Below are positions 1-64,000 of a stretch of 64,000 nt of DNA, piece after piece; within the stretch, counting starts at the first letter, position 1, and the number at the start of each line of letters is the position of its first letter. This stretch comes from Slackia isoflavoniconvertens (GTDB lineage Bacteria > Actinomycetota > Coriobacteriia > Coriobacteriales > Eggerthellaceae). A program made the translations under genes and the position numbers. The stretch lies in assembly GCF_003725955.1 (NCBI RefSeq), contig NZ_QIBZ01000002.1, positions 124,001 to 188,000 of the forward strand, given 5' to 3'. The notes beneath the pieces were generated by a model that worked only from the letters and a program-made list of their open reading frames with translations, did no database searches and was not told the origin of the DNA.

Positions 1-871
1 CGGCGGCAACCTGCTTCGAAAGCGTGGTACGTCCGTCGTACATCGTGAGCAGCACGCCGTAGATTTCCAAGCCGGGATTCAGAAGGCTCTTCACGCGCTT
101 CATTGAATCGAGCAGCTTCGTCACGCCTTCCAACGCATAAAACTCGCATTGGATAGGAATAAGCAGCTTATCGGCAGCAACGAGTGCATTCACCGTAAGC
201 AGACCGAGCGAAGGCGGGCAATCGATGAAAATGTAATCGTATTTGCCGCGCACATGGCCAATCGCTTCCTTCAGGCGTCCCTCGCGAGCCATTTCGGAAA
301 CGAGCTCGACTTCGGCACCTGCAAGATTGATAGTTGCGGGAGCAACATCGAGGCCTTCGCACACATCAGGAATGATGATATCGGTAAGCTGGGTGTCGCT
401 GATGAGCACATCGTAGATACATTCATTCAAAAGGTTCTTTTCGATGCCCAAGCCGCTCGAGGTATTGCCCTGCGGATCGAGGTCGATAAGCAGCACCTGT
501 TTTCCCATGGCGCCTAATGCCGCACCAAGGTTAATGGTCGTCGTCGATTTACCGACGCCACCCTTCTGATTAAGAATCGCAATAACCTTCGTAGTGCCCA
601 CGACGTGCCTCACGGGTTTCTTTTCAGCATACGAGCGGAGCGGAGTCGCGGTATATACCGCCTCAGAAGGAGCGGGTTCATTCGTGTATGCGTCAGCCTG
701 AAGATCTTCCTGGGTGGAAGAAACAACGGATGTTTCACGTGAAACATTTGGATCGCGCTCGATAACCGGAGCGTTCTCAGGGTTGTAGCCGATCTGTTCG
801 CTTTCGGCGGCGTTGCCTTCCTGATCTTTAGGCTTTCGACTCTGGTTCTTCAAACCATCAAACAGTCCCAC
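1..871 (-). CDS. parA: ParA/Soj chromosome-partitioning ATPase (3' end beyond window)
   Basis: Deviant Walker-type ATPase that with ParB and parS segregates the origin region. Reading from GTG at 871, the first ~95 residues are a low-complexity, acidic extension, followed by the ATPase core with a KGGVGKST Walker A motif, DLDPQGN and a DCPPSLG motif; the frame runs off the left edge at GRTTLSKQVAA, so parB is presumably just outside. The GTG start is preceded by AAGGAGGAC. The N-terminal extension contains the peptide VSRET, which is the translation of a perfect parS site at 731-746. Leftmost gene of the rpmH-to-parA block, separated from rsmG by a 369-base gap. Confidence 0.93.
   Translation of the reverse strand, partial: MGLFDGLKNQSRKPKDQEGNAAESEQIGYNPENAPVIERDPNVSRETSVVSSTQEDLQADAYTNEPAPSEAVYTATPLRSYAEKKPVRHVVGTTKVIAILNQKGGVGKSTTTINLGAALGAMGKQVLLIDLDPQGNTSSGLGIEKNLLNECIYDVLISDTQLTDIIIPDVCEGLDVAPATINLAGAEVELVSEMAREGRLKEAIGHVRGKYDYIFIDCPPSLGLLTVNALVAADKLLIPIQCEFYALEGVTKLLDSMKRVKSLLNPGLEIYGVLLTMYDGRTTLSKQVAA
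731..746. promoter_or_regulatory. parS: parS centromere site inside parA
   Basis: Perfect 16-bp palindrome TGTTTCACGTGAAACA, the universal ParB-binding parS consensus. It lies in the N-terminal coding part of parA and is read as V-S-R-E-T. Confidence 0.95.
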
Positions 872-1240
872 GCGTCCTCCTTCATTGATACTGCGTGTAT
901 ATGTGAGGCTTATAGCCAATGTAGAACGAAGATGAAGGATGTTTCACGTGAAACATCGAAACCGACGGTAAAAAAACGCGAGGCTCAAGCCATTGCAAAT
1001 TTCACAGGCGAGCCGTCAAGCGCATTTCCATCGCTAAGCTGTTCCATTATATATTCAGTAAGGGAATTAGCCGCAGCAATCCACAGCCGTGCCAAAAATT
1101 CCTGGTTCGCCAATTTTTGGCACATCGACGGTTTTGACGCGGGAAGAACCGAACACGAGATCGACGCTTCTTAGAGCAACCCCGAGACGCGGATACTCAA
1201 CCGCACTGTAAGCGGTCTTGGGAAGAGGGGATCGGGCTTG
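872..1240. other. parA-rsmG intergenic region
   Basis: A 369-base stretch with no convincing gene. It holds the parA ribosome-binding site, a second parS (940-955) and a 12-bp inverted repeat (arms 1089-1100 and 1112-1123, GTGCCAAAAATT and its complement, 11-base loop). An open frame on the plus strand (932-1174) starts inside the parS and has no ribosome-binding site or recognisable domain. Confidence 0.6.
940..955. promoter_or_regulatory. parS: parS centromere site upstream of parA
   Basis: Second perfect TGTTTCACGTGAAACA palindrome, about 70 bases upstream of the parA start, where ParB loading could also affect parA transcription. Confidence 0.95.
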
Positions 1241-2005
1241 TTATCGGCGTTTCCTGCTCTTCTGACCGCTCTTCTGACCACTCTTCTGAGCGAAGTCGGC
1301 AGGCGTAAGGGGGTTGCGCTGCGCCATGCCGACGCGGCGAGGAAGCGCGATACGCGGGTTTGCCGCTTTCTGGAACACGAAAATACGGCGCGTGGAACCA
1401 TCGCTTAGCTCATGGCTGTCATCGCATACAAGGTCGAAGCCAAGCGGTTTCATAATGCCGAAGGCGATTTCAAGTTCCTCTTCAGTCGGTTGCGCCTTGT
1501 AGCACACCAAACGACCGCCCTTACGCAAAAGGGGCGAGGCCAGCTCGAGCAGTGACCCGAGCGAACTCAAGGCGCGAGCCGTGAGCACCGAAAACTCCCT
1601 CGGACGCTCAAGGGCGAGGTCTTCAATACGGCCGCCATATGTAGAAAGGCGATCGCCAACGCCGAGCTCTTCGGCAACAGGCTCCAGAGCGCGAACCTTC
1701 TTCTTAACCGAATCGACGAGCAGAGTTTCGCGGCCTGTAAGCACGCACAGGGGAATGCCAGGGAAACCGCCGCCGGTACCTAAGTCGCCATAGAGGCCAG
1801 CCGGCGCATCGTTCACGTACGGCAAACCGAGCACACTGTCTTCCAGATGCAGCACCATACCGTCTTCCTCGGAGAGAATGCGCGTGAGGTTCATGGTCTT
1901 GTTGATTTCCATAATGGCATGGAGGTCGTCGAACAGGATTCGTTCCTGCTGTTCGGTGATATCGATGCCGTGGCGCGTGGCCAGAATATCGCGAAGCGTG
2001 CCCAT
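1241..2005 (-). CDS. rsmG: 16S rRNA (guanine527-N7)-methyltransferase RsmG
   Basis: SAM-dependent methyltransferase that modifies G527 of 16S rRNA (formerly GidB). The SAM-binding loop GDLGTGGGFPGIPL is clear, followed by LLVDSVKKKVRAL and the LTARALSSL motif of the family. ATG at 2005 is chosen over an upstream start at 2077 because AGAGAGG lies 5 bases before it and family alignment begins there; this gives 254 residues. The C-terminus is a basic tail with three QKSG/QKS repeats, not part of the enzyme core. Located between jag and parA as in many bacteria. Loss of this enzyme is known to give low-level streptomycin resistance. Confidence 0.93.
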   Translation of the reverse strand: MGTLRDILATRHGIDITEQQERILFDDLHAIMEINKTMNLTRILSEEDGMVLHLEDSVLGLPYVNDAPAGLYGDLGTGGGFPGIPLCVLTGRETLLVDSVKKKVRALEPVAEELGVGDRLSTYGGRIEDLALERPREFSVLTARALSSLGSLLELASPLLRKGGRLVCYKAQPTEEELEIAFGIMKPLGFDLVCDDSHELSDGSTRRIFVFQKAANPRIALPRRVGMAQRNPLTPADFAQKSGQKSGQKSRKRR

Positions 2006-2134
2006 GAAAACCTCTCTCGTTGCGCGGTGCGCGTGTTCATTGCCTGCAATTGTACCGTGTTGGCCAAAACGCGCCATAAAGAAAGGCCCTTCTTCAGAAG
2101 AAGGGCCTTAAAAGCATGCGTATGAGTTTGTTCC

Positions 2135-2707
2135 CTAGCAGGGGATGATCACCACGTGACGGGCGGCACCCTCGCCTTCGGAAGCGGTTTCAACGCCAGG
2201 CTCGTTGCGCAGAGCAAGATGAACCAGGCGGCGCTCATAGGGCGTCATGGGGCGCAGCTTCACGCTGCGATGCTGCGACTTCGCGCGTCGAGCGGCGGAG
2301 TATGCCACCGACTCGATTTTCTGACGTTGGCGGTTCTTATAACCCTCGACGTCGACGATAACCGGGTAACGGAAGCCCATGGTGCGCGTTGTGATGGCGG
2401 AAATGATGAACTGCAGCGCGTCGAGCGTTTTGCCATGGCGGCCAATGAGGATAGCCAGGTTGTCGCCCGTGATATCCAAAATAAGCTCGCCCTCGTCGCC
2501 CTCGTACTCGTCGATGGTGACTTCACCCACATCGAAGTGCTCGAGAATACCCTTTAACGCGGCAATGGCGGCGTCGGCGATTTCATCGAGCTCTTCTTCG
2601 CTCACATCATGCTCTTCGCTGTGCGGCTCATCGCCTTTGAGCTGGTCTTCGGTGGTATCTTCGACCGCTTCTTCGTTAACCTGATCGTCCATGATTTCGT
2701 CGGACAT
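2135..2707 (-). CDS. jag: Jag/KhpB-type RNA-binding protein (KH-R3H)
   Basis: RNA-binding protein of the SpoIIIJ-associated (Jag, KhpB) family. The first ~50 residues are very acidic. A type II KH domain follows with the GxxG loop in IGRHGKTLDALQ (about residues 97-108), then an R3H domain around PMTPYERRLVHLAL with the conserved R-x3-H. It lacks the N-terminal Jag_N domain and instead has the acidic leader. ATG at 2707 follows GAAAGGA. Sits directly downstream of yidC, the standard arrangement, and is probably cotranscribed with it. Confidence 0.92.
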   Translation of the reverse strand: MSDEIMDDQVNEEAVEDTTEDQLKGDEPHSEEHDVSEEELDEIADAAIAALKGILEHFDVGEVTIDEYEGDEGELILDITGDNLAILIGRHGKTLDALQFIISAITTRTMGFRYPVIVDVEGYKNRQRQKIESVAYSAARRAKSQHRSVKLRPMTPYERRLVHLALRNEPGVETASEGEGAARHVVIIPC

Positions 2708-2770
2708 GGTTCAATCCTTTCTGTATATGCAAGCGCGCCAGATGTGGCGCGCAGCATGGTCGGATCGATA

Positions 2771-3541
2771 TTAGTGCTTTTTGGCCGGACGCTTCTTCTT
2801 GGCTTTGCGCTCGACGTCAACTTTGACGGGCTCGACTTCAATGCGAGCAGCCTCGGCCTGAGCCTCAACCCTCTTCAGGTGACGCATGGTGAGCTGCTGC
2901 TGCAGAATGCCGATAACGGAAGACGCACCCCAGAACAGCAGAACGCCAGCGGGCGAGCTCCAGGAAATCCAGAGCATGAAGATCGTCATAACGCCACCCA
3001 TGATAAGCATCTGGTTGCGCTGTGCGGAATCGTTCTTGATGTTCTGCAGAACCATAGGCAAAAACGTTGCCAAGGCGAACACGAGCATGAGTACCAAATA
3101 CGGGAAGAATGCGCCGAAACCGTCAGAAATCACGTTTGCAGGCGTTTTCGTAAGGTCGGTAACCATGCCATAGAAGCTGTATACCTCGTCGGGGTGCGAG
3201 TAACCAATCTCACGCAGCGTTTGGAACATGGCCAAGAAGATCGGCATCTGGATGAGCATGGGCACGCAGCCAGCCAAGGGATTGAACTTGGTTTCAGCGT
3301 AGAGCTTTTGCATTTCCTCGTTCTGACGAACGGGGTTGTCGGCGAACTTCTTCTGAATCTCTTGCATAAGAGGCTGGACCTTCTGCATTTGGAAGGTCGA
3401 CTTGATTTGCTTGTGCATGATAGGAGCAACGAGCAAACGGAAGATAACCGTGATAACGATGATCGCAAGACCCCAGTCGCCAAGGAAATTGGCGAAGAAT
3501 GCGATGCAATCGAATATCCAGTCCTTAAACACGTCCCACAT
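2771..3541 (-). CDS. yidC: YidC/Oxa1 membrane protein insertase
   Basis: Inserts membrane proteins, alone or with SecYEG. At 256 residues it is the short Gram-positive form without the large periplasmic domain. A first membrane segment (about 20-42) carries the conserved Arg in VIFRLLVAP that lines the hydrophilic groove. Next come a cytoplasmic helical hairpin (KSTFQMQKVQPLMQEIQKKF), FNPLAGCVPMLIQMPIF, and two or three further membrane segments ending near ILQQQLTMRHL. The C-terminal tail is rich in Lys/Arg, typical for ribosome contact. No clear lipobox is visible. ATG 3541 follows AGAAAGG at normal distance. Lies between yidD and jag. Confidence 0.95.
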   Translation of the reverse strand: MWDVFKDWIFDCIAFFANFLGDWGLAIIVITVIFRLLVAPIMHKQIKSTFQMQKVQPLMQEIQKKFADNPVRQNEEMQKLYAETKFNPLAGCVPMLIQMPIFLAMFQTLREIGYSHPDEVYSFYGMVTDLTKTPANVISDGFGAFFPYLVLMLVFALATFLPMVLQNIKNDSAQRNQMLIMGGVMTIFMLWISWSSPAGVLLFWGASSVIGILQQQLTMRHLKRVEAQAEAARIEVEPVKVDVERKAKKKRPAKKH

Positions 3542-3555
3542 ACGGCACTGCCTTT

Positions 3556-3807
3556 CTAGAGCTTGTCGGGAACAGGATCATAGCCGCCCTCATGGAAAGG
3601 GTGGCACCTTGCGATGCGTTTTATGGCGAGCCAGCCTCCCTTGCGTAAGCCGAAACGTCGAATCGCCTCGAGCCCGTATTCTGAGCACGTGGGAACATAG
3701 CGGCAGCAGGGGCCAAAAATTGGGGAAATGGCAGCACGATAGAATTGAATCGCAAGCAAAGCGGCCCGCTTAGGCAGCGAGCGCACAAACGCAAACACGG
3801 CATTCAT
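3556..3807 (-). CDS. yidD: YidD membrane protein insertion efficiency factor
   Basis: Small membrane-associated protein that assists YidC. Family motifs [26 protein letters not shown] and [15 protein letters not shown] are all present. ATG 3807 (83 residues) is preferred to an upstream TTG at 3828 because AGAAGG sits 8 bases upstream of the ATG and the TTG has no properly spaced site. Lies 37 bases after rnpA and 14 bases before yidC, so probably translated from the same transcript. Confidence 0.93.
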
Positions 3808-3844
3808 CGAATATGCCTTCTTCCACAAACTCCCGCCCGGAGCA

Positions 3845-4198
3845 TTATCGCGAAGCAGGATTGATTAAACCGGCCTTTTCAAGGGCCTTTTCGCATGCGT
3901 GGCTCACTTTACTATAAGAAGCCTTCAGAATGGCGGAGCGTGCCGAAATTACGACGTCCCAACCCTCCCACGGGCCCCCAAGATCGCACACGATTGCACG
4001 GAGCCGGCGTTTCGCGGCATTGCGCCAAACGGCGTTGCCAAGCTTTTTTCCCGCTATAAAAGCAACACGACCATGCAAATCATGGTCGTGTTGCTCAGTT
4101 CTCTTCAGCACAAGCACCGTTGCGAACGGTGTGCTGAAGCGTTTTCCCTGCGAAAAAAGCCGCGAAACGTCGACGCTCGACCTAATTGTCGATTTCAC
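3845..4198 (-). CDS. rnpA: Ribonuclease P protein component
   Basis: Protein subunit of RNase P, which matures tRNA 5' ends. The signature [15 protein letters not shown] matches the family RNR motif, with the first basic positions partly replaced. GTG start at 4198 with GGAGGT 5 bases upstream; that site overlaps the end of rpmH, so the two genes are closely coupled (17-base gap). 117 residues, normal for the family. Confidence 0.93.
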
Positions 4199-4215
4199 GC
4201 CGACCTCCGAGGTTT

Positions 4216-4350
4216 TTACACGGTCAGACGCTTGCGGCCCTTGGCGCGACGACGAGCGAGAACGGCACGGCCGCCCTTGGTCGCCATGCGTGCGCGGAAA
4301 CCGTGGGTCTTGGCGCGCTTGCGGTTATTCGGCTGATAGGTGCGCTTCAT
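4216..4350 (-). CDS. rpmH: Ribosomal protein L34
   Basis: 44-residue, strongly basic protein beginning [18 protein letters not shown] and ending GRKRLTV, a textbook L34. First gene of the leftward operon from the origin. The start ATG at 4350 is preceded by GAAAGGGAG. Confidence 0.97.
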
Positions 4351-5203
4351 TTCGACTCCCTTTCACGTTATTGCAGCATGTGTTTCTCAATGAATAGCCG
4401 TACAAGTATAACGTAGCGAAATCGGATGTAAACCCCCTTTTCACGCAGTTCATAAAGCATTTTCGAAAGAAAACGGCGCTTTCGGGCGAAAAAACGCTAC
4501 TAGTAGGCTCGCTTATGTTTTCAACACTATATATAGGTTTCAATTCACGACGAATTCTTCACGAGTGGAAAATGGAACGGAAAACAACGACTTTTCCAAC
4601 CGCGGAAAACTGCCGAGGCGCCGTTGCGGCTCTTTCCACCGCACGATCGAGGGCTAAATGAGCTCTATTGTGGAAAACTGAGCTTATTCACCGTCTCAAA
4701 ATGTGGAAAGTGAGGAAAACCCAGGCATTACGCGGTTTTTCCGGTGGAAAACTACGCAGAAAACCGTGAAACACGTTTTGGAAAAATGTTTTCCAGCATC
4801 GCGGAAACTGCTTTGCAAAAACTTCAGAAAGCGGTTATGAACTGGGCTTTTCCGTGTTTTCGCCAATTTTTCCAGTATGAATTCAAAACTTGCTCTGGAC
4901 TTTTCAGGAAAGCGTACAAACTGTCGTGTTTTTCCGTTCTCTCCCCCTTGTTTTCCAGTAAGTCAAGCTGTTTTTTAAGGTTTTCCGCATTGGTTTCCAT
5001 TCATTTCCACCGTTTTCCACATTCCTTGAATAAAAAGTGGAAAACTCGGAAAACATGAGGTTGATGGCTATGGAAATTTCCACCATGAGTGGAAAGAGTC
5101 TTGAAAAACATGACTTTCCACCTCTAGAATGGTGGAACTCATTCGTGAAAAAGTTTTTACAATTTTCCAAGCGAGTGAAAATTAGCGGAAAACCTGGAAT
5201 AAC
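4351..5203. other. oriC: Replication origin region, upstream half (oriC)
   Basis: 853 gene-free bases between rpmH and the gene preceding dnaA, AT-rich compared with the flanks. Eleven copies of GTGGAAA or its complement occur at 4565, 4633, 4670, 4703, 4744, 5004, 5014, 5037, 5077, 5089 and 5115 (left ends), several extended to the form TTTTCCACA or TTTTCCACC. Further GGAAAA/TTTTCC half sites lie between them. These look like a variant of the DnaA box TTATCCACA. Short open frames here (such as 4744-5058) are low-complexity by-products of the repeats. Gene orientation diverges on either side, as expected at an origin. Confidence 0.85.
4405..4432 (-). promoter_or_regulatory. Promoter of the rpmH-rnpA-yidD-yidC operon
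   Basis: On the minus strand TTTACA (4432-4427), 16 bases, TATACT (4410-4405). It lies about 55 bases before the rpmH start and faces away from the origin. Confidence 0.7.
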
Positions 5204-6010
5204 TTGGGAAAAGCGTTGGAACCTACACTAAACACAGCACAAAACGCACCCGAGCCCGCATCTGGAGTCAACGAGGATTACTCTCGCGCTATCGCGAGCG
5301 CACGAATCGCTTGCTATGACGACTTCCGAAGCGCGCCACGCGTGACTGAAATAGCTCCTACCACCACGGCGGAGTTCATCGAGAATCTTGCCTCCACTAT
5401 CTACACCCAGGCCCAGCAGGCCGGCGGCAGCATTCCCTATACTGCGATTCGCGAGGTCAGCGAGAATTTCATCCATGCCCAATTCAAGGAAATCGTGGTC
5501 TCGATTTTCGATAAGGGCAACACGATTCGCTTCACCGACCAAGGTCCCGGCATTCCCCAAAAGGAAAAGGCGCAAATGCCTGGCTTTTCGTCGGCCACAA
5601 GCGACATGAAACGCTACATTCGCGGCGTCGGCAGTGGATTGCCCCTGGTAAAGGAATATCTTTCGTTCTCGCACGGTCGCATCACGATCGAAGACAACAT
5701 CAAATGCGGCTCCGTGGTAACCATCAGCGTGAAACCCGAAGAAGATTTCGACGTGCCGAGGGGCGCACCCACGCGCGAGCAGCGCAAACAAATGGTGCCC
5801 GCCCTTTCCGACCGCGAGAAAGACGTGCTCTATTTGTTCTTGGACCAGCCCACGCTGCGCGTGACCGACATCGTCGAAGAACTTGGCCTTGCGGCGAGCA
5901 GCGCCCACCGCGCGCTCAAAAAGCTCGAAGAGGCAGGCCTTATTTCCACCGTCGGAAAAATGCGACAGGTCACTGACGAAGGTCTGCGCGTCATCGACGC
6001 GTTGTTTTAA
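5204..6010 (+). CDS. GHKL-type ATPase with C-terminal winged helix (function unknown)
   Basis: 268 residues if it starts at TTG 5204; TTG 5216 and GTG 5342 are alternatives, none with a strong ribosome-binding site. Residues ~55-177 form a Bergerat ATP-binding fold: N-box EVSENFIHA (E84, N88), G1 box DQGPGIP (D112), G2 box GVGSGLPLV (141-149) and a closing GSVVTI strand. Residues ~201-268 read as a MarR/LexA-like winged helix (LSDREKDVLYLFL, DIVEELGLAASSAHRALKKLEEAGLI). There is no histidine phosphoacceptor, receiver or membrane segment, so it resembles an anti-sigma-type ATPase joined to a DNA-binding domain. It lies between the origin repeats and dnaA, so a role in replication control or dnaA expression is a reasonable inference. 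I do not know a characterised homologue. Confidence 0.85.
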   Translation: MGKALEPTLNTAQNAPEPASGVNEDYSRAIASARIACYDDFRSAPRVTEIAPTTTAEFIENLASTIYTQAQQAGGSIPYTAIREVSENFIHAQFKEIVVSIFDKGNTIRFTDQGPGIPQKEKAQMPGFSSATSDMKRYIRGVGSGLPLVKEYLSFSHGRITIEDNIKCGSVVTISVKPEEDFDVPRGAPTREQRKQMVPALSDREKDVLYLFLDQPTLRVTDIVEELGLAASSAHRALKKLEEAGLISTVGKMRQVTDEGLRVIDALF

Positions 6011-6099
6011 TTTCCACACCCCGCTGAAGACACCACAATTGGAGGATTGGCCGCTATAATTTCGATACCATCTACGGAGGGAAGGCGGCTTGAATAAAC

Positions 6100-7707
6100 A
6101 TGGATCCAAACAACCCCTATGAAACCTGGCAAGCCGTTATCGAAAAGGTCAAATCGTATGGCACGGTGAATCCGGCGCAGGTCGACGCGTTTCTGGGACG
6201 CATGCAGCCGCAGGCATCGAGTGTGGGTTTCCTGCTCGCCACCGTCGATACCGACTTCATTAAAGGCCAAATCGAAAAGCGCTTTCTTTCGCAAATCGAG
6301 CAGGCGCTGCGCGACTTGTTCGAAACCGAATATGTGGTAGAAATCGAGGTCGACCCGGGTTCTTCGGCGTTCATGCAGCAAATCGCCACGCAAAATGCCC
6401 AGCAAGCGGCACCTTACACGCCGCCTGCACAACCGGCAGCCCCTCAGGCAGCGGGAGCGCAGGCGGGTGCCGCACCCATCGCGCCCGCACATTCCGAACC
6501 TGCAGCGCCAGCCGCGCAGCCGATTCAATCCCAGCCCCAGGTCGCACCGCAAGTTCAGCCTGCTATTGCGGCACAGCCGAGCTCCCCGCAGCCGCCGGCG
6601 GCGACAAGCCACCTCACCGGCAGCCAAATCGCGCGCGCGAACGGCATGGACACGGGCGCCGCCGCGTTGACCTTCGAGAACTTCATCATCGGCGATTCGA
6701 ACCGTTTGGCCTATTCGATGGCCGTGTCGGTAGCGGAATCGCCCGGCAAGTCGACCCTGAATCCCCTGTTCATCTATGGAAAAAGCGGTTTGGGCAAAAC
6801 GCACTTGCTACGAGCTATCCAGAACTACATTCTGGAAACGCGGCCCGATATGCGCGTGGTGTATATCGACGCGCAGGAGTTCATCACGGAATATTCCATC
6901 GCCGCGATTGACCACAGCAAAGACAAATCGAGCTTCCAGGCGTTCCAAAGCCGCTATCTCGACGCCGACGCGCTGCTCATCGACGACGTGCAGTATTTCC
7001 AAGGCAAATCGGCCACAGTAAATATCGTGTTCCAGCTGTTTAACCGCCTCACCGACGCCGGCAAACAAGTCGTGCTTTCGGCCGACCGTTCGCCGAAGAG
7101 CATTGATATCGACGAACGCTACAAGAGCCGCTTCAATTCGGGCGGCACCTACGACATTCAGCCGCCCGAGGTCGAAACGAAGCTCGGCATTATTAAGTCG
7201 TTCATCGAGGAATACAAGCGCTCCGAAGGCAGTTGGGATTTATATGTCCCCGAAGATATACAGATGTATATCGCGGAAATATCGAGCTCAAACGTACGCG
7301 AGCTCAAAAGCGCCGTAACAAAGGTCATTTCGCAAATGACCGCGTTCGGAAACCCCGACATCACGCTTTCCGACGTGAAATCGCTGCTCGAGAACCATTT
7401 CTCGGCCGGTGCGTTGAAGAAAATCACCGTCGAAGCCGTGCAGCACGAAGTCGAGCAGTACTACCAGGTGAGCCATGCCGACCTCATTGGCACGAAGCGA
7501 TCGCGCAATATCGCCTATGCGCGCCACGTAGCGATCTATTTGTGCCGCCAGATGATCGACATTCCTTACAACGATATCGGGAAGCGGTTCAATCGCGACC
7601 ACTCGACCATTATGAGCTCCGTCGAGAAGATCGAGAAGAAGACCAAAGAGAGTCGAGAGCTTCAAGAAGAGCTCGAGATCATTATTAAAAACATTCGGGA
7701 AAACTAG
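6100..7707 (+). CDS. dnaA: Chromosomal replication initiator DnaA
   Basis: AAA+ initiator that binds DnaA boxes and opens the origin. Domain I covers about residues 1-90. It is followed by a long Ala/Pro/Gln-rich domain II (to ~190), an AAA+ domain with Walker A GKSGLGKTHL and Walker B LLIDDVQY, a sensor region SRFNSGGTYDIQPPE, and the DNA-binding domain IV with RNIAYARHVAIYLCRQM and NRDHSTIMSSVEKI. The signature has NRDHSTI where most DnaA proteins read GRDHTT. 535 residues, slightly long because of domain II. ATG 6100 is preceded by GGAGGGAAGGCGG at a rather long spacing. Confidence 0.97.
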   Translation: MDPNNPYETWQAVIEKVKSYGTVNPAQVDAFLGRMQPQASSVGFLLATVDTDFIKGQIEKRFLSQIEQALRDLFETEYVVEIEVDPGSSAFMQQIATQNAQQAAPYTPPAQPAAPQAAGAQAGAAPIAPAHSEPAAPAAQPIQSQPQVAPQVQPAIAAQPSSPQPPAATSHLTGSQIARANGMDTGAAALTFENFIIGDSNRLAYSMAVSVAESPGKSTLNPLFIYGKSGLGKTHLLRAIQNYILETRPDMRVVYIDAQEFITEYSIAAIDHSKDKSSFQAFQSRYLDADALLIDDVQYFQGKSATVNIVFQLFNRLTDAGKQVVLSADRSPKSIDIDERYKSRFNSGGTYDIQPPEVETKLGIIKSFIEEYKRSEGSWDLYVPEDIQMYIAEISSSNVRELKSAVTKVISQMTAFGNPDITLSDVKSLLENHFSAGALKKITVEAVQHEVEQYYQVSHADLIGTKRSRNIAYARHVAIYLCRQMIDIPYNDIGKRFNRDHSTIMSSVEKIEKKTKESRELQEELEIIIKNIREN

Positions 7708-7902
7708 TCGAAAACTTGAGGAAAGCGGTGGAAAGATAATATAGGCAATAAAAGCAGTGGAAAGCGGGTGCAGGTTGTCAAACATTCTTCAGTCATCATA
7801 AACAATGACTGAACAGGCACGATGCAACCTTTTCCACTTTTCCACCGTCCTTATTACTACTACAATCATTAATTATTTATTTAAGAGCAGAAGGGCAAAA
7901 AA
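7708..7902. other. oriC: Second origin cluster and candidate unwinding element (dnaA-dnaN gap)
   Basis: 195 bases with four more GTGGAAA/TTTCCAC motifs (7728, 7757, 7831, 7839); the last two form directly adjacent head-to-tail TTTTCCAC units. Four GC-leaning bases (GTCC) follow, then TTATTACTACTACAATC and an A/T-only run around 7866-7882. The order of box pair, short GC segment, trinucleotide tract and AT-rich run matches the B. subtilis basal unwinding system, whose DnaA-trio reads 3'-(G/A)AT-5' on the opposite strand. Confidence 0.7.
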
Positions 7903-9000
7903 GTGAGATTCAATATCAACAAGAGCGAACTCCTTAATGCGTTGACCATCGTGTCCAAGGGCACAGCTTCGCGCTCTACCATCCCTGTGCTTTCTGGCGT
8001 CTACATTAAAGCAGAGGGTATGGGGCTGGTTATGGAAACCACCGACCTTGAACGCTCTATTCGTTACAGCGTTCCTGCTCTCGTTGAAGAAGAGGGAACA
8101 ACCGTTATTCCCGAGAAGCTTCTTCTGGATATCGTAAAAAACCTGCCTGAGGCAGCTGTGGAGTTCCAGACGAACGATTCCACCGTCACAGTATCGTGCG
8201 GCAAATCGTCGTTCACGCTCAAAACGCTCGATGCGGCCGACTTCCCCCCGTTCCCCAACGTTGACGTTTCGAGTTCCATCGAGGTGCCGTTCGCGGAATT
8301 CTGTTCTATGGTTAAGCGTGTGGCGAAGGTTGTCTCGAAGGACCAAAGCCGTGCAGTGCTCACGGGCGTGCTTATCTCCACGTCTGACGAAGGCTTGCGC
8401 ATGGTTGCGACCGACTCGTATCGCCTTGCTGTGGCCGATATCGCGCTTGAGGGCGTGCAGGAGAATTTCGAGGCGATTGTTTCTGGCGTGTTCCTTCAGG
8501 AGGTTGCCGGCCTGCCGAAGATGGAAGAAAACATTACCATTGGCCTTACGGCGAACCAGATTGTGTTCACCTATCAGAATATGGTGCTCATCAATCGCCG
8601 CATCGAGGGCAATTTCCCGAACTATCGTCAGATTATTCCTCAGACATGGGCAACGAAGACGTGCTTCACTACGCAAGAGCTCATTACTGCAGTGAAGCGC
8701 GTGGGCTTGGTGAGCGCGCTTTCGTCGCCCGTGAAAATCGACATCAACGCCGAAGCGGGTAACGCGATTATCAACGCGGCCACGCAAGACGTGGGCTCGG
8801 CCGAGGAAGTTGTCGGTTGTGAAGTGGCGGGCGAAAGCATTCAAATCGCTCTGAATCACCAGTATGTGCTCGACGGCCTTATGTCTGTCTCTACCGACCA
8901 GGTGTTCTTCGAGACCTCGTCGCCCATGAAGCCCGGCATTTTCCGTGCGGGCGCAGGCGAGAACTTCCTGTATCTCGTTATGCCCGTTCGCGTATCTTAA
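7903..9000 (+). CDS. dnaN: DNA polymerase III beta subunit (sliding clamp)
   Basis: Ring-shaped clamp that tethers the replicase. 365 residues with the three-domain layout of the family: MRFNINKSELLNAL start, TDLERSIRY, middle VLTGVLI and ATDSYRLAVA, and the C-terminal hydrophobic cleft ending YLVMPVRVS (family consensus near MPMR). GTG start at 7903 with AGAAGG upstream. Followed at once by recF; the dnaA-dnaN-recF order is conserved. Confidence 0.97.
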   Translation: MRFNINKSELLNALTIVSKGTASRSTIPVLSGVYIKAEGMGLVMETTDLERSIRYSVPALVEEEGTTVIPEKLLLDIVKNLPEAAVEFQTNDSTVTVSCGKSSFTLKTLDAADFPPFPNVDVSSSIEVPFAEFCSMVKRVAKVVSKDQSRAVLTGVLISTSDEGLRMVATDSYRLAVADIALEGVQENFEAIVSGVFLQEVAGLPKMEENITIGLTANQIVFTYQNMVLINRRIEGNFPNYRQIIPQTWATKTCFTTQELITAVKRVGLVSALSSPVKIDINAEAGNAIINAATQDVGSAEEVVGCEVAGESIQIALNHQYVLDGLMSVSTDQVFFETSSPMKPGIFRAGAGENFLYLVMPVRVS

Positions 9001-9013
9001 GGACGTGCTCGCC

Positions 9014-10156
9014 GTGGCAAACGATCTTCGCATTCAGGAAGTGCGCCTGGCTGGTTTTCGCAATTATCGAAGCCTCGCATTGGGCAACATAGGTGGACTC
9101 ACGATTTTCGTGGGTCCTAATGCCACGGGCAAAAGCAACGTCGTCGAGGGAATTCAACTTTTGTGCGCCCATGGGTCGTTTCGTTCGGCCCGCGGCCGCG
9201 ACCTCATTATGTGGGGCGCGCCATTCGCTCGCCTCGAAGCGCGATTCGTATCCGACTCGCGCGATTTGAGCGTCGCGACGGTTATTGAACCGGCATCGAG
9301 GTCGTACACGCTCAATGGGAAGCGTCGTGCTGCGCAAGATTTGCAGGGAATTCTGCCCGCCGTGGCGTTCTCTCCCGACGATCTTGAGCTTGCGAAGGGC
9401 TCCCAAACGCCCAAGCGTTCCGCGATCGATTTGCTTGGCAGCCAGCTTTCGAAGAATCATCGCGTCATTCGCCGCGATTACGAAAAGCTTTTGCGCAACA
9501 AGAATGCGCTTCTGAAAGACGAAGCGTCCGATGTGCTCATCGATAGCGTGAATGATGCGCTTATCCCCGTAGCTGCCCGCCTGCATATGTATCGCGTCGC
9601 GCTGTTCCGCAATCTATGCGGACGCATGGCTCGCATATACGGTGACATTACTGACGGCGCGGAGGAGCTCTCGTATTCGTACATTCCTTCGTGGCTTCCG
9701 GAGGATTTGGCGGAGTTGGCTGAAAGTCGCCCGTACGATGCGGAGATGTCGAAAGATGAGGTTCTTGATGCAACGGCGAATGCGATGTTCTCGCGTCGCC
9801 TTGAGGAGCGCGCCCGCCATCGCGCGGTTGTGGGTCCGCATGCCGACCGTATGGAATTTTTCATCGACGGGCGCAATGCTCGCACATTCGCTTCGCAGGG
9901 CCAGCAGCGCTCCATTGCGCTTGCGTGGAAAATCGCTGAGGTTGAATTGGTTAAGAAGATGCTTGGCGTCAAACCGGTGCTCTTGCTTGACGACGTGATG
10001 AGCGAGCTCGATGCCCGCCGCCGCAGTGCGCTCGTTGATTTACTGCATGAAGACATCCAGACATTCGTGACCGCCACCGATTTGACGTGTTTCGAGGACG
10101 ATATCGTCGATCGGGCATCTGTGCTCGATTTGTCGAAGGCGGGTGTTCGTGCATGA
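9014..10156 (+). CDS. recF: DNA replication and repair protein RecF
   Basis: SMC-like ATPase that loads RecA at gaps with RecO and RecR. Walker A GPNATGKSN near residue 37, an ABC signature-like QGQQRSIALAWKIAE and Walker B PVLLLDDVMSELD are clear. GTG 9014 (380 residues) is chosen because AAGGA overlapping the dnaN stop is about 10 bases upstream and the product then begins VANDLRIQEVRLAGFRNY, as in relatives; GTG 9005 is possible. Overlaps the next gene by 4 bases (ATGA). Confidence 0.95.
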   Translation: MANDLRIQEVRLAGFRNYRSLALGNIGGLTIFVGPNATGKSNVVEGIQLLCAHGSFRSARGRDLIMWGAPFARLEARFVSDSRDLSVATVIEPASRSYTLNGKRRAAQDLQGILPAVAFSPDDLELAKGSQTPKRSAIDLLGSQLSKNHRVIRRDYEKLLRNKNALLKDEASDVLIDSVNDALIPVAARLHMYRVALFRNLCGRMARIYGDITDGAEELSYSYIPSWLPEDLAELAESRPYDAEMSKDEVLDATANAMFSRRLEERARHRAVVGPHADRMEFFIDGRNARTFASQGQQRSIALAWKIAEVELVKKMLGVKPVLLLDDVMSELDARRRSALVDLLHEDIQTFVTATDLTCFEDDIVDRASVLDLSKAGVRA

Positions 10157-10827
10157 GTAACTCCATGAAATCGTTTTCCATGGCCCTTCAAAAGACTCTG
10201 CGTGGGCAGGCGTCTTCGGATGTGCTTGCGGCTAAAGCGGCACGCGCCGCGAAGGTGAAGCGCATGTGGAAGTCGGCGCTTGAAGCGTGCGCTGGCCCTG
10301 CTGCTGCGGTGATTCTCGACCACACGAATTCGATTTACATCATTCGTAAGGCCGAAGAAGAAACTGATGTTTCACGTGAAACATCTGAACGGGATGAAGC
10401 CTCGCGCACCTCGCAGGCCGCCGCTCGTTCGACGGGTGGCGCATTCGTTCGTCGAAAGCCTCCTGCGGGCGAGCTCATCGTGTATGTGGAAGATAGCCTT
10501 ATCGCAGCGGAGGTCGACGCGCGCCGTGAAATGATTAAGTTGAAGTTCCTTGAGCTGTTCGGCGAAGAAATCGACGAGTTTCGCATTCGCGTCTCGCGCG
10601 GCAAGTATAAACTCTCTCATCCCTACCGCGAAGAAGCCGAAAAAATGGCGGCTCAAGAGAAAGCGCCGCGTGTGGCGCTTTCTGAGGCGCGTATAGCCCA
10701 GATTGATGAGGAGCTGTCCACGATTCCCGATAAAAAGGTGCGAGAAGCGCTTAAACGCGCCATGATTTCCGATTTAGAGGTAAAAAACGCTGCGGCAGCC
10801 AAAAAAGGCGACAATGGGGCCTTGTAG
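10153..10827 (+). CDS. dciA: DciA-like helicase-loading protein (DUF721)
   Basis: 224-residue DUF721 protein; this family includes DciA, which loads DnaB helicase in bacteria without DnaC. The DUF721 core has VKRMWKSALEACAG in the N-terminal half and, after an insertion, GELIVYVEDSLIAAEVDARREMIK with KLKFLELFG. The insertion (about residues 72-105) contains VSRET, translated from a perfect parS (10368-10383). The C-terminus is basic and helical. ATG overlaps the recF stop. Its position between recF and gyrB is the usual actinobacterial arrangement. Confidence 0.85.
   Translation: MSNSMKSFSMALQKTLRGQASSDVLAAKAARAAKVKRMWKSALEACAGPAAAVILDHTNSIYIIRKAEEETDVSRETSERDEASRTSQAAARSTGGAFVRRKPPAGELIVYVEDSLIAAEVDARREMIKLKFLELFGEEIDEFRIRVSRGKYKLSHPYREEAEKMAAQEKAPRVALSEARIAQIDEELSTIPDKKVREALKRAMISDLEVKNAAAAKKGDNGAL
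10368..10383. promoter_or_regulatory. parS: parS centromere site inside dciA
   Basis: Third perfect TGTTTCACGTGAAACA, on the right side of the origin. It is read in the same frame as the copy in parA, giving D-V-S-R-E-T-S. Confidence 0.95.
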
Positions 10828-10975
10828 GCCGTGTGGACTATCTTAAATCGCGTGCTGAAGCGCGGTATAAAACCTTGAATATGGTAAAATTCGCTAGTTG
10901 GATTGCTTGAGTTTTCGCGCCCTCTCCGGCTGGCGTGCTCCTCGGCGTCCTGTTTTATGCGAAATTGGCGGTTGA

Positions 10976-12994
<2,019 letters not shown>

Positions 12995-12998
12995 GTTT

Positions 12999-13020
12999 GC
13001 GCCGGCCGTCAGGCCGGCGC
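12999..13020 (+). terminator. Hairpin after gyrB
   Basis: Perfect 9-bp stem GCGCCGGCC with loop GTCA, right after the gyrB stop; no U-run follows. It also forms the first part of the repeat element at 12999-13167. Confidence 0.5.
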
Positions 13021-13167
13021 TAATGCTCGACGCTGCGCGGGGTTTTATGCGGCATCTTGGCCATCAATCGCAGCTCGCGTACCGAAGTACGCTTTGCTTC
13101 TCTTTCTGGCCAATCTGCTCGCCTGAAGCCCATGCTCGCTGGCATTTGCTTCGAAAGCATCCGGGGA
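12999..13167 (+). repeat. Intergenic hairpin repeat, family 1, copy A
   Basis: Leading hairpin, then ATGCTCGACGCTGCGC, a central palindrome GCGTACCGAAGTACGC (13077-13092) and the closing block CCATGCTCGCTGGCATTTG. Same order as the copies at 21953, 41343, 51836 and 56850. Its flanking stem is the most diverged of the five. Confidence 0.65.
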
Positions 13168-13227
13168 ATACCCGTATCCGGGATATTCCCCAACTTAAGA
13201 TTTAGCCGTTCTTACGAAAGGACAAAA

Positions 13228-15843
13228 GTGGCTGATCAGGATATTATTGCAAGCTCTGATTCGGGGGCTTCGGGCATCAAGTTGGCTGAACTTGGCCACG
13301 AGATGCGCTCGTCGTTCCTCGAATACTCGATGAGCGTTATCGTCGCTCGCGCGTTGCCCGATGTGCGCGACGGCTTGAAACCGGTTCACCGCCGCATTCT
13401 GTATGCCATGTACGACAGCGGCATTACGCCCAATCGCCCGCACAGCAAGTCTGCGCGTACGGTTGGCGACGTTATTGGCAAATACCACCCGCATGGCGAC
13501 TTCGCGGTATACGACACCATGGTTCGCATGGCTCAGGACTTCTCGATGCGTGTGCCTCTGGTCGACGGCCACGGCAACTTCGGCTCCATCGACGGCGACT
13601 CCGCCGCTGCTATGCGTTACACCGAGGCTCGTTTGGCCAAACCCGCCATGGAATTGCTGCGCGACCTTGAAAAGGAAACGGTCGACTGGAATCCCAACTA
13701 CGACGAAAGCCTGCAGGAGCCTTCCGTGCTCCCCGCGCGCTTCCCTAACCTGTTGGTGAATGGCTCGAACGGCATCGCTGTTGGCATGGCGACGAATATT
13801 CCGCCCCATAACTTGGGCGAAACCATCGACGCGACGTGCATGATGCTTGACAACCCCGACTGCACGACCGAAGAGCTCATGACCGTGATGCCCGGCCCCG
13901 ACTTCCCGACCGGTGGCGTCATCATGGGAAAAAAGGGCATTCTCGATGCATATGAGACCGGCCGCGGAAATCTCACGATTCGTTCGAAGCACGAGATCAT
14001 CGAGGGCAAGAACGGCAAGCACTCCATCGTGATTACCGAGATTCCCTATCAGGTGAATCGTACGAACCTCATGCAGAAGCTCGGCGAGCTCATTCGCGAC
14101 AAAAAGCTGCCCGAGATTTCGAATGTGCACGACGGTGCCGACCGCAACTCGCCGGTCGACATTATCATCGAACTCAAACAGAACGCGATTCCCCAGGTCG
14201 TGCTCAATAAGCTCTATAAGCATACCCAGCTGCAGGTCGGTTGGGGCGTTATCATGTTGGCCTTGGTCGATGGCGTGCCCCGTACGCTTTCCTTGAAGGA
14301 AATGCTGCATTACTACATCCTCCACCAGGAGGACGTCGTCACGCGTCGTACCAAGTACGAACTGCGCAAGGCCGAGGAGCGCGCCCATATTCTTGAAGGC
14401 TTGCTCGTTGCCTTGGACAACATCGACGAAGTTATCCAAATTATTCGCAGCAGCGAGACCGACAAAGAGGCGTCTGCTCGCCTTACCGAGCGCTTTGGCC
14501 TTACCGACGCGCAAACACAGGCCATTTTGGAAATGCGCCTGCGCCGCCTCACTGGTTTGGAGCGTCACAAGCTCGAGGCCGAGTTGAAGGAGCTCAAAGA
14601 GAAGATCGATTACTTCAAGCGCATCCTTGCCGACGAGAACCTCATGCGTCAGGTTATCAAAGAAGAGCTGCTCGAAATCAAAGCGAAGTACAACACTCCT
14701 CGCCGTACGCAGCTTTCCGCCGCTGCCAAGGATATCGATGTTGAAGACCTCATCGCTGAGGAAGACATGGTTATCACGGTGACGAAGGCCGGATACGTGA
14801 AGCGCCTGCCTGTCGCGACCTATCGCCAGCAAAAACGTGGCGGCAAGGGCATGCAGGGCGTGAGCTTGAAGGACAACGACTTCGTTGAGCACCTGTTCAT
14901 CGCGTCGACCCATAGCTACATGCTGTTCTTCTCGACGCGCGGCAAGGTTTATCGCTTGAAGGTTTACGAGATTCCTGAGGCAAGTCGCCAGGCTCGCGGC
15001 ACGGCAATCGTGAACCTGCTGCCGCTCGAGAAGGGCGAGACCATCTCGGCGATTATCGCGACGAAAGACTTCCCTGAGGATGAATACCTCATGTTCGGTA
15101 CCGAACAAGGCATGGTGAAGAAGACCTCCATGAGCCTGTACGATCGCAGCCGCCGCGATGGACTTATCGCTATCAACCTGAAGGAAGACGATAATCTCAT
15201 CGCCGTGCGCCGCGTGAAGCAAGGCGAGCGCGTGATGATGGTTTCGAGCGCCGGCAAAGCGATTACCTGGGACGAATCTGAGGTTCGCTCGATGGGTCGC
15301 GATACCATGGGCGTGCGCGGCATGACGGTTCCCGCCGGCGTGCGAGTGCTTGGCATGGAAATCGCCCGTCCGGGCACTGAGTTGTTCGTAATCACCGAGA
15401 AAGGTTATGGCAAACGCACCCCCGTTGCCGACTATCCGCTGCACCACCGCGGCGGCCAGGGCGTGTTCACCATTACCATGACGGCGAAGAAGGGCCAGCT
15501 TACGGCCATGAAGGTCGTCGAGGAAAGTGATGAGCTCATGATTATCTCAGAGGAAGGCGTCGTGATTCGCACTTCCGTCGAGAGCATTAGCCAGCTGGGA
15601 CGTTCCGCCCAGGGCGTGCGCGTGATGAACGTCGCCGATTCCGACAAGGTGTGCACTTGCGCCATCGCGACCGAGGATAAGAAGAAAGACGGCGACGAAG
15701 ACGACGATGCGGACGATTTCGATGGAAACGAAACCGCTGACTTGAACGACGCCGACGACACCGAGGTTGAAGCCGACGTCGATGTTGAAGATGAGGTTGA
15801 TGAAGCCGAAGACGAATTCGACGAAACCGAAGACGACGAATAG
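13228..15843 (+). CDS. gyrA: DNA gyrase subunit A
   Basis: DNA-breaking subunit of gyrase. GTG 13228 follows GAAAGGAC and gives 871 residues; the open frame upstream is not family-like. The catalytic Tyr lies in [10 protein letters not shown]. The coiled-coil gate is followed by the beta-pinwheel domain, and the GyrA box appears as QQKRGGKG, which supports gyrase over topoisomerase IV. The C-terminal ~50 residues are almost all Asp/Glu, an acidic tail of the type that tunes supercoiling. In the resistance-determining region HGDFAVYD there is Phe92 where E. coli GyrA has Ser83; the Asp87 equivalent (D96) is kept. Confidence 0.97.
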
Positions 15844-15858
15844 TCGCTCGTGAGAAAG

Positions 15859-15897
15859 GTGGCCGATCGGGGCAAATCCGGTCGGCCACTAGTTTTT
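15859..15897 (+). terminator. Rho-independent terminator after gyrA
   Basis: Stem GTGGCCGATCGG paired with CCGGTCGGCCAC (one wobble), then AGTTTTT. A second, AT-only perfect inverted repeat follows directly (15890-15916). Confidence 0.85.
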
Positions 15898-15919
15898 GAA
15901 AAATTTTTTCAAAAACTCG

Positions 15920-15947
15920 TTGACTTCTAAGCTGTATGGGTTATTAT
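15920..15947 (+). promoter_or_regulatory. Promoter of tRNA-Arg(ACG)
   Basis: TTGACT, 16 bases, TATTAT, ending about 20 bases before the mature tRNA 5' end. Confidence 0.75.
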
Positions 15948-15967
15948 TATCGAGCTGCTTATGAAGT

Positions 15968-16044
15968 GCGCCGTTACCTCAGCTGGATAGAGGGACTGAC
16001 TACGAATCAGTACGTCGGGGGTTCGAATCCCTCACGGCGCACCA
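15968..16044 (+). tRNA. tRNA-Arg (anticodon ACG)
   Basis: Full cloverleaf: acceptor GCGCCGT/ACGGCGC, anticodon loop CTACGAA with anticodon ACG, T-loop GTTCGAATC, CCA encoded. A34 needs deamination to inosine by TadA, which is encoded at 49247-49765. Confidence 0.95.
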
Positions 16045-16094
16045 TTTTCTCGCCGATTGCAAAATCGGATTAAAATTAGCCGATAAGCAGTTGC

Positions 16095-16114
16095 GCCGCG
16101 AGAGCGGCTTTTTT
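16095..16114 (+). terminator. Terminator after tRNA-Arg(ACG)
   Basis: GCCGC-GAGA-GCGGC stem followed by six T. Confidence 0.85.
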
Positions 16115-16230
16115 ATTGTCCAGGAGAAAAGGGCCATTTTGAAGGTTCGAAAACACATAGTTCGCTAACCTTGAGGTCCTCCGCTTTCCTTCGTGGGCCT
16201 CAGGCCGCATTGTTCGAGGGGAGGCAAGCT

Positions 16231-17580
16231 TTGCTCTACTTGTCCAACATGCTGGGTAATCCCGTATACGATTCGACGGGGGAAAAGCTCGGTGTTGTGT
16301 CTGATCTCGCTATTTCCACAGGCGAGATGTTTCCACGCATTACTTCTTTGGCGTTTAAAGGCCCCGGCCGCACGCCGTTCATGATTAGTTGGCGTAAGTA
16401 CGTCGACAGTTTTTCGGAAGACGAAGTTCGTCTTAATACCGAGTCATACAACATTCGCTTCAGTTATCTGCAGCCCGATGAAGTCTTGCTTGCCCGCGAT
16501 TTGCTCGACCAGCAAATCGTCGACACGCAAGGCCTCAAACTCGTGCGCGTTAACGACTTGAAGCTCTCCCCTTCTGGCACGCAGCTGCGTCTTCTGGGCG
16601 CCGAGGTTGGCGTGCGCGGTATTCTGCGCGGCCTTCATCCTCTTCTCGAGAAAGCTGTTGTGAGCGCGGCGAAGCTCTTCGGCAAGAAAATCGACGAAAA
16701 GATTATTGCCTGGAACTATATGGACCTGCTCGATCGCGACTTGTCCAAGGTGCAGCTTTCCGTGACGCACCGCCGCTTGAACGAGATGCATCCTGCCGAC
16801 GTCGCAGACATTCTGGAGCAGCTCGACCCCAAGCAGCGCGCCGAGGTGTTCAAACACCTTGACGATGCGCGTTCGGCCGAGGTTATCGCCGAGCTGGAAG
16901 ATGAATACCAGGCTGAAACGCTCGACGATTTGGGCGACCGTGAGGCTTCCGGCCTTTTGGGTCAAATGGACCCTGACGATGCGGCCGATATTATTCGTGA
17001 CCTTCCTTATGAAAAGGCTGAAACGCTGCTTCGCCTGATGGGCGTTGAGGATGCGGCCGAGATTCGCTCCCTGCTCGGCTATAAGGACGACACTGCCGGC
17101 GGTATGATGACCACCCAGTTTGTCGCCATGAAGGAAACCGATACTGTGCTTGACACGGTTGAAGTGCTGCGTGCCCTTGATGAAGACTTCCCGACCGTCC
17201 ATTTCGTATATGTGCTTGAGGAAGACTCCGAGAAGCTCGTCGGCGTGCTGTCGATGCGCACATTGGTGCTGGCGCATCGCGAATCACAGCTCAAAGACAT
17301 CATGTACACCGAGATCATCTCTGTGCCGCCCGATGAGGATGAAGAAGAGGTTGCTGCCGATATCTCGAAATATGACATGGTCGCGTTGCCTGTCGTTGAC
17401 GAATCGGGACGCATGCTTGGCTTGGTTACTGTCGACGACGCCATGGAGGTCATGGAAGAAAGCACCGAGAGCGAAAAGAGTACGTCACGCGCCCTTACGG
17501 TGGTTGCCGGCGTTATCGGCGGCGCGGCGGCTCTTGCCGTGTATACGCTCATCGTGCTCGAAATCGCGGGGGTGCTGTAA
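16231..17580 (+). CDS. MgtE-N/CBS domain protein without transporter domain (putative Mg2+ sensor partner)
   Basis: 449 residues from TTG 16231, chosen because GAGGGGAGG lies about 6 bases upstream. The order is an N-terminal PRC-barrel-like segment (LGNPVYDSTGEKLGVVSD), a second PRC-like stretch, and the MgtE N domain of acidic helical repeats (MHPADVADILEQLDP, LPYEKAETLLRLMG). Two CBS domains follow (~300-425), including MMTTQFVAMKETDTVLDTVE and VDDAMEVMEE. The five-helix MgtE channel is missing; the protein ends in one hydrophobic segment. In MgtE the N and CBS domains bind Mg2+ and gate the channel. Here the stop codon abuts the start of an NRAMP-type transporter, so this protein probably senses Mg2+ for it. 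Confidence 0.85.
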   Translation: MLYLSNMLGNPVYDSTGEKLGVVSDLAISTGEMFPRITSLAFKGPGRTPFMISWRKYVDSFSEDEVRLNTESYNIRFSYLQPDEVLLARDLLDQQIVDTQGLKLVRVNDLKLSPSGTQLRLLGAEVGVRGILRGLHPLLEKAVVSAAKLFGKKIDEKIIAWNYMDLLDRDLSKVQLSVTHRRLNEMHPADVADILEQLDPKQRAEVFKHLDDARSAEVIAELEDEYQAETLDDLGDREASGLLGQMDPDDAADIIRDLPYEKAETLLRLMGVEDAAEIRSLLGYKDDTAGGMMTTQFVAMKETDTVLDTVEVLRALDEDFPTVHFVYVLEEDSEKLVGVLSMRTLVLAHRESQLKDIMYTEIISVPPDEDEEEVAADISKYDMVALPVVDESGRMLGLVTVDDAMEVMEESTESEKSTSRALTVVAGVIGGAAALAVYTLIVLEIAGVL

Positions 17581-18960
17581 ATGGCCGCCGCGCGTCGCGA
17601 TGCAACGTATGACGAGGTCATGCAAGAACGCCGCGAGGCTGAATATGCCGCGCACAAGGCGGGAAAGCCCGAACTTGCGGAAACCTCATCCGATTCTGCT
17701 GTCGCAGAGGAATCGGCCGACGAAAAGAAGAAGCCGTTCTTCCTGCTCGTGCTTGCAGCTATGGGTCCTGGCGTCGTAAGCGCCATGGCCGGTAACGATG
17801 CGGGCGGCATTTCGACGTATTCGACGGCGGGTGCCGATTTCGGGTATGCCACACTTTGGGTTATCCCCGTGATGTGCGTGCTGTTGCTCGTCGTGCAAAT
17901 GACTGCTGCTCGCATGGGCGCGGTAACGGGCAAAGGCTTCGCTGCCCTTATTCGCGAGCGCTTCGGCATTCGCCTTACCGCATTCGCCATGTGCGCGCTG
18001 CTTATTGGCAACGTCGCTACGACGTTCAGCGAATTTGCCGGTATTGCATCGGGCATGGGGCTTTTCGGCGTGCCTACCTGGGTAAGCGTGCCTATTTCCG
18101 CCATGATCGTGTGGCTGCTCGTGGTGAAGGGAAGCTATAAAAGCGTCGAGAAAATCTTCCTCGCGATTTCCCTCGTGTTCGTGACGTACATCGTTGCTGC
18201 GTTTTTAGCTGGTCCCAACTGGGGCGATGTTGCCCATGCTACCGTGGTGCCGCAGATTCCTGCGAACGTGCATTTCGTTTCGCTTGTTATTTCGATGATT
18301 GGTACCACCATTGCGCCGTGGATGATGTTTTTTGCACAAAGCAACGTTGTCGATAAAGGCGTTGGAACCGACCATGAGGAAATGTTCCTGCAGAAGGTTG
18401 ATGTGACGACTGGTACGGTTGTTGCCTGCTTGGTCGCCTGGTTCATTATCGTTACCACGGGCGCGGTGCTCTATCCGCAGGGCATCTCGATCGACTCCGC
18501 GCAAGATGCCGCTACCGCGCTGGCCCCGTTCGCGGGCGAATACGCGCAAATTCTGTTCGCGGCTGGCCTTACCGCGGCGAGTTTCCTGGCTGCGTGCGTG
18601 CTGCCGCTTACGACGTCGTTTGTTATTTGCGAAGCGTTCGGTTGGGAAGCTGGCGTCGACTTTACGTGGAAGGAAGCGCCCATGTTCAAGGGCATTTTCA
18701 CTTCCGTCATCGTGTTCTCGGCGATTGTGGTGCTTATTCCGGGTCTCAACCTTATGAATATCATGCTTACTGCCCAGTTTATCAATGGTGTTGTGCTGCC
18801 GGTGCTGCTTGTGTTCATGGCTCTTATTGCAGCCGATAAGCGCATTATGGGAAAGTATGCGAGTGGCGTTGTGGGACGGGGCCTTATTTGGTTCACCGTG
18901 GCCATCGTTACGATACTCACTGTCGCGCTGCTTGTGATGCAGGTGCTCGGAATCGAATAG
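17581..18960 (+). CDS. NRAMP-related magnesium transporter (NRMT type)
   Basis: 459-residue membrane protein of the SLC11/NRAMP fold with about 11 membrane segments after a ~55-residue hydrophilic N-terminus. In classical NRAMP, helix 1 carries DPGN and helix 6 carries MPH, which bind Mn2+/Fe2+. Here helix 1 reads D73-A-G-G76 and helix 6 reads A245-P-W247, so the metal-selective Met is Ala. This is the pattern of the NRMT clade, shown for an Eggerthella lenta protein to carry Mg2+. Starts on the base after the stop of the MgtE-N/CBS gene, so translationally coupled. Confidence 0.88.
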   Translation: MAAARRDATYDEVMQERREAEYAAHKAGKPELAETSSDSAVAEESADEKKKPFFLLVLAAMGPGVVSAMAGNDAGGISTYSTAGADFGYATLWVIPVMCVLLLVVQMTAARMGAVTGKGFAALIRERFGIRLTAFAMCALLIGNVATTFSEFAGIASGMGLFGVPTWVSVPISAMIVWLLVVKGSYKSVEKIFLAISLVFVTYIVAAFLAGPNWGDVAHATVVPQIPANVHFVSLVISMIGTTIAPWMMFFAQSNVVDKGVGTDHEEMFLQKVDVTTGTVVACLVAWFIIVTTGAVLYPQGISIDSAQDAATALAPFAGEYAQILFAAGLTAASFLAACVLPLTTSFVICEAFGWEAGVDFTWKEAPMFKGIFTSVIVFSAIVVLIPGLNLMNIMLTAQFINGVVLPVLLVFMALIAADKRIMGKYASGVVGRGLIWFTVAIVTILTVALLVMQVLGIE

Positions 18961-18966
18961 GTCTGG

Positions 18967-18999
18967 AACGCCCTTGGAAACCCAAGAGCGTTTTCTTTT
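18967..18999 (+). terminator. Terminator after the Mg2+ transporter
   Basis: Imperfect stem AACGCCCTTGG/CCAAGAGCGTT followed by TTTTCTTTT. Confidence 0.8.
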
Positions 19000-19136
19000 G
19001 GATAATTCTGGGGCTGCGATGACCGGTGTTTTGATTCACCATGTCGCGTAGTTTGCGGACCTGGGCTATGTGACGTTTTTTATCTCGGTGGGTGCTTGGG
19101 CTTCGCTTCCTCATTTTTTGCCGCATTCATCCCCTT

Positions 19137-19293
19137 CGTTTCCCTGGGTATGGGACGGTGCGCTGAAGAGGACGGTTCGCTACCGTTCGCCTTCGGCTCA
19201 CTATGCGCTCACCTCGCTGCGTTTCGTTTTGAAATGAAGAGCAAGGATGAACGCAGAGCCATATCGGCGCACCGTCCCATACCCAGGGAAACG
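19137..19293. repeat. Intergenic inverted-repeat element, family 2, copy 1
   Basis: 27-bp perfect inverted repeat (19137-19163 and 19267-19293) around a 103-base interior. The interior carries GCTACCGTTCGC and CTATGCGC, also found in the element at 43171-43321. It fills most of the 450-base gap between the Mg2+ transporter and serC; nothing else in that gap looks like a gene. Confidence 0.7.
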
Positions 19294-19413
19294 GGATGAT
19301 TCAGTGGTTTCTTCACTATAGCCAAATAAAGTGCACTGTTTCGCTCGCATTTGAACTACAATACCGTACTTAGACGCTAAAAATCTCTCGTTGAAGAAAA
19401 GGGGGTCATCGAC

Positions 19414-20514
19414 ATGGGTAGGGTTTACAACTTCTCCGCGGGTCCCGCGGTGCTGCCCGAGAGCGTGCTTCGTGAAGCTGCCGAAGAAATGCTCGATTAT
19501 CGCGGTTGCGGTATGTCGGTAATGGAGATGAGCCACCGATCTTCAGCTTTCAAGGCGATTATCGAAGAGGCTGAAGCCGACTTGCGCGACCTCATGGGTA
19601 TCCCTGATAACTATGAGGTGCTGTTCTTGCAGGGCGGCGGTTCTACGCAGTTCGCCATGGTGCCCCTGAACCTTATGCGCGGCGGTTTTGCCGAGTATGT
19701 CGTGAGCGGCTCTTGGAGCAAAAAGGCGTACCAGGAAGCGAAGCGCTTTGGCGATGCCCGTATTCTGGGTGATTCTTCCGATGGTAATTTCAGCTATGTG
19801 CCCAATGTGGCCGAGCTGCGGGTGAATCCGAACGCCGATTACGTGTACATCTGCGAAAACGAGACCATCTATGGCACCAAATACCACGCGCTGCCCGAAA
19901 CGGGCGACGTGCCGCTGGTGTCTGATGTTTCGTCGTGCTTTTTGAGCGAGCCTATCGATGTGGCCAAGTACGGCCTCATTTATGGTGGCGCTCAGAAGAA
20001 CGTGGGTCCTGCGGGTGTCACGATTGCTATTGTTCGCGACGACCTTATCCCCACCGATGATTTGCACAGCGTTCCCACGATGTTGCAATACAAAACACAT
20101 GTTGACGGTGGCAGCATGTATAACACCCCGCCGTGCTACGCGATTTACGTATGCGGAAAAGTTTTCAAGTGGATTAAGGCCCAGGGTGGTCTTGAGGGCA
20201 TGCGCGACATCAACGTCGCCAAGGCTCAGCTGCTTTATAACGCGCTCGACGAGAGCAATGTGTTCCATGGCACCGCTCGCAAGGAAGACCGTTCGCTTAT
20301 GAATGTGCCGTTCGTTACGGGCAACGCTGAACTCGATGCGAAATTCATCGCGGAAGCCGATGCTGCCGGTCTGAAGAATGTCAAGGGTCACCGCAGCGTG
20401 GGCGGAATGCGTGCGAGCATTTACAACGCTATGCCTATCGAGGGCGTGCAGGCTCTCGTCGACTTCATGCGCGACTTTGAATTGCGCAACCCCGCGAGTT
20501 CGCGATCTATCTAG
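19414..20514 (+). CDS. serC: Phosphoserine aminotransferase
   Basis: PLP enzyme converting 3-phosphohydroxypyruvate and glutamate to phosphoserine. Begins VYNFSAGPAVLPESVL, typical of SerC; MEMSHRS and GGGSTQFAMVPLNL are family motifs. The PLP lysine is in YGGAQKNVGPAG. 366 residues, full length. ATG 19414 follows AAAAGGGGG. The next gene on the same strand is serA, so the first two steps of serine synthesis lie together, although serA has its own promoter candidate. Confidence 0.95.
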   Translation: MGRVYNFSAGPAVLPESVLREAAEEMLDYRGCGMSVMEMSHRSSAFKAIIEEAEADLRDLMGIPDNYEVLFLQGGGSTQFAMVPLNLMRGGFAEYVVSGSWSKKAYQEAKRFGDARILGDSSDGNFSYVPNVAELRVNPNADYVYICENETIYGTKYHALPETGDVPLVSDVSSCFLSEPIDVAKYGLIYGGAQKNVGPAGVTIAIVRDDLIPTDDLHSVPTMLQYKTHVDGGSMYNTPPCYAIYVCGKVFKWIKAQGGLEGMRDINVAKAQLLYNALDESNVFHGTARKEDRSLMNVPFVTGNAELDAKFIAEADAAGLKNVKGHRSVGGMRASIYNAMPIEGVQALVDFMRDFELRNPASSRSI

Positions 20515-20629
20515 GGCGAGACTTCGCCCCAAATTCATTTTCTTCTCAAGCGTGGCGTTGCCAGGCTTGATTCGCACACCCGCGTACGCCTTTCGGCGCG
20601 CGCCCACCGCCCTTTGACTGGTCGGGCGC

Positions 20630-20658
20630 TTGGTGGGTGGTCATACTCGACACATAAT
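20630..20658 (+). promoter_or_regulatory. Candidate serA promoter
   Basis: TTGGTG, 17 bases, CATAAT, about 120 bases before the serA start and after a GGGCGA/TCGCCC hairpin that follows serC (20514-20529). Confidence 0.5.
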
Positions 20659-20777
20659 CATTGTTGTAATGCGAACCTTGAGTCTGCCAGGGAATCGACG
20701 GGTCGCCACGGTCTTCGGAAATCGAGGACTTCCGTTGAATCTGGCATGCGGGTTCGATAATCTAAAAGGAGATTTCC

Positions 20778-21941
20778 ATGCGCTATATCAAAACCATCGA
20801 CGACATCACGAAAGACGGCCAGGTTACCTTTGGTGACGGTTACGAGTTTGTGACCGAAGTCGAAAAAGCCGATGCGATTCTTATGCGTTCGACCGACCTG
20901 CATGGCTATGAGCTACCTGAAAGCATTCGCGCCATCGCGCGTTGCGGCGCCGGTGTAAACAATATTCCCATTGAGGAATACGCTAAGAAGGGCGTCGTGG
21001 TATTCAATTCGCCAGGCGCGAACTCCAATGCCGTAAAAGAGCTCGTTTTGGCGATGCTCGTGCTTTCGAGCCGTGGTGTTGTGCAATCGATGAATTGGGT
21101 GCGTGAAAACGCTGCCGACCCCGATATTTTCGTGAATGCGGAAAAGGCGAAGAAGGCATTCGTCGGCCGCGAGCTGAAGGGCAAGAGCATTGCCGTTATC
21201 GGTTTGGGCAACGTGGGCTCGAAGGTCGCCAACGCCTGCGCCGATCTGGGGATGGATGTGTATGGCTACGATCCGTTTATCTCCGTCGAGCATGCGTGGG
21301 CGCTTTCCCAGAAGGTTCAGCGCGTATCGACGCTCGAGGATGCGTGCCGCGACCGCGATTACCTCACGCTGCATGTGCCCTCGAAGGCCGACACAATTCA
21401 TATGATTGGCGAGGAGCAGCTGAACCTGCTTGCTCCCGATGCCGTACTCATCAATTATTCCCGCGAAACCATCGTTGACGAGGATGCCGTGGATGCCGCC
21501 CTGCGTGCTGGCAGAATCGCATGGTTCGCGACCGACTTCGCGACCCAGAAAACCGTGCTTATGCCGAACACGTTCATTACCACCCATTCGGGTGCTGGCA
21601 CGGGCGAAGCTGAAGCGAATTGCGCCGATATGGCAATTTCCGAGCTTAAAGATTACTTGGAGAACGGCAATATTGCCAATTCGGTAAACTATCCCCCCTG
21701 CTCCATGGGCAAAGCACGTGCGGCGAGCCGTGTGGCTTGCCTGCATGCGAATGTTCCGAATATGATTGGCCAAATTACGGCAGTGCTCGCTCGAGATAAT
21801 GCCAATGTGCAGCGTATGACGAACGAAAGCGCCGGCGAGAATGCCTACACCATGTTCGATACCGATGAGCATCTCGACGACGAGACCATCGAGGCTTTGA
21901 AGCAGATTCCGAGCATCTATCGCGTGCGCGTTATTAAATAA
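20778..21941 (+). CDS. serA: D-3-phosphoglycerate dehydrogenase
   Basis: NAD-dependent first step of serine synthesis. Rossmann motif VIGLGNVGSKVANAC, catalytic Arg in INYSRETIVDEDAV and catalytic His in ITTHSGAGTGEAE (family SGxST loop reads SGAGT). A C-terminal ACT-like domain (from about residue 310: NVPNMIGQITAVLARDNANV) suggests serine feedback. 387 residues, the short ACT form. AAAGGAG precedes ATG 20778. Forms a block with serC and the DUF1015 gene. Confidence 0.94.
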   Translation: MRYIKTIDDITKDGQVTFGDGYEFVTEVEKADAILMRSTDLHGYELPESIRAIARCGAGVNNIPIEEYAKKGVVVFNSPGANSNAVKELVLAMLVLSSRGVVQSMNWVRENAADPDIFVNAEKAKKAFVGRELKGKSIAVIGLGNVGSKVANACADLGMDVYGYDPFISVEHAWALSQKVQRVSTLEDACRDRDYLTLHVPSKADTIHMIGEEQLNLLAPDAVLINYSRETIVDEDAVDAALRAGRIAWFATDFATQKTVLMPNTFITTHSGAGTGEAEANCADMAISELKDYLENGNIANSVNYPPCSMGKARAASRVACLHANVPNMIGQITAVLARDNANVQRMTNESAGENAYTMFDTDEHLDDETIEALKQIPSIYRVRVIK

Positions 21942-21952
21942 ATTACGCCGTT

Positions 21953-22096
21953 CTACGAACGGCGTAATTGCTCGACGCTGCGCTGGGTTCTGGCGGCACG
22001 TTTCGGGCTTTGGCCCCGGCTCGCGTACCGAAGTACGCGTCGCCGCGCCCACGCCCGAATCGCACTCGCCAGAACCCATGCTCGCTGACATTTGTT
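21953..22096 (+). repeat. Intergenic hairpin repeat, family 1, copy B
   Basis: Begins with a 12-bp hairpin (ATTACGCCGTTC-TAC-GAACGGCGTAAT) just after serA, then GCTCGACGCTGCGC. A long stem follows, GGGTTCTGGCG with CGCCAGAACCC, around the palindrome GCGTACCGAAGTACGC (22023-22038), ending ATGCTCGCTGACATTTG. Confidence 0.75.
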
Positions 22097-22124
22097 TGAC
22101 CTGGATCATTGCTAAGGAAAGAAC

Positions 22125-23405
22125 ATGATTGTTAAACCGTTTGCTGCTGTTCGACCAACTGTAAGTGTCGCCGACCAGGTTGCGGCCCTTCCTTACGACG
22201 TGTACGACCGAGCTGAAGCTGCTGCTGCCGTCGATGGCGAGCCCCTCTCCTTCTTGAACATCGATCGCCCCGAAACGCAATTTTCGGCTGATGTCGATAT
22301 GTATGCGCCCGAGGTGTATGCGAAAGCTCGCGAGCTCTTCGACGCTCGCCGCGCCGATGGCACATTCGTCACCGAGCCTGCGCCGTGTTTCTATCTGTAT
22401 GAGCTCACGATGAACGGGCGCTCGCAAACGGGTGTCGTTGCATGCTGTGCGATTGACGACTATCTCGAAAACGTTATCAAGAAGCATGAGAATACGCTCG
22501 AGAAGAAGGAGCTCGACCGGATTCGCCATATCGATGCCCTTGATGCGCAAACGGGCCCCATTTTCCTTACGTATCGCGATTCCGATGCAATCGATATTTT
22601 GGTTGCGGCAGTGAAGAAGACCGCACCGCTCTACGATTTCGTCGGTGAAGATGGCGTTACGCACCGTGTATGGCGCATGGCTGCGGCGTCGGAGGAAACT
22701 GCCTGTTCTCAAGCGTATGCCGGTTTGGTCGCGGCGTTCGCCAAGGTGCCATGCGCCTATATTGCCGATGGGCATCATCGAGCGGTATCGGCCGTGAAGG
22801 TCGGTTTGGCGCGCCGCGAGGCGAATCCGGGTTACGACGGAACCGAGGAATTCAACTACTTCATGAGCGTGCTCTTCCCTGCGTCGCAGCTTTCGATTCT
22901 TGCTTACAACCGCGTGGTGCGCGACCTTAACGGCCTCACCAAGGATGAATTCCTAAACGCCCTCGCTGGCGAAAATGGCCCGTTCGAGATTATCCATAAG
23001 CAAGAGTCCCAGCTCGAGCCAATCGACAAGGGCGCTGTGGGAATGTATCTCGATCGCGAATGGTACGGCCTTGGCGTGAAGCCCGAATTCGAGAGCAGCG
23101 ACCCCGTTGAAGGCCTCGACGTTTCGATTCTTCAGGAAAAGGTGCTCGCGCCTATTCTGGGAATTGGTGACCCGCGTACCGATGAACGCATCGAGTTCGT
23201 GGGCGGAATTCGTGGCTTGCGCGAGCTCGAGCGCAAGGTGAACCGCATCGATGCGCGTGGCGATGGTCCCGCGGTGGCGTTTGCGATGTTTCCCACGTCG
23301 ATCGACGAGCTGCTCAATGTGGCCGACGCCGGTCGCCTTATGCCGCCGAAGTCGACATGGTTTGAGCCGAAGCTTCGCAGTGGTTTGTTTGCTCATTTGA
23401 TTTAA
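22125..23405 (+). CDS. DUF1015 family protein in the serine cluster
   Basis: 426 residues. Recognised as DUF1015 by the start VKPFAAVRP, the ALPYDVY segment, NIDRPE, the KHENTL segment and the motif IADGHHRAVSA near residue 217. The DGHHR motif resembles the GCHR/GERR loop of the sulfiredoxin/ParB fold, which in some proteins binds nucleotide for serine phosphorylation. DUF1015 genes are often found beside serA and serC. No serB-like phosphatase is seen in this window. A role in phosphoserine/serine metabolism is inference only. AAGGAAAG precedes ATG 22125. Confidence 0.8.
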   Translation: MIVKPFAAVRPTVSVADQVAALPYDVYDRAEAAAAVDGEPLSFLNIDRPETQFSADVDMYAPEVYAKARELFDARRADGTFVTEPAPCFYLYELTMNGRSQTGVVACCAIDDYLENVIKKHENTLEKKELDRIRHIDALDAQTGPIFLTYRDSDAIDILVAAVKKTAPLYDFVGEDGVTHRVWRMAAASEETACSQAYAGLVAAFAKVPCAYIADGHHRAVSAVKVGLARREANPGYDGTEEFNYFMSVLFPASQLSILAYNRVVRDLNGLTKDEFLNALAGENGPFEIIHKQESQLEPIDKGAVGMYLDREWYGLGVKPEFESSDPVEGLDVSILQEKVLAPILGIGDPRTDERIEFVGGIRGLRELERKVNRIDARGDGPAVAFAMFPTSIDELLNVADAGRLMPPKSTWFEPKLRSGLFAHLI

Positions 23406-23433
23406 TCGCGGCGTGGTAGCTTGCCGCTGCTTT

Positions 23434-23468
23434 CCCATTCGTGAGGCCAAGCAGCGGTGCACCGCTGC
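23434..23468. repeat. Overlapping inverted repeats before gltA
   Basis: Three related arms, CCGCTGCTT (from 23434), AAGCAGCGG and CCGCTGC. The middle arm can pair with either neighbour; the last two form the 18-bp palindrome GCAGCGGTGCACCGCTGC (23451-23468). Confidence 0.45.
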
Positions 23469-23581
23469 GTTACAAGTATATTTCGTTTACCGAAAGGCCG
23501 TCTGAACCGCTATAAGCTCGTCATACACTTTTCTTTCGCAGTACATCGTGGGTGCTTTTGGTGCCGGGAGGGTTGATGCTC

Positions 23582-24919
23582 ATGAAGGAAAGCTTGCCGC
23601 TTTACACCGATTTTGAGAAATGCCATTCAATCGATCCGTGTTATTACACCACTTACGATATCAAGCGAGGCTTGCGCAATGCCGACGGTACGGGCGTTGT
23701 GGTTGGCGTTACGAATATCTCGAACGTGCATGGCTACGTTGTTTCCGAGGGCGATAAAGTTCCCGATCGCGGGCGCTTGTCGTATCGCGGCTACAGCATT
23801 TCCGATTTGGTCGACCATGCTGTTGCCGAAAACCGTTTCGGCTTCGAGGAAACGGCATACCTGCTTATGGCGGGCGAGCTTCCGACGGCCGAGCAGCTGA
23901 AAACCTTCAACGACCTCATCGCCGCCCAGCGCGACCTGCCCGATGGATTCACGGCGAATTACATTATGAAGCCGCCTACGCGCGATCTGATGAATGCTAT
24001 GAGCCGCGCGGTGCTGCAGCTCTACGCTTTCGATGACGAAGCGGAAAACCGCAGCCCGGAACATGAAATCGATACGGCTATCATGCTGCTCTCGCGCCTT
24101 CCGCGCATCATGGTGCTTTCTTACCATGTGATGCGCGATAAATTCTTCGGCGACTCCATGTTCATTCATCACTACATTCCCGGCCAGTCGACCGCCGAGA
24201 CTATTCTGTCGATGCTGCGCCCCGATCGACAATTTACCGACACCGAGGCAAAAACGCTCGACATTATGCTTATGCTGCATGCAGAGCACGGCGGCGGCAA
24301 CAACTCGACGTTTACCTGCCGCGCTGTTACGAGTGCCGATACCGACCCGTATTCCGCTTACGCCGCGGCGATCGGCAGCTTGAAGGGTGCGCGCCATGGC
24401 GGCGCGAATAATCGCACGCTTCGCATGACCGACGACATCAAGCAGCACGTCGCCGACATTACCGACGAAGGTCAAGTGGCCGATTACCTGCGTAAAATCG
24501 TTCGCAAAGAAGCATACGATCGCACGGGCCTTATCTATGGCATGGGCCATGCGGTGTATACTCTTTCCGACCCGCGCGCTGAGTTGCTTCATAAATATGC
24601 GGAGCGTTTGGTTGTGGGTACCGAGCATGAAGCGGAATTCCGCTTGCTTGAGATTATCGAGCGCCTGGCGCCGCAGCTGCTCGCCGAGGCTGGCAAGAGC
24701 AAAGATATTTGCGCGAATGTCGACCTCTACAGTGGCTGCGTGTATTCCACGTTGGGCGTTCCTCGCGAATTGCTCACGCCGATGTTTGCAAGCGCTCGCA
24801 TGGCTGGTTGGAGCGCGCACCGTTTCGAGGAAATTGTCTCGGGCAAGCGTATTATGCGCCCCGCGTTCAAGAAAACGGGCCATGCGCGCGAGTATGTCGA
24901 CATCGCCGATCGAAAATAG
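23582..24919 (+). CDS. gltA: Citrate synthase (or 2-methylcitrate synthase)
   Basis: Condenses acetyl-CoA with oxaloacetate. The active-site residues are visible: His in GARHGGANN, His in YGMGHAVY and Asp in ANVDLYSG. HAEHGGGNNSTF is also characteristic. ATG 23582 is chosen because GGGAGGG is 9 bases upstream; 23576 is possible. 445 residues, somewhat long, with an extended N-terminus before GVVVGVTNISNVHGY. Probably feeds glutamate synthesis in an anaerobe; methylcitrate activity cannot be excluded from sequence. Confidence 0.93.
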   Translation: MKESLPLYTDFEKCHSIDPCYYTTYDIKRGLRNADGTGVVVGVTNISNVHGYVVSEGDKVPDRGRLSYRGYSISDLVDHAVAENRFGFEETAYLLMAGELPTAEQLKTFNDLIAAQRDLPDGFTANYIMKPPTRDLMNAMSRAVLQLYAFDDEAENRSPEHEIDTAIMLLSRLPRIMVLSYHVMRDKFFGDSMFIHHYIPGQSTAETILSMLRPDRQFTDTEAKTLDIMLMLHAEHGGGNNSTFTCRAVTSADTDPYSAYAAAIGSLKGARHGGANNRTLRMTDDIKQHVADITDEGQVADYLRKIVRKEAYDRTGLIYGMGHAVYTLSDPRAELLHKYAERLVVGTEHEAEFRLLEIIERLAPQLLAEAGKSKDICANVDLYSGCVYSTLGVPRELLTPMFASARMAGWSAHRFEEIVSGKRIMRPAFKKTGHAREYVDIADRK

Positions 24920-24947
24920 TCCCGTTTGACTAAATTGTGGCACGAAT

Positions 24948-25079
24948 TTGCGGTTGTGAACGATTTTCGTGCTTGAAATAATGGGCTTTCTGAAAAGTCT
25001 TCCGCATAACCCCAGTTCAAATACATGCTTCCATTCAGAAAGCATGCAAGGGCGCTAAAACAACCGTTCACAACCGCAA
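24948..25079. repeat. MITE-like element after gltA
   Basis: 15-bp perfect terminal inverted repeats TTGCGGTTGTGAACG (24948-24962) and its complement (25065-25079). A nested pair GCTTTCTGAA/TTCAGAAAGC lies inside. It carries no open frame and sits between gltA and its terminator. Confidence 0.5.
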
Positions 25080-25092
25080 TTTTCTGCCAGAA

Positions 25093-25119
25093 AGGCCGCT
25101 TCGGCGGCCTATTTCTTTC
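25093..25119 (+). terminator. Terminator of gltA
   Basis: AGGCCGC-TTCG-GCGGCCT stem with a stable tetraloop followed by ATTTCTTTCTT. Confidence 0.8.
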
Positions 25120-25188
25120 TTAAGGCTTCGTCGTGTCTGCGGAAAGGGCGCGTACAATGCTGGAAGATGTGTGTACGGAAGGAATCTT

Positions 25189-26361
25189 ATGGCCCTGACC
25201 ACCAATACCGCGCTTGCGCAGCTGCAACCTTCGGGTATTCGTCGCATTACGGCTTTCGCGAAGCAGACGCCTGGGTGCATTTTGCTTACGCTCGGCGAAC
25301 CAGATGGCAATACCGCCGATGTCGTGAAGGAGGAAGTTGCAAAATCTCTTGCTGCAAACGAAACGCACTATCCGCCCAATAATGGCACGGTGGAATTGCG
25401 TCGTGCGATTGCGGCCCACATGGAAAAGCGCAACCTTGCCTATGGCGAAGACGAAATCATCGTGACCTGCGGCGCGACCGAAGCGTTGTTCGCGGCGCTT
25501 TCGAGCATTCTTAATCCTGGCGATGAAGTGCTCGTACCTACGCCGGCGTTTGGTTTGTATGAATCGATCATCTCGGTAAACCGCGCGACGTTCGTTCCCG
25601 TCGACACGCGTCCAACCAAATTCCAGCTCACATTGGGGCAGCTTGAGGCGGCGGCAACCGATCGCACAAAGGCAATCGTACTCACGTCCCCGAACAATCC
25701 CACGGGTTGCGTGCTCGATCCGCGTTCCTTGGATGCGGTTGCGAAATTCGCAAAAGCTCATGACGTATTTGTCATCTGCGACGATGTGTATACAAGCCTC
25801 GTTTACGAAGGCGTGTACAAAAGCGACGAAGGCGTGCATCTTGGCTTTGCGAGTTGCTATGGCGAACTACGCGACCGCATTATCGTGTGCGACAGCTTTT
25901 CGAAGCCGTACGCCATGACAGGTTGGCGTCTTGGTTGGGTTGCGGCCGATGCTCCGATTTCGGCACAAATCGCAAAAATGCATCAGTATATGGTGTCGTC
26001 AGTTCCTTCGTTTGTGCAGCGCGCGGCGATTCGAGCGTTGAAGGAAGACGTTGCACCGGCGCGCGAAGTGTATCGCGGCCGCCGCGACTACGTGCTTGCT
26101 CGCTTGAGGGAAATCGGCTTTGATGTCGTCGAGCCCGACGGCGCCTTCTACGTATTCCCCTCTATCGAGAAATTCGGCATGTCTTCGGATGAATTCTGCA
26201 CGCGTCTCATTGCAGAGAAGGGCGTCGCGCTTGTGCCCGGTTCTTGTTTTGCCGCCGAAGGATTCGTGCGTCTGTCATATTGCTGTAGCATGGAAAACCT
26301 TGAGGAAGGATTAAACCGCTTGGCGGCCTTTGTCCAAACCTTGGAACAGCGTTTCGTATAG
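25189..26361 (+). CDS. Class I PLP aminotransferase (AspC/PatA-like)
   Basis: Fold type I aminotransferase of 390 residues from ATG 25189, preceded by GGAAGGAA; an in-frame start at 25171 has no good site. PLP-binding lysine in DSFSKPYAMTGWRLGW, substrate Arg near FVRLSYC, NNPTG as TSPNNPTGCV, and DDVYTSLVY. Aspartate is the likely amino donor or substrate. Because the window encodes the N-acetyl-DAP branch (dapH and an M20 deacetylase) without its aminotransferase, this enzyme is a candidate for that step, as PatA is in Bacillus; sequence alone does not decide. Confidence 0.9.
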   Translation: MALTTNTALAQLQPSGIRRITAFAKQTPGCILLTLGEPDGNTADVVKEEVAKSLAANETHYPPNNGTVELRRAIAAHMEKRNLAYGEDEIIVTCGATEALFAALSSILNPGDEVLVPTPAFGLYESIISVNRATFVPVDTRPTKFQLTLGQLEAAATDRTKAIVLTSPNNPTGCVLDPRSLDAVAKFAKAHDVFVICDDVYTSLVYEGVYKSDEGVHLGFASCYGELRDRIIVCDSFSKPYAMTGWRLGWVAADAPISAQIAKMHQYMVSSVPSFVQRAAIRALKEDVAPAREVYRGRRDYVLARLREIGFDVVEPDGAFYVFPSIEKFGMSSDEFCTRLIAEKGVALVPGSCFAAEGFVRLSYCCSMENLEEGLNRLAAFVQTLEQRFV

Positions 26362-26506
26362 TGGAACGGGTTTCCCGTGGATAGGGCCTGCTCTCTCAAA
26401 TGCGGTGTAGAATAACGTCGTTCACAATCTCGCGTATCGAGATGGTTGTGCGTAACGCTGTTGTGCGATTTCGTTCGGCGGTTTTCCAACCAAGAAGGGG
26501 ACATAT

Positions 26507-27574
26507 ATGTCTGATGTTAAGAATATCCTGGTCACTGGCGGCGCTGGCTTTATTGGCAGCCATACGTGCGTCGAGTTGCTCCAGGCTGGTTATGGCGTGG
26601 TCATTATCGACGACCTGTCGAATTCCTGCGAGAAGGCCGTTAATCGCATCGCTCAAATCGTGAAGCAGGCAGAAGCCGACGGCAAGGCTCCGGCGGGTGC
26701 TTCCGAGCGCATGAAGTTCTACGAGGACAATGTGCTCAATCGCGACGCACTCGAGCGCATCTTTGCCGAGAATGATATTTACGGCGTTATTCACTTCGCT
26801 GGGTTCAAAGCTGTGGGCGAGAGTGTCGAAAAGCCACTCGAGTATTACTACAACAACATCACCAACACGCTCATTTTGTGCGACGTCATGCGCAAGCATG
26901 GCTGCAAGCGCATTGTGTTCAGCTCGAGCGCCACGGTGTATGGCGAGCCCGATAGCGTGCCTTTGAGCGAGACTGCGGAAAAGAAGCCGGCCACTAACCC
27001 CTATGGTTGGACGAAGTGGATGATCGAGCAGATTCTTACCGACCTGCACACCGCCGACCCCGAATGGGACGTTGTGTTGCTTCGTTACTTCAATCCCATT
27101 GGCGCGCATGAAAGCGGCCTCATCGGCGAAGACCCGAAGGGCATTCCGAATAACCTCGTGCCGTATGTCGCGCAGGTCGCGATTGGCAAAATGAAGGCCG
27201 TTCGCGTATTCGGCAACGATTATCCCACGCCCGACGGCACGGGTGTGCGCGATTACATCCACGTGGTTGACTTGGCACGCGGCCATGTAGCGGCGCTCAA
27301 CTGGATGGATGGCAAGACGGGCGTTGAGGTTGTGAACCTCGGCACCGGCAAAGGCTCGAGTGTGCTTGATGTGGTGGCGGCGTTCAGCCGCGCATGCGGC
27401 CGTGAGCTTCCCGTTGACATTCAGCCACGCCGTGCGGGCGATGTTGCGGAAAACTATGCCGACCCACAGAAGGCCAAAGACGTATTCGGTTGGGTTGCGG
27501 AATACGACCTCGATCGCATGTGTGCTGATTCGTGGCGTTGGCAATCGATGAACCCGAACGGGTATGCCGACTAA
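26507..27574 (+). CDS. galE: UDP-glucose 4-epimerase
   Basis: Interconverts UDP-glucose and UDP-galactose for glycan synthesis and the Leloir pathway. NAD-binding GGAGFIGSH at residues 11-19, catalytic Ser in FSSSATVYG, and Tyr/Lys in NPYGWTKWMIEQ (the usual motif is YGRTK). RYFNPIGAHESG, RDYIHVVDLARGH and NLGTGKGSSVLDVV are strong GalE markers. 355 residues with a short insertion near residues 47-66. ATG 26507 is preceded by AAGAAGGGG. Stands alone and converges with the minus-strand ABC transporter gene. Confidence 0.95.
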   Translation: MSDVKNILVTGGAGFIGSHTCVELLQAGYGVVIIDDLSNSCEKAVNRIAQIVKQAEADGKAPAGASERMKFYEDNVLNRDALERIFAENDIYGVIHFAGFKAVGESVEKPLEYYYNNITNTLILCDVMRKHGCKRIVFSSSATVYGEPDSVPLSETAEKKPATNPYGWTKWMIEQILTDLHTADPEWDVVLLRYFNPIGAHESGLIGEDPKGIPNNLVPYVAQVAIGKMKAVRVFGNDYPTPDGTGVRDYIHVVDLARGHVAALNWMDGKTGVEVVNLGTGKGSSVLDVVAAFSRACGRELPVDIQPRRAGDVAENYADPQKAKDVFGWVAEYDLDRMCADSWRWQSMNPNGYAD

Positions 27575-27611
27575 ACGATGCGCAGTTTTGTCCAACGGTG
27601 CTCATTGCCGA

Positions 27612-27633
27612 CGCCCGCAAAGGCCTTTGGCGG
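27612..27633. repeat. Palindromic hairpin after galE
   Basis: GCCCGCAAAGG directly followed by CCTTTGGCGGGC, a nearly perfect stem without a U-run. Confidence 0.45.
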
Positions 27634-27761
27634 GCGATTTGCTGTTCGGTCGTTGCTCGTTGTACCGAATTCCTTGGTTGGCCGTCGATCCTCATTTTCT
27701 TTACCTATAGCGGCGAAGAGAAGCTCGTAGAGGGTGTGGATGTGGCAAAAAAGCATGCTGT

Positions 27762-27795
27762 GGGGTGGCTGGGTAATCTTGCCACCCCTTTCTTA
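27762..27795 (+). terminator. Terminator for galE
   Basis: GGGGTGGC stem, 11-base loop, GCCACCCC, then TTTCTTATT. The interval 27575-27884 holds no convincing gene. Confidence 0.75.
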
Positions 27796-27811
27796 TTGAA
27801 ACGAGTCAATT

Positions 27812-27850
27812 AAGAAGCTCGCAGCCATGATAGCTGCGAGCTTCTTGTTC
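27812..27850. terminator. Bidirectional terminator between galE and the ABC transporter gene
   Basis: Perfect 14-bp stem AAGAAGCTCGCAGC, 7-base loop, GCTGCGAGCTTCTT. T-rich on both sides, so it can serve both convergent genes. Confidence 0.8.
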
Positions 27851-27884
27851 TTAATAGCTGTTGGGGAAGTTTCTCGTCGTTTCC

Positions 27885-30800
27885 CTATTCGCTTCTCAAC
27901 GCTTCGACCGGGTCTTTCTTCGCGGCGGCGCTTGAAGGGATGAGGCCTGCCAAGAATGTGAGCAACACGCTTATGCCGACCAGGGCAATTGCGGCCTGCC
28001 ACGGCAGGATCGCGACGTTTTCCACGTCAAATAACGAGTACACAATCGCGTTCGCGGGAATGCATGCCAGAGCCGTAAGCCCGATGCCGATAACGCCTGC
28101 CGCGAAACCGACGATGATGGTTTCGGCGTTGAATACACGGCTGATATCGCCCTTGCTCGCACCAATCGAGCGTAAAATGCCAATTTCTTTCTTGCGCTCA
28201 AGCACGCTAATGTAGGTGATGATGCCAATCATGATAGAACTCACCACAAGCGAAATCGCGACGAACGCTACCAATACATAGCTGATCATATTCACGATGG
28301 TAGTCACGCTGCTCATGAGTGCGCCCACGATGTCGGTATAGTTCACGACTTTATCTTCGTCGCCAGTGGCGTTCATTTTGTCGTTGTAACCATCGAGGAT
28401 GTCAATCACGCTTTGCTTGCTTTCGAAATCCTTCGGGTAAATGTCGATGCTCGCTGGCTTCGCGTAGTCGGCCCAGCCGAACTTCTTCATGTTGTTATCG
28501 TAACTGCTCTGCTCGGTCGACATGAGGCTCGCCATGAGCTCGGAAAGCTCCTGCTCGTTCATATTCATTTGGAATGCGTCGGCAAAAGCGCTCTCATCGA
28601 TGCCCATGGCTTTTGACATATTTGCCGAAAGGGTGGACATATAGGTGGTCATCGCGGAGGAGACTTGGTTTTGGATCGCTGTTCCATATTGCGTCATGAC
28701 CTGCGTCATTGCTGTTTGCATATACGACTGCATAGCGACGGAAAGCTGCTCTTGCAGCTGCTGCGAAATAGCTGCAGAAAGTGCGGGTAGAAGCTGCGCT
28801 TGTAGTTGCTGTGAAAACTGCTCTTGAAGCTGCCGTTGGATTTGTTCGCTCACTCCGCTGAAATCGATGCTGTCGGCAATGGCCTTTTGCATGGCGGCTT
28901 TCGTGACGGGGTCTGCGAGATATGCCTCAACTGCCGCTTTTTGATCGGTGGCGTATTCGGGGTGGTCGCCCTTGATTTGTTCCTGGAGCCAAGAGGGGTA
29001 CGCGCCCATGATATTCATGATGCCCTGGGTTAGAACATCGGTTTTGATATCGGGCTGGGCGCCATCGAAGTTGAGCTTGATATTGCTGAAGTCGAGGTTT
29101 AACTGGCTCATGTCAATCTTGCTCGGGTCGATTTGAATGCCCGAAGCATCGAAGGCTGGCATGTTGGACAAGTCGATATTGGCACTCGACAAATCCATGC
29201 TGCTCGAGAGGTCGGCGTTCGAGAGGCCTGCGGCCAGTGCGCTTTCGTCGAACGTGAACGCGCTCTGCAGCTTTTCGCCGTCAATCGTGAATAGGCTCGA
29301 CATATCGAACCCATTGCCGTCTTTCGATTCGTCTTCTTCTTCGGCGAACGATTTGCCTGTAATCACATTGGTTGCGGGGTCTGCCTGCTGGTCTTTTACG
29401 ATTTGTTTGTCGCCCGCCTCATCAATGAGGTGGTTGATCAAATCGTTCGAGTAATACAGGCCCGTTGAAAGCGAAGTAATCTTCTCGCCCTCTTTCGGCT
29501 TTACAACGCCGCATACCTTAAGCGTTTCGCCATGGTCGACCAAGCTTTTCATGTAGTCGGCATCGCCGCTCTTGTCTTTCCAAACCTGGTAATCGCTGTC
29601 GTACTGATAGAAATCGGCGCCATTGACGAGCTTGAACTCCACATTCATGAGGTCGTCGTAGTCGAGGTCGAGCGTGTTGTCGGGTACCTGCACTTCTTCC
29701 TCGTTGGCAAACTCGCGCACCATTTCTTCGAGTTCCTTATGGTCGCGCAAGCCCATGGAGTACAGCATGAAATCGCTCACGTTGCCGTTCGGTGTGAGCA
29801 CGGCTACGACCTCGTCGTAATTTTCAGGCCAATGGCCTGCGACGACGTCGTATTGGTTATCGACCTGGCTCATGTTCGCAGGCAGCTTGTAGAAAATGTT
29901 CGTGCTCATCATCGACGACATGATGCCGTTGCTCGATGCGCCTAATCCCACGCTCGCGAACGATTTATCGGGGTTTACCTGGTGTATGCCGTCGTCGGTG
30001 TTTGAATTGAAAATCTGCGGAGTGACGCTATAGCCGTATTCGATTGAATTCACGTAGCTATCGATGTCGGTGCCGTCGTTGTCGAAATACTCTTTCAGCG
30101 ATGCGAGGTCGTTGCTTCCGATGCTCGAGAACATGCCTGTGATCATTTTCGATTCATGCACCGGCTTGCCCGAATCGCTCGAAGCGGTCGCATCGTTTGC
30201 CTGCGAGTTTGTGCCTGTGTTTGAATCGTCTTCTGCGCCGCCCATGCCCATCGTCATCATGCTGGTCATGTCGAAGCCCTGGTCTTGGATTTGCAGTGGG
30301 TATTCCGAAAGCGTGTTTTCTTCGACGTTGGCGATGTATTGGTTCACGCCGTTCGCGAGTGACAAAATGGCCGCGATGCCAATAATGCCGATGCTGCCCG
30401 CGAAGGCGGTCATGAGTGTGCGGCCTTTTTTCGTGAGCAGGTTCTTGAATGAAAGCGAAAGCGCTGTGAAAAATGACATGCTTGTTTGACGTGCGGCTTT
30501 GGCTTCGCGGCGTGGCTCATTGCTTGCGTTGGGGTCAAAGGGTCGCGTGTCGCTTTTGATAACGCCGTCGGCGAGGTTCACGATGCGTGTAGCATATTGT
30601 TCGGCCAGCTCGGGGTTATGCGTCACCATGATTACCAGGCGATCGCCGGCGATTTCGGTGAGCAAATCCATGATTTGCACGCTCGTTTTCGAGTCGAGGG
30701 CGCCGGTGGGTTCGTCGGCCAGGATAATTTCAGGCTCGTTGACCAGGGCGCGCGCAATGGCGACGCGCTGCATTTGGCCGCCAGAAAGTTGGCTTGGCTT

Positions 30801-31211
30801 TTTGTTGATATGCTCGCGAAGGCCTACCCGCTCGAGCGCCGCGCATGCTCGCTCGTGTCGCTCCGCACGAGACACGCCCGAAAGCGTGAGGGCCAATTCG
30901 ACGTTTTCCAGAATGGTTTGATGGGGAATGAGGTTGTATGCCTGGAAGACGAAGCCGATGCGATTGTTTCGGTAAGTGTCCCAGTCTCGATCGCGGTATT
31001 GTTTGGTGGAGATGCCATCGATGAGCAAGTCGCCCGAATCGTAATGGTCGAGGCCTCCGATGATGTTGAGCATGGTCGTTTTTCCCGAACCCGAAGGGCC
31101 TAAAATGGCGACGAATTCGTTATCGCGAAATGCGAGCGACACATGGTCGAGCGCGACCTGCGTGAAGCTGGCCGTGGTGTATGACTTGCATACGTCTTTG
31201 AGTTGTAGCAT
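27885..31211 (-). CDS. MacB-type ABC transporter: fused ATPase and FtsX permease with large extracellular domain
   Basis: 1108 residues. The N-terminal ATPase has Walker A GPSGSGKTT (~38-46), signature LSGGQMQRVAIARAL and ADEPTGALDS. TM1 (~265-290) begins the FtsX/MacB permease; a very long outer segment (~290-960) and three C-terminal helices (ISYVLVAFVAISLVVSS onward) with the FtsX motif ERKKEIGILRSIGASKGDI complete it. The outer segment holds an MacB-like core, a run of short D/N-L-S repeats (~635-690) and a Gln-rich predicted coiled coil (~780-870, LQEQFSQQLQAQL). Such transporters act mechanically on envelope proteins, peptides or lipids. The ATPase-permease fusion and the coiled coil are unusual. 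Single gene, transcribed toward the origin. Confidence 0.9.
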   Translation of the reverse strand: MLQLKDVCKSYTTASFTQVALDHVSLAFRDNEFVAILGPSGSGKTTMLNIIGGLDHYDSGDLLIDGISTKQYRDRDWDTYRNNRIGFVFQAYNLIPHQTILENVELALTLSGVSRAERHERACAALERVGLREHINKKPSQLSGGQMQRVAIARALVNEPEIILADEPTGALDSKTSVQIMDLLTEIAGDRLVIMVTHNPELAEQYATRIVNLADGVIKSDTRPFDPNASNEPRREAKAARQTSMSFFTALSLSFKNLLTKKGRTLMTAFAGSIGIIGIAAILSLANGVNQYIANVEENTLSEYPLQIQDQGFDMTSMMTMGMGGAEDDSNTGTNSQANDATASSDSGKPVHESKMITGMFSSIGSNDLASLKEYFDNDGTDIDSYVNSIEYGYSVTPQIFNSNTDDGIHQVNPDKSFASVGLGASSNGIMSSMMSTNIFYKLPANMSQVDNQYDVVAGHWPENYDEVVAVLTPNGNVSDFMLYSMGLRDHKELEEMVREFANEEEVQVPDNTLDLDYDDLMNVEFKLVNGADFYQYDSDYQVWKDKSGDADYMKSLVDHGETLKVCGVVKPKEGEKITSLSTGLYYSNDLINHLIDEAGDKQIVKDQQADPATNVITGKSFAEEEDESKDGNGFDMSSLFTIDGEKLQSAFTFDESALAAGLSNADLSSSMDLSSANIDLSNMPAFDASGIQIDPSKIDMSQLNLDFSNIKLNFDGAQPDIKTDVLTQGIMNIMGAYPSWLQEQIKGDHPEYATDQKAAVEAYLADPVTKAAMQKAIADSIDFSGVSEQIQRQLQEQFSQQLQAQLLPALSAAISQQLQEQLSVAMQSYMQTAMTQVMTQYGTAIQNQVSSAMTTYMSTLSANMSKAMGIDESAFADAFQMNMNEQELSELMASLMSTEQSSYDNNMKKFGWADYAKPASIDIYPKDFESKQSVIDILDGYNDKMNATGDEDKVVNYTDIVGALMSSVTTIVNMISYVLVAFVAISLVVSSIMIGIITYISVLERKKEIGILRSIGASKGDISRVFNAETIIVGFAAGVIGIGLTALACIPANAIVYSLFDVENVAILPWQAAIALVGISVLLTFLAGLIPSSAAAKKDPVEALRSE

Positions 31212-31437
31212 GCAATGCCTTTCGAAAATGCGAAAATAATTGAGCTTCTAAAGCATTATGCCCCAATCGCCGCGGCTCGCCTTGCTTCGTTGCCCAGCCG
31301 CAAAAGAAAACGCCATGATTGAGCGGGGCGTGATCGATGAAGCTTCACTCTGGTCGCAATCGCTGTTATTTATGGCCAACATCTGTTTGCTTGGCAAAAG
31401 CGAGGCGTACCTTTCTCCCGCGTGCGCGAAAGACATG

Positions 31438-31444
31438 CTAGAAT
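31438..31444 (+). promoter_or_regulatory. Extended -10 of tRNA-Arg(CCT)
   Basis: ATGCTAGAAT reads as TGnTAGAAT, an extended -10 that needs no good -35, 16 bases before the tRNA. The rest of 31212-31460 shows no supported gene. Confidence 0.55.
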
Positions 31445-31460
31445 AACAAGGTTTTCAAAT

Positions 31461-31536
31461 GCCTCCGTAGCTCAGGGGATAGAGCACCGCTCTCCTAAAG
31501 CGGGTGTCGACGGTTCGAATCCGCCCGGGGGCACCA
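31461..31536 (+). tRNA. tRNA-Arg (anticodon CCT)
   Basis: Acceptor GCCTCCG with CGGGGGC (one wobble), anticodon loop CTCCTAA, T-loop GGTTCGAATCC, CCA encoded. Decodes AGG. Confidence 0.95.
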
Positions 31537-31547
31537 TTGATTTCGTT

Positions 31548-31571
31548 CGGCGTCGGCAACGGCGCCGTTTT
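31548..31571 (+). terminator. Terminator after tRNA-Arg(CCT)
   Basis: CGGCG, 10-base loop, CGCCG, then TTTT. Confidence 0.55.
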
Positions 31572-31789
31572 GCGTATTGGTGGTTCGCGGCAAGGGGAAT
31601 GCATGCTCGCCACTGGCGGCTATACGAATAGTAATGACATGCGATTCCTGCCGCGCATTCTTAGACATATTCGTATTCGCTCGATCATATCGAGCGCGTG
31701 TGCTTTTGTGGCCTAGGTTCAGGATTGGTGCCTCGGCTTCGCTTCGGTGAAGCGATTCTCGAAGTCGGAATAAAATCCGTCCCAATATG

Positions 31790-31814
31790 GATAAATAGGA
31801 ATTACCTATTTATC
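31790..31814. promoter_or_regulatory. Palindrome upstream of the adhesin promoter
   Basis: Perfect 10-bp arms GATAAATAGG/CCTATTTATC around AATTA, ending 8 bases before the -35. Placed where an activator or repressor would bind. The gene-free stretch 31537-32080 otherwise holds the promoter and leader described next. Confidence 0.5.
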
Positions 31815-31822
31815 GGCGTCTA

Positions 31823-31851
31823 TTGACGTTCGGGGGGGGGTGCGTTACCAT
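31823..31851 (+). promoter_or_regulatory. Candidate phase-variable promoter with G9 tract in the spacer
   Basis: TTGACG (31823-31828), exactly 17 bases, TACCAT (31846-31851). Nine consecutive G (31832-31840) lie in the spacer, so gain or loss of one G changes -35/-10 spacing. The next gene is the giant surface adhesin. Confidence 0.6.
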
Positions 31852-32031
31852 TCCGTGCGAATAAATGGCGCAGAACAAGGAAGAAGGCATCGCTGGCCAT
31901 GCGTACGTCGAGTGAATGATGCTTCGATTCTCTGATTGTGTGTTCATGCACGCAGCGATAGGCGTTTTCTGCGCAAAATCCAATCGTATTCAACTTTATA
32001 TGCAAAAGGCTCGCGATATGCGAGTCGTATC

Positions 32032-32058
32032 GCCCGCATTCGTTTTTGCGGGCTTTTT
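32032..32058 (+). terminator. Terminator in the adhesin leader (possible attenuator)
   Basis: GCCCGCA-TTCGTTTT-TGCGGGC stem followed by TTTTT, ending 22 bases before the adhesin start and about 175 bases after the predicted transcription start. A small hairpin CTCGC-GATAT-GCGAG (32010-32024) precedes it. Confidence 0.65.
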
Positions 32059-32080
32059 GCGTTGCTCTTAAGGGGGGCAT

Positions 32081-35000
32081 ATGTTTGAGAAGTTGAAAAA
32101 ACCACGTTGTCTGGTAGCAATCGCCCTGGCGTGCATGCTTATGTCGTGGCAGTCGCTTACGCCGTTTACGCAAGCCATTGCGGCCAATATTGGTGAAGCC
32201 GCGACTCAGACGAGCGCCTCCGACGAGCAATCGACGCAGGATGGCCAAAACGCTTCTGCCACGCAGGCCGCACAAGCCGTTGAGGGCAATAGCGCGGTGG
32301 ATGCCGCGAACAAGGATCTCGCAGCTGTCAGCGGCGACAACGTTGAAGACGCTCCTAGCAACATCGCCATGGTTGGCGAACCTGCTTCAAACACCTCGGA
32401 CGCACAGCACGACGAAGCTAGCACTCCTTCAGTTCAAAGTGAAGAATATAACGGAAATAGCGATTACCGCGAGGTAATTTCGGGTATTAAGGTGAATGTT
32501 TATAAAGACGACGGATGCTCGGAAGAGCTCGCTTCGGATGACGTCATCGCCCCCGATGCGCATTTGTATGGCAAAGTGTTCATTGATTTCGCGACGAAAG
32601 AGATGCCGACACTCGCGCAGCCGAACATTAAGTACACCTTCCCGAATAATGTGAAGTTCGAAAACAACGGCCCCCAAACGCTTTATGACGGCGATAACCG
32701 GGTTGCGGGCAGCTGGTTCATTCAAGATGGTGTCGTTTATCTGCACTACAACGAGGATTGGCTGAGAAAAGAGCACTCTAGCGTGATCGCTCACGTCAGT
32801 TTCGAGTTCGTCATGAATGCCGACGATACGGGTGATGGCAAGAAGGTGACAGTTAATTTCCCCGGCGTTGCGACATCGGTGGTTATTAAAACCAAGGATG
32901 GCAGTGTTTCCAGCAATAAGTTCGGCGCCGATCCCAATAAAGAAGGGGAGATGCCGAAATTCGACGCATCCGACAACTCCTATACCTGGACGGTGAAGGT
33001 TTCCCCATCGGCGACTGCGACTAACTTAAAGATTGAGGATGTCATTGGATCGAACCTCGATTTTGTCACTGGCTCCTTCAGGCTGATTGATAAAAGTGGC
33101 AACCCGGTGCCGGGAAAATGCGATGCAACCATCAACGGGCAGAGCGCGACCATCGAGCTCGGCACGCTTTCCAAAGGTGATTACTACGTTCAATACAAAA
33201 CCACGGTGAAGCAGTCGGCGCTCGATGCGCTCAAAGATGGTCAGGAGGTTTCCAACGTCGGCAATACGGCGAAGTGGATTTGGGGCAGCACGGGCGAGAA
33301 CAACGGCACCTCTGGCCTGAAAGATCCTGAGAAAGTTAAGTATTCCATGGTGCAGAAATCCGTTGCGACGGATAGCACCAACGACAATATCATGTGGGCT
33401 GTCAAGCTGAACTCGGGCAGCCTCAAGGCCGATATGTCGAAGTACCAGTTCAGCGATATCTTGAGTGGTGACCAAAAATTCAAAGAAGGCACGAAGTACG
33501 TGGTGAACGACGCTTCTGGCAAGCAGGTGGCGTCGGGTGCTGTGGACCCGAATAGCTCGGAACTCAATTTCACGCTTCCCGACGGCTTGGGCAAACAAGA
33601 GCTCACTGTTAGCTATACCACCACAATGAGCAACGTCGATTCCATGAAGGCGGTCTCAAATACTTCGAAGGTGACCCCGCCGAACGACAAAGGCATGGCT
33701 GGCGAAGGCAGCGCGAGCTACCAGCCGACTGATGGGCGCACGTATGTGACCAAGCGCCTCGTCGATGCAAGCACCGCCGAAAACGACGGCAAGGCTTCTT
33801 GGGAATCGACCGTGAAATTCTCCTCCATGGATGCGGATACCGATCCGAGTACGGTCGTGTTTGTCGATAGCATCGAAAAAAAACCCAATTTCGAGCACAT
33901 GAAGTTCAGCGATATCGCGGTTAAGACTGATGGCGGCACTGAGCTAACAAAGGACATCGATTATTTTGTTGATGGTGGGGAATACAGCAACATCACTATT
34001 CGATTCAAAAGCACTGATGAGGTTAAGAGCCTCATCGGCACGCACGATGTTGTTGTGTCGTATGTCACGACGTGCAGCGGCGCGAACGGTACCTACATCA
34101 ACACCTCGTCGGTCAAGATCGGCAACGTTGACAAGGGGAGTGCGTCCGATTCCTTCGTGATTGATAAAGAAATTGCTCCCGCTGTGTCGAAAAAGTCGAC
34201 TGGTGATGCCCAATGGAAGGCCGACTATACCTGGCCCGATGGTTCCAAGGGCGCCTGGATTGCTAATTGGGAAGTTCATGTGAACTGCGATGAACCGAAT
34301 ACCTGGACTCATAATGCCGCATCCGATCTTAAGGGCGACAATGTTGTGGTGAAAGACAAGCTTGACGAGGGAATGTCATATGTGAGCGGGTCTTCTCGCT
34401 ATTGGAAGTACGGCTCTGAAGGCTACAAGACCGCTGGCGATTGGCCGGAACTTCACGCGGAGCCTTCTGATTCGAACGGCGCCGTGGTGTTCACCATCCC
34501 AACGCGGGACATGGTGAATGAGGCGGGCTCTTGGAAGGGCTACGTAAAGCTAACCTATCAGACCGCTATCAAGCAGTCCGCTGTCGATGCCGGTGTATCT
34601 AAAGATTTCTTCAATACCGCCGAGGCTCGTGCGGGCGAGACGCACTTCCCTGAAGGAACGGGTAAAGTTACCATCAACAACAAAGTACTTGACAAGCAGG
34701 CCGTTCGCGCGAGTGACAACTCGCATGTTAAGTACACCATCACGGTAAACCCGAACGCGCAGACGCTCGGCGCCTCCGGCTCGTTGACGTTGGTTGACAC
34801 CATGAACGCAGGTGCGATTTTCACCAATGGTACCCTCAAAGTTACCGACAAGGATGGCAAAGAGGTTACCGACGGCGTTTCCTACACGCTGAAGAATCAG
34901 CCGAATTCCGACGGCAGCACCTCGACGGTGCTTACGCTTACGGTTCCAGACGCTCAAGCGCTCACGGTAACGTACGACGTTGCCCCCCAAGGCGCTCTTG

Positions 35001-38000
35001 GCACTGAAGTGCAAATTGAAAACAACGTGAGCATGCAAGGCTTTGCTTCGGCATCCGCGGAGCATAGTCAAAAGTGGGCGGTTCAGAAGTCCAACGCCGG
35101 CACCGATGCCACGAGCTACGGCATTACCGTCATCAAAACCGATGAGACGGGCAAGGAGCCCCTCGAGGGCGCCGAATTCACTCTTTACCAGATCGACCTT
35201 GATAAATCCACGAAAGATAACCTTGTGAGGTCGAAGGTTGCGATCGTCGGCGATAACCCGAAGACAACGGGCAAGAACGGCATTGCCAAGTTCGGCGACA
35301 AGGAACACCCGCTCGACGCTGCCACGCTTTATTGCTACGAGGAGACTAAGGCTCCCGCAGGTTATAAGATTTCCAATACCGCGCCGACCTACGTGATGTT
35401 TAGTGGTACGAGCGAACAGGTCAAGGCCGACTATGCTGCGGCGTTCGCGAAGGCGCAGTTGCTTGGCATTACGCCCAACAGTGGCACGACGTTCAGCGTT
35501 TTTGATGAGAAGGACACCGAACCGACTGGCTCTGTCGAGCTCAACGTGGTGAAGCGAGTTAACGGCGCTGACCCCGTCAACGACGAGCGTTTCGAGTTCT
35601 CTGTTGCGGGCGAGAATGATGCTTCTAAGGCGAAGATGCCCGAGCACGACTCGGCGGCAACGATTGGAGCGAATGCCGCTTCCTTCGGTGCAATCAACTT
35701 CACCAAGGAAGACATAGGGAAGACCTACACCTATGCCATTCACGAGACTTCATCTGCACCCGATGATGGCAACGTATGGACCATGGCGGGCGATGTGGTC
35801 GCGACGGTTAAGGTCGGAACGGCGACCGATGCGGCGCCGACGGTCATCCCCGTGGCGGTCGAATACAGCAACGCGAACGCCGATGGCACCGCCGCGCTGT
35901 TCAACAATACTTGGATTGCTCCCAATCCTGCGGCCGCGCAACTTAAGGTCCATAAGACCGTTGAGGCGCCAGCTGGCTCAAATGTGAGCGCCGATGAGCA
36001 GTTCACCTTCGAGCTTTACAAAGCCGATGCTCAAGGGAAGAAAACCGAAGAGAAAGTTGGTGGTGCTGTTTCCGTCAAAAACGGTGAGACCGCCAGTTTC
36101 GCCGACCTTTCGTTCGATACTGCGGGTACTTATAACTACGTTATTCACGAGACTGGCCATAACGGAAACGGCTGGACGCCTGCTGCCGATGTGAACGTTC
36201 AAGTCGTTGTGAAGAAGTCCGGCGACGGCAAATCGTTCGTCATAGACAGCATCACCTACGACGGCGAGAATACTGACTCGGCGAATTTCGTTGATATGTA
36301 TAAGGCTGAAAAGACCAGCGTGTCTCTCGCTGCGAAGAAAACCCTTGAGGGGGCGGTACTTGCTGCCAATCAGTTTTCCTTCCAGCTGAAGGACGCGAAC
36401 GGCAATATCCTGCAAACCAAGTCTAATGATACCGAGGGCAATGTGGCGTTTGACGCGATTGAATACACCGCCCCTGGCACCTATGAGTATGGAATTTGCG
36501 AGTCTAAAGGCGCAGAGCTCGGCGTTGTCTACGATGAGACCGAGCACGCCGCGAAGGTCGTTGTGACCGACGACGGCCAAGGTCAGCTTCACGCCGCCGT
36601 AAGTTACGATGGCGATGGGACCAACGCCCCTGCATTCAAGAACACCTACGCCAAGCCTGCGCCGACCTCCACGTCGTTTACCGCACAGGTGAAAAAGGTG
36701 CTCGATGGCGGCCGCGATCTCAAGGCTGATGAGTTCACGTTTGTTTTGAAGAAGGGCGATAAAGAAGTCTCGCGTACCACGAACGCCGCTGATGGCTCGG
36801 TGGTTTTCAAGGATGTTGCCATTAATTCCGTCTCTGATGGCGGCGAGTATACTATTTCCGAAGTCGAAGGCACCGATAGCTCAATTGAATACTCCAGCCA
36901 GGTCGTGAAGGTCAATGTTGACGTCGCCGAGAAAGACGGCAAACTTGTCGCGACCGTTACGTATGGCGACAGCAAGTCGACCGAAGCTCAAACCATCACC
37001 AATACCTTCAGGCCTGTCGCCACGGCGGCAACGGTAGAAGCGTCAAAGACGCTCTCTGGCCGTGCCCTCAAAGCGGGGGAGTTCACCTTCCAACTCAAGA
37101 GTGGGGACGAGGTGGTTGCCACTGCGACCAACGATGTCGATGGAAAGGTCGTTTTCCCAGATGACGCGCTTACTTACAACGTTGTCGGCGAACACGACTA
37201 CGTTCTTTCCGAGATTGCGAAGGATGAAGCCGACGCTAAGGGCGTGACCTATGACACTAAACAGGTCAAGGTGCATGTTTCCGTGACGCAGGATTCGACC
37301 ACGGGCGAGTTTTCCGCGAAAACCACCTACGATGGTTCCGAGACTGTTCCTGCCTTTGCGAATACGTACGCAGCCATTGGCTCCGCGACTTTAAACGTCG
37401 TGAAGACCGTAAACGGCCAGGTGCCTGGTGCCGATGCGAGATTCGATTTCAAGCTCGAGGCGAAGACGCCCGGCGCGCCGATGCCTGAGAAGAACATCGT
37501 GCAGACCGTGGGTGGCGAACCTGTCTCCTTCGGTGGCATCGAGTTCGGCCTGGCCGATGCCGGCAAGACTTACGAGTACGTCATCGCCGAGACCACGCCT
37601 GCGACCACTGGTTGGACGATGGCTCAGCCCGTTACCGCCAAGGTGACCGTTGGTGTCGACAACGGCGACGGCACGCTCGGGGCAAACTCGGTCGAATACT
37701 CCTGTGCCGCCGCCGATGACTCGGCAGCGCTGTTCGACAACAAATACGAGCAGGCTTCGGGAGTATTTCAGCTTGGCCCGGTGAAGACGGTCAACGGCGG
37801 CGCTCCCAAGGCTGGTGAGACGTTCGGTTTCAGCGCGACTGCAGAGGGTACAAACGCCTCCGACGCCCCGAAGCTCGAGAATGTGACCACCGACGCCGAT
37901 GGCAAGGCGGTTTTTGCTGTGGTTGAGCTTTCCGACAAGGACGCCGGAGAGATTTATACCTATCGCATCCATGAAGAAGGTGATCTCGGCGAGGGCTGGG

Positions 38001-38338
38001 TGAAGGCGCCCGACGTGGTTGCTACCGTGAAAGTTTTGAAGCGCAATGCCGACAACAGGCTTGTGGCAACGGTCATCTACAAGCAGGATGCCGAAGGGGC
38101 CCAGCCCTACGAGGGAGCGGCTCGGTTCGACAACAAGTATGAGGAGCAGCCGCCGACGCCTGGTGACCCTCAGACGCCTGGGGACTCTCGCACCCCCGAT
38201 GTGCCGCACGGTGGGTTCTTCGCCAAGACGAGCGACCCCACCCACATGCTCGCTCAGGGAATATTCGGTCTCGCTTCCGTTGTTGCTGCTGTTGCATGTG
38301 CCGTTTCTTTGCGCCGTCTGCGTAAGAGGAGCGAATAG
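32081..38338 (+). CDS. Giant cell-surface adhesin with SpaA/Cna and FctA-like isopeptide repeats
   Basis: 2085 residues. A signal peptide (1-34, basic start, hydrophobic core, cut near QAIA-AN) is followed by a Ser/Thr/Ala/Gln-rich stretch. Several Ig-like adhesin modules (~130-1000) show repeated VSYTT/TYQTAIKQSA patterns. A SpaA/Cna-B domain (~1012-1110) has the isopeptide Lys in VIKTDETG and the EETKAPAGY motif. Seven FctA-like repeats start near 1150, 1284, 1411, 1529, 1647, 1767 and 1893, each with an early K-(T/V/K)-(V/L/N) and mostly a late NTY/NKY Asn, the pattern of Lys-Asn isopeptide bonds. A Pro/Thr linker, FAKTSD, a membrane segment and RRLRKRSE end it. FAKTSD stands where LPXTG would be. 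ATG 32081 follows AAGGGGGG. Probably a stalk-like ligand-binding protein. Confidence 0.88.
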   Translation: MFEKLKKPRCLVAIALACMLMSWQSLTPFTQAIAANIGEAATQTSASDEQSTQDGQNASATQAAQAVEGNSAVDAANKDLAAVSGDNVEDAPSNIAMVGEPASNTSDAQHDEASTPSVQSEEYNGNSDYREVISGIKVNVYKDDGCSEELASDDVIAPDAHLYGKVFIDFATKEMPTLAQPNIKYTFPNNVKFENNGPQTLYDGDNRVAGSWFIQDGVVYLHYNEDWLRKEHSSVIAHVSFEFVMNADDTGDGKKVTVNFPGVATSVVIKTKDGSVSSNKFGADPNKEGEMPKFDASDNSYTWTVKVSPSATATNLKIEDVIGSNLDFVTGSFRLIDKSGNPVPGKCDATINGQSATIELGTLSKGDYYVQYKTTVKQSALDALKDGQEVSNVGNTAKWIWGSTGENNGTSGLKDPEKVKYSMVQKSVATDSTNDNIMWAVKLNSGSLKADMSKYQFSDILSGDQKFKEGTKYVVNDASGKQVASGAVDPNSSELNFTLPDGLGKQELTVSYTTTMSNVDSMKAVSNTSKVTPPNDKGMAGEGSASYQPTDGRTYVTKRLVDASTAENDGKASWESTVKFSSMDADTDPSTVVFVDSIEKKPNFEHMKFSDIAVKTDGGTELTKDIDYFVDGGEYSNITIRFKSTDEVKSLIGTHDVVVSYVTTCSGANGTYINTSSVKIGNVDKGSASDSFVIDKEIAPAVSKKSTGDAQWKADYTWPDGSKGAWIANWEVHVNCDEPNTWTHNAASDLKGDNVVVKDKLDEGMSYVSGSSRYWKYGSEGYKTAGDWPELHAEPSDSNGAVVFTIPTRDMVNEAGSWKGYVKLTYQTAIKQSAVDAGVSKDFFNTAEARAGETHFPEGTGKVTINNKVLDKQAVRASDNSHVKYTITVNPNAQTLGASGSLTLVDTMNAGAIFTNGTLKVTDKDGKEVTDGVSYTLKNQPNSDGSTSTVLTLTVPDAQALTVTYDVAPQGALGTEVQIENNVSMQGFASASAEHSQKWAVQKSNAGTDATSYGITVIKTDETGKEPLEGAEFTLYQIDLDKSTKDNLVRSKVAIVGDNPKTTGKNGIAKFGDKEHPLDAATLYCYEETKAPAGYKISNTAPTYVMFSGTSEQVKADYAAAFAKAQLLGITPNSGTTFSVFDEKDTEPTGSVELNVVKRVNGADPVNDERFEFSVAGENDASKAKMPEHDSAATIGANAASFGAINFTKEDIGKTYTYAIHETSSAPDDGNVWTMAGDVVATVKVGTATDAAPTVIPVAVEYSNANADGTAALFNNTWIAPNPAAAQLKVHKTVEAPAGSNVSADEQFTFELYKADAQGKKTEEKVGGAVSVKNGETASFADLSFDTAGTYNYVIHETGHNGNGWTPAADVNVQVVVKKSGDGKSFVIDSITYDGENTDSANFVDMYKAEKTSVSLAAKKTLEGAVLAANQFSFQLKDANGNILQTKSNDTEGNVAFDAIEYTAPGTYEYGICESKGAELGVVYDETEHAAKVVVTDDGQGQLHAAVSYDGDGTNAPAFKNTYAKPAPTSTSFTAQVKKVLDGGRDLKADEFTFVLKKGDKEVSRTTNAADGSVVFKDVAINSVSDGGEYTISEVEGTDSSIEYSSQVVKVNVDVAEKDGKLVATVTYGDSKSTEAQTITNTFRPVATAATVEASKTLSGRALKAGEFTFQLKSGDEVVATATNDVDGKVVFPDDALTYNVVGEHDYVLSEIAKDEADAKGVTYDTKQVKVHVSVTQDSTTGEFSAKTTYDGSETVPAFANTYAAIGSATLNVVKTVNGQVPGADARFDFKLEAKTPGAPMPEKNIVQTVGGEPVSFGGIEFGLADAGKTYEYVIAETTPATTGWTMAQPVTAKVTVGVDNGDGTLGANSVEYSCAAADDSAALFDNKYEQASGVFQLGPVKTVNGGAPKAGETFGFSATAEGTNASDAPKLENVTTDADGKAVFAVVELSDKDAGEIYTYRIHEEGDLGEGWVKAPDVVATVKVLKRNADNRLVATVIYKQDAEGAQPYEGAARFDNKYEEQPPTPGDPQTPGDSRTPDVPHGGFFAKTSDPTHMLAQGIFGLASVVAAVACAVSLRRLRKRSE

Positions 38339-38355
38339 CATAAGCCTTTCATGAA

Positions 38356-38392
38356 AAAAGGCGCGTCCCAAACGGGTCGCGCCTTTTCTTCG
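38356..38392 (+). terminator. Terminator of the adhesin gene
   Basis: Stem AAAAGGCGCGTCCC with GGGTCGCGCCTTTT around AAAC, followed by CTTCG. Confidence 0.85.
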
Positions 38393-38508
38393 TCTGTTAA
38401 TTAAGCTAGGTGGCAAGTTGCCACATGCGTGAGCTAGTGGTTTGCACTCCGAAGTCGTCGTGCTTGCTGCGTCGTTCTATTATTGGGTTGTTGCCTGACG
38501 ATATTGGG

Positions 38509-39645
38509 TTACGGAATGCGAATCAGCTTCTTGTAGGTCTCGAGCCCCGCCATGAGCACTTCCTCGTCGAAATTGAAGGTGTCGGCATGCAATGGAATGC
38601 CCGTGCCAGTTCCCAACAGCAGGAACACACCAGGCAGGTGGCGCTGGTAGAACGCGAAGTCTTCCGCGATAAGCAGCGGCTTGGGAAGTTCGGCTACATC
38701 GATGTGGCGCGAGGCGAGCTCGAACAGTTCCGCGTTGTTCACTACGGGCGGGTAACCTTCGCTGAAGTCGACATCGACGGTGCAGCCCGCTTCCGCGGCA
38801 CGACGTTCGGCAATCTCGCGCAACGCTGCTTTCGCTTCAGCGCCCATTTTCTCGCTGAAGGTGCGCAGTGTGCCTTCAATGTAGGTACGCGAAGAAATCA
38901 CGTTACGCGCTTGCCCGCTTTCGAGCAGGCCGCATTTGAATGTGCAGGGTTCCTCCTGCGCACGCTTCGCCATGTAGTCGTACGCCTCGAGAATGAAGCG
39001 CATGCCTGCCTCCATGGAATCGGCGCCATCTTCGGCCTTGGCGATATGCGTAGCTTTGCCGAAGAACGTGAACGTGCTTTCGCTTGTGGCGGCAAGCAGC
39101 GCGCCGGGGCGGCTTGCGATTTGGCCTTTCGGCAAATCGGGCCACAAATGGAAGCCGAAAATGCGGTCGACGTGGTATTTCTCGAACACCCCCGATTCGC
39201 AGATGTACTGTGCGCCACCGGTGGTTTCCTCGGCGGGTTGGAATACGATGAGCACGCTGCGCTCAAGTTTATCGAGGTTCGCGGCAATATGGCGCGCCAA
39301 TCCCAGCGCCATGGCCATGTGCCCGTCGTGGCCACATGCGTGCATTTGCCCGTCATGCGTGGAACAGAACGGCACTCCCGATTTTTCGGTCACGGGCAGC
39401 GCGTCCATATCGGTGCGAATGGCGGTTGCGCACTCGCTTCCGCGATCGAACCACGCGCATACCGTGGAAGCGCACGGCTCGAACACTTCACATGGCAGCT
39501 TGTCGATAATCGAATGCACGTACGCGATGGTTTTCGGCAAATCGAAGTCAACTTCGGGAATTTGGTGCAGGTCGCGGCGGTATTGCGTGAGGTCGGCCAG
39601 CGTGGGTTCGGCAAACACGCCGCTGCAAGGTTCGCATTCGTTCAT
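38509..39645 (-). CDS. M20 amidohydrolase, likely N-acetyl-diaminopimelate deacetylase
   Basis: Di-metal peptidase-family M20D hydrolase of 378 residues. Motifs: RRDLHQIPEVDF, RTDMDALPV, HACGHDGHMAMALG (metal ligands), and QPAEETTGGAQY with the catalytic Glu pair. The late HADTFNFDEEVL His is also typical. The family covers N-acyl amino-acid hydrolases and N-acetyl-DAP deacetylase. It is divergent from the lysA-dapA-dapB-dapH block and shares its promoter region, and DapH makes N-acetyl intermediates. Deacetylation of N-acetyl-LL-DAP is therefore the best reading. On the minus strand a TATAAT (39689-39684) lies before the ATG at 39645. Confidence 0.88.
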   Translation of the reverse strand: MNECEPCSGVFAEPTLADLTQYRRDLHQIPEVDFDLPKTIAYVHSIIDKLPCEVFEPCASTVCAWFDRGSECATAIRTDMDALPVTEKSGVPFCSTHDGQMHACGHDGHMAMALGLARHIAANLDKLERSVLIVFQPAEETTGGAQYICESGVFEKYHVDRIFGFHLWPDLPKGQIASRPGALLAATSESTFTFFGKATHIAKAEDGADSMEAGMRFILEAYDYMAKRAQEEPCTFKCGLLESGQARNVISSRTYIEGTLRTFSEKMGAEAKAALREIAERRAAEAGCTVDVDFSEGYPPVVNNAELFELASRHIDVAELPKPLLIAEDFAFYQRHLPGVFLLLGTGTGIPLHADTFNFDEEVLMAGLETYKKLIRIP

Positions 39646-39700
39646 AGTGCCTCTTCGTCTAAAAGTTCCTTGAATTCTCGCGCATTATAGCCTCCGCGCT

Positions 39701-39727
39701 TTGACTTTAGCGCACTAAAGTGATAGT
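39701..39727 (+). promoter_or_regulatory. lysA promoter with overlapping palindrome
   Basis: TTGACT (39701-39706) and GATAGT (39722-39727), 15-base spacer. The palindrome CTTTAG-CGCA-CTAAAG (39705-39720) overlaps the -35 and spacer, in the region shared with the divergent deacetylase gene. Confidence 0.5.
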
Positions 39728-39734
39728 TTCATTC

Positions 39735-39897
39735 GAACGATAGAGGCGCGGGTACGATGGGTCTTGGGGAAGTCGGCGGGCATTGATCCCAAAGCGAGGC
39801 AAACCCGCCGAATTCGCCTTGCCGGGCGCGGCGCGCGAATGGGTTTGCGGGAAACACTCGCAAGACTGTCTGCGAAATCGCAGGTGCGCTATCTTGC
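39735..39897 (+). ncRNA. Lysine riboswitch (L box)
   Basis: Conserved L-box landmarks in order: GATAGAGGCGCG at the 5' side of P1, CCCAAAGCGAGGC in the core, an ACTGTCTG segment, and the closing GCGCTATCTTG. They match the B. subtilis lysC leader landmarks GATAGAGGTGCG, GCCGAAGC and GGCTATCTCG. GATAG (39739) pairs with CTATC (39889) to close P1. It lies upstream of lysA and before a terminator, so lysine would stop transcription of the lysine/DAP genes. Confidence 0.9.
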
Positions 39898-39934
39898 TGT
39901 GAAATGTTTTGCGCTGCCGCTGGCCGCGCATGCG

Positions 39935-39970
39935 ACGCCAGTGAGGCCGTGCCTTGCTGGCGTTTTTTTT
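39935..39970 (+). terminator. Riboswitch expression-platform terminator
   Basis: ACGCCAG with CTGGCGT plus inner AGGC-CGT-GCCT pairing, then eight T. It lies between the lysine aptamer and lysA. Confidence 0.88.
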
Positions 39971-40039
39971 GTTATGCGGCTCGGAATGAAGCCCCTTTTC
40001 CTGCCGGGCCGCGCGCAGGTTTTGAGAAAGGCGACGCGC

Positions 40040-41338
40040 ATGAACAAGCAACCCTTCGTTTCGAAGGCCCAGCTCGACGAAATCACCGAGCATTACCCCA
40101 CGCCATTCCATCTCTATGACGAGGCGGGCATTCGTCGAAACATGGAGGCGGTGCGCGACGCGTTCGCGTGGAACCCAGGCTTCAAGGAATACTTTGCGGT
40201 AAAGGCCACGCCGAACCCGTTCCTTATCAATATCCTGCGCGATTACGGGTGCGGATGCGACTGTTCTTCGGCAACTGAGCTGCAACTTTGCGATGCTATG
40301 GGCATCTCGGGCCACGACATTATGTTCTCGTCGAATGAAACCCCCGCAGCCGACTACGAGGCGGCTGCGAAGCTGGGTGCTATTATCAACCTCGACGATA
40401 TTTCGCACATCGACTTCCTCGAACAAACGATTGGCGGCATTCCGGAAACCATCAGCTGCCGTTATAACCCCGGTGGCCTTTTCGAAATCTCGAACGGCAT
40501 TATGGACAACCCGGGCGATGCCAAGTACGGCATGACGACCGAGCAGCTGTTCGAGGCGTTCCGCACGCTCAAGGCCAAGGGCGCCAACCATTTCGGCATC
40601 CATGCCTTCCTGTGCAGCAATACGGTGACGAACGACTATTATCCCGAGCTCGCCGCCGTGCTGTTCAGGCTGGCTGTTCAGCTGCAGCAAGAGACGGGCG
40701 CGCACATTGAATTCATCAACCTGTCGGGCGGCGTGGGCATTCCTTATGAGCCCGGCCAAGAGCCGAACGATATTCAGGCGATTGGTGAAGGCGTTCGCCG
40801 CGTGTATGAGGAAATCCTTGTGCCTGCTGGCATGGGCGATGTAGCGATTTTCACGGAAATGGGCCGCTTCATGATGGGCCCATACGGTTGCTTGGTTACT
40901 ACGGCCATCCACCACAAGCATATTTACAAGGAATATATCGGCGTCGATGCGTGTGCAGCGAACCTCATGCGTCCAGCGCTGTATGGCTCCTACCACCACA
41001 TTACCGTGGCGGGCAAGGAAGACGCGCCGTGCGACCACATGTATGACGTGGTGGGAGGCCTGTGCGAGAACAACGACAAATTCGCGATTGACCGTGCGCT
41101 GCCCGAAATCGAGGATGGCGACGTGCTCGTGATTCATGATACGGGTGCGCATGGCCACTCCATGGGCTACAACTACAACGGCAAGCTGCGCAGCGCTGAG
41201 CTGCTGCTTCGTGAAGACGGCAGCGTGAAACTTATTCGCCGCGCCGAGACGCCAGCCGACTACTTCGCGACGCTGTATGGTTGCGACGAGCTGCTGCAGA
41301 ACGCCCCGTACGATACAGAGAAGTTGAAACGGAAATAA
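40040..41338 (+). CDS. lysA: Diaminopimelate decarboxylase
   Basis: PLP enzyme converting meso-DAP to lysine, the last step. Fold type III: PLP lysine in YFAVKATPNP, then SSATELQLCDAMG, the GGVGIPYEPGQEP glycine-rich phosphate loop and the C-terminal DTGAHGHSMGYNYNG. ATG 40040 (432 residues) follows GAAAGG; the longer open frame upstream runs through the riboswitch and is not coding. Product is clearly LysA/Orn-DAP decarboxylase type; the riboswitch and neighbours fix the substrate as DAP. Followed by an intergenic hairpin repeat and dapA. Confidence 0.95.
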   Translation: MNKQPFVSKAQLDEITEHYPTPFHLYDEAGIRRNMEAVRDAFAWNPGFKEYFAVKATPNPFLINILRDYGCGCDCSSATELQLCDAMGISGHDIMFSSNETPAADYEAAAKLGAIINLDDISHIDFLEQTIGGIPETISCRYNPGGLFEISNGIMDNPGDAKYGMTTEQLFEAFRTLKAKGANHFGIHAFLCSNTVTNDYYPELAAVLFRLAVQLQQETGAHIEFINLSGGVGIPYEPGQEPNDIQAIGEGVRRVYEEILVPAGMGDVAIFTEMGRFMMGPYGCLVTTAIHHKHIYKEYIGVDACAANLMRPALYGSYHHITVAGKEDAPCDHMYDVVGGLCENNDKFAIDRALPEIEDGDVLVIHDTGAHGHSMGYNYNGKLRSAELLLREDGSVKLIRRAETPADYFATLYGCDELLQNAPYDTEKLKRK

Positions 41339-41342
41339 GCGC

Positions 41343-41480
41343 TGTCTGACCATCGAAGGTCAGCGAGAGACCGCCCGGTGTTTCAAAGAGCCCCGCCGTG
41401 CGGCCAAGCGTACTTCGATGCGTGAGGGCAAGCGCATAAGGGGCTAGACGAAGCGCCCGGCGGCCTTGCGGCGTCGAGCA
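41343..41480 (-). repeat. Intergenic hairpin repeat, family 1, copy E (reverse orientation)
   Basis: Read on the minus strand: GTGCTCGACGCCGC, a stem arm CCGCCGGGCG, the apical hairpin ACGCATCGAAGTACGC (41423-41408), a stem arm CACCGGGCGG, and TCTCGCTGACC. A CTGACC/GGTCAG hairpin (41346-41363) that follows lysA closes it. More diverged than copies B and C. Confidence 0.55.
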
Positions 41481-41515
41481 CTTCGTCGTTTGTTGAAACA
41501 ACGAAAGGAAAGAAC

Positions 41516-42406
41516 ATGGCAGACATGAAAGGCTTGAGCGGCTCCATCGTGGCGCTCGTCACGCCATTCGCTGAAGACGGCAGCGTCGACTTTGGGGCGC
41601 TTGGCCGCCTGGTCGACTTCCATTTGGAAAACGGAACCGATGCCCTGCTCACGTTGGGTACCACGGGCGAATCGTCGACCATGTCGCATGAGGAAGACGA
41701 CGAGGTGTGCAAGTTCGTCGTCGATCGCGTGGCGGGACGCGTACCCGTTATCGCGGGCAGCGGCTCGAACAGTACGCAGACCATGCTCGAAAAGAGCCTG
41801 GGCTTCCAGAAGATGGGCGCCGATGGCCTGCTGCTTATCACGCCGTACTATAACAAGTCAAACGAGGAAGGCATCTACCGTCATTTCACCACGGTGCTCG
41901 ATGCGGTTGATATTCCCTGTATCCTGTACAACGTGCCTGGTCGTACGGGGTGCTCTATTTCCGAGAAGAATGTCGCGCGCCTGGCGAAGCACCCCAACGC
42001 TTTCGGCATCAAAGAGGCTTCGGGCAATATTGGCTATGCGACGAAAATCGCGCGCTACCTGTCCGATGACTTCTGCATGTTCTCGGGCAACGACGATATC
42101 GTTTTGCCCATGATGGCGTTGGGCAGCCGCGGCGTTATTTCGGTTTGGGCGAATGTGCAGCCGAAAGAAGTGCACGACATGTGCCACGCGTGGCTCGCGG
42201 GCGATCATGCCGCCGCATTGAAAACCCAGCTTGCAGGCATCGAGCTGGTCGATTCGCTGTTCTGCGAAGTGAATCCCATTCCGGTGAAATACGCGCTGGA
42301 ACTCATGGGCTTTGGCAAGGCGGTATATCGTCAGCCGCTGTGCGAGCCGAGCGACGCGGCGAAGGCGACGATTGCCGCTGCCATGAAGAATGCCGGCATT
42401 ATCTAG
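41516..42406 (+). CDS. dapA: 4-hydroxy-tetrahydrodipicolinate synthase
   Basis: Condenses pyruvate with aspartate semialdehyde, the entry to DAP/lysine. TIM-barrel aldolase of 296 residues with GTTGESSTMSHEE, YNVPGRTGCS (catalytic Tyr) and the Schiff-base Lys in FGIKEASGNIG. ATG 41516 is preceded by GAAAGGAAAG. Second gene of the lysA-dapA-dapB-dapH row. Confidence 0.96.
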   Translation: MADMKGLSGSIVALVTPFAEDGSVDFGALGRLVDFHLENGTDALLTLGTTGESSTMSHEEDDEVCKFVVDRVAGRVPVIAGSGSNSTQTMLEKSLGFQKMGADGLLLITPYYNKSNEEGIYRHFTTVLDAVDIPCILYNVPGRTGCSISEKNVARLAKHPNAFGIKEASGNIGYATKIARYLSDDFCMFSGNDDIVLPMMALGSRGVISVWANVQPKEVHDMCHAWLAGDHAAALKTQLAGIELVDSLFCEVNPIPVKYALELMGFGKAVYRQPLCEPSDAAKATIAAAMKNAGII

Positions 42407-42443
42407 CACAGCCGCCGCTTTCAGTTGATGAAGGGAAACGAAC

Positions 42444-43160
42444 ATGACCAAAGTACTTGTTATCGGCGATGGCCGCATGGGAACCATCATTCGCGAGCTT
42501 GTTGAAGCCGACGAATCGCTCGAGCTTACGGGCGTTATCGGCATCGACAACAAGGATGAGCTCGCCGACGTGACTCCTACGGCCGATGTCGCAATCGACT
42601 TCTCCCATAAGAGCATGCTCGACTTGGTTGAGGCTTACGTGAATCGCACGGGTGCAGCGCTTGTGAGCGGTACCACCGGTTACGACGAAGCTGAAATGGG
42701 TCGCATTCGTGCGCTCGGCGAGAAGGCGCCCGTCATCTATAGCGCGAATTACTCGCTTGGCGTGGCGGTATTGCGCCGTCTTGCCGCCGAGGCCGCAAAA
42801 GCGCTGCCCGGTTTCGATATCGAAATCGTCGAGACCCACCACAATCAGAAGGTCGACGCACCGAGCGGCACCGCGAAACTGCTGCTCTCGGCCGTGAATC
42901 CCGACGATGAGTGCGACGTAGTGTACGGCCGTGAAGGCATGTGCGGAAAACGCCCCGCTCGAGAAATTGGCGTGCATGCCCTGCGTGGCGGCACGGTCGC
43001 AGGCACCCACACGGTGCACTTCTTCGGCGAAGACGAGGAAGTCGCCCTTACGCACCGCGCCACGTCACGTCGCATTTTCGCGTCGGGCGCTGTGGCTGCG
43101 GCGAAAAAGCTGGTCGAACGTGAACCTGGGTTCTACGGCTTCGACGAGCTGATGTTTTAA
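42444..43160 (+). CDS. dapB: 4-hydroxy-tetrahydrodipicolinate reductase
   Basis: Reduces the DapA product with NAD(P)H. 238 residues. Nucleotide-binding VIGDGRMGTII at the start, SGTTGYDEAEM, NYSLGVAVLRRL and the catalytic ETHHNQKVDAPSGTA with the two His and Lys. ATG 42444 follows GAAGGGAAACG. Lies 37 bases after dapA, so cotranscription is likely. Confidence 0.95.
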   Translation: MTKVLVIGDGRMGTIIRELVEADESLELTGVIGIDNKDELADVTPTADVAIDFSHKSMLDLVEAYVNRTGAALVSGTTGYDEAEMGRIRALGEKAPVIYSANYSLGVAVLRRLAAEAAKALPGFDIEIVETHHNQKVDAPSGTAKLLLSAVNPDDECDVVYGREGMCGKRPAREIGVHALRGGTVAGTHTVHFFGEDEEVALTHRATSRRIFASGAVAAAKKLVEREPGFYGFDELMF

Positions 43161-43170
43161 CGACGGCGGT

Positions 43171-43321
43171 GATGCCGAATGCCGCTCGGAGTCGCGCAAG
43201 ACCACACCGGGCTACCGTTCGCTATCGCTCGCTATGCGCCCGCTTGACGGCGCTTAACTAAGAAACAAGAGCAAATTTGAGCGCCGACGGTCTCGCGCGA
43301 CCCCAGGCGGCGTTCGGCATC
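43171..43321. repeat. Intergenic inverted-repeat element, family 2, copy 2
   Basis: 33-base imperfect inverted repeat (43171-43203 and 43289-43321; arm begins GATGCCGAATGCCGC) that differs only by transitions, several giving G-U pairs. The interior includes GCTACCGTTCGC and GCTATGCGC as in the element at 19137-19293. It separates dapB from dapH. Confidence 0.65.
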
Positions 43322-43350
43322 GAATGGTGCCGAGAATCGAAAGGATCAAC

Positions 43351-44070
43351 ATGAACGCTGAAGAAATCATCAATTTCATCGCTACGTCTGAAAAGAAAAC
43401 TCCGGTGAAGGTGTATGTACGCGAGAAGCCTGGCCAGAAGGTTAACTATAAGGCCAGCGCTACGAAGGGCGAAGTGAAGGTGTTTGGTGGCCGCAAGGGT
43501 AAGATTGTGTTCGGCGATTGGGCCGACATCAAGCCTGTGCTCGAAGCCAACGCCGACGCATTCGATTACTACGAAGTCGAGAATGATTGCCGCAATTCCG
43601 CTGTGCCCATGCTCGATATGAAGGAAATCAACGCTCGCATTGAGCCGGGTGCCATTATTCGTGACCAGGTTGAGATTGGCGATAATGCCGTCATCATGAT
43701 GGGCGCGGTTATTAATATCGGCGCGGTTATCGGCGAAGGCTCCATGATCGATATGGGCGTGGTGTTGGGTGGCCGTGCCATTGTTGGCAAACATTGCCAC
43801 ATTGGCGCAGGCACGGTGCTTGCCGGCGTGGTTGAGCCTGCGAGCGCAACCCCCGTTATCGTCGAGGACAATGTCATGATTGGCGCGAACGCCGTGGTGC
43901 TCGAAGGTTGCCGCGTGGGCGAGGGCGCTGTTGTTGCCGCCGGTGCCGTTGTGGTGAACGACGTTCCCGCGGGCGCGGTTGTCGCTGGCGTTCCCGCGAA
44001 GGTCATTAAGATGAAGGATGCAAAAACCGAGGGCAAAACTGCTCTGGTCGACGCGCTTCGCACGCTTTAG
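43351..44070 (+). CDS. dapH: Tetrahydrodipicolinate N-acetyltransferase
   Basis: Left-handed beta-helix acyltransferase. 239 residues from ATG 43351, which follows GAAAGGATC. The DapH N-terminal domain ([21 protein letters not shown]) is followed by hexapeptide repeats (for example [21 protein letters not shown], split by turns) and a C-terminal [18 protein letters not shown] coil. The N-domain and length point to the acetyl (DapH) rather than succinyl (DapD) enzyme. With the M20 deacetylase this defines the acetyl branch of DAP synthesis, needed for lysine and peptidoglycan. Confidence 0.92.
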
Positions 44071-44077
44071 CTTTTCG

Positions 44078-44108
44078 GTGCGGTGAAGGGCTCATCCCTT
44101 TGCCGCAC
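44078..44108 (+). terminator. Hairpin after dapH
   Basis: GTGCGGTGAAGGG, CTCAT, CCCTTTGCCGCAC; strong stem without a U-run. Confidence 0.5.
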
Positions 44109-44154
44109 GTACGCGCTTCAATGGCAAAACAACGGTAAAATCCATCATCATCTC

Positions 44155-44224
44155 TAAGTGTTGAGCCTTTTGAGCTGGGTAAACAATATATTCAACACAT
44201 TTGGTCCATATCTTGAAACACTTA
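44155..44224. promoter_or_regulatory. Cluster of inverted AAGTGTT/TCAACAC half sites
   Basis: TAAGTGTT (44155) and AACACTTA (44217) form an 8-bp inverted pair; GTGTTGA (44158) and TCAACAC (44192) form a second. The stretch 44071-44398 between dapH and the flavoprotein has no supported gene. Confidence 0.4.
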
Positions 44225-44263
44225 CCATCCCCTTGATTCAACCATGGGGGATGGTTCTTTTTT
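44224..44263 (+). terminator. Terminator upstream of the flavoprotein gene
   Basis: ACCATCCCC with GGGGATGGT around a 14-base loop, then TCTTTTTT. Likely ends the dap transcript, or attenuates the flavoprotein gene if its promoter is further upstream. Confidence 0.8.
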
Positions 44264-44398
44264 CGGCAAAACTTCCCATAATGCAATGCGTCTGTTCGGG
44301 GTGCAGGAGGCGCCACGAACCATAAGCAAGGCCTGTGAGGGCCACATGGTTAAAGCGCAGCCAGAGGGGGCTGCACAATCCAAAGGGAGGATTACACC

Positions 44399-46195
44399 AT
44401 GAGCATTGAGAATGGTATGAGCCGTCGTAACTTCTTGTCCGGCGCTGCTGTCGCGGGTGCCGCGATTGCTGGCATGGCTGGCTTGAGCGCTTGCTCGCCG
44501 GCTGCTTCCAGCTCCAAGAGCGATGCCAAAGCCGACACCAAGGCTGCCGCTACAGGTGAGGCCACGATGGGCTTCGACGGCACGGGCGCTATGCCTTGGC
44601 TTGGCGAGAAGCCTGAAATCGCCGATGCCGACGTTGAAGAGACCGTCGACGCCGACGTTGTCGTTGTGGGCCTGGGCGCCGCTGGCGTTCCCGCCACTCG
44701 CGCTGCCGCCGAGGCTGGTGCGAAGGTTGTTGCGCTCGAGTCTTCGCCGAAGCTCAACTCCGTTGCTTCCGACATGGCTATTTTCGGTGGCGAGACGCAG
44801 GCCAAGTGGGGCCGCGGCGACGGCTTCCTTGACAAGAAGATGGTCGTCAACATGCACATGGAAGAGTGCAGCCATCATGTGAACCAGTCCATCATTTCCA
44901 CCTACTACGACAAGTCGGGCGAGGCCCTCGACTGGTTTGTGGCTGGTTCCAAGGATCTTTACATCGCTCCTGAAAGCTATGCCGAGATTCCCGAGGCAAG
45001 CCAGAAGAACTACATGTTCCCTTACATGTATCCCGTGCCTGAGACCTATGATTACACTAAGGAAGATTTGCCCTGCTACCCCACATCGGTCGGCTTCAGC
45101 AGCCTGGCGACCGTCATGCAGGACAACCTGCAGTGCGCCATCGACGCGGGCGCCGATGTGCGTTACGAGACCAAGGGCATCGAACTTATTCAGGACGCCG
45201 ACGGCACCGTGACTGGCGTCTTCGCCCAGAAGACCGGCTCTGAGAAGTACATCAAGATCAACGCGAAGGCCGTTATTATCGCGACCGGCGACTACTTGGG
45301 TAACGAGGACATGATGAAGTTCTACGCTCCTCAGTGCGTTGAGAACGGCGTTCAGATTCTGTCCCTCGACATGGACTCCGCGGGCAACTACACCAACATC
45401 GGTGAGGGCCACAAGATGGGCGCATGGGCTGGTGCCCACATCGAGCAGTGGCACGCTCCTGTCATCCACCACATGGGTGGCGGCGCTGGCCCCGACGGCC
45501 GTGGCGTTATTGGCAACAACGGCTACCTGTGGCTGAACCTGCGCGGCAAGCGCTTCATGAACGAAGACATTCCTGGTCAGCAGCTTGAGAATCAGGTTGA
45601 GCTTCAGCCTGAGCGCAAAGCTTACCAGTTCTTCGACGCCAGCTGGCCCGAGCAGCTCAAGTACTTCCCGGCTGCCCACGGCGTTGCGTGCATCTATCGC
45701 GAAGAGGAGCTTCCTGAGTACACCGCCTCTGGCCTGCGCATCAATGTGCGTACCCAGAAGGATATCGACGACGCTGTCGCTGACGGCCGCTGCCTGAAGG
45801 CCGACACCATCGATGAGCTGCTTTCCAAAATCGAGGGCATCGATGTCGACGAGGCCAAGAAGTCCATCGAGCGTTACAACGAGCTGTGCAAGGCTGGCGA
45901 AGACACTGACTTCTTCAAGAGCTCTCAGCGCCTGTTCGCCCTGGAGAATGGCCCGTTCTATGCTGCTGAGTGCGGCTGCGCCCTTACCTTGGGCAACCTG
46001 GGCGGCTTCGATTCCGACGACGAGTGCCATGTGTACGACAACGATCGCAAGATCATCAAGGGTCTGTATGCTTGTGGCGCTCCGCAGGGCGGTCGTTTCG
46101 CGGTTCAGTACCCCATCTCGCTCAAGGGCCTTTCCTGCGGCATGTGCATGGTGTACGGCAAGATTGCTGGCGAAAACGCTGCTGCCGGCAAATAA
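44399..46195 (+). CDS. Tat-exported, lipoprotein-type FAD-dependent oxidoreductase (fumarate reductase flavoprotein family)
   Basis: 598 residues. Twin-arginine signal SRRNFLSGAAVAG followed by a lipobox-like LSAC (cut before Cys32), so probably exported folded and lipid-anchored. FAD motif DVVVVGLGAAGVPATRAAAEAG near residue 84 and the C-terminal FAD segment LYACGAPQGGRFAVQYP place it in the fumarate reductase/succinate dehydrogenase flavoprotein family. It lacks the FMN-binding and haem domains of soluble fumarate reductases, so it needs a separate electron donor. Eggerthellaceae carry many such reductases for individual organic acceptors; the substrate cannot be read from sequence. Codon choice is C-rich and biased, suggesting high expression. 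AAAGGGAGG precedes ATG 44399. Confidence 0.9.
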   Translation: MSIENGMSRRNFLSGAAVAGAAIAGMAGLSACSPAASSSKSDAKADTKAAATGEATMGFDGTGAMPWLGEKPEIADADVEETVDADVVVVGLGAAGVPATRAAAEAGAKVVALESSPKLNSVASDMAIFGGETQAKWGRGDGFLDKKMVVNMHMEECSHHVNQSIISTYYDKSGEALDWFVAGSKDLYIAPESYAEIPEASQKNYMFPYMYPVPETYDYTKEDLPCYPTSVGFSSLATVMQDNLQCAIDAGADVRYETKGIELIQDADGTVTGVFAQKTGSEKYIKINAKAVIIATGDYLGNEDMMKFYAPQCVENGVQILSLDMDSAGNYTNIGEGHKMGAWAGAHIEQWHAPVIHHMGGGAGPDGRGVIGNNGYLWLNLRGKRFMNEDIPGQQLENQVELQPERKAYQFFDASWPEQLKYFPAAHGVACIYREEELPEYTASGLRINVRTQKDIDDAVADGRCLKADTIDELLSKIEGIDVDEAKKSIERYNELCKAGEDTDFFKSSQRLFALENGPFYAAECGCALTLGNLGGFDSDDECHVYDNDRKIIKGLYACGAPQGGRFAVQYPISLKGLSCGMCMVYGKIAGENAAAGK

Positions 46196-46242
46196 TGAGT
46201 TGGCGCTGACGTTTCGCAGCGCGGCAACACGATAACTCGTAA

Positions 46243-46333
46243 GGGCCGATTCCATCCCTCCACCTTCCCTTCAAAGAATCGGCCCCTTTTTAGAAAAGGC
46301 TCGAGCTTTGCGGCTCGAGCCTTTTGTTGTTTT
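46243..46333 (+). terminator. Tandem terminators after the flavoprotein gene
   Basis: First GGGCCGATT/AATCGGCCC then CCTTTTT (46243-46291). Second AAAAGGCTCGAG/CTCGAGCCTTTT followed by GTTGTTTT (46294-46333), which may also end the minus-strand gene. Confidence 0.85.
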
Positions 46334-46380
46334 AGGCGGGGCTGGTCCTCGCGAAACAATGTTTGAGAAGGGGAGGGCGG

Positions 46381-46605
46381 TTATGCCCGTTCGAATCGGT
46401 ATCGCTGCTTGGCGTCGGGGTACTTATCGCGATCGACTTCGCCTGTGAACATGTCGAGCGGCCGCGCCCAGAGGCCGCGCTCGCCATAGAGCGCGCGGTA
46501 AATGACCAGGGACTCTTCGGTTTCCGAATGTTTTGCCACGCCAATGACCTCGTATTCGTTTCCTTTGAAGTGGCGATATACGCCTGGTGTGATTTCGCGT
46601 TCCAT
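46381..46605 (-). CDS. DUF1653 domain protein
   Basis: 74-residue protein [32 protein letters not shown] (quoted in parts: start [15 protein letters not shown]; core [14 protein letters not shown]; end [17 protein letters not shown]). This is the DUF1653 pattern of P-G-x-Y-x-H-F-K-G and VIYxALYG. Function unknown. ATG 46605 is preceded by AAGGAAGG; the open frame continues upstream through the tRNA-Ser, which is not coding. Confidence 0.85.
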
Positions 46606-46626
46606 GCTTGGTCGCCTTCCTTTTAA

Positions 46627-46659
46627 ACGAAAACAGGCCAGGCAAATTGCCTGGCCTGT
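46627..46659 (-). terminator. Terminator after tRNA-Ser(TGA)
   Basis: Perfect 11-bp stem ACAGGCCAGGC, then TTTTCGTTT on the minus strand. Confidence 0.8.
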
Positions 46660-46667
46660 GACATATC

Positions 46668-46755
46668 TGGCGGAGGAAGTAGGATTTGAACCCACGGTAC
46701 CTTGCGGCACAACAGTTTTCAAGACTGCCGCCTTCAACCACTCGGCCATTCCTCC
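46668..46755 (-). tRNA. tRNA-Ser (anticodon TGA)
   Basis: Acceptor GGAGGAA/TTCCTCC, long variable arm typical of tRNA-Ser, anticodon loop CTTGAAA, T-loop GGTTCAAATCC, CCA encoded. Confidence 0.95.
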
Positions 46756-46991
46756 AAAGCCCTGAAAGCATACCACAAAGCGTGGTGTCTTCAAGGAAAT
46801 GCGTCGACGTTCGCCGAAATTGCGTGCGTGCATCACGATTTCGGGTTCATCTTGTATGTTTGTCCCTGTCGCGGGTTTCCTGCATCGCCTCGGCAGCGGG
46901 TTATCTCGAGGGTTCTACTGCAACCACGAATTAGCGCTCGGGCCTGCGATGCAACGATTCTCGGTGCATGCTGTCGCGTTTGCGGCGGTGC

Positions 46992-48911
46992 TTATGCCGT
47001 TGCGGCGGCCTGCGTCAGCTCCGATTCGTTTTGCTCCAGGTATTTGCTCATGGAATAGTGCGCGATGTCGCTTCGGTTGATGACGCCTACGAGCTGGCCC
47101 TCGTCAGTCACGGGAACCTTCTTCAGGTGATTCTCGCCCAACACGCGGCACGCCTCGCGAATGTCGGTGTGCACGTCAATCGAAATCACGCCATGCGTTG
47201 CGATATCGTACGCACGCATTTTCATGACCTTCGCGGCTTTCACGGCGAAGTCGTCGCTGCTCGATTCAGTGAGCATAATGAGCGCCACAGGGTCGGTATA
47301 GGTGCTGTGGCGCTTCGAGAGGAAGCGAGCCACGTCGCCGTCCGAGACGAATGCGATGGGCTTGCCGTCGCCATCCACGATGGGTGCCGCCGAAATATGA
47401 TGGTCGACGAGCAGCTTCACGGCATCGAAAACCGTTGCACTCTCGGGCAGGGTGAACACATCGCGTTTCATGATGCTTTCGAGCACAGAACGCTTGACGT
47501 TGTCGGGGTCGGCCTCGGCCGCATCGCTCGGCTTGTCTTTCACGAAAATCACGGTAAGCACGAAACCAATAAGGCACATTACCGTGGCTCCTGCAAACGC
47601 CATATTCACGCCGAAAATGCCTGCGTGCACGGGGTCTGTCGCGCCTGCGCTCATATTCGTAGCAATAGAGGAAATGGAAACGAGCAAGGCAGTTCCGAAC
47701 GAGCCCGCCACCTGGCGCAGGGTATTGTTCACCGACGTACCATGGTTCATGAGGCTGTTGTCGAGCGCATTCATGGCCCATGTGGTGATAGGCATGTTCA
47801 CGAGCGAAAGCGAGAACATGCGCACCGTGTACAGAATGGTGAGGTAGATAAGCCCCGTCGAGTCACCCAGGAATGCGAACGCGAGCGTCGAGAGGGTGAG
47901 CGCGCTTGTGCCAATGAGGCTCAGCACGCGCGGGCCGTGCTTGTCGAAAAGGCGTCCGGCAATGGGGCCCATCGCGCCCATCACGATAGCGCCCGGCAGA
48001 ATAACCAAGCCCGAAACGGTCGCTGAATAACCTAGGTAGCTTTGCAGATAAATCGGCATCAGAATGCCTGCTGCCAAAAGTGCGCCCTGAACGAGCATGC
48101 CAATAATGGTGCCCACCAGGAATTTCCTGTTCGCGAGCACACGCACCTCGAGCATAGGACGATCCATCTTCAGCTGGCGGCGGAAGAACAGCGCCACCAC
48201 AATGGCGCCAACGAGCGTGATTGCCGCGTCGGCGATGTTGAGCCCGTTTGAACCGATGGTCGAAAAGCCATACAGAATGCCGCCGAAACCGATGGTCGAA
48301 AGCGCGACCGAAGGCTTGTCGAGCGGCAGGTTCTTCGACTCATTCTTCGGTGTGCTTTTCAGCGCGAACCAGGCGCAGATAATACCCGCCGCCGAAAGCG
48401 CCACCACAATCCAGAACAGCACGTGCCAGTTGTAGACGTCGATCACGAAACCGGCCGCCGAAGGGCCAATGGCGGGCGCGAATGCGATGACGATGCCGAA
48501 CAGGCCCATGGCCGATCCGCGACGTTCGGGCGGGAAGGTGAGCATGAGCACCGTCATGACCATGGGCATCAAAATACCCGCGCCGGCCGCCTGCAGCAAA
48601 CGGCCAGCGAGCAGCACGGGGAAATTGGGGCCCCATCCCGAAAGCGCCGAACCGGCGGTGAAAATAAGCATCGACACCGTGAATAGGTTGCGTGTGGAAT
48701 AGCGGTCGATCAGGTAAGCAGTAATGGGAATCATGATGGCGTTGACCAGGGTGAAGCCCGTGGTGAGCCATTGCGCCGTTGCCGCATCGACGTTCATTTC
48801 CGTCATGATGGAAGGCAAGGCGGGTGTGACCAGGGTTTGGTTCAGCACGGTCACGAATGTGCCGAAAATCATGACGACAAGCATAATTATTTGGTGTCGA
48901 GCTAATTTCAA
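46992..48911 (-). CDS. MFS transporter (DHA2-like) fused to a CBS-domain pair
   Basis: 639 residues from TTG 48911, chosen because GGAAGGGAG is 8 bases upstream; the longer frame to 49031 begins with a segment unlike a transporter. Residues ~1-470 are a 14-helix-type major facilitator (LNQTLVTPALPSIM, QWLTTGFTLVNAIMIPITAYLIDRYS, the motif GRLLQAAGAGILMP, LDNSLMNHGTSVNNTLRQVAGSFG), closest to EmrB/DHA2 drug exporters. Residues ~477-625 are two CBS domains (IMKRDVFTLPESATVFDAVKLL; MKMRAYDIATHGVISIDVHTDI). A CBS pair on an MFS exporter is rare and suggests control by adenine nucleotides or another ligand. Substrate unknown. Confidence 0.88.
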   Translation of the reverse strand: MKLARHQIIMLVVMIFGTFVTVLNQTLVTPALPSIMTEMNVDAATAQWLTTGFTLVNAIMIPITAYLIDRYSTRNLFTVSMLIFTAGSALSGWGPNFPVLLAGRLLQAAGAGILMPMVMTVLMLTFPPERRGSAMGLFGIVIAFAPAIGPSAAGFVIDVYNWHVLFWIVVALSAAGIICAWFALKSTPKNESKNLPLDKPSVALSTIGFGGILYGFSTIGSNGLNIADAAITLVGAIVVALFFRRQLKMDRPMLEVRVLANRKFLVGTIIGMLVQGALLAAGILMPIYLQSYLGYSATVSGLVILPGAIVMGAMGPIAGRLFDKHGPRVLSLIGTSALTLSTLAFAFLGDSTGLIYLTILYTVRMFSLSLVNMPITTWAMNALDNSLMNHGTSVNNTLRQVAGSFGTALLVSISSIATNMSAGATDPVHAGIFGVNMAFAGATVMCLIGFVLTVIFVKDKPSDAAEADPDNVKRSVLESIMKRDVFTLPESATVFDAVKLLVDHHISAAPIVDGDGKPIAFVSDGDVARFLSKRHSTYTDPVALIMLTESSSDDFAVKAAKVMKMRAYDIATHGVISIDVHTDIREACRVLGENHLKKVPVTDEGQLVGVINRSDIAHYSMSKYLEQNESELTQAAATA

Positions 48912-49246
48912 ATCAAAGGCTCCCTTCCGCGGCGTGTGCCGCAATGTTTTCGGGCCGGATATAGCACCCCGGCGAAGCGATTTGGGCCAAGTGCGCACGA
49001 AGTTAGAGGCGCAGTCGCCTTCAACACGCATGTTGTTCCAAAGAAAATGCCTCCAGGTGGGAGGCGTGACCTTTTCATTATAGGAGCGCCCCGAAACCGG
49101 CTCACTTGTCGTGCTCGATTATGCGGAAAGGCGGCACCGCAGATTCACGCTACGTTCACAGCTTGGTGGCTGATTCGCGAAAAGCCCCGCAGCGCGCGGG
49201 CATGCTCTACAATGCACACTGCATATATATGAAGGAAGGAGCTTGC

Positions 49247-49765
49247 ATGGCATGGAGCTATGAGGGCATGTCGCTTGCCGAGGCGTGGCGGTCGGCCGAC
49301 GATGTTGCCGAAGATGACGAACGCTTCATGCGCACAGCCCTTGAACAGGCAAAACGCGCGGCACTTGAAGGCGAGGTGCCTATAGGTGCCGTGGTGGTGT
49401 GCCAGGGTGAGGTTATCGCCGAGGCGCGCAACCACCGCGAGGCCGACGCCGATCCCTCGGCGCATGCGGAGTTTTCCGCCATCATGCAGGCGTCGCGCGA
49501 ACTTGAGCGCTGGCGTCTTCCCGACTGCACGGTATACGTCACGCTTGAACCGTGCATCATGTGCGCGGGCCTTATGCATCAAGCACGCATCGGGCGATGC
49601 GTGTACGGCGCGCCCGACGCGAAGGCGGGCGCATTGGGCTCACTGTATTCGATACACGCCGATGCGCGGCTCAACCATACATTTGAAGTTCAGTCGGGCG
49701 TGCTTGCGAGCGAGTGTGCTGACGTGCTTTTGGAATTCTTCGAAGTGCGTCGCGGCGAGAAATAG
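49247..49765 (+). CDS. tadA: tRNA-specific adenosine deaminase (A34 to inosine)
   Basis: Zinc deaminase that makes inosine at the wobble position of tRNA-Arg(ACG), encoded at 15968. 172 residues from ATG 49247, preceded by AAGGAAGGAG; the upstream frame is not family-like. Zinc ligands HAE (SAHAEFSAIMQAS) and PCxxC (EPCIMCAGLMHQARI), with the GALGS segment near the C-terminal part. ispE starts 12 bases after its stop. Confidence 0.93.
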   Translation: MAWSYEGMSLAEAWRSADDVAEDDERFMRTALEQAKRAALEGEVPIGAVVVCQGEVIAEARNHREADADPSAHAEFSAIMQASRELERWRLPDCTVYVTLEPCIMCAGLMHQARIGRCVYGAPDAKAGALGSLYSIHADARLNHTFEVQSGVLASECADVLLEFFEVRRGEK

Positions 49766-49777
49766 GAAGGCAATGAC

Positions 49778-50770
49778 ATGAAACAGACTCTCACGGTGTT
49801 TTCCCCCGCGAAGGTGAATTTGCAGCTCGAAATTGGCGAGCGCCGCACCGATGGCTTCCATCAGGCGAAATCGATCATGCAGGCGTTGACGCTGCACGAT
49901 ATGGTCACGGTTGTTCTTGATGATGGCGTGGATGCGTATCTGAACCCTAATGGCTTCAGCGATTTCGCAATTGACGTGACGTGCACGACGTTTGAGGGCA
50001 TTCCCGAATTGGACGTGGCTCCTGAAAGCAATATCGCCTACAAGGCCGCGGCGGCGCTCGCCGAAAAGCTCGGTCACGAACAGGGGCATATCTCCATCCA
50101 TATCGAAAAGCATATTCCGTTCGAGGCCGGCCTTGGCGGCGGCTCGTCGAACGCGGCGGCCGTTATCGCCGGACTGTGCCGCGCGTGGGGCGAAGACGCC
50201 GCGAGCGAGGCCGCGCTTGACGTGGCGCGCGCGTTGGGCGCCGACGTGCCGTTTTTCCTTCATGGTGGCTGCGTGCAGCTGGGGGAGAAAGGCGATGTGC
50301 TCGAGCGCACGTTCGAGCCTGCGCGTGGCACGGTGGTTCTCGTGAAGATTGACGAAGGCGTGTCTACGAAAGCCGCATACGCCGCATTTGACGAGCTGGC
50401 GGCCGTACAGCATGCCGAATCGACCGACGCAATTGAGTCGGCCGCCGAATTGCCGTTGTTCAATAATCTGGCGGCGGCGTCCGAGCAGGTGCTCCCCGCG
50501 CTTGCCGAGACGCGCGAGTGGCTTGCGTCCCAACCAGGCGTTGCGCGTGATGCGGCGGGCGAGGCCGAGGTGCTTTTGTGCGGAAGCGGTTCTGCGACGT
50601 TCGCGATTGTGGAAGACGGGGATTCGATTCGCAAGGCGGCCGATATCGTCGCGGCGGCAAAATTGAAGGGCATGTGGGCGCGCAGCTGCTCGTTTGCCTC
50701 TATTGGCGTGCGCGTGCTCGATGGGCAAGGCGCCGGTTCGAACCTCGGTGCTCCGCGCAAGATCTGGTAA
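49778..50770 (+). CDS. ispE: 4-diphosphocytidyl-2-C-methyl-D-erythritol kinase
   Basis: GHMP kinase of the MEP isoprenoid pathway. SPAKVNLQLEIGERRTDGFH at the start, the ATP loop EAGLGGGSSNAAAVI, GADVPFFLHGG and a late CGSGSATFAIVED glycine motif. 330 residues, slightly longer than usual owing to an insertion around residues 200-225. ATG 49778 follows AGGAAGG, which overlaps the tadA stop region. Confidence 0.93.
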   Translation: MKQTLTVFSPAKVNLQLEIGERRTDGFHQAKSIMQALTLHDMVTVVLDDGVDAYLNPNGFSDFAIDVTCTTFEGIPELDVAPESNIAYKAAAALAEKLGHEQGHISIHIEKHIPFEAGLGGGSSNAAAVIAGLCRAWGEDAASEAALDVARALGADVPFFLHGGCVQLGEKGDVLERTFEPARGTVVLVKIDEGVSTKAAYAAFDELAAVQHAESTDAIESAAELPLFNNLAAASEQVLPALAETREWLASQPGVARDAAGEAEVLLCGSGSATFAIVEDGDSIRKAADIVAAAKLKGMWARSCSFASIGVRVLDGQGAGSNLGAPRKIW

Positions 50771-50852
50771 TCATGGCGCGTGAGGCGTGGCCCAACTCGT
50801 TTGGGGCTGTGTGGTATATGGGAAGCGCCGAGAGAATTGTCGGCCTCGTTTA

Positions 50853-50905
50853 GGGTTCCGGGCCCTGGGGCTTGGGCTTTGGGACCCGGGGTTTGGGACT
50901 CGGGG
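50853..50905 (+). other. G-quadruplex-forming tract
   Basis: Eight runs of 3-4 G on the plus strand, at 50853, 50860, 50867, 50874, 50881, 50888, 50895 and 50902, each starting exactly 7 bases after the last, with 3-4-base spacers. Lies between ispE and lemA; part of it is the direct repeat GGGACCCGGGGTTT/GGGACTCGGGGTTT. No gene in 50771-51060. Confidence 0.7.
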
Positions 50906-51060
50906 TTTGGCGTCGCCTTTGCGGGGCGGTTACTTGCGGGCGCGCCAACGCAACGCTTGGGTGAACGTTGATCGCGTAAGCGCTGCGCGAGCGCTCGGTT
51001 TCGTATAATGATGACACACGGCGCGCAGGGCGCTGAAACTTCCGTCTGAAAGGCGAAATC

Positions 51061-51609
51061 ATGGTACTTGGAATTATTCTCGCGATTATCGTCGTGCTCG
51101 TTATTGCGGCGATCATGCTGTACAACAACCTCGTGAAAATGCGCAATATGGTCGACAACGCCTGGGCGCAAATCGACGTGCAGTTGCAGCGACGTTGCGA
51201 CCTTATTCCCAATCTGGTCGAAACGGTGAAAGGCTACGCCGCGCATGAGTCGGGCACGCTTGAGAAGGTCATCGCTGCGCGTTCGGCCGTCACCAACGCA
51301 ACGACTCCCGAGGCGAAAATGGAAGCCGATAATGCTCTGAGCGGTACGCTGAAGTCGCTGTTCGCGGTTTCTGAGGCTTATCCTGAGCTGAAGGCGAATG
51401 CGAACTTCCAGCAACTCCAGTCTCAGCTGGCCGATACAGAAGACAAGATTAGTTACATGCGTCAGAGCTTCAACGATACGGTCATGAAGTACAACACGGC
51501 CATCCAGACGTTCCCTGCCGTGCTGTTCGCTGGCATGTTCGGCTTCAAGGAGCGTTCGAGCTTCGACGCCCAGGCTGGTACGGAGGTTGCTCCGAAGGTA
51601 ACCTTCTAA
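51061..51609 (+). CDS. lemA: LemA family membrane protein
   Basis: 182 residues. One N-terminal membrane segment (GIILAIIVVLVIAAIMLY), then the helical LemA domain with YNNLVKMRNMVDNAWAQIDVQLQRR, DLIPNLVETVKGYAAHE and the end YNTAIQTFPAVLFAGMFGF. The bulk faces outward. Function poorly known; often next to TPM-domain proteins, but not here. ATG 51061 follows GAAAGGCG. Confidence 0.92.
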   Translation: MVLGIILAIIVVLVIAAIMLYNNLVKMRNMVDNAWAQIDVQLQRRCDLIPNLVETVKGYAAHESGTLEKVIAARSAVTNATTPEAKMEADNALSGTLKSLFAVSEAYPELKANANFQQLQSQLADTEDKISYMRQSFNDTVMKYNTAIQTFPAVLFAGMFGFKERSSFDAQAGTEVAPKVTF

Positions 51610-51635
51610 GTCGCCGTTGCATAATTAAACAGATA

Positions 51636-51661
51636 AGCGTCCGTTTCTGCGGGCGCTTTCT
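51636..51661 (+). terminator. Terminator of lemA
   Basis: AGCGTCCG-TTTCTG-CGGGCGCT (one wobble) followed by TTCTT. Confidence 0.75.
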
Positions 51662-51680
51662 TCATGCCCAAACTCGCTCA

Positions 51681-51816
51681 AACCTGTTAAATGCTCGCAG
51701 CGTTTAACAGGTTTTGCAATTCTCGCTTCGCGCCTCGCGGTTCCAATAGGCCTACTATGCCTAAGCCGTTGACTGACGCTTCAAACCTGTTAAACGCTAC
51801 GAGCATTTAACAGGTA
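51681..51816. repeat. Pair of inverted AACCTGTTAAA hairpins
   Basis: ACCTGTTAAA-TGCTCGCAGCG-TTTAACAGGT (51682-51712) and ACCTGTTAAA-CGCTACGAGCA-TTTAACAGGT (51785-51815). The second copy is the reverse complement of the first with one loop change, so they form an inverted pair about 70 bases apart. Confidence 0.6.
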
Positions 51817-51835
51817 ACGGAAGCAGGTAACGGGT

Positions 51836-52020
51836 AGGGCGGTGCTTGCTTCGCGTGCGCGCCGGGACGTGCTTAGCGATCCATTCGCACCAAGGAAAGC
51901 GAGTGCCGCGCTGGCGAGCGAAGGTGGCTTGAAAGAGGAGCGAAGCGTACTTTGGTACGCGAGCGACGATTGAAAGTCAGCTTGGCCGCCCGCGCGGCAC
52001 GCAGCGTCAGGACGGCTCAA
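51836..52020 (-). repeat. Intergenic hairpin repeat, family 1, copy D (reverse orientation)
   Basis: Minus-strand order: GACGCTGCGTGCCGCG, stem, apical palindrome GCGTACCAAAGTACGC (51960-51945), paired arm around CGCCAGCGCGGCAC, then TCGCTTTCC. Stem sequence differs from copies B and C but still pairs. Confidence 0.55.
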
Positions 52021-52023
52021 ATG

Positions 52024-52051
52024 AAAAAAGCCCGTTCGTCAGAACGGGCTT
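52024..52051 (-). terminator. Minus-strand terminator downstream of the tRNA-Ser remnant
   Basis: AAGCCCGTTC-TGAC-GAACGGGCTT followed by TTTTCAT on the minus strand. Confidence 0.7.
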
Positions 52052-52056
52052 ACAAA

Positions 52057-52117
52057 AACAAAACAGGCACGGTTTCCCGTGCCTGCAGCATGTAACCTGG
52101 CGGAGGAGGGGGGATTC
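52057..52117 (-). repeat. Duplicated tRNA-Ser 3' end plus terminator (partial copy)
   Basis: Matches 52247-52307 at a constant offset of 190 bases with three differences. It includes the terminator hairpin CAGGCACGG-TTT-CCCGTGCCTG and the last ~20 bases (with CCA) of tRNA-Ser(CGA), then diverges. The body of a tRNA is missing, so it is a remnant, in the form expected of an integration-site duplication. Confidence 0.75.
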
Positions 52118-52173
52118 AGAATCGCGCTGCGCGCGCTCCACCTCGTCGGCTAAAGCCTCCTCGCGATTCGCTG

Positions 52174-52196
52174 AAAACAGCCCACCGGGCTGTTTT
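52174..52196. terminator. Hairpin between the tRNA-Ser duplications
   Basis: Perfect AAAACAGCCC-ACC-GGGCTGTTTT; can act in both directions. It lies inside the 190-base segment, which has no open gene but contains a stray T-loop sequence CGGTTCGAATCCC near 52218. Confidence 0.5.
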
Positions 52197-52249
52197 CCTG
52201 GCGCGAATCGACCTCATCGGTTCGAATCCCCTTGTTGTTGTCATAAAAC

Positions 52250-52275
52250 AAAACAGGCACGGTTTCCCGTGCCTG
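52250..52275 (-). terminator. Terminator of tRNA-Ser(CGA)
   Basis: CAGGCACGG-AAA-CCGTGCCTG stem followed by TTTTGTTTT on the minus strand. Confidence 0.7.
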
Positions 52276-52287
52276 TAGCTTATAACC

Positions 52288-52380
52288 TGGCGGAGGAGGG
52301 GGGATTCGAACCCCCGTGACCCGGGTTGCGGGCCAAACGGTTTTCGAGACCGCCGCATTCAACCACTCTGCCACCCCTCC
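52288..52380 (-). tRNA. tRNA-Ser (anticodon CGA)
   Basis: Acceptor GGAGGGG/CCCCTCC region, long variable arm with CCCGCAACCCGGG, anticodon loop CTCGAAA, T-loop GGTTCGAATCC, CCA encoded. Confidence 0.93.
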
Positions 52381-52406
52381 GAGGGTGCGACCAAGAAGGT
52401 CGTATG

Positions 52407-52431
52407 AAAAAGCGCCGTGCGAAACGGCGCT
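52407..52431 (-). terminator. Terminator of tRNA-Ser(GGA)
   Basis: AGCGCCGT paired with ACGGCGCT, then TTTTTCAT on the minus strand. Confidence 0.75.
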
Positions 52432-52440
52432 TAGGTTATC

Positions 52441-52532
52441 TGGCGGAGAGATGGGGATTCGAACCCCAGATACGCTTTTGGCGCATACACGATTTCCAAT
52501 CGTGCTCCTTCGGCCAGCTCGGACATCTCTCC
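52441..52532 (-). tRNA. tRNA-Ser (anticodon GGA)
   Basis: Acceptor GGAGAGA/TCTCTCC, anticodon loop TTGGAAA, long variable arm, T-loop GGTTCGAATCC, CCA encoded. Lies 60 bases upstream of tRNA-Ser(CGA) on the same strand. Confidence 0.95.
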
Positions 52533-52618
52533 ATTGCGTCGATTGCTATGCGTATTGCGCGTAGCGAAAAAGCAGTATACCAAAAAAGCCAAAAAGGTAA
52601 ACAGGTTTTTAAAAATAA

Positions 52619-53098
52619 TTATTCGTCGACTTCTTCGTCTTCGATAATTGCGGGAACTTCCTCGTCTCCGGCCAGGAAGTTCGGCGCTTCGGCGAGATAC
52701 ACGACCTCTTCGTCAAACGTAAGAACGTCGTCGCCCTCTTCGTACATCAGGCACACGGCAACGCCTTTGCCGCCGTCAGCCGTGCCGCCTTCGGCGATGA
52801 TCGCGTCTTTGCGACCGGCATCGGTGTCGATGTAGCCGTCGTAGCACAGCACGTATGCGCGGGCGCCCGTAGCGGCCTCAACGGTTTTACGCGCCGACTC
52901 AAAGCATTCCTCGGTCGTGCCAGTGTGGGTATCTTCGGTCACGGTTTCGCCGTTGAGCAGTGCCGTGAACGGCACGACTTCAGAACCCGCCTCCATGCGG
53001 TCCTGTGCTTCTTCGATTGCCTGCAGCAGCAGAATCTCGAGGGTTTCGTCGATCTGGGGAACGCCGAGCTCGTCGCTCTCAACGTTGCGGTCAGCCAT
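52619..53098 (-). CDS. Acidic hypothetical protein
   Basis: 159 residues from ATG 53098, preceded by GAGAGGAG. Very acidic, soluble, no signal or membrane segment. The middle (TARKAYVLCYDGYIDTD-like stretch around residues 80-100) alternates strands and helix, and the tail is IIEDEEVDE. I do not recognise the family. Divergent from the rpsF operon across a 489-base gap and upstream of the tRNA-Ser pair. Codon use is like its neighbours, so it looks like a resident gene. Confidence 0.75.
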   Translation of the reverse strand: MADRNVESDELGVPQIDETLEILLLQAIEEAQDRMEAGSEVVPFTALLNGETVTEDTHTGTTEECFESARKTVEAATGARAYVLCYDGYIDTDAGRKDAIIAEGGTADGGKGVAVCLMYEEGDDVLTFDEEVVYLAEAPNFLAGDEEVPAIIEDEEVDE

Positions 53099-53488
53099 GG
53101 TTTGCTCCTCTCTGTCGCTCGCGAGCGAGCGTGTTGGGAATCTCAATGCGCCTTTGGCGTTTTGCAAATCGTGCCGAATCATAGCAAAACGCGCCTGTCG
53201 AGCTGCGATATTGCAACGTTTCGGTTGAAAACACACGTTGCATGACATGTATGACGCGTATTCGTTGGATCATAAGGCGTTTTTTGCGAGGAAATAGAAG
53301 TGAGGTGCGAAGGAGAACGCGTGGAAACCTCGTTTGATTCGGCACAATCTGGCAACTTTTCCAAAGGAAAACGTCACGAATCGGGCAAGGTCTCGGCAAG
53401 ATTCGTGCGCTAATCTGCTTAATACGTGCATGCTTCGTAGGGAATTGTGGCGCACGCGTGGAGTTGAGGCAAAGGCGCAAAACAACAA

Positions 53489-53517
53489 TTGCCCCGATTG
53501 GATTTGGCTGTTATCAT
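53489..53517 (+). promoter_or_regulatory. Promoter of the rpsF-ssb-rpsR-rplI operon
   Basis: TTGCCC, 17 bases, TATCAT; start of transcription about 60 bases before rpsF. Confidence 0.6.
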
Positions 53518-53530
53518 GGCCAAGTTTCCT

Positions 53531-53562
53531 GTCCCGGGCAGCGCCTTCATATGCCCCGGGAC
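53531..53562 (+). promoter_or_regulatory. rpsF leader hairpin (possible S6:S18 control site)
   Basis: GTCCCGGG paired with CCCGGGAC around a 16-base loop, 12 bases before GGAGGTGA. S6:S18 leaders with an autoregulatory hairpin are known at this place in many bacteria; I cannot confirm the conserved internal-loop bases here. Confidence 0.4.
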
Positions 53563-53587
53563 CGTTAAGTCCAGAGGAGGTGACACA

Positions 53588-53881
53588 ATGAAGGCTTATG
53601 AATTGCTGTTCTTCGTCGCGCCCACCATCAGCGACGAAACCCGTCTCGCCGTTATGAAGCGTATCGAGGCTACCATCGCCGAGGGCGAAGGCAAGATCGA
53701 CAACGTTGAGGATTGGGGCAAGCGCAAGCTCGCCTACGAGATCAACGGCCTGACCGAGGGCGACTACACCCTCATCGATTTCCACGCAGACCCCGCCAAC
53801 ATCGCGGAGCTCGATCGCGTGCTGCGCATCACCGACGCGGTGGTCCGCCACAAGATCGTTGTTCGCACCGACCGCGAGTAA
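53588..53881 (+). CDS. rpsF: Ribosomal protein S6
   Basis: 97 residues starting KAYELLFFVAPTISDE, with WGKRKLAYEINGLTEGDYTLIDF and a short basic end VVRHKIVVRTDRE; standard S6. GGAGGTGA precedes ATG 53588. First gene of the classical S6-SSB-S18-L9 operon. Confidence 0.97.
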   Translation: MKAYELLFFVAPTISDETRLAVMKRIEATIAEGEGKIDNVEDWGKRKLAYEINGLTEGDYTLIDFHADPANIAELDRVLRITDAVVRHKIVVRTDRE

Positions 53882-53943
53882 TCTCGGTCAACCAGTAGGC
53901 AGGGAGCAGCTGCTCTCAAACTTCAAGAATTGAGGATTTTGTC

Positions 53944-54390
53944 ATGAGCATCAACAAAGTGGTTATCACGGGCAATCTTACGCGCGATCCCGAGCTTCGC
54001 GAAACCCCGAGCGGTTTCCAGGTCCTTTCGTTCGGCGTGGCTGTCAATGACCGTCGCCGCAACCCTCAGACCCAGCAGTGGGAAGATTACGCGAACTTCG
54101 TAGATTGCACGATGTTCGGCAACCGCGCCGCAAGCGTGTCTCGCTTCTTGAGCAAGGGCAGCAAGGTCGCTATCGAGGGTAAATTGCGCTGGTCCCAGTG
54201 GCAGGCGCAAGATGGCAGCAAGCGCAGCAAGCTTGAAGTCGTTGTCGACGAGCTCGAATTCATGACGAGCCGCGACGGCGGACAGGCTGCTCCGCGCATG
54301 CAGGCCGCGCCCGCTCAATCGTATGCTCCGGCACCCGCTGCCGCGCCTGCGATCGATACGTCCGTTTACGACGACGACATTCCGTTCTAG
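53944..54390 (+). CDS. ssb: Single-stranded DNA-binding protein
   Basis: 148 residues. OB-fold start INKVVITGNLTRDPELRETPSG and WSQWQAQDGSKRSKLEVVVDE; a short Ala/Pro/Gln linker; the C-terminal protein-interaction tip DDDIPF is intact. Between rpsF and rpsR as usual. Confidence 0.97.
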   Translation: MSINKVVITGNLTRDPELRETPSGFQVLSFGVAVNDRRRNPQTQQWEDYANFVDCTMFGNRAASVSRFLSKGSKVAIEGKLRWSQWQAQDGSKRSKLEVVVDELEFMTSRDGGQAAPRMQAAPAQSYAPAPAAAPAIDTSVYDDDIPF

Positions 54391-54438
54391 TCTGCTCCCG
54401 TCAATCAATTATTGACACAGTTCTGAAAGAGGAAATCA

Positions 54439-54699
54439 ATGGCTGAATACACCAAGCAGCCTCGCCGTAAGTACTGCCAGTTCTGCAAGGACGACGCTCA
54501 GTACATCGACTACAAAGATACGGCTATGCTGCGCAAATACGTTACCGACCGAGGCAAAATCAAGCCCCGTCGCGTGACTGGCGCCTGCATGCAGCACCAG
54601 CGCGACATCGCTTGCGCGATCAAGAACGCTCGCGAGATGGCTCTCATGCCCTACACGGTTCCGGCCGTGAGCGGCCGCGGCGACCGCCGCAATCGCTAG
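54439..54699 (+). CDS. rpsR: Ribosomal protein S18 (zinc-binding C+ form)
   Basis: 86 residues. [10 protein letters not shown] near the start and [25 protein letters not shown] later. The CxxC plus CxxH arrangement is the zinc-binding C+ type, in contrast to zinc-independent paralogues. AAAGAGGAAAT lies before ATG 54439. Confidence 0.96.
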
Positions 54700-54708
54700 G
54701 AGGCACCA

Positions 54709-55230
54709 ATGAAGGTTATCCTGCTTACCGAGGTCCAGGGCAAGGGCGGCGAAGGCGACGTCGTCGAAGTTGCTCGTGGCTTCTTCAATAACTATCTCGG
54801 CCCTCAGAAGAAGGCCGTGCTGGCTACCGCCGGCAATCTCAAGCAGCTCGAGCAGCGCCGTGGCAACATTGCCAAGCGCGAGGAGAAGCGTATCGCCGAC
54901 GCTGAGGCTCTGAAGGCTTCGCTCGAGGGCAAGAAGATTTTCGTCGACGCCAAGGTCGGCGAAGAGGGTGTGCTGTTCGGTTCCGTCACCACTTCCATGA
55001 TCGCTGATGCGGTTCTGGCTGAGACTGGCGTCGAAATCGACCGCAAGCGTCTCGATGTCCGTAAGGCCATCAAGACCGCTGGTGAGCACACCGTTGCTCT
55101 CAACATCTATCGCGACATTCATGTTGACCTTCAGCTGATGGTCGGCGTGAAGGCCGTCGAAGAGGTTGAAGAGGCCGTTGTCGAGGCTGAGGCTGTTGAA
55201 ACCGAGGCCACCGAAGAGGCCGCCGAGTAG
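54709..55230 (+). CDS. rplI: Ribosomal protein L9
   Basis: 173 residues, about 25 longer than usual. N-domain MKVILLTEVQGKGGEGDVVEVARGFFNNYL (family signature GxxGDVVEVxxGxxxNYL), a long connecting helix and the C-domain. The extension from residue ~150 is Glu/Ala/Val-rich and acidic. AGGAGG overlaps the rpsR stop, 9 bases away. Confidence 0.96.
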   Translation: MKVILLTEVQGKGGEGDVVEVARGFFNNYLGPQKKAVLATAGNLKQLEQRRGNIAKREEKRIADAEALKASLEGKKIFVDAKVGEEGVLFGSVTTSMIADAVLAETGVEIDRKRLDVRKAIKTAGEHTVALNIYRDIHVDLQLMVGVKAVEEVEEAVVEAEAVETEATEEAAE

Positions 55231-55260
55231 TTTTCGTTTCGCGAAACTCAATGGCTATTG

Positions 55261-55290
55261 AAAAGGGAGCGTTCGCGCTCCCTTTTTTCT
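55261..55290 (+). terminator. Terminator of the rpsF operon
   Basis: AAAAGGGAGCG-TTCG-CGCTCCCTTTT with a run of six T. Confidence 0.92.
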
Positions 55291-55406
55291 TGGGTTGAAA
55301 AGCGCCTTTTCCGACCCATTAAAAGGACGTCCTCTTAATCTCTGTATGTTTTGATGAGTTGAAGCGACATCTTTTCTTGGGTTGGCCGCGATTGCCTTGC
55401 GGCTTC

Positions 55407-55412
55407 TATAAT
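55407..55412 (+). promoter_or_regulatory. Candidate -10 of dnaB
   Basis: Perfect TATAAT 30 bases before the dnaB start; TTGGCC at 55382 is a possible -35 with a long 19-base spacer. The operon terminator upstream implies dnaB has its own promoter. Confidence 0.45.
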
Positions 55413-55441
55413 ATGGGCGAGATAGACGAAAGGGCGAAATC

Positions 55442-56848
55442 ATGCCAGACAGGAACAATCGTAACCAAATTGATCGCGGCGATCAGGCGCCTCAGCTGCA
55501 AAGCACGACAGGCCGCCCGCTGCCGAACAATATTGAAGCCGAGAAATCGGTTCTCGCTGCATGTATGCTCAACCCCGATGCTGTTGACGAGATTGCGACC
55601 AAGCTCGTGCCCGAGAATTTCTTCCGCCCTGCTCATCAGCTTATCTATGCGGGCATCCTTGAGCTCAACACGCGCCATATTCCTATCGATCAAATTTCGC
55701 TCGCCGATCGCTTGGCTGCCGAAGGCCAGCTCGAGGCTGTGGGCGGGCGTCCCTACTTGGTCGAACTTGCCAACAATACGCTTGCTCTTACCAATTGGAA
55801 GAACCATACCGAAATCGTGAAACGCAACAGCGTGCTGCGTGATTTGGTGTATGCGTCAACCAATATCAACGCGTTGGCGTACGACGCGCCCGACGATACC
55901 AACGAAGTTATCGAGGACGCGGAGAAGATGCTGTTCGAGGTTACGCAGAAGCGCGTTTCCTCTTCGTTCCAAAACATTACCGACTTGCTCACGCAGGCTT
56001 TCGACGAAATCGACGAGCTCGTGAACAACAAGAACCAAATGGCGGGCACGCCGACCGGCTTTACCGACGTCGACAAGCTATTCTGGGGCTTGCGCGGCGG
56101 CGACCTGCTTATTTTGGCCGCGCGACCTGGTGTTGGTAAAACATCGTTTGCTTTGAACGTCGCTACGAACGCCGCGAAAGCCGGTGCCGCGGTTGCCTTG
56201 TTCAGCTTGGAGATGGGCGCCAATCAGCTCGTGCAGCGTATTTTGTGCGCTGAGGCGCGCGTGAACCTGGGCCAGTTGCGTGCGGGCAATTTGCAGGAAG
56301 GCGACTGGAATGCCATCATGAACGCTGCGGCTACTCTTTCGGGACTCGAACTGTATATCGACGACACCCCGGGCCTCTCGTTGCTTGAAATGCGCGCGAA
56401 GGCCCGTCGCCAGCTGCGCGACAAGAAAAAAGGGCTCATTATCGTCGACTACCTGCAGCTCATGCAGCCGCCGTCGAATCGCCGCGATGGCAACCGCGCC
56501 GTCGAGGTCGCTGAAATCTCTCGTGGCCTGAAGGTGCTCGCGAAGGAAATGGACATGCCGCTGCTCGCGCTTTCCCAGCTTTCCCGTGCCGTTGAGATGC
56601 GTGGCAGCAAACGCCCCATGCTTTCCGACCTTCGTGAATCAGGCTCCATCGAACAGGACGCTGACATCGTTATGTTCATCGACCGCTCTATGGATGAAAT
56701 GGAGGCCGAGACCGACGGCCGCCCCGATTGGGGAACCGCCGAACTTATCGTTGCCAAGCACCGTAACGGCGCCACCCGCGATATCACCCTGTCGTTCAAC
56801 CCCGAATACACTAAGTTCGGCAACTATATCGACGCATCCCAAATATAG
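55442..56848 (+). CDS. dnaB: Replicative DNA helicase DnaB
   Basis: Hexameric helicase at the fork, 468 residues. N-domain LPNNIEAEKSVLAACMLNPDAVDEI, linker, then the RecA-like domain: TGFTDVDKLFWGLRGGDLLILAARPGVGKTSFALN (Walker A PGVGKTS), LIIVDYLQLM (Walker B) and QLSRAVEMRGSKRPMLSDLRESGSIEQDADIV. All helicase motifs are intact and there is no intein. Likely loaded by the DciA-like protein at 10153. ATG 55442 follows AAAGGGCG. Confidence 0.97.
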   Translation: MPDRNNRNQIDRGDQAPQLQSTTGRPLPNNIEAEKSVLAACMLNPDAVDEIATKLVPENFFRPAHQLIYAGILELNTRHIPIDQISLADRLAAEGQLEAVGGRPYLVELANNTLALTNWKNHTEIVKRNSVLRDLVYASTNINALAYDAPDDTNEVIEDAEKMLFEVTQKRVSSSFQNITDLLTQAFDEIDELVNNKNQMAGTPTGFTDVDKLFWGLRGGDLLILAARPGVGKTSFALNVATNAAKAGAAVALFSLEMGANQLVQRILCAEARVNLGQLRAGNLQEGDWNAIMNAAATLSGLELYIDDTPGLSLLEMRAKARRQLRDKKKGLIIVDYLQLMQPPSNRRDGNRAVEVAEISRGLKVLAKEMDMPLLALSQLSRAVEMRGSKRPMLSDLRESGSIEQDADIVMFIDRSMDEMEAETDGRPDWGTAELIVAKHRNGATRDITLSFNPEYTKFGNYIDASQI

Positions 56849-56849
56849 G

Positions 56850-57003
56850 GTTACGCCGTTCTACGAACGGCGTAACGACTCGACGCTGCGCAGGCTTCTG
56901 GCGGCACGCTTCGGGCTAATGCCGCGACTCGCGTACCGAAGTACGCTTCGCCACGGCAACGCCCGAATCGCACTCGCCGGAAGCCTTGCTCGCTGACTTT
57001 TGG
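56850..57003 (+). repeat. Intergenic hairpin repeat, family 1, copy C
   Basis: Hairpin GTTACGCCGTTC-TAC-GAACGGCGTAAC after dnaB, then CTCGACGCTGCGC, stem GGCTTCTGGCG/CGCCGGAAGCC, palindrome GCGTACCGAAGTACGC (56931-56946) and TTGCTCGCTGACTTTTG. Nearly colinear with copy B but with paired changes in the stem. Confidence 0.75.
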
Positions 57004-57123
57004 TGCGAATGCAGCTTTTGGCTGAAAAGGCTCTTTTCTGTTCGGAATAGTTGCCCAGCGTGTTTTCGCCGAGCTTGTTTGAACTCCGCGGCATTTCTTT
57101 GTTTGTTGGGCTAAACTCGGCGT

Positions 57124-58389
57124 ATGACCAACCGTATTACATTCATTCATTCGGGCGACATCCATTTGGGTGCGCCTTTTCGCGGCTTGCGTGATCTTTC
57201 TCCGAAATGGGCTGACCGGCTTACGCGCGCGATTCCTGAGGCGTACGACCGCGTGGTTGATGCGGCGATCGAGCGCGGGGTCGATTTCGTGCTGTTTTCG
57301 GGCGACGAATTCGATACCGACAAACCAAGCTACGCCCATCACCGCCATTTCTTGCAGGGGCTCGAGCGCTTACGCGATGCGCAGATCCCCGTATATCTCA
57401 TCGCGGGCAACCACGATCCTTATGCAACGTGGGCGGGTTTGCGCGACCAGCTTCCTGAAAACGTGCATATGTTTGGTTCCGATGGGCCGGGCTATGTCGT
57501 CTATGAGCGCGATGGCGAGCCTGTTGCGATCATTGCCGCGCGCGGCTTTTCGAATCAGGCGTCCGAAAGCGATATCGCCGAGGGCATGACGCGCGCGGCA
57601 GCTGAAGCGGCGTGCGGCGTGCAAGTGCCGTTTGTCGTCGGCATGTTGCACACGGGGTTGTGGATGGATCCATATAAGGCCCCTACCAGCGAAGATGCCC
57701 TGTATGCGTCGGGCATGGACTATTGGGCGCTTGGGCACATTCATAAGAACTTCCGCTTCCCTAAAAACGCCGCCGAGACCAAAATCGCTTTCTGCGGCTG
57801 CGCGCAGGGCCGCGATATTAAAGAAACTGGCGACCGCGGTTGCTATGCGGTGACGCTCGAGGAAGGCGTGCCCAACCAGCTTGAATTCATCGCGTGCGAA
57901 TCGGTTGAGTGGGAGCAGTTGCGCGTCGACGTGTCGGCCTGTGCGGGCGCGGAAGATGTGCTTGGCGCATGCGTTCGGGCTATGTTCGATGCGAATTCCC
58001 AGGTGATATGCGAGGAAATGATTGCACGGGTTACGCTTGTGGGAGCAACGCCCCTGCATGGGATGCTTGCGACCCCGGGATATATCGACGAAATGCGCGA
58101 CGAGCTCAATGAACGCTATCCGTCGTTTTTCTGTGACGCGCTTATCGACGAGACGACTTCTCCCCTCGATAGGGATGCGATGCGCGCCGCGGGCCTTTTC
58201 GAGGCTTCACTTCTGCGCGAATCGGCGAAGCTTGCCTCCAACAAGCAGGAAACCATCGAATACTTGCAGCGCGAATTTGCTGCGCGCGGTCTCGCATTGC
58301 CGGCGGATATCGACCGGGCGCTTGAAGGCGCGTGCGCGCGCGCCGAAGATATGGCCCTTGAGCTTTTAGAGGGGCGTGAGCAGCTATGA
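57124..58389 (+). CDS. Metallophosphoesterase, YhaO/SbcD-like DNA nuclease subunit
   Basis: 421 residues. Five phosphoesterase motifs: FIHSGDIHLGAPF, FSGDEFDTD, IAGNHDPYATW, GMLHTGLWMDP and ALGHIHKNFRF. The layout and the overlapping ATPase gene match Bacillus YhaO, an Mre11/SbcD relative implicated in DNA repair. The C-terminal third is helical and likely docks the partner. ATG 57124 has no clear ribosome site directly before it. Overlaps the next gene by 4 bases. Confidence 0.88.
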   Translation: MTNRITFIHSGDIHLGAPFRGLRDLSPKWADRLTRAIPEAYDRVVDAAIERGVDFVLFSGDEFDTDKPSYAHHRHFLQGLERLRDAQIPVYLIAGNHDPYATWAGLRDQLPENVHMFGSDGPGYVVYERDGEPVAIIAARGFSNQASESDIAEGMTRAAAEAACGVQVPFVVGMLHTGLWMDPYKAPTSEDALYASGMDYWALGHIHKNFRFPKNAAETKIAFCGCAQGRDIKETGDRGCYAVTLEEGVPNQLEFIACESVEWEQLRVDVSACAGAEDVLGACVRAMFDANSQVICEEMIARVTLVGATPLHGMLATPGYIDEMRDELNERYPSFFCDALIDETTSPLDRDAMRAAGLFEASLLRESAKLASNKQETIEYLQREFAARGLALPADIDRALEGACARAEDMALELLEGREQL

Positions 58390-60677
58390 CGGCGAAGCAT
58401 GCGGCTCAACATTCGAAGAAGAAAGCGCCCGCGCAGCCGAGCATTGATACGTCGCGCGGCTTGATGCAATCGGAAAGCGCTTGCGTGCCTGCGAATTCTC
58501 AAGTGGAAAGCCATGCGGGCATATACCTTCAGCGAGCGCATATGACGGCGTTCGGGCGCTTTATCGACCGGACGCTCGGGCCCTTCAAGCCGGGCCTCAA
58601 TGTTGTGTATGGTCCTAACGAGGCAGGCAAAACAACCGCTCGAGCATTCGTGGGCGGCGTGCTGTTCGGCTGGCCCGAAGCACGTGGTTCGCGCAATGCG
58701 TACAAGCCTCGCGCAGCCTCGCGCGAAGGTTCGCTTCTGTTCTGCGACGCGGCAACGGGCGAGGTGGGCCGCGTTTCGCGCGCCCGCAATGCGGAAGGCC
58801 TTATCGGCGACGATGCGTGGCTTGCGGCGGTGTGCGGCGATATCGACCGCGAAACGTTCCAAACGCTCTTCTCGCTTGATGCCGATGAGCTTCGCTCCCT
58901 CGAGGCGGCGCCCGACATTTCGGCGAAATTGCTCACAGCTGGCTCAGGGACTAAAGAAAGTCCTGCTCATGTGGCTTCCGCCTTGGATGCGCGCATCGCG
59001 GCGCTTATGAGCCGCGCAGCTTCCGAGACCGAATCGTTTCCTAATTTGAAGCGCGAGCTCGAAGGCGTGAAGGAGCGCTTGCTGGAAACGCGCGCCCAAG
59101 CCGACGAGCTGAAAGCGGAAGACATCGAGTTGCGCGCGTTGCTCGACGACCGCGAGCGGTTGCAACGTGAACTCTCGACGCTCGATTCCAAAATCGAAGC
59201 GATGGCGGCGTGCAAAGGCGAGCTTTCGCGTATCGATTCGACGCGCCACCGCCTGCGTGAAGAAATGGCCAGCGCGCAGTCTGAATTGCGCGCATGCGAG
59301 GCCGACGCACGGGCCGAGCTCGCCGCTTATGCTGCCACTCCGCACGTTTCGGCGGAGGACGAGGCTCGCCTGCGCGCTTCGCTCGAATTGCTGTCCGAGC
59401 AGGAAGACGCTGCGGCGCAGCGCTTGTCGTCGGCGCGCGAGGCGTATGAACAAGCGCGCGGTTTTTGGGAGGCCCGTCGCGATGCGGCGACGCAAGCTGA
59501 AAAGGCGCCTGAGGCTCGCGCTTCGCGCACGGCGCCCATCGCGGCGTTTCGCGCGGCCGGATTGCTTGCCGTGGCGGCGTTTGCTCTGGCTCTTGCCGTG
59601 CCTGATGCCCTGCCCGTGGCGATTTTCGCCATGGTTGCGAGCGTATGCTGCGTAGGTGTGGGCGCTCTGCTTATCGCTAAGGCGAAACCAACGCCGCCTT
59701 CTTCAAATGTCGATGTCGATTCGGCCCGTGCTACCATGGTCGCGCACAAATCGACGTATGACTCGCGTGAGGGCGAGGTCATGGTCGTGGCCGATCAGGT
59801 GCGCGCGTCGCTCGCGCAGCTCGGATTTTCCTCTCATGTCGTTACGGCCCGCGCGGCGTTGCGTGAGCTTGGCGTCATGCATGATGCTCGCGAAGCCCAG
59901 CTTCGTGCCGACCGGGCGCGTCGCCAAGCACAAGCAGGGATCGACAATGCAGGCGAAGAACTCGCAAGGTGCGAAGCGTATCGCTGCGAGTGCCTTAAAT
60001 CCGTCGGCCTTGCCGGCGATTCGTCGTTCGACGATGTTGAGGCGGCGGCGTTTGAGCTTGCGCAAAAGCGTGCCAACCTTGACGAGCGACTTGAAGGCAT
60101 GATTTCGCGCGTGGGCCAGCTGCGGCAAATTCTTTCCGATGGAGAGCGCGCTTCCGAGCTCGACCTGTTGAAAACCCAACGGGCCCAAATTATCACGCGC
60201 CAAACCGACTCGGCACATGAGCTCGTGAGGCTTCTGCTTGCCAAGCGCATGGTGTCAGGCGCTATCGAGGCATGGGGAACCGAAAGCCAGCCCAAGGTGT
60301 ATGAGCGGGCGTCGCATCTCATGGAGCTCATGACCGCTGGAGCCTGGGCGGGCGTCGCGTCGAGCGGGTCCGATGTGTGCGCCATCGATTCGTTCGGCGC
60401 TCAATTTCCGCCGCGGTTGCTCTCGCTTGGCACATGCCAGCAGCTCTATTTGGCGCTGCGCATCGCGCTGCTCGAGTGCGCGCCCGAGGTTGGCACCGCC
60501 GTTCCCGTGCTTGCCGACGACATTCTGGTGAATTTCGATGACGACCGGCGCGCAGGTGCGGCCCGCGCTTTGGCCGAGCTCGCTCAAAGCCGACAAGTCA
60601 TCGTTTTTACCTGTCATAAGGAGGTCGTGAGCACATTTAACGAACAGGCTCAGAACGTGCATGTTTTAGATATATAA
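58386..60677 (+). CDS. AAA/SMC-like ATPase, YhaN type, partner of the phosphoesterase
   Basis: 763 residues. After a ~50-residue Lys/Ser-rich leader, Walker A GPNEAGKTT (~76-84). A coiled coil (~200-380) is interrupted by two adjacent hydrophobic segments (~387-430: AAGLLAVAAFALALAVPDALPV and IFAMVASVCCVGVGALLIA), a second coil, an ABC-type signature SLGTCQQLYLALRIALLE and Walker B VPVLADDILVNFDD. Hydrophobic pairs inside the coil are a known YhaN feature, so the complex may be membrane-tethered. Much shorter than SbcC. It starts inside the phosphoesterase stop (ATGA), so the two are translated together. Confidence 0.87.
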   Translation: MTAKHAAQHSKKKAPAQPSIDTSRGLMQSESACVPANSQVESHAGIYLQRAHMTAFGRFIDRTLGPFKPGLNVVYGPNEAGKTTARAFVGGVLFGWPEARGSRNAYKPRAASREGSLLFCDAATGEVGRVSRARNAEGLIGDDAWLAAVCGDIDRETFQTLFSLDADELRSLEAAPDISAKLLTAGSGTKESPAHVASALDARIAALMSRAASETESFPNLKRELEGVKERLLETRAQADELKAEDIELRALLDDRERLQRELSTLDSKIEAMAACKGELSRIDSTRHRLREEMASAQSELRACEADARAELAAYAATPHVSAEDEARLRASLELLSEQEDAAAQRLSSAREAYEQARGFWEARRDAATQAEKAPEARASRTAPIAAFRAAGLLAVAAFALALAVPDALPVAIFAMVASVCCVGVGALLIAKAKPTPPSSNVDVDSARATMVAHKSTYDSREGEVMVVADQVRASLAQLGFSSHVVTARAALRELGVMHDAREAQLRADRARRQAQAGIDNAGEELARCEAYRCECLKSVGLAGDSSFDDVEAAAFELAQKRANLDERLEGMISRVGQLRQILSDGERASELDLLKTQRAQIITRQTDSAHELVRLLLAKRMVSGAIEAWGTESQPKVYERASHLMELMTAGAWAGVASSGSDVCAIDSFGAQFPPRLLSLGTCQQLYLALRIALLECAPEVGTAVPVLADDILVNFDDDRRAGAARALAELAQSRQVIVFTCHKEVVSTFNEQAQNVHVLDI

Positions 60678-60722
60678 TCATTCAGTTCTGCTTTATTTGA
60701 ATCGGCAAACGAAAGGACCATT

Positions 60723-62033
60723 ATGCCGAACGTCGTGTTGGTCGGAGCCCAGTGGGGCGACGAAGGAAAAGGTAAGGTCACCGACCTCATCGCTCGTGAC
60801 TTCGACTATGTGGTGCGCTATCAGGGCGGCAACAATGCCGGCCATACTGTTATCCACGGCGACAAAAAGCTCGCTTTGCACCTCATTCCATCAGGCATTA
60901 TGTATGAAAAGGCCGTGCCGGTCATCGGTAACGGCGTTGTGGTGAACCCGCAGGTTCTCGTCGAGGAAATGCGCTTGCTCGAAGGCGAGGGCCTTTCGTG
61001 CGAGCGCCTGAAGATCTCGTGCGATGCTCACGTGATCATGCCCTATCACATTGAGCTCGACAAGGCGTCCGAGTTCCGTTTGGGCAAAAACGAAATCGGC
61101 ACCACCAACCGCGGCATCGGCCCGTGCTATCAGGACAAGGCCGCCCGCAGCGGCATTCGCATTCAGGACTTGCTCGACGAACATGTGTTCCGCATGAAGG
61201 TCGAGGCGGCCCTCGAGGTGAAAAATGCCATTCTCGAGAAGGTGTACGGCAAGCGTACGTTCACCGTCGATGAGATTTGCGATGCCTACTTGCCCTTCGC
61301 CGAAATCATTCGTCCCCATATGGCCGAAACCGCTCAGCTGCTCAACGACGCGCTGCGCGAGGGCAAGCACATTCTGTTCGAGGGCGCGCAGGGCACGCTG
61401 CTCGACATCGACCATGGCACCTATCCGTTCGTCACGAGCTCTTCGTGCTGCGCGGGTGGCGCTGCTACTGGTTCGGGCGTTGGCCCCACGGCTATCGACC
61501 GCGTGCTCGGCATTCAGAAGGCCTACGTCACGCGCGTTGGCGCCGGTCCGTTCCCCACGGAACTCGTGTATCCCGAAAACGGCGGCGAGGGCCAAGATGC
61601 CATCGATGGCGATTTGCTGTGCGCTGAGGGTCACGAATATGGCGTGACCACGGGTCGCAAGCGTCGCTGCGGTTGGTTCGACGCGGTTATCGCGCGTTAT
61701 GCGGCCGAGGTCAATGGCCTTACCGACATTGCTCTCACCAAGCTCGACGTGCTTTCCGCTTTCGACGAGCTTAAGATTTGCGTTGCCTATGAGTGCGACG
61801 GCAAAACGTACGATTACTTCCCCATGCAGCAAAGCGTGCTGTTCCATGCCAAGCCGGTGTACAAGACCATGCCTGGCTGGAAGGGCGAAGATATCACGAA
61901 GGCTAAGAGCTTCGAGGACCTGCCGGCAAACGCGCAGGCCTATATCGAGGAACTCGAGCGCCTCTCGGGCGTGAGGGCCACCATTATTTCGGTTGGTCCC
62001 GACCGCGATCAGACCTTTACCAGGGGTTGGTAG
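60723..62033 (+). CDS. purA: Adenylosuccinate synthetase
   Basis: GTP-dependent conversion of IMP to adenylosuccinate. 436 residues with [15 protein letters not shown] (GTP loop, catalytic Asp13), GGNNAGHTV (catalytic His41), [17 protein letters not shown] and the C-terminal [11 protein letters not shown]-base motif. ATG 60723 is preceded by GAAAGGACC; TATAAT lies at 60673-60678. Confidence 0.97.
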
Positions 62034-62041
62034 TCACGGTG

Positions 62042-62061
62042 CGCCGGCTTTTTGGCCGGCG
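62042..62061 (+). terminator. Hairpin after purA
   Basis: CGCCGGC-TTTTTG-GCCGGCG; no U-run. Confidence 0.5.
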
Positions 62062-62217
62062 TGCGTGTTTGATGCGATGGCGCCTTTGGCCGGTTATTTG
62101 CTCTGCGGCTTCCGCTCAATCGGTTAAGCTGCGTGCCGTTTCGTATGCGAAGCGGCGTGTTGGAGCCGCCTTCGCTGACAAATTTCGGCCCGTATAAGGG
62201 CTGCAATTGCGATACGT

Positions 62218-62246
62218 ACCCGAGCGCCGCATGACGGCGTTCGGGT
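62218..62246 (+). promoter_or_regulatory. purD leader hairpin
   Basis: ACCCGAGCGCCG-CATGA-CGGCGTTCGGGT (one wobble), 28 bases before the purD start. No known riboswitch motif is visible. Confidence 0.4.
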
Positions 62247-62273
62247 TTATGCATATCTAGGAAAGGAACATTC

Positions 62274-63545
62274 TTGAACGTTTTGGTGCTTGGTTCGGGC
62301 GGCCGCGAGCATGCCCTGGCATGGGCCATTGCGAAATCGCCTCGCCTCGACTCGCTGTTCGTTGCTCCCGGCAATGGCGGCACGGCGACTATTGCGAAAA
62401 ACGTCCCCCTCGACATGAACGATGCTGATGCCGTTATCGGCTTCGCGCGCAGCGAGAACATCGACCTCGTGGTTGTTGGTCCCGAGGCTCCGCTGGTCGC
62501 TGGCGTCGCCGATGCTATCCGCGCGGCGGGCATCGCGGTGTTCGGCCCTGGTGCGCAGGGTGCGCGCCTCGAAGGTTCCAAAAGCTTCTCGAAGGAATTC
62601 ATGCTGGCCCATGGCCTTCCCACGGCACGCTACAAAAAGTGCACGTCGCAGGATGAAGCCATGGATTACCTGCACGAGGTAGGCGCTCCCATTGTCGTGA
62701 AGGCTGACGGCCTTGCTGCTGGCAAGGGCGTCGTGGTTGCCGGAGATATGGAAGAAGCCGAAGAGGCTGTTCGCGATTGCTTCGCGGGCGACTTCGGCGA
62801 AGCGGGCAGCGTGGTGGTTATCGAGGAAATGCTCGAAGGCCCCGAATGCAGCATGCTCGCGTTCCTTTCCGAGGGCAAGGCTCTTGCCATGCCCTGCGCG
62901 CAAGACCACAAGCGCGCATTCGATGGCGACTTGGGCCCGAACACGGGCGGCATGGGCGTGTACTCTCCGGTGCCGTGCGTAACCCCCGAGCTCGAAGCCG
63001 CTATGCAAGAAATCATGCAGAATGCCGCCGCCGCTACGGCGAAGGAATTCGACGACGCCTACACGGGCGTGCTCTACGGTGGTTTCATGCTAACCGCCGA
63101 AGGCCCCAAGCTGCTCGAGTTCAACGCGCGCTTCGGCGACCCTGAAACGCAGGTCATCATGCCGCGTTTGGAGTCTGACGCGCTTGAAGCGTTCTACATG
63201 GTTGCCACGGGCAAGCTTGACGCGCTCGATTTGCGCTGGACCGACCAGGTTGCTGTGTGCGTGGTGCTTGCAAGCGATGGTTACCCGGGCAGCTATGAAA
63301 AGGGCAAGGTTATCTTGGGCATTGAAGAAGCCGAAGAGCTCGATGGCGTCACGGTGTTCCACGCGGGCACGGCGTTCAATCAAGACGACGAGCTCGTGAC
63401 CAATGGCGGCCGCGTGCTCAACGTGGTCGCGCTTGCCGACACGTTTGAAGATGCTCGCGAGCTTGCTTACGAGGCGTGCGACAAAATCAACTTCGAGGGC
63501 AAGCAATATCGCCACGACATCGCGCTTCGTGCGCTGGAGGCGTAA
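62274..63545 (+). CDS. purD: Phosphoribosylamine-glycine ligase
   Basis: ATP-grasp enzyme, second step of purine synthesis. 423 residues from TTG 62274, preceded by GAAAGGAAC; starts NVLVLGSGGREHALAWAI as in the family. VGPEAPLVAGVADAI, KADGLAAGKGVVVA, LGPNTGGMGVYSP and EFNARFGDPETQVIMPRL are the ATP-grasp and substrate motifs. Next purine gene on the same strand after purA. Confidence 0.96.
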   Translation: MNVLVLGSGGREHALAWAIAKSPRLDSLFVAPGNGGTATIAKNVPLDMNDADAVIGFARSENIDLVVVGPEAPLVAGVADAIRAAGIAVFGPGAQGARLEGSKSFSKEFMLAHGLPTARYKKCTSQDEAMDYLHEVGAPIVVKADGLAAGKGVVVAGDMEEAEEAVRDCFAGDFGEAGSVVVIEEMLEGPECSMLAFLSEGKALAMPCAQDHKRAFDGDLGPNTGGMGVYSPVPCVTPELEAAMQEIMQNAAAATAKEFDDAYTGVLYGGFMLTAEGPKLLEFNARFGDPETQVIMPRLESDALEAFYMVATGKLDALDLRWTDQVAVCVVLASDGYPGSYEKGKVILGIEEAEELDGVTVFHAGTAFNQDDELVTNGGRVLNVVALADTFEDARELAYEACDKINFEGKQYRHDIALRALEA

Positions 63546-63548
63546 TTC

Positions 63549-64000
63549 ATGCTGAGTGAACGCATGCTTACCACCGCCGTGCGCTCTTGTGCTACGCGGT
63601 TCATGAATATCAAGCCGTGCACCGAGCCCCGTATTCCCGGGCCGAATGCTGGCCAGCGCTACATGCTGTACGCGCATATTCCGTTCTGCGAACGCCTGTG
63701 TCCGTACTGCAGTTTCAATCGCTTCCCGTTTTCTGAGAAGCGTGCGGTGCCGTACTTCAAGAACCTGCGTGCCGAGCTCATGATGGTGAAGGAACTTGGC
63801 TACGACTTCGACTCGCTCTATATCGGTGGTGGCACGCCTACCATCATGATCGACGAGTTGTGCGATTTCATCGATTTGGCCAAGCGCGAGTTTTCAATCA
63901 AAGAAGTTTCGTGCGAAACCAATCCGAACCATCTTATTCCGTCGTATCTCGACAAGCTGCAGGGACGCGTCGACCGCCTGAGCGTGGGCGTTCAGAGCTT
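63549..64000 (+). CDS. Radical SAM protein, coproporphyrinogen oxidase-like (3' end beyond window)
   Basis: First ~150 residues only. Radical SAM cluster motif CERLCPYC (Cx3Cx2C) in YAHIPFCERLCPYCSFNRF, then IGGGTPTIM, SCETNPNHL and LSVGVQS, as in the HemN/HemW group. Could be HemW-like (haem chaperone), an oxygen-independent coproporphyrinogen oxidase, or a haem-degrading relative; the deciding C-terminus is missing. ATG 63549 lies 3 bases after purD, with GGAGG in the purD end. Confidence 0.85.
   Translation, partial: MLSERMLTTAVRSCATRFMNIKPCTEPRIPGPNAGQRYMLYAHIPFCERLCPYCSFNRFPFSEKRAVPYFKNLRAELMMVKELGYDFDSLYIGGGTPTIMIDELCDFIDLAKREFSIKEVSCETNPNHLIPSYLDKLQGRVDRLSVGVQS

Follow-up and report, generated by a model that had tools for sequence, protein, structure and literature searches.

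Phase variation classically affects genes for surface structures, polysaccharides and defence. In Neisseria, porA varies in phase through a tract in its promoter, and in Bordetella the phase-varying fimbriae are transcribed from the activator-dependent poly-C promoters of the fim genes. The length of a homopolymeric promoter tract also sets the transcription of opc in Neisseria (PMC3960869). In Haemophilus influenzae, TA repeats within the -35/-10 spacer of hif alter the distance between the hexamers and the fimbriae phase-vary (as cited in PMC9187656). In Bifidobacterium breve, studied by maximum depth sequencing, the slippage of a G tract controls sortase-anchored pili (PMC9187656). A defence system, BREX, phase-varies through a homopolymeric tract in its methyltransferase gene (PMC6326788).

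Our analysis concerns a 64-kb stretch of the genome of Slackia isoflavoniconvertens (hereafter, the window), in which a run of nine G lies between the two hexamers of a promoter-like site upstream of a gene for a very large surface protein. The features of this locus are the following:

31790-31814, no strand assigned: inverted repeat GATAAATAGG-aatta-CCTATTTATC (10-bp arms, 5-nt loop), from the sequence; possible regulator site
31823-31828, forward strand: -35 element TTGACG, from the sequence
31832-31840, forward strand: G9 tract within the 17-nt promoter spacer, a predicted slippage site, from the sequence together with the family and order class
31846-31851, forward strand: -10 element TACCAT, from the sequence
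31852-32080, forward strand: leader of 229 nt, from the -10 element to the adhesin start codon, from the sequence
32032-32053, forward strand: hairpin GCCCGC..GCGGGC of terminator-like type within the leader, with TTTTT after it, from folding; possible attenuator
32070-32077, forward strand: Shine-Dalgarno-like AAGGGGGG upstream of the adhesin ATG, from the sequence
32081-38338, forward strand: 2085-aa surface protein with signal peptide, SpaA, seven FctA (Spy0128-like) stretches and sortase-like C-terminus FAKTSD

As in promoters of the porA, opc and hif type, the homopolymer is located within the -35/-10 spacer at near-optimal spacing and, as with SSR phase-variable promoters, the product is surface-exposed, judging by its sequence. 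With opc and porA the locus has in common that the promoter of a surface-protein gene contains a G/C homopolymer; however, those two are Gram-negative outer-membrane proteins that have been tested experimentally, whereas the Slackia gene, known from sequence alone, codes for a Gram-positive sortase-type protein and carries a terminator in its leader. The likeness to hif is a repeat that alters the hexamer distance, although in hif this is a dinucleotide repeat in a divergent promoter. As for fim, the similarity lies in a repeat in or near a promoter and in fimbriae, and the difference in the activator-dependent poly-C. Bifidobacterium breve is, like Slackia, an Actinomycetota gut commensal with a sortase-anchored product, but its tract is intragenic and switches the reading frame, whereas that of Slackia occupies a promoter spacer. 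The mechanism is known from porA, opc and hif; the lineage and the extent look new. The first-pass annotation knew of no such switch in Coriobacteriia and, in agreement with it, our search, confined to the open literature, found no paper on poly-G promoter switches in this group.

The geometry described in that annotation, with TTGACG and TACCAT exactly 17 bases apart and nine of these bases forming a G run, is confirmed in the sequence, where the spacer (31829-31845) reads TTC-G9-TGCGT. On both strands of the segment from 30500 to 33500, where chance predicts 2.3 sigma-70-like matches, TTGACG-17-TACCAT is the sole one, and TACCAT agrees with the -10 consensus at only four of six positions. 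Taken alone, the call of an adhesin promoter proves little. Since a single sigma-70-like match over 3 kb does not exceed chance expectation, the comparison with other genomes had to decide. In the window, no G/C run other than this tract exceeds six bases, and shuffling predicts 0.32 runs of G9; 0.74 TTGAC/TANNNT sites with the spacing of the adhesin promoter are expected, and we estimate that G9 and the promoter pair would coincide by chance in one 29-bp site with a probability of ~1e-4 or less.

It could nonetheless be imagined that an intergenic G run simply happens to lie between unrelated hexamers and that there is no promoter at all, as the chance-level frequency of the hexamers alone and the few family matches without a sensible downstream gene would allow. 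We searched other genomes for the pattern TTGA-N1-12-G8-N1-12-TANNNT, using the reversed pattern as control. The family (138 genomes) contained 69 matches versus 10 for the control and the order (395 genomes) 148 versus 22, compared with 24 versus 15 in the rest of the phylum (about 360 genomes). Within Actinomycetota, the enrichment of the pattern appears largely confined to the order. After collapsing, 101 of 132 sites had spacers of 15-20 nt, against 47 expected from the geometry of the pattern (p about 1e-21). The positions that the pattern leaves free lean towards the sigma-70 consensus in the -35 element (C at position 5 in 65/101 sites, A at position 6 in 51/101) and at position 3 of the -10 element, where the consensus T occurs in 49/101; positions 4 and 5 of the -10 element have no consensus lean. 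The reversed-pattern control, the clustering of spacers, the free consensus positions and the enrichment of downstream genes presented below all argue against a fortuitous arrangement, which we regard as highly improbable. As judged by these measures, the order-wide sites are promoters, and G runs in their spacers are much commoner than chance.

Similar sites occur, at least, in many host-associated Bacilli, Clostridia, Treponema and Saccharibacteria, as found in a scan of named genomes that had no control of its own. The poly-G spacer device is probably widespread beyond Coriobacteriales. By pattern matching, this architecture is special neither to the adhesin gene nor to its lineage, recurring across the order and, among the matches listed, in other host-associated bacteria. 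We dropped the idea of a specificity to Coriobacteriia, as similar sites are present in many other phyla among the matches listed. Among the matches listed in the named-genome scan (loci L217-L296), some genomes were matched on two contigs.

The genes downstream of the family sites are enriched in signal peptides and sortase signals. A signal peptide was detected in the first downstream ORF of 21/38 non-redundant family sites versus 17/146 background ORFs (p 6e-8) and a sortase-type C-terminus in 12/38 versus 4/146 (p 1e-6), both tests being simple heuristics and the background set one that may include spurious ORFs. On contig 70 of one genome (G084, L129-L134), six TTGAAAA..G10-11..TATNNT promoters each precede a paralogous surface protein with a LAKTGD anchor. 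Transporters and regulators are among the other targets, the class not being exclusive to surface proteins, and a few of the family matches lack a sensible gene downstream. At the Slackia locus, the product fits the surface adhesin that the first-pass annotation had named as the target: it is adhesin-like in its 2085 aa, signal peptide, SpaA and seven FctA stretches (E=2e-90), and its C-terminus, FAKTSD-hydrophobic-RRLRKRSE, resembles a sortase signal. No ortholog of the leader or of the full-length adhesin was found in 60 relatives, and a search for the adhesin in the named-genome contig collection gave no match. A paralog on contig C8 of the same genome has no G/C run of six or more within C8:1-14000.

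Members of the class found elsewhere differ in tract length between species while their flanks are near-identical. Two Gordonibacter-like genomes (G114/G115) differ over ~300 nt by one substitution and by G10 versus G11; two other ortholog pairs have G10 versus G9 (G129/G130) and G10 versus G11 (G101/G104), and the six paralogous surface-protein promoters of G084 contain 10, 10, 10, 11, 11 and 10 G. The promoter of a sipW-like signal peptidase in Slackia, TTGAC-G9-..TATNCT, is kept in two species with diverged flanks; two further sipW orthologs have G9 and G10 upstream, with no recognisable TTGA/TANNNT pair, and in a fifth the run is broken, G5-C-G4 (upstream regions L338-L342), which may represent a locked version. 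These data bear on another reading, in which the poly-G would be a spacer of fixed structure, whether stiff or A-form DNA or the target of a binding factor, set to give a certain promoter strength and not hypermutable in vivo. Such a role would suit the predominance of G9 and G10 (49 and 43 of the 132 sites), the maintenance of G9-G10 upstream of sipW in four Slackia species and the modal spacer of 19 nt, in which the -10 element adjoins the tract. Yet it sits badly with one-G differences between orthologs or paralogs whose flanks are otherwise conserved and with the sipW ortholog that is taken to work without an unbroken run. Moreover, the same genomes carry coding tracts of the same length in frame, for which slippage is the only common reason. 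We consider the fixed spacer very unlikely.

Upstream of the promoter, the first-pass annotation had noted a perfect 10-bp palindrome. Its position and its perfect arms hold, but the element is actually an inverted repeat with two 10-bp arms separated by a 5-nt loop. It ends 8 nt before the -35 element, is unique in the genome and has no counterpart in any of eight Markov-simulated windows, and it is a possible, putative regulator site. As the motif of a regulon it was discarded, this copy and one site with two mismatches being no more than the control count. We also weighed an invertible promoter or another switch based on this repeat, which the perfect arms and a weak pair of 10-nt repeats enclosing the promoter (31674-31683 / 31854-31863, 90% identical) might suggest. 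However, the strong repeat, with its 5-nt loop, lies wholly upstream rather than on both sides of the promoter, the pair that does enclose it has short, imperfect arms, and the ORFs of the window that were scanned, a part of the total, include no recombinase. We rejected an inverton on these grounds and find this kind of switch barely conceivable.

The leader deserves closer attention. With 229 nt, it is longer than most of those in relatives (median 78.5 nt), and it contains a terminator-like hairpin, absent from the first-pass annotation, that has a folding energy of -16.9 kcal/mol (z -3.7; 0/200 shuffles as stable) and ends 27 nt upstream of the adhesin ATG. The same rule detected no such hairpin in any of the 46 family leaders scanned. 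Given the strength of this hairpin and its singularity among the family leaders, attenuation or a short leader transcript becomes the main rival explanation, and it could coexist with spacing control. As the main switch, it would involve a constitutive promoter, a short RNA ended at 32053 and read-through by antitermination, the length of the G tract being of minor importance. Besides the stability of the GCCCGC-GCGGGC-TTTTT hairpin and its proximity to the start codon, competing pairings within the leader (31972-31984 with 32038-32050; 31868-31875 with 31967-31974) and the lack of a further promoter-like site between hairpin and adhesin gene speak in its favour. By contrast, the fold of the whole leader is ordinary (z -1.5), and an Rfam scan of 31200-32400 returned only a tRNA and its spurious antisense match, no riboswitch or leader RNA family. 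None of the 60 relatives has the adhesin leader for a covariation analysis, and attenuation leaves both the G9 in the spacer and the order-wide class unexplained. We judge it unlikely as the main switch. Further along the window, a lysine riboswitch (39733-39899) precedes genes for a lysA-type decarboxylase, DHDPS, DapB and DapH, an ordinary lysine/DAP operon.

Phase variation by slipped-strand changes in promoter spacing is, in our opinion, very probably the best explanation for the G9 of the adhesin promoter. The sigma-70-type promoter containing this tract would start the leader of the sortase-anchored FctA-repeat protein. Slipped-strand mispairing during replication would add or remove G and so change the distance between the -35 and -10 elements, from 16 nt with G8 to 17 nt with G9 (the assembled state, close to optimal), 18 nt with G10 and 19 nt with G11. 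Such changes would reversibly switch or grade adhesin transcription and generate a mixed population. G9 with its 17-nt spacing is predicted to be, probably, an active promoter. We infer the use of the promoter, a high mutation rate of the tract in this strain and the control of output by spacing. The idea that tract length shifts the spacing and phase-varies the adhesin, already advanced from the first inspection, gains support from the order-wide class, its spacing and consensus, the enrichment in products, the one-G differences and the excess of G9 runs in the genome. Because of the terminator in the leader, promoter spacing may not be the sole control, and the hairpin may add a second, attenuation-type one.

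The excess of G9 concerns the whole genome of this strain (2.25 Mb, 53 contigs), which has eight G/C runs of seven, two of eight, seven of nine and one of ten; under a 4-fold decay per base, the number of length-9 runs has p about 6e-7. Several of these tracts are in frame within genes. A gene for an LPXTG-anchored protein has G9 at codon 157 (C3:198531-198539; L056), one for a secreted protein with ChW repeats has G10 at codon 134 (C19:36075-36084; L061), and a Wzt-like ABC transporter gene adjoining polysaccharide genes has G8 (C14:57224-57231; L059). In brxA (Pfam BrxA, E=9.5e-43), which has brxB and brxC downstream of it, G9 is found at codon 9 (C9:90533-90541; L058:7534-7542), whereas the known BREX tract is in the methyltransferase gene; this BREX system is predicted to be phase-variable. 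The gain or loss of one base in the tract truncates the product of each of these four genes. The remaining tracts lie between genes or at their ends. As in a phasome, the genome contains more long homopolymers than its composition predicts, several of them within surface, sugar and defence genes.

We think it likely that Coriobacteriales possess a phasome that would combine poly-G promoter spacers, preferentially upstream of sortase-anchored or secreted proteins, with tracts lying in frame within genes for surface proteins, polysaccharide export and BREX defence, the adhesin being one member and its leader terminator a second layer. If so, gut Coriobacteriia (Slackia, Gordonibacter and relatives) would diversify their surfaces by a stochastic switch of the kind found in pathogens such as Neisseria. 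Within a single strain, cells would then differ in adhesion, immune recognition and phage sensitivity, which would confound strain-level comparisons. The order-wide list of sites provides ready targets.

Not all poly-G tracts in Slackia are located in promoters or surface genes. In Slackia heliotrinireducens (G009, L185), the G10 and G9 tracts of two neighbouring ORFs, which by eye resemble phage genes, are ~410 bp apart; a PHROG search of these ORFs gave no match. In three Slackia species (L192, L209, L213), G9 is preceded by a shared short sequence resembling a leader, NTGCTG.ACCTCGGA.T; in two of them this element adjoins a gene with a 22-residue protein ending. In two genomes (G002 and G006), all tracts of at least G9 are on the reverse strand as assembled, with 0 on the forward strand.
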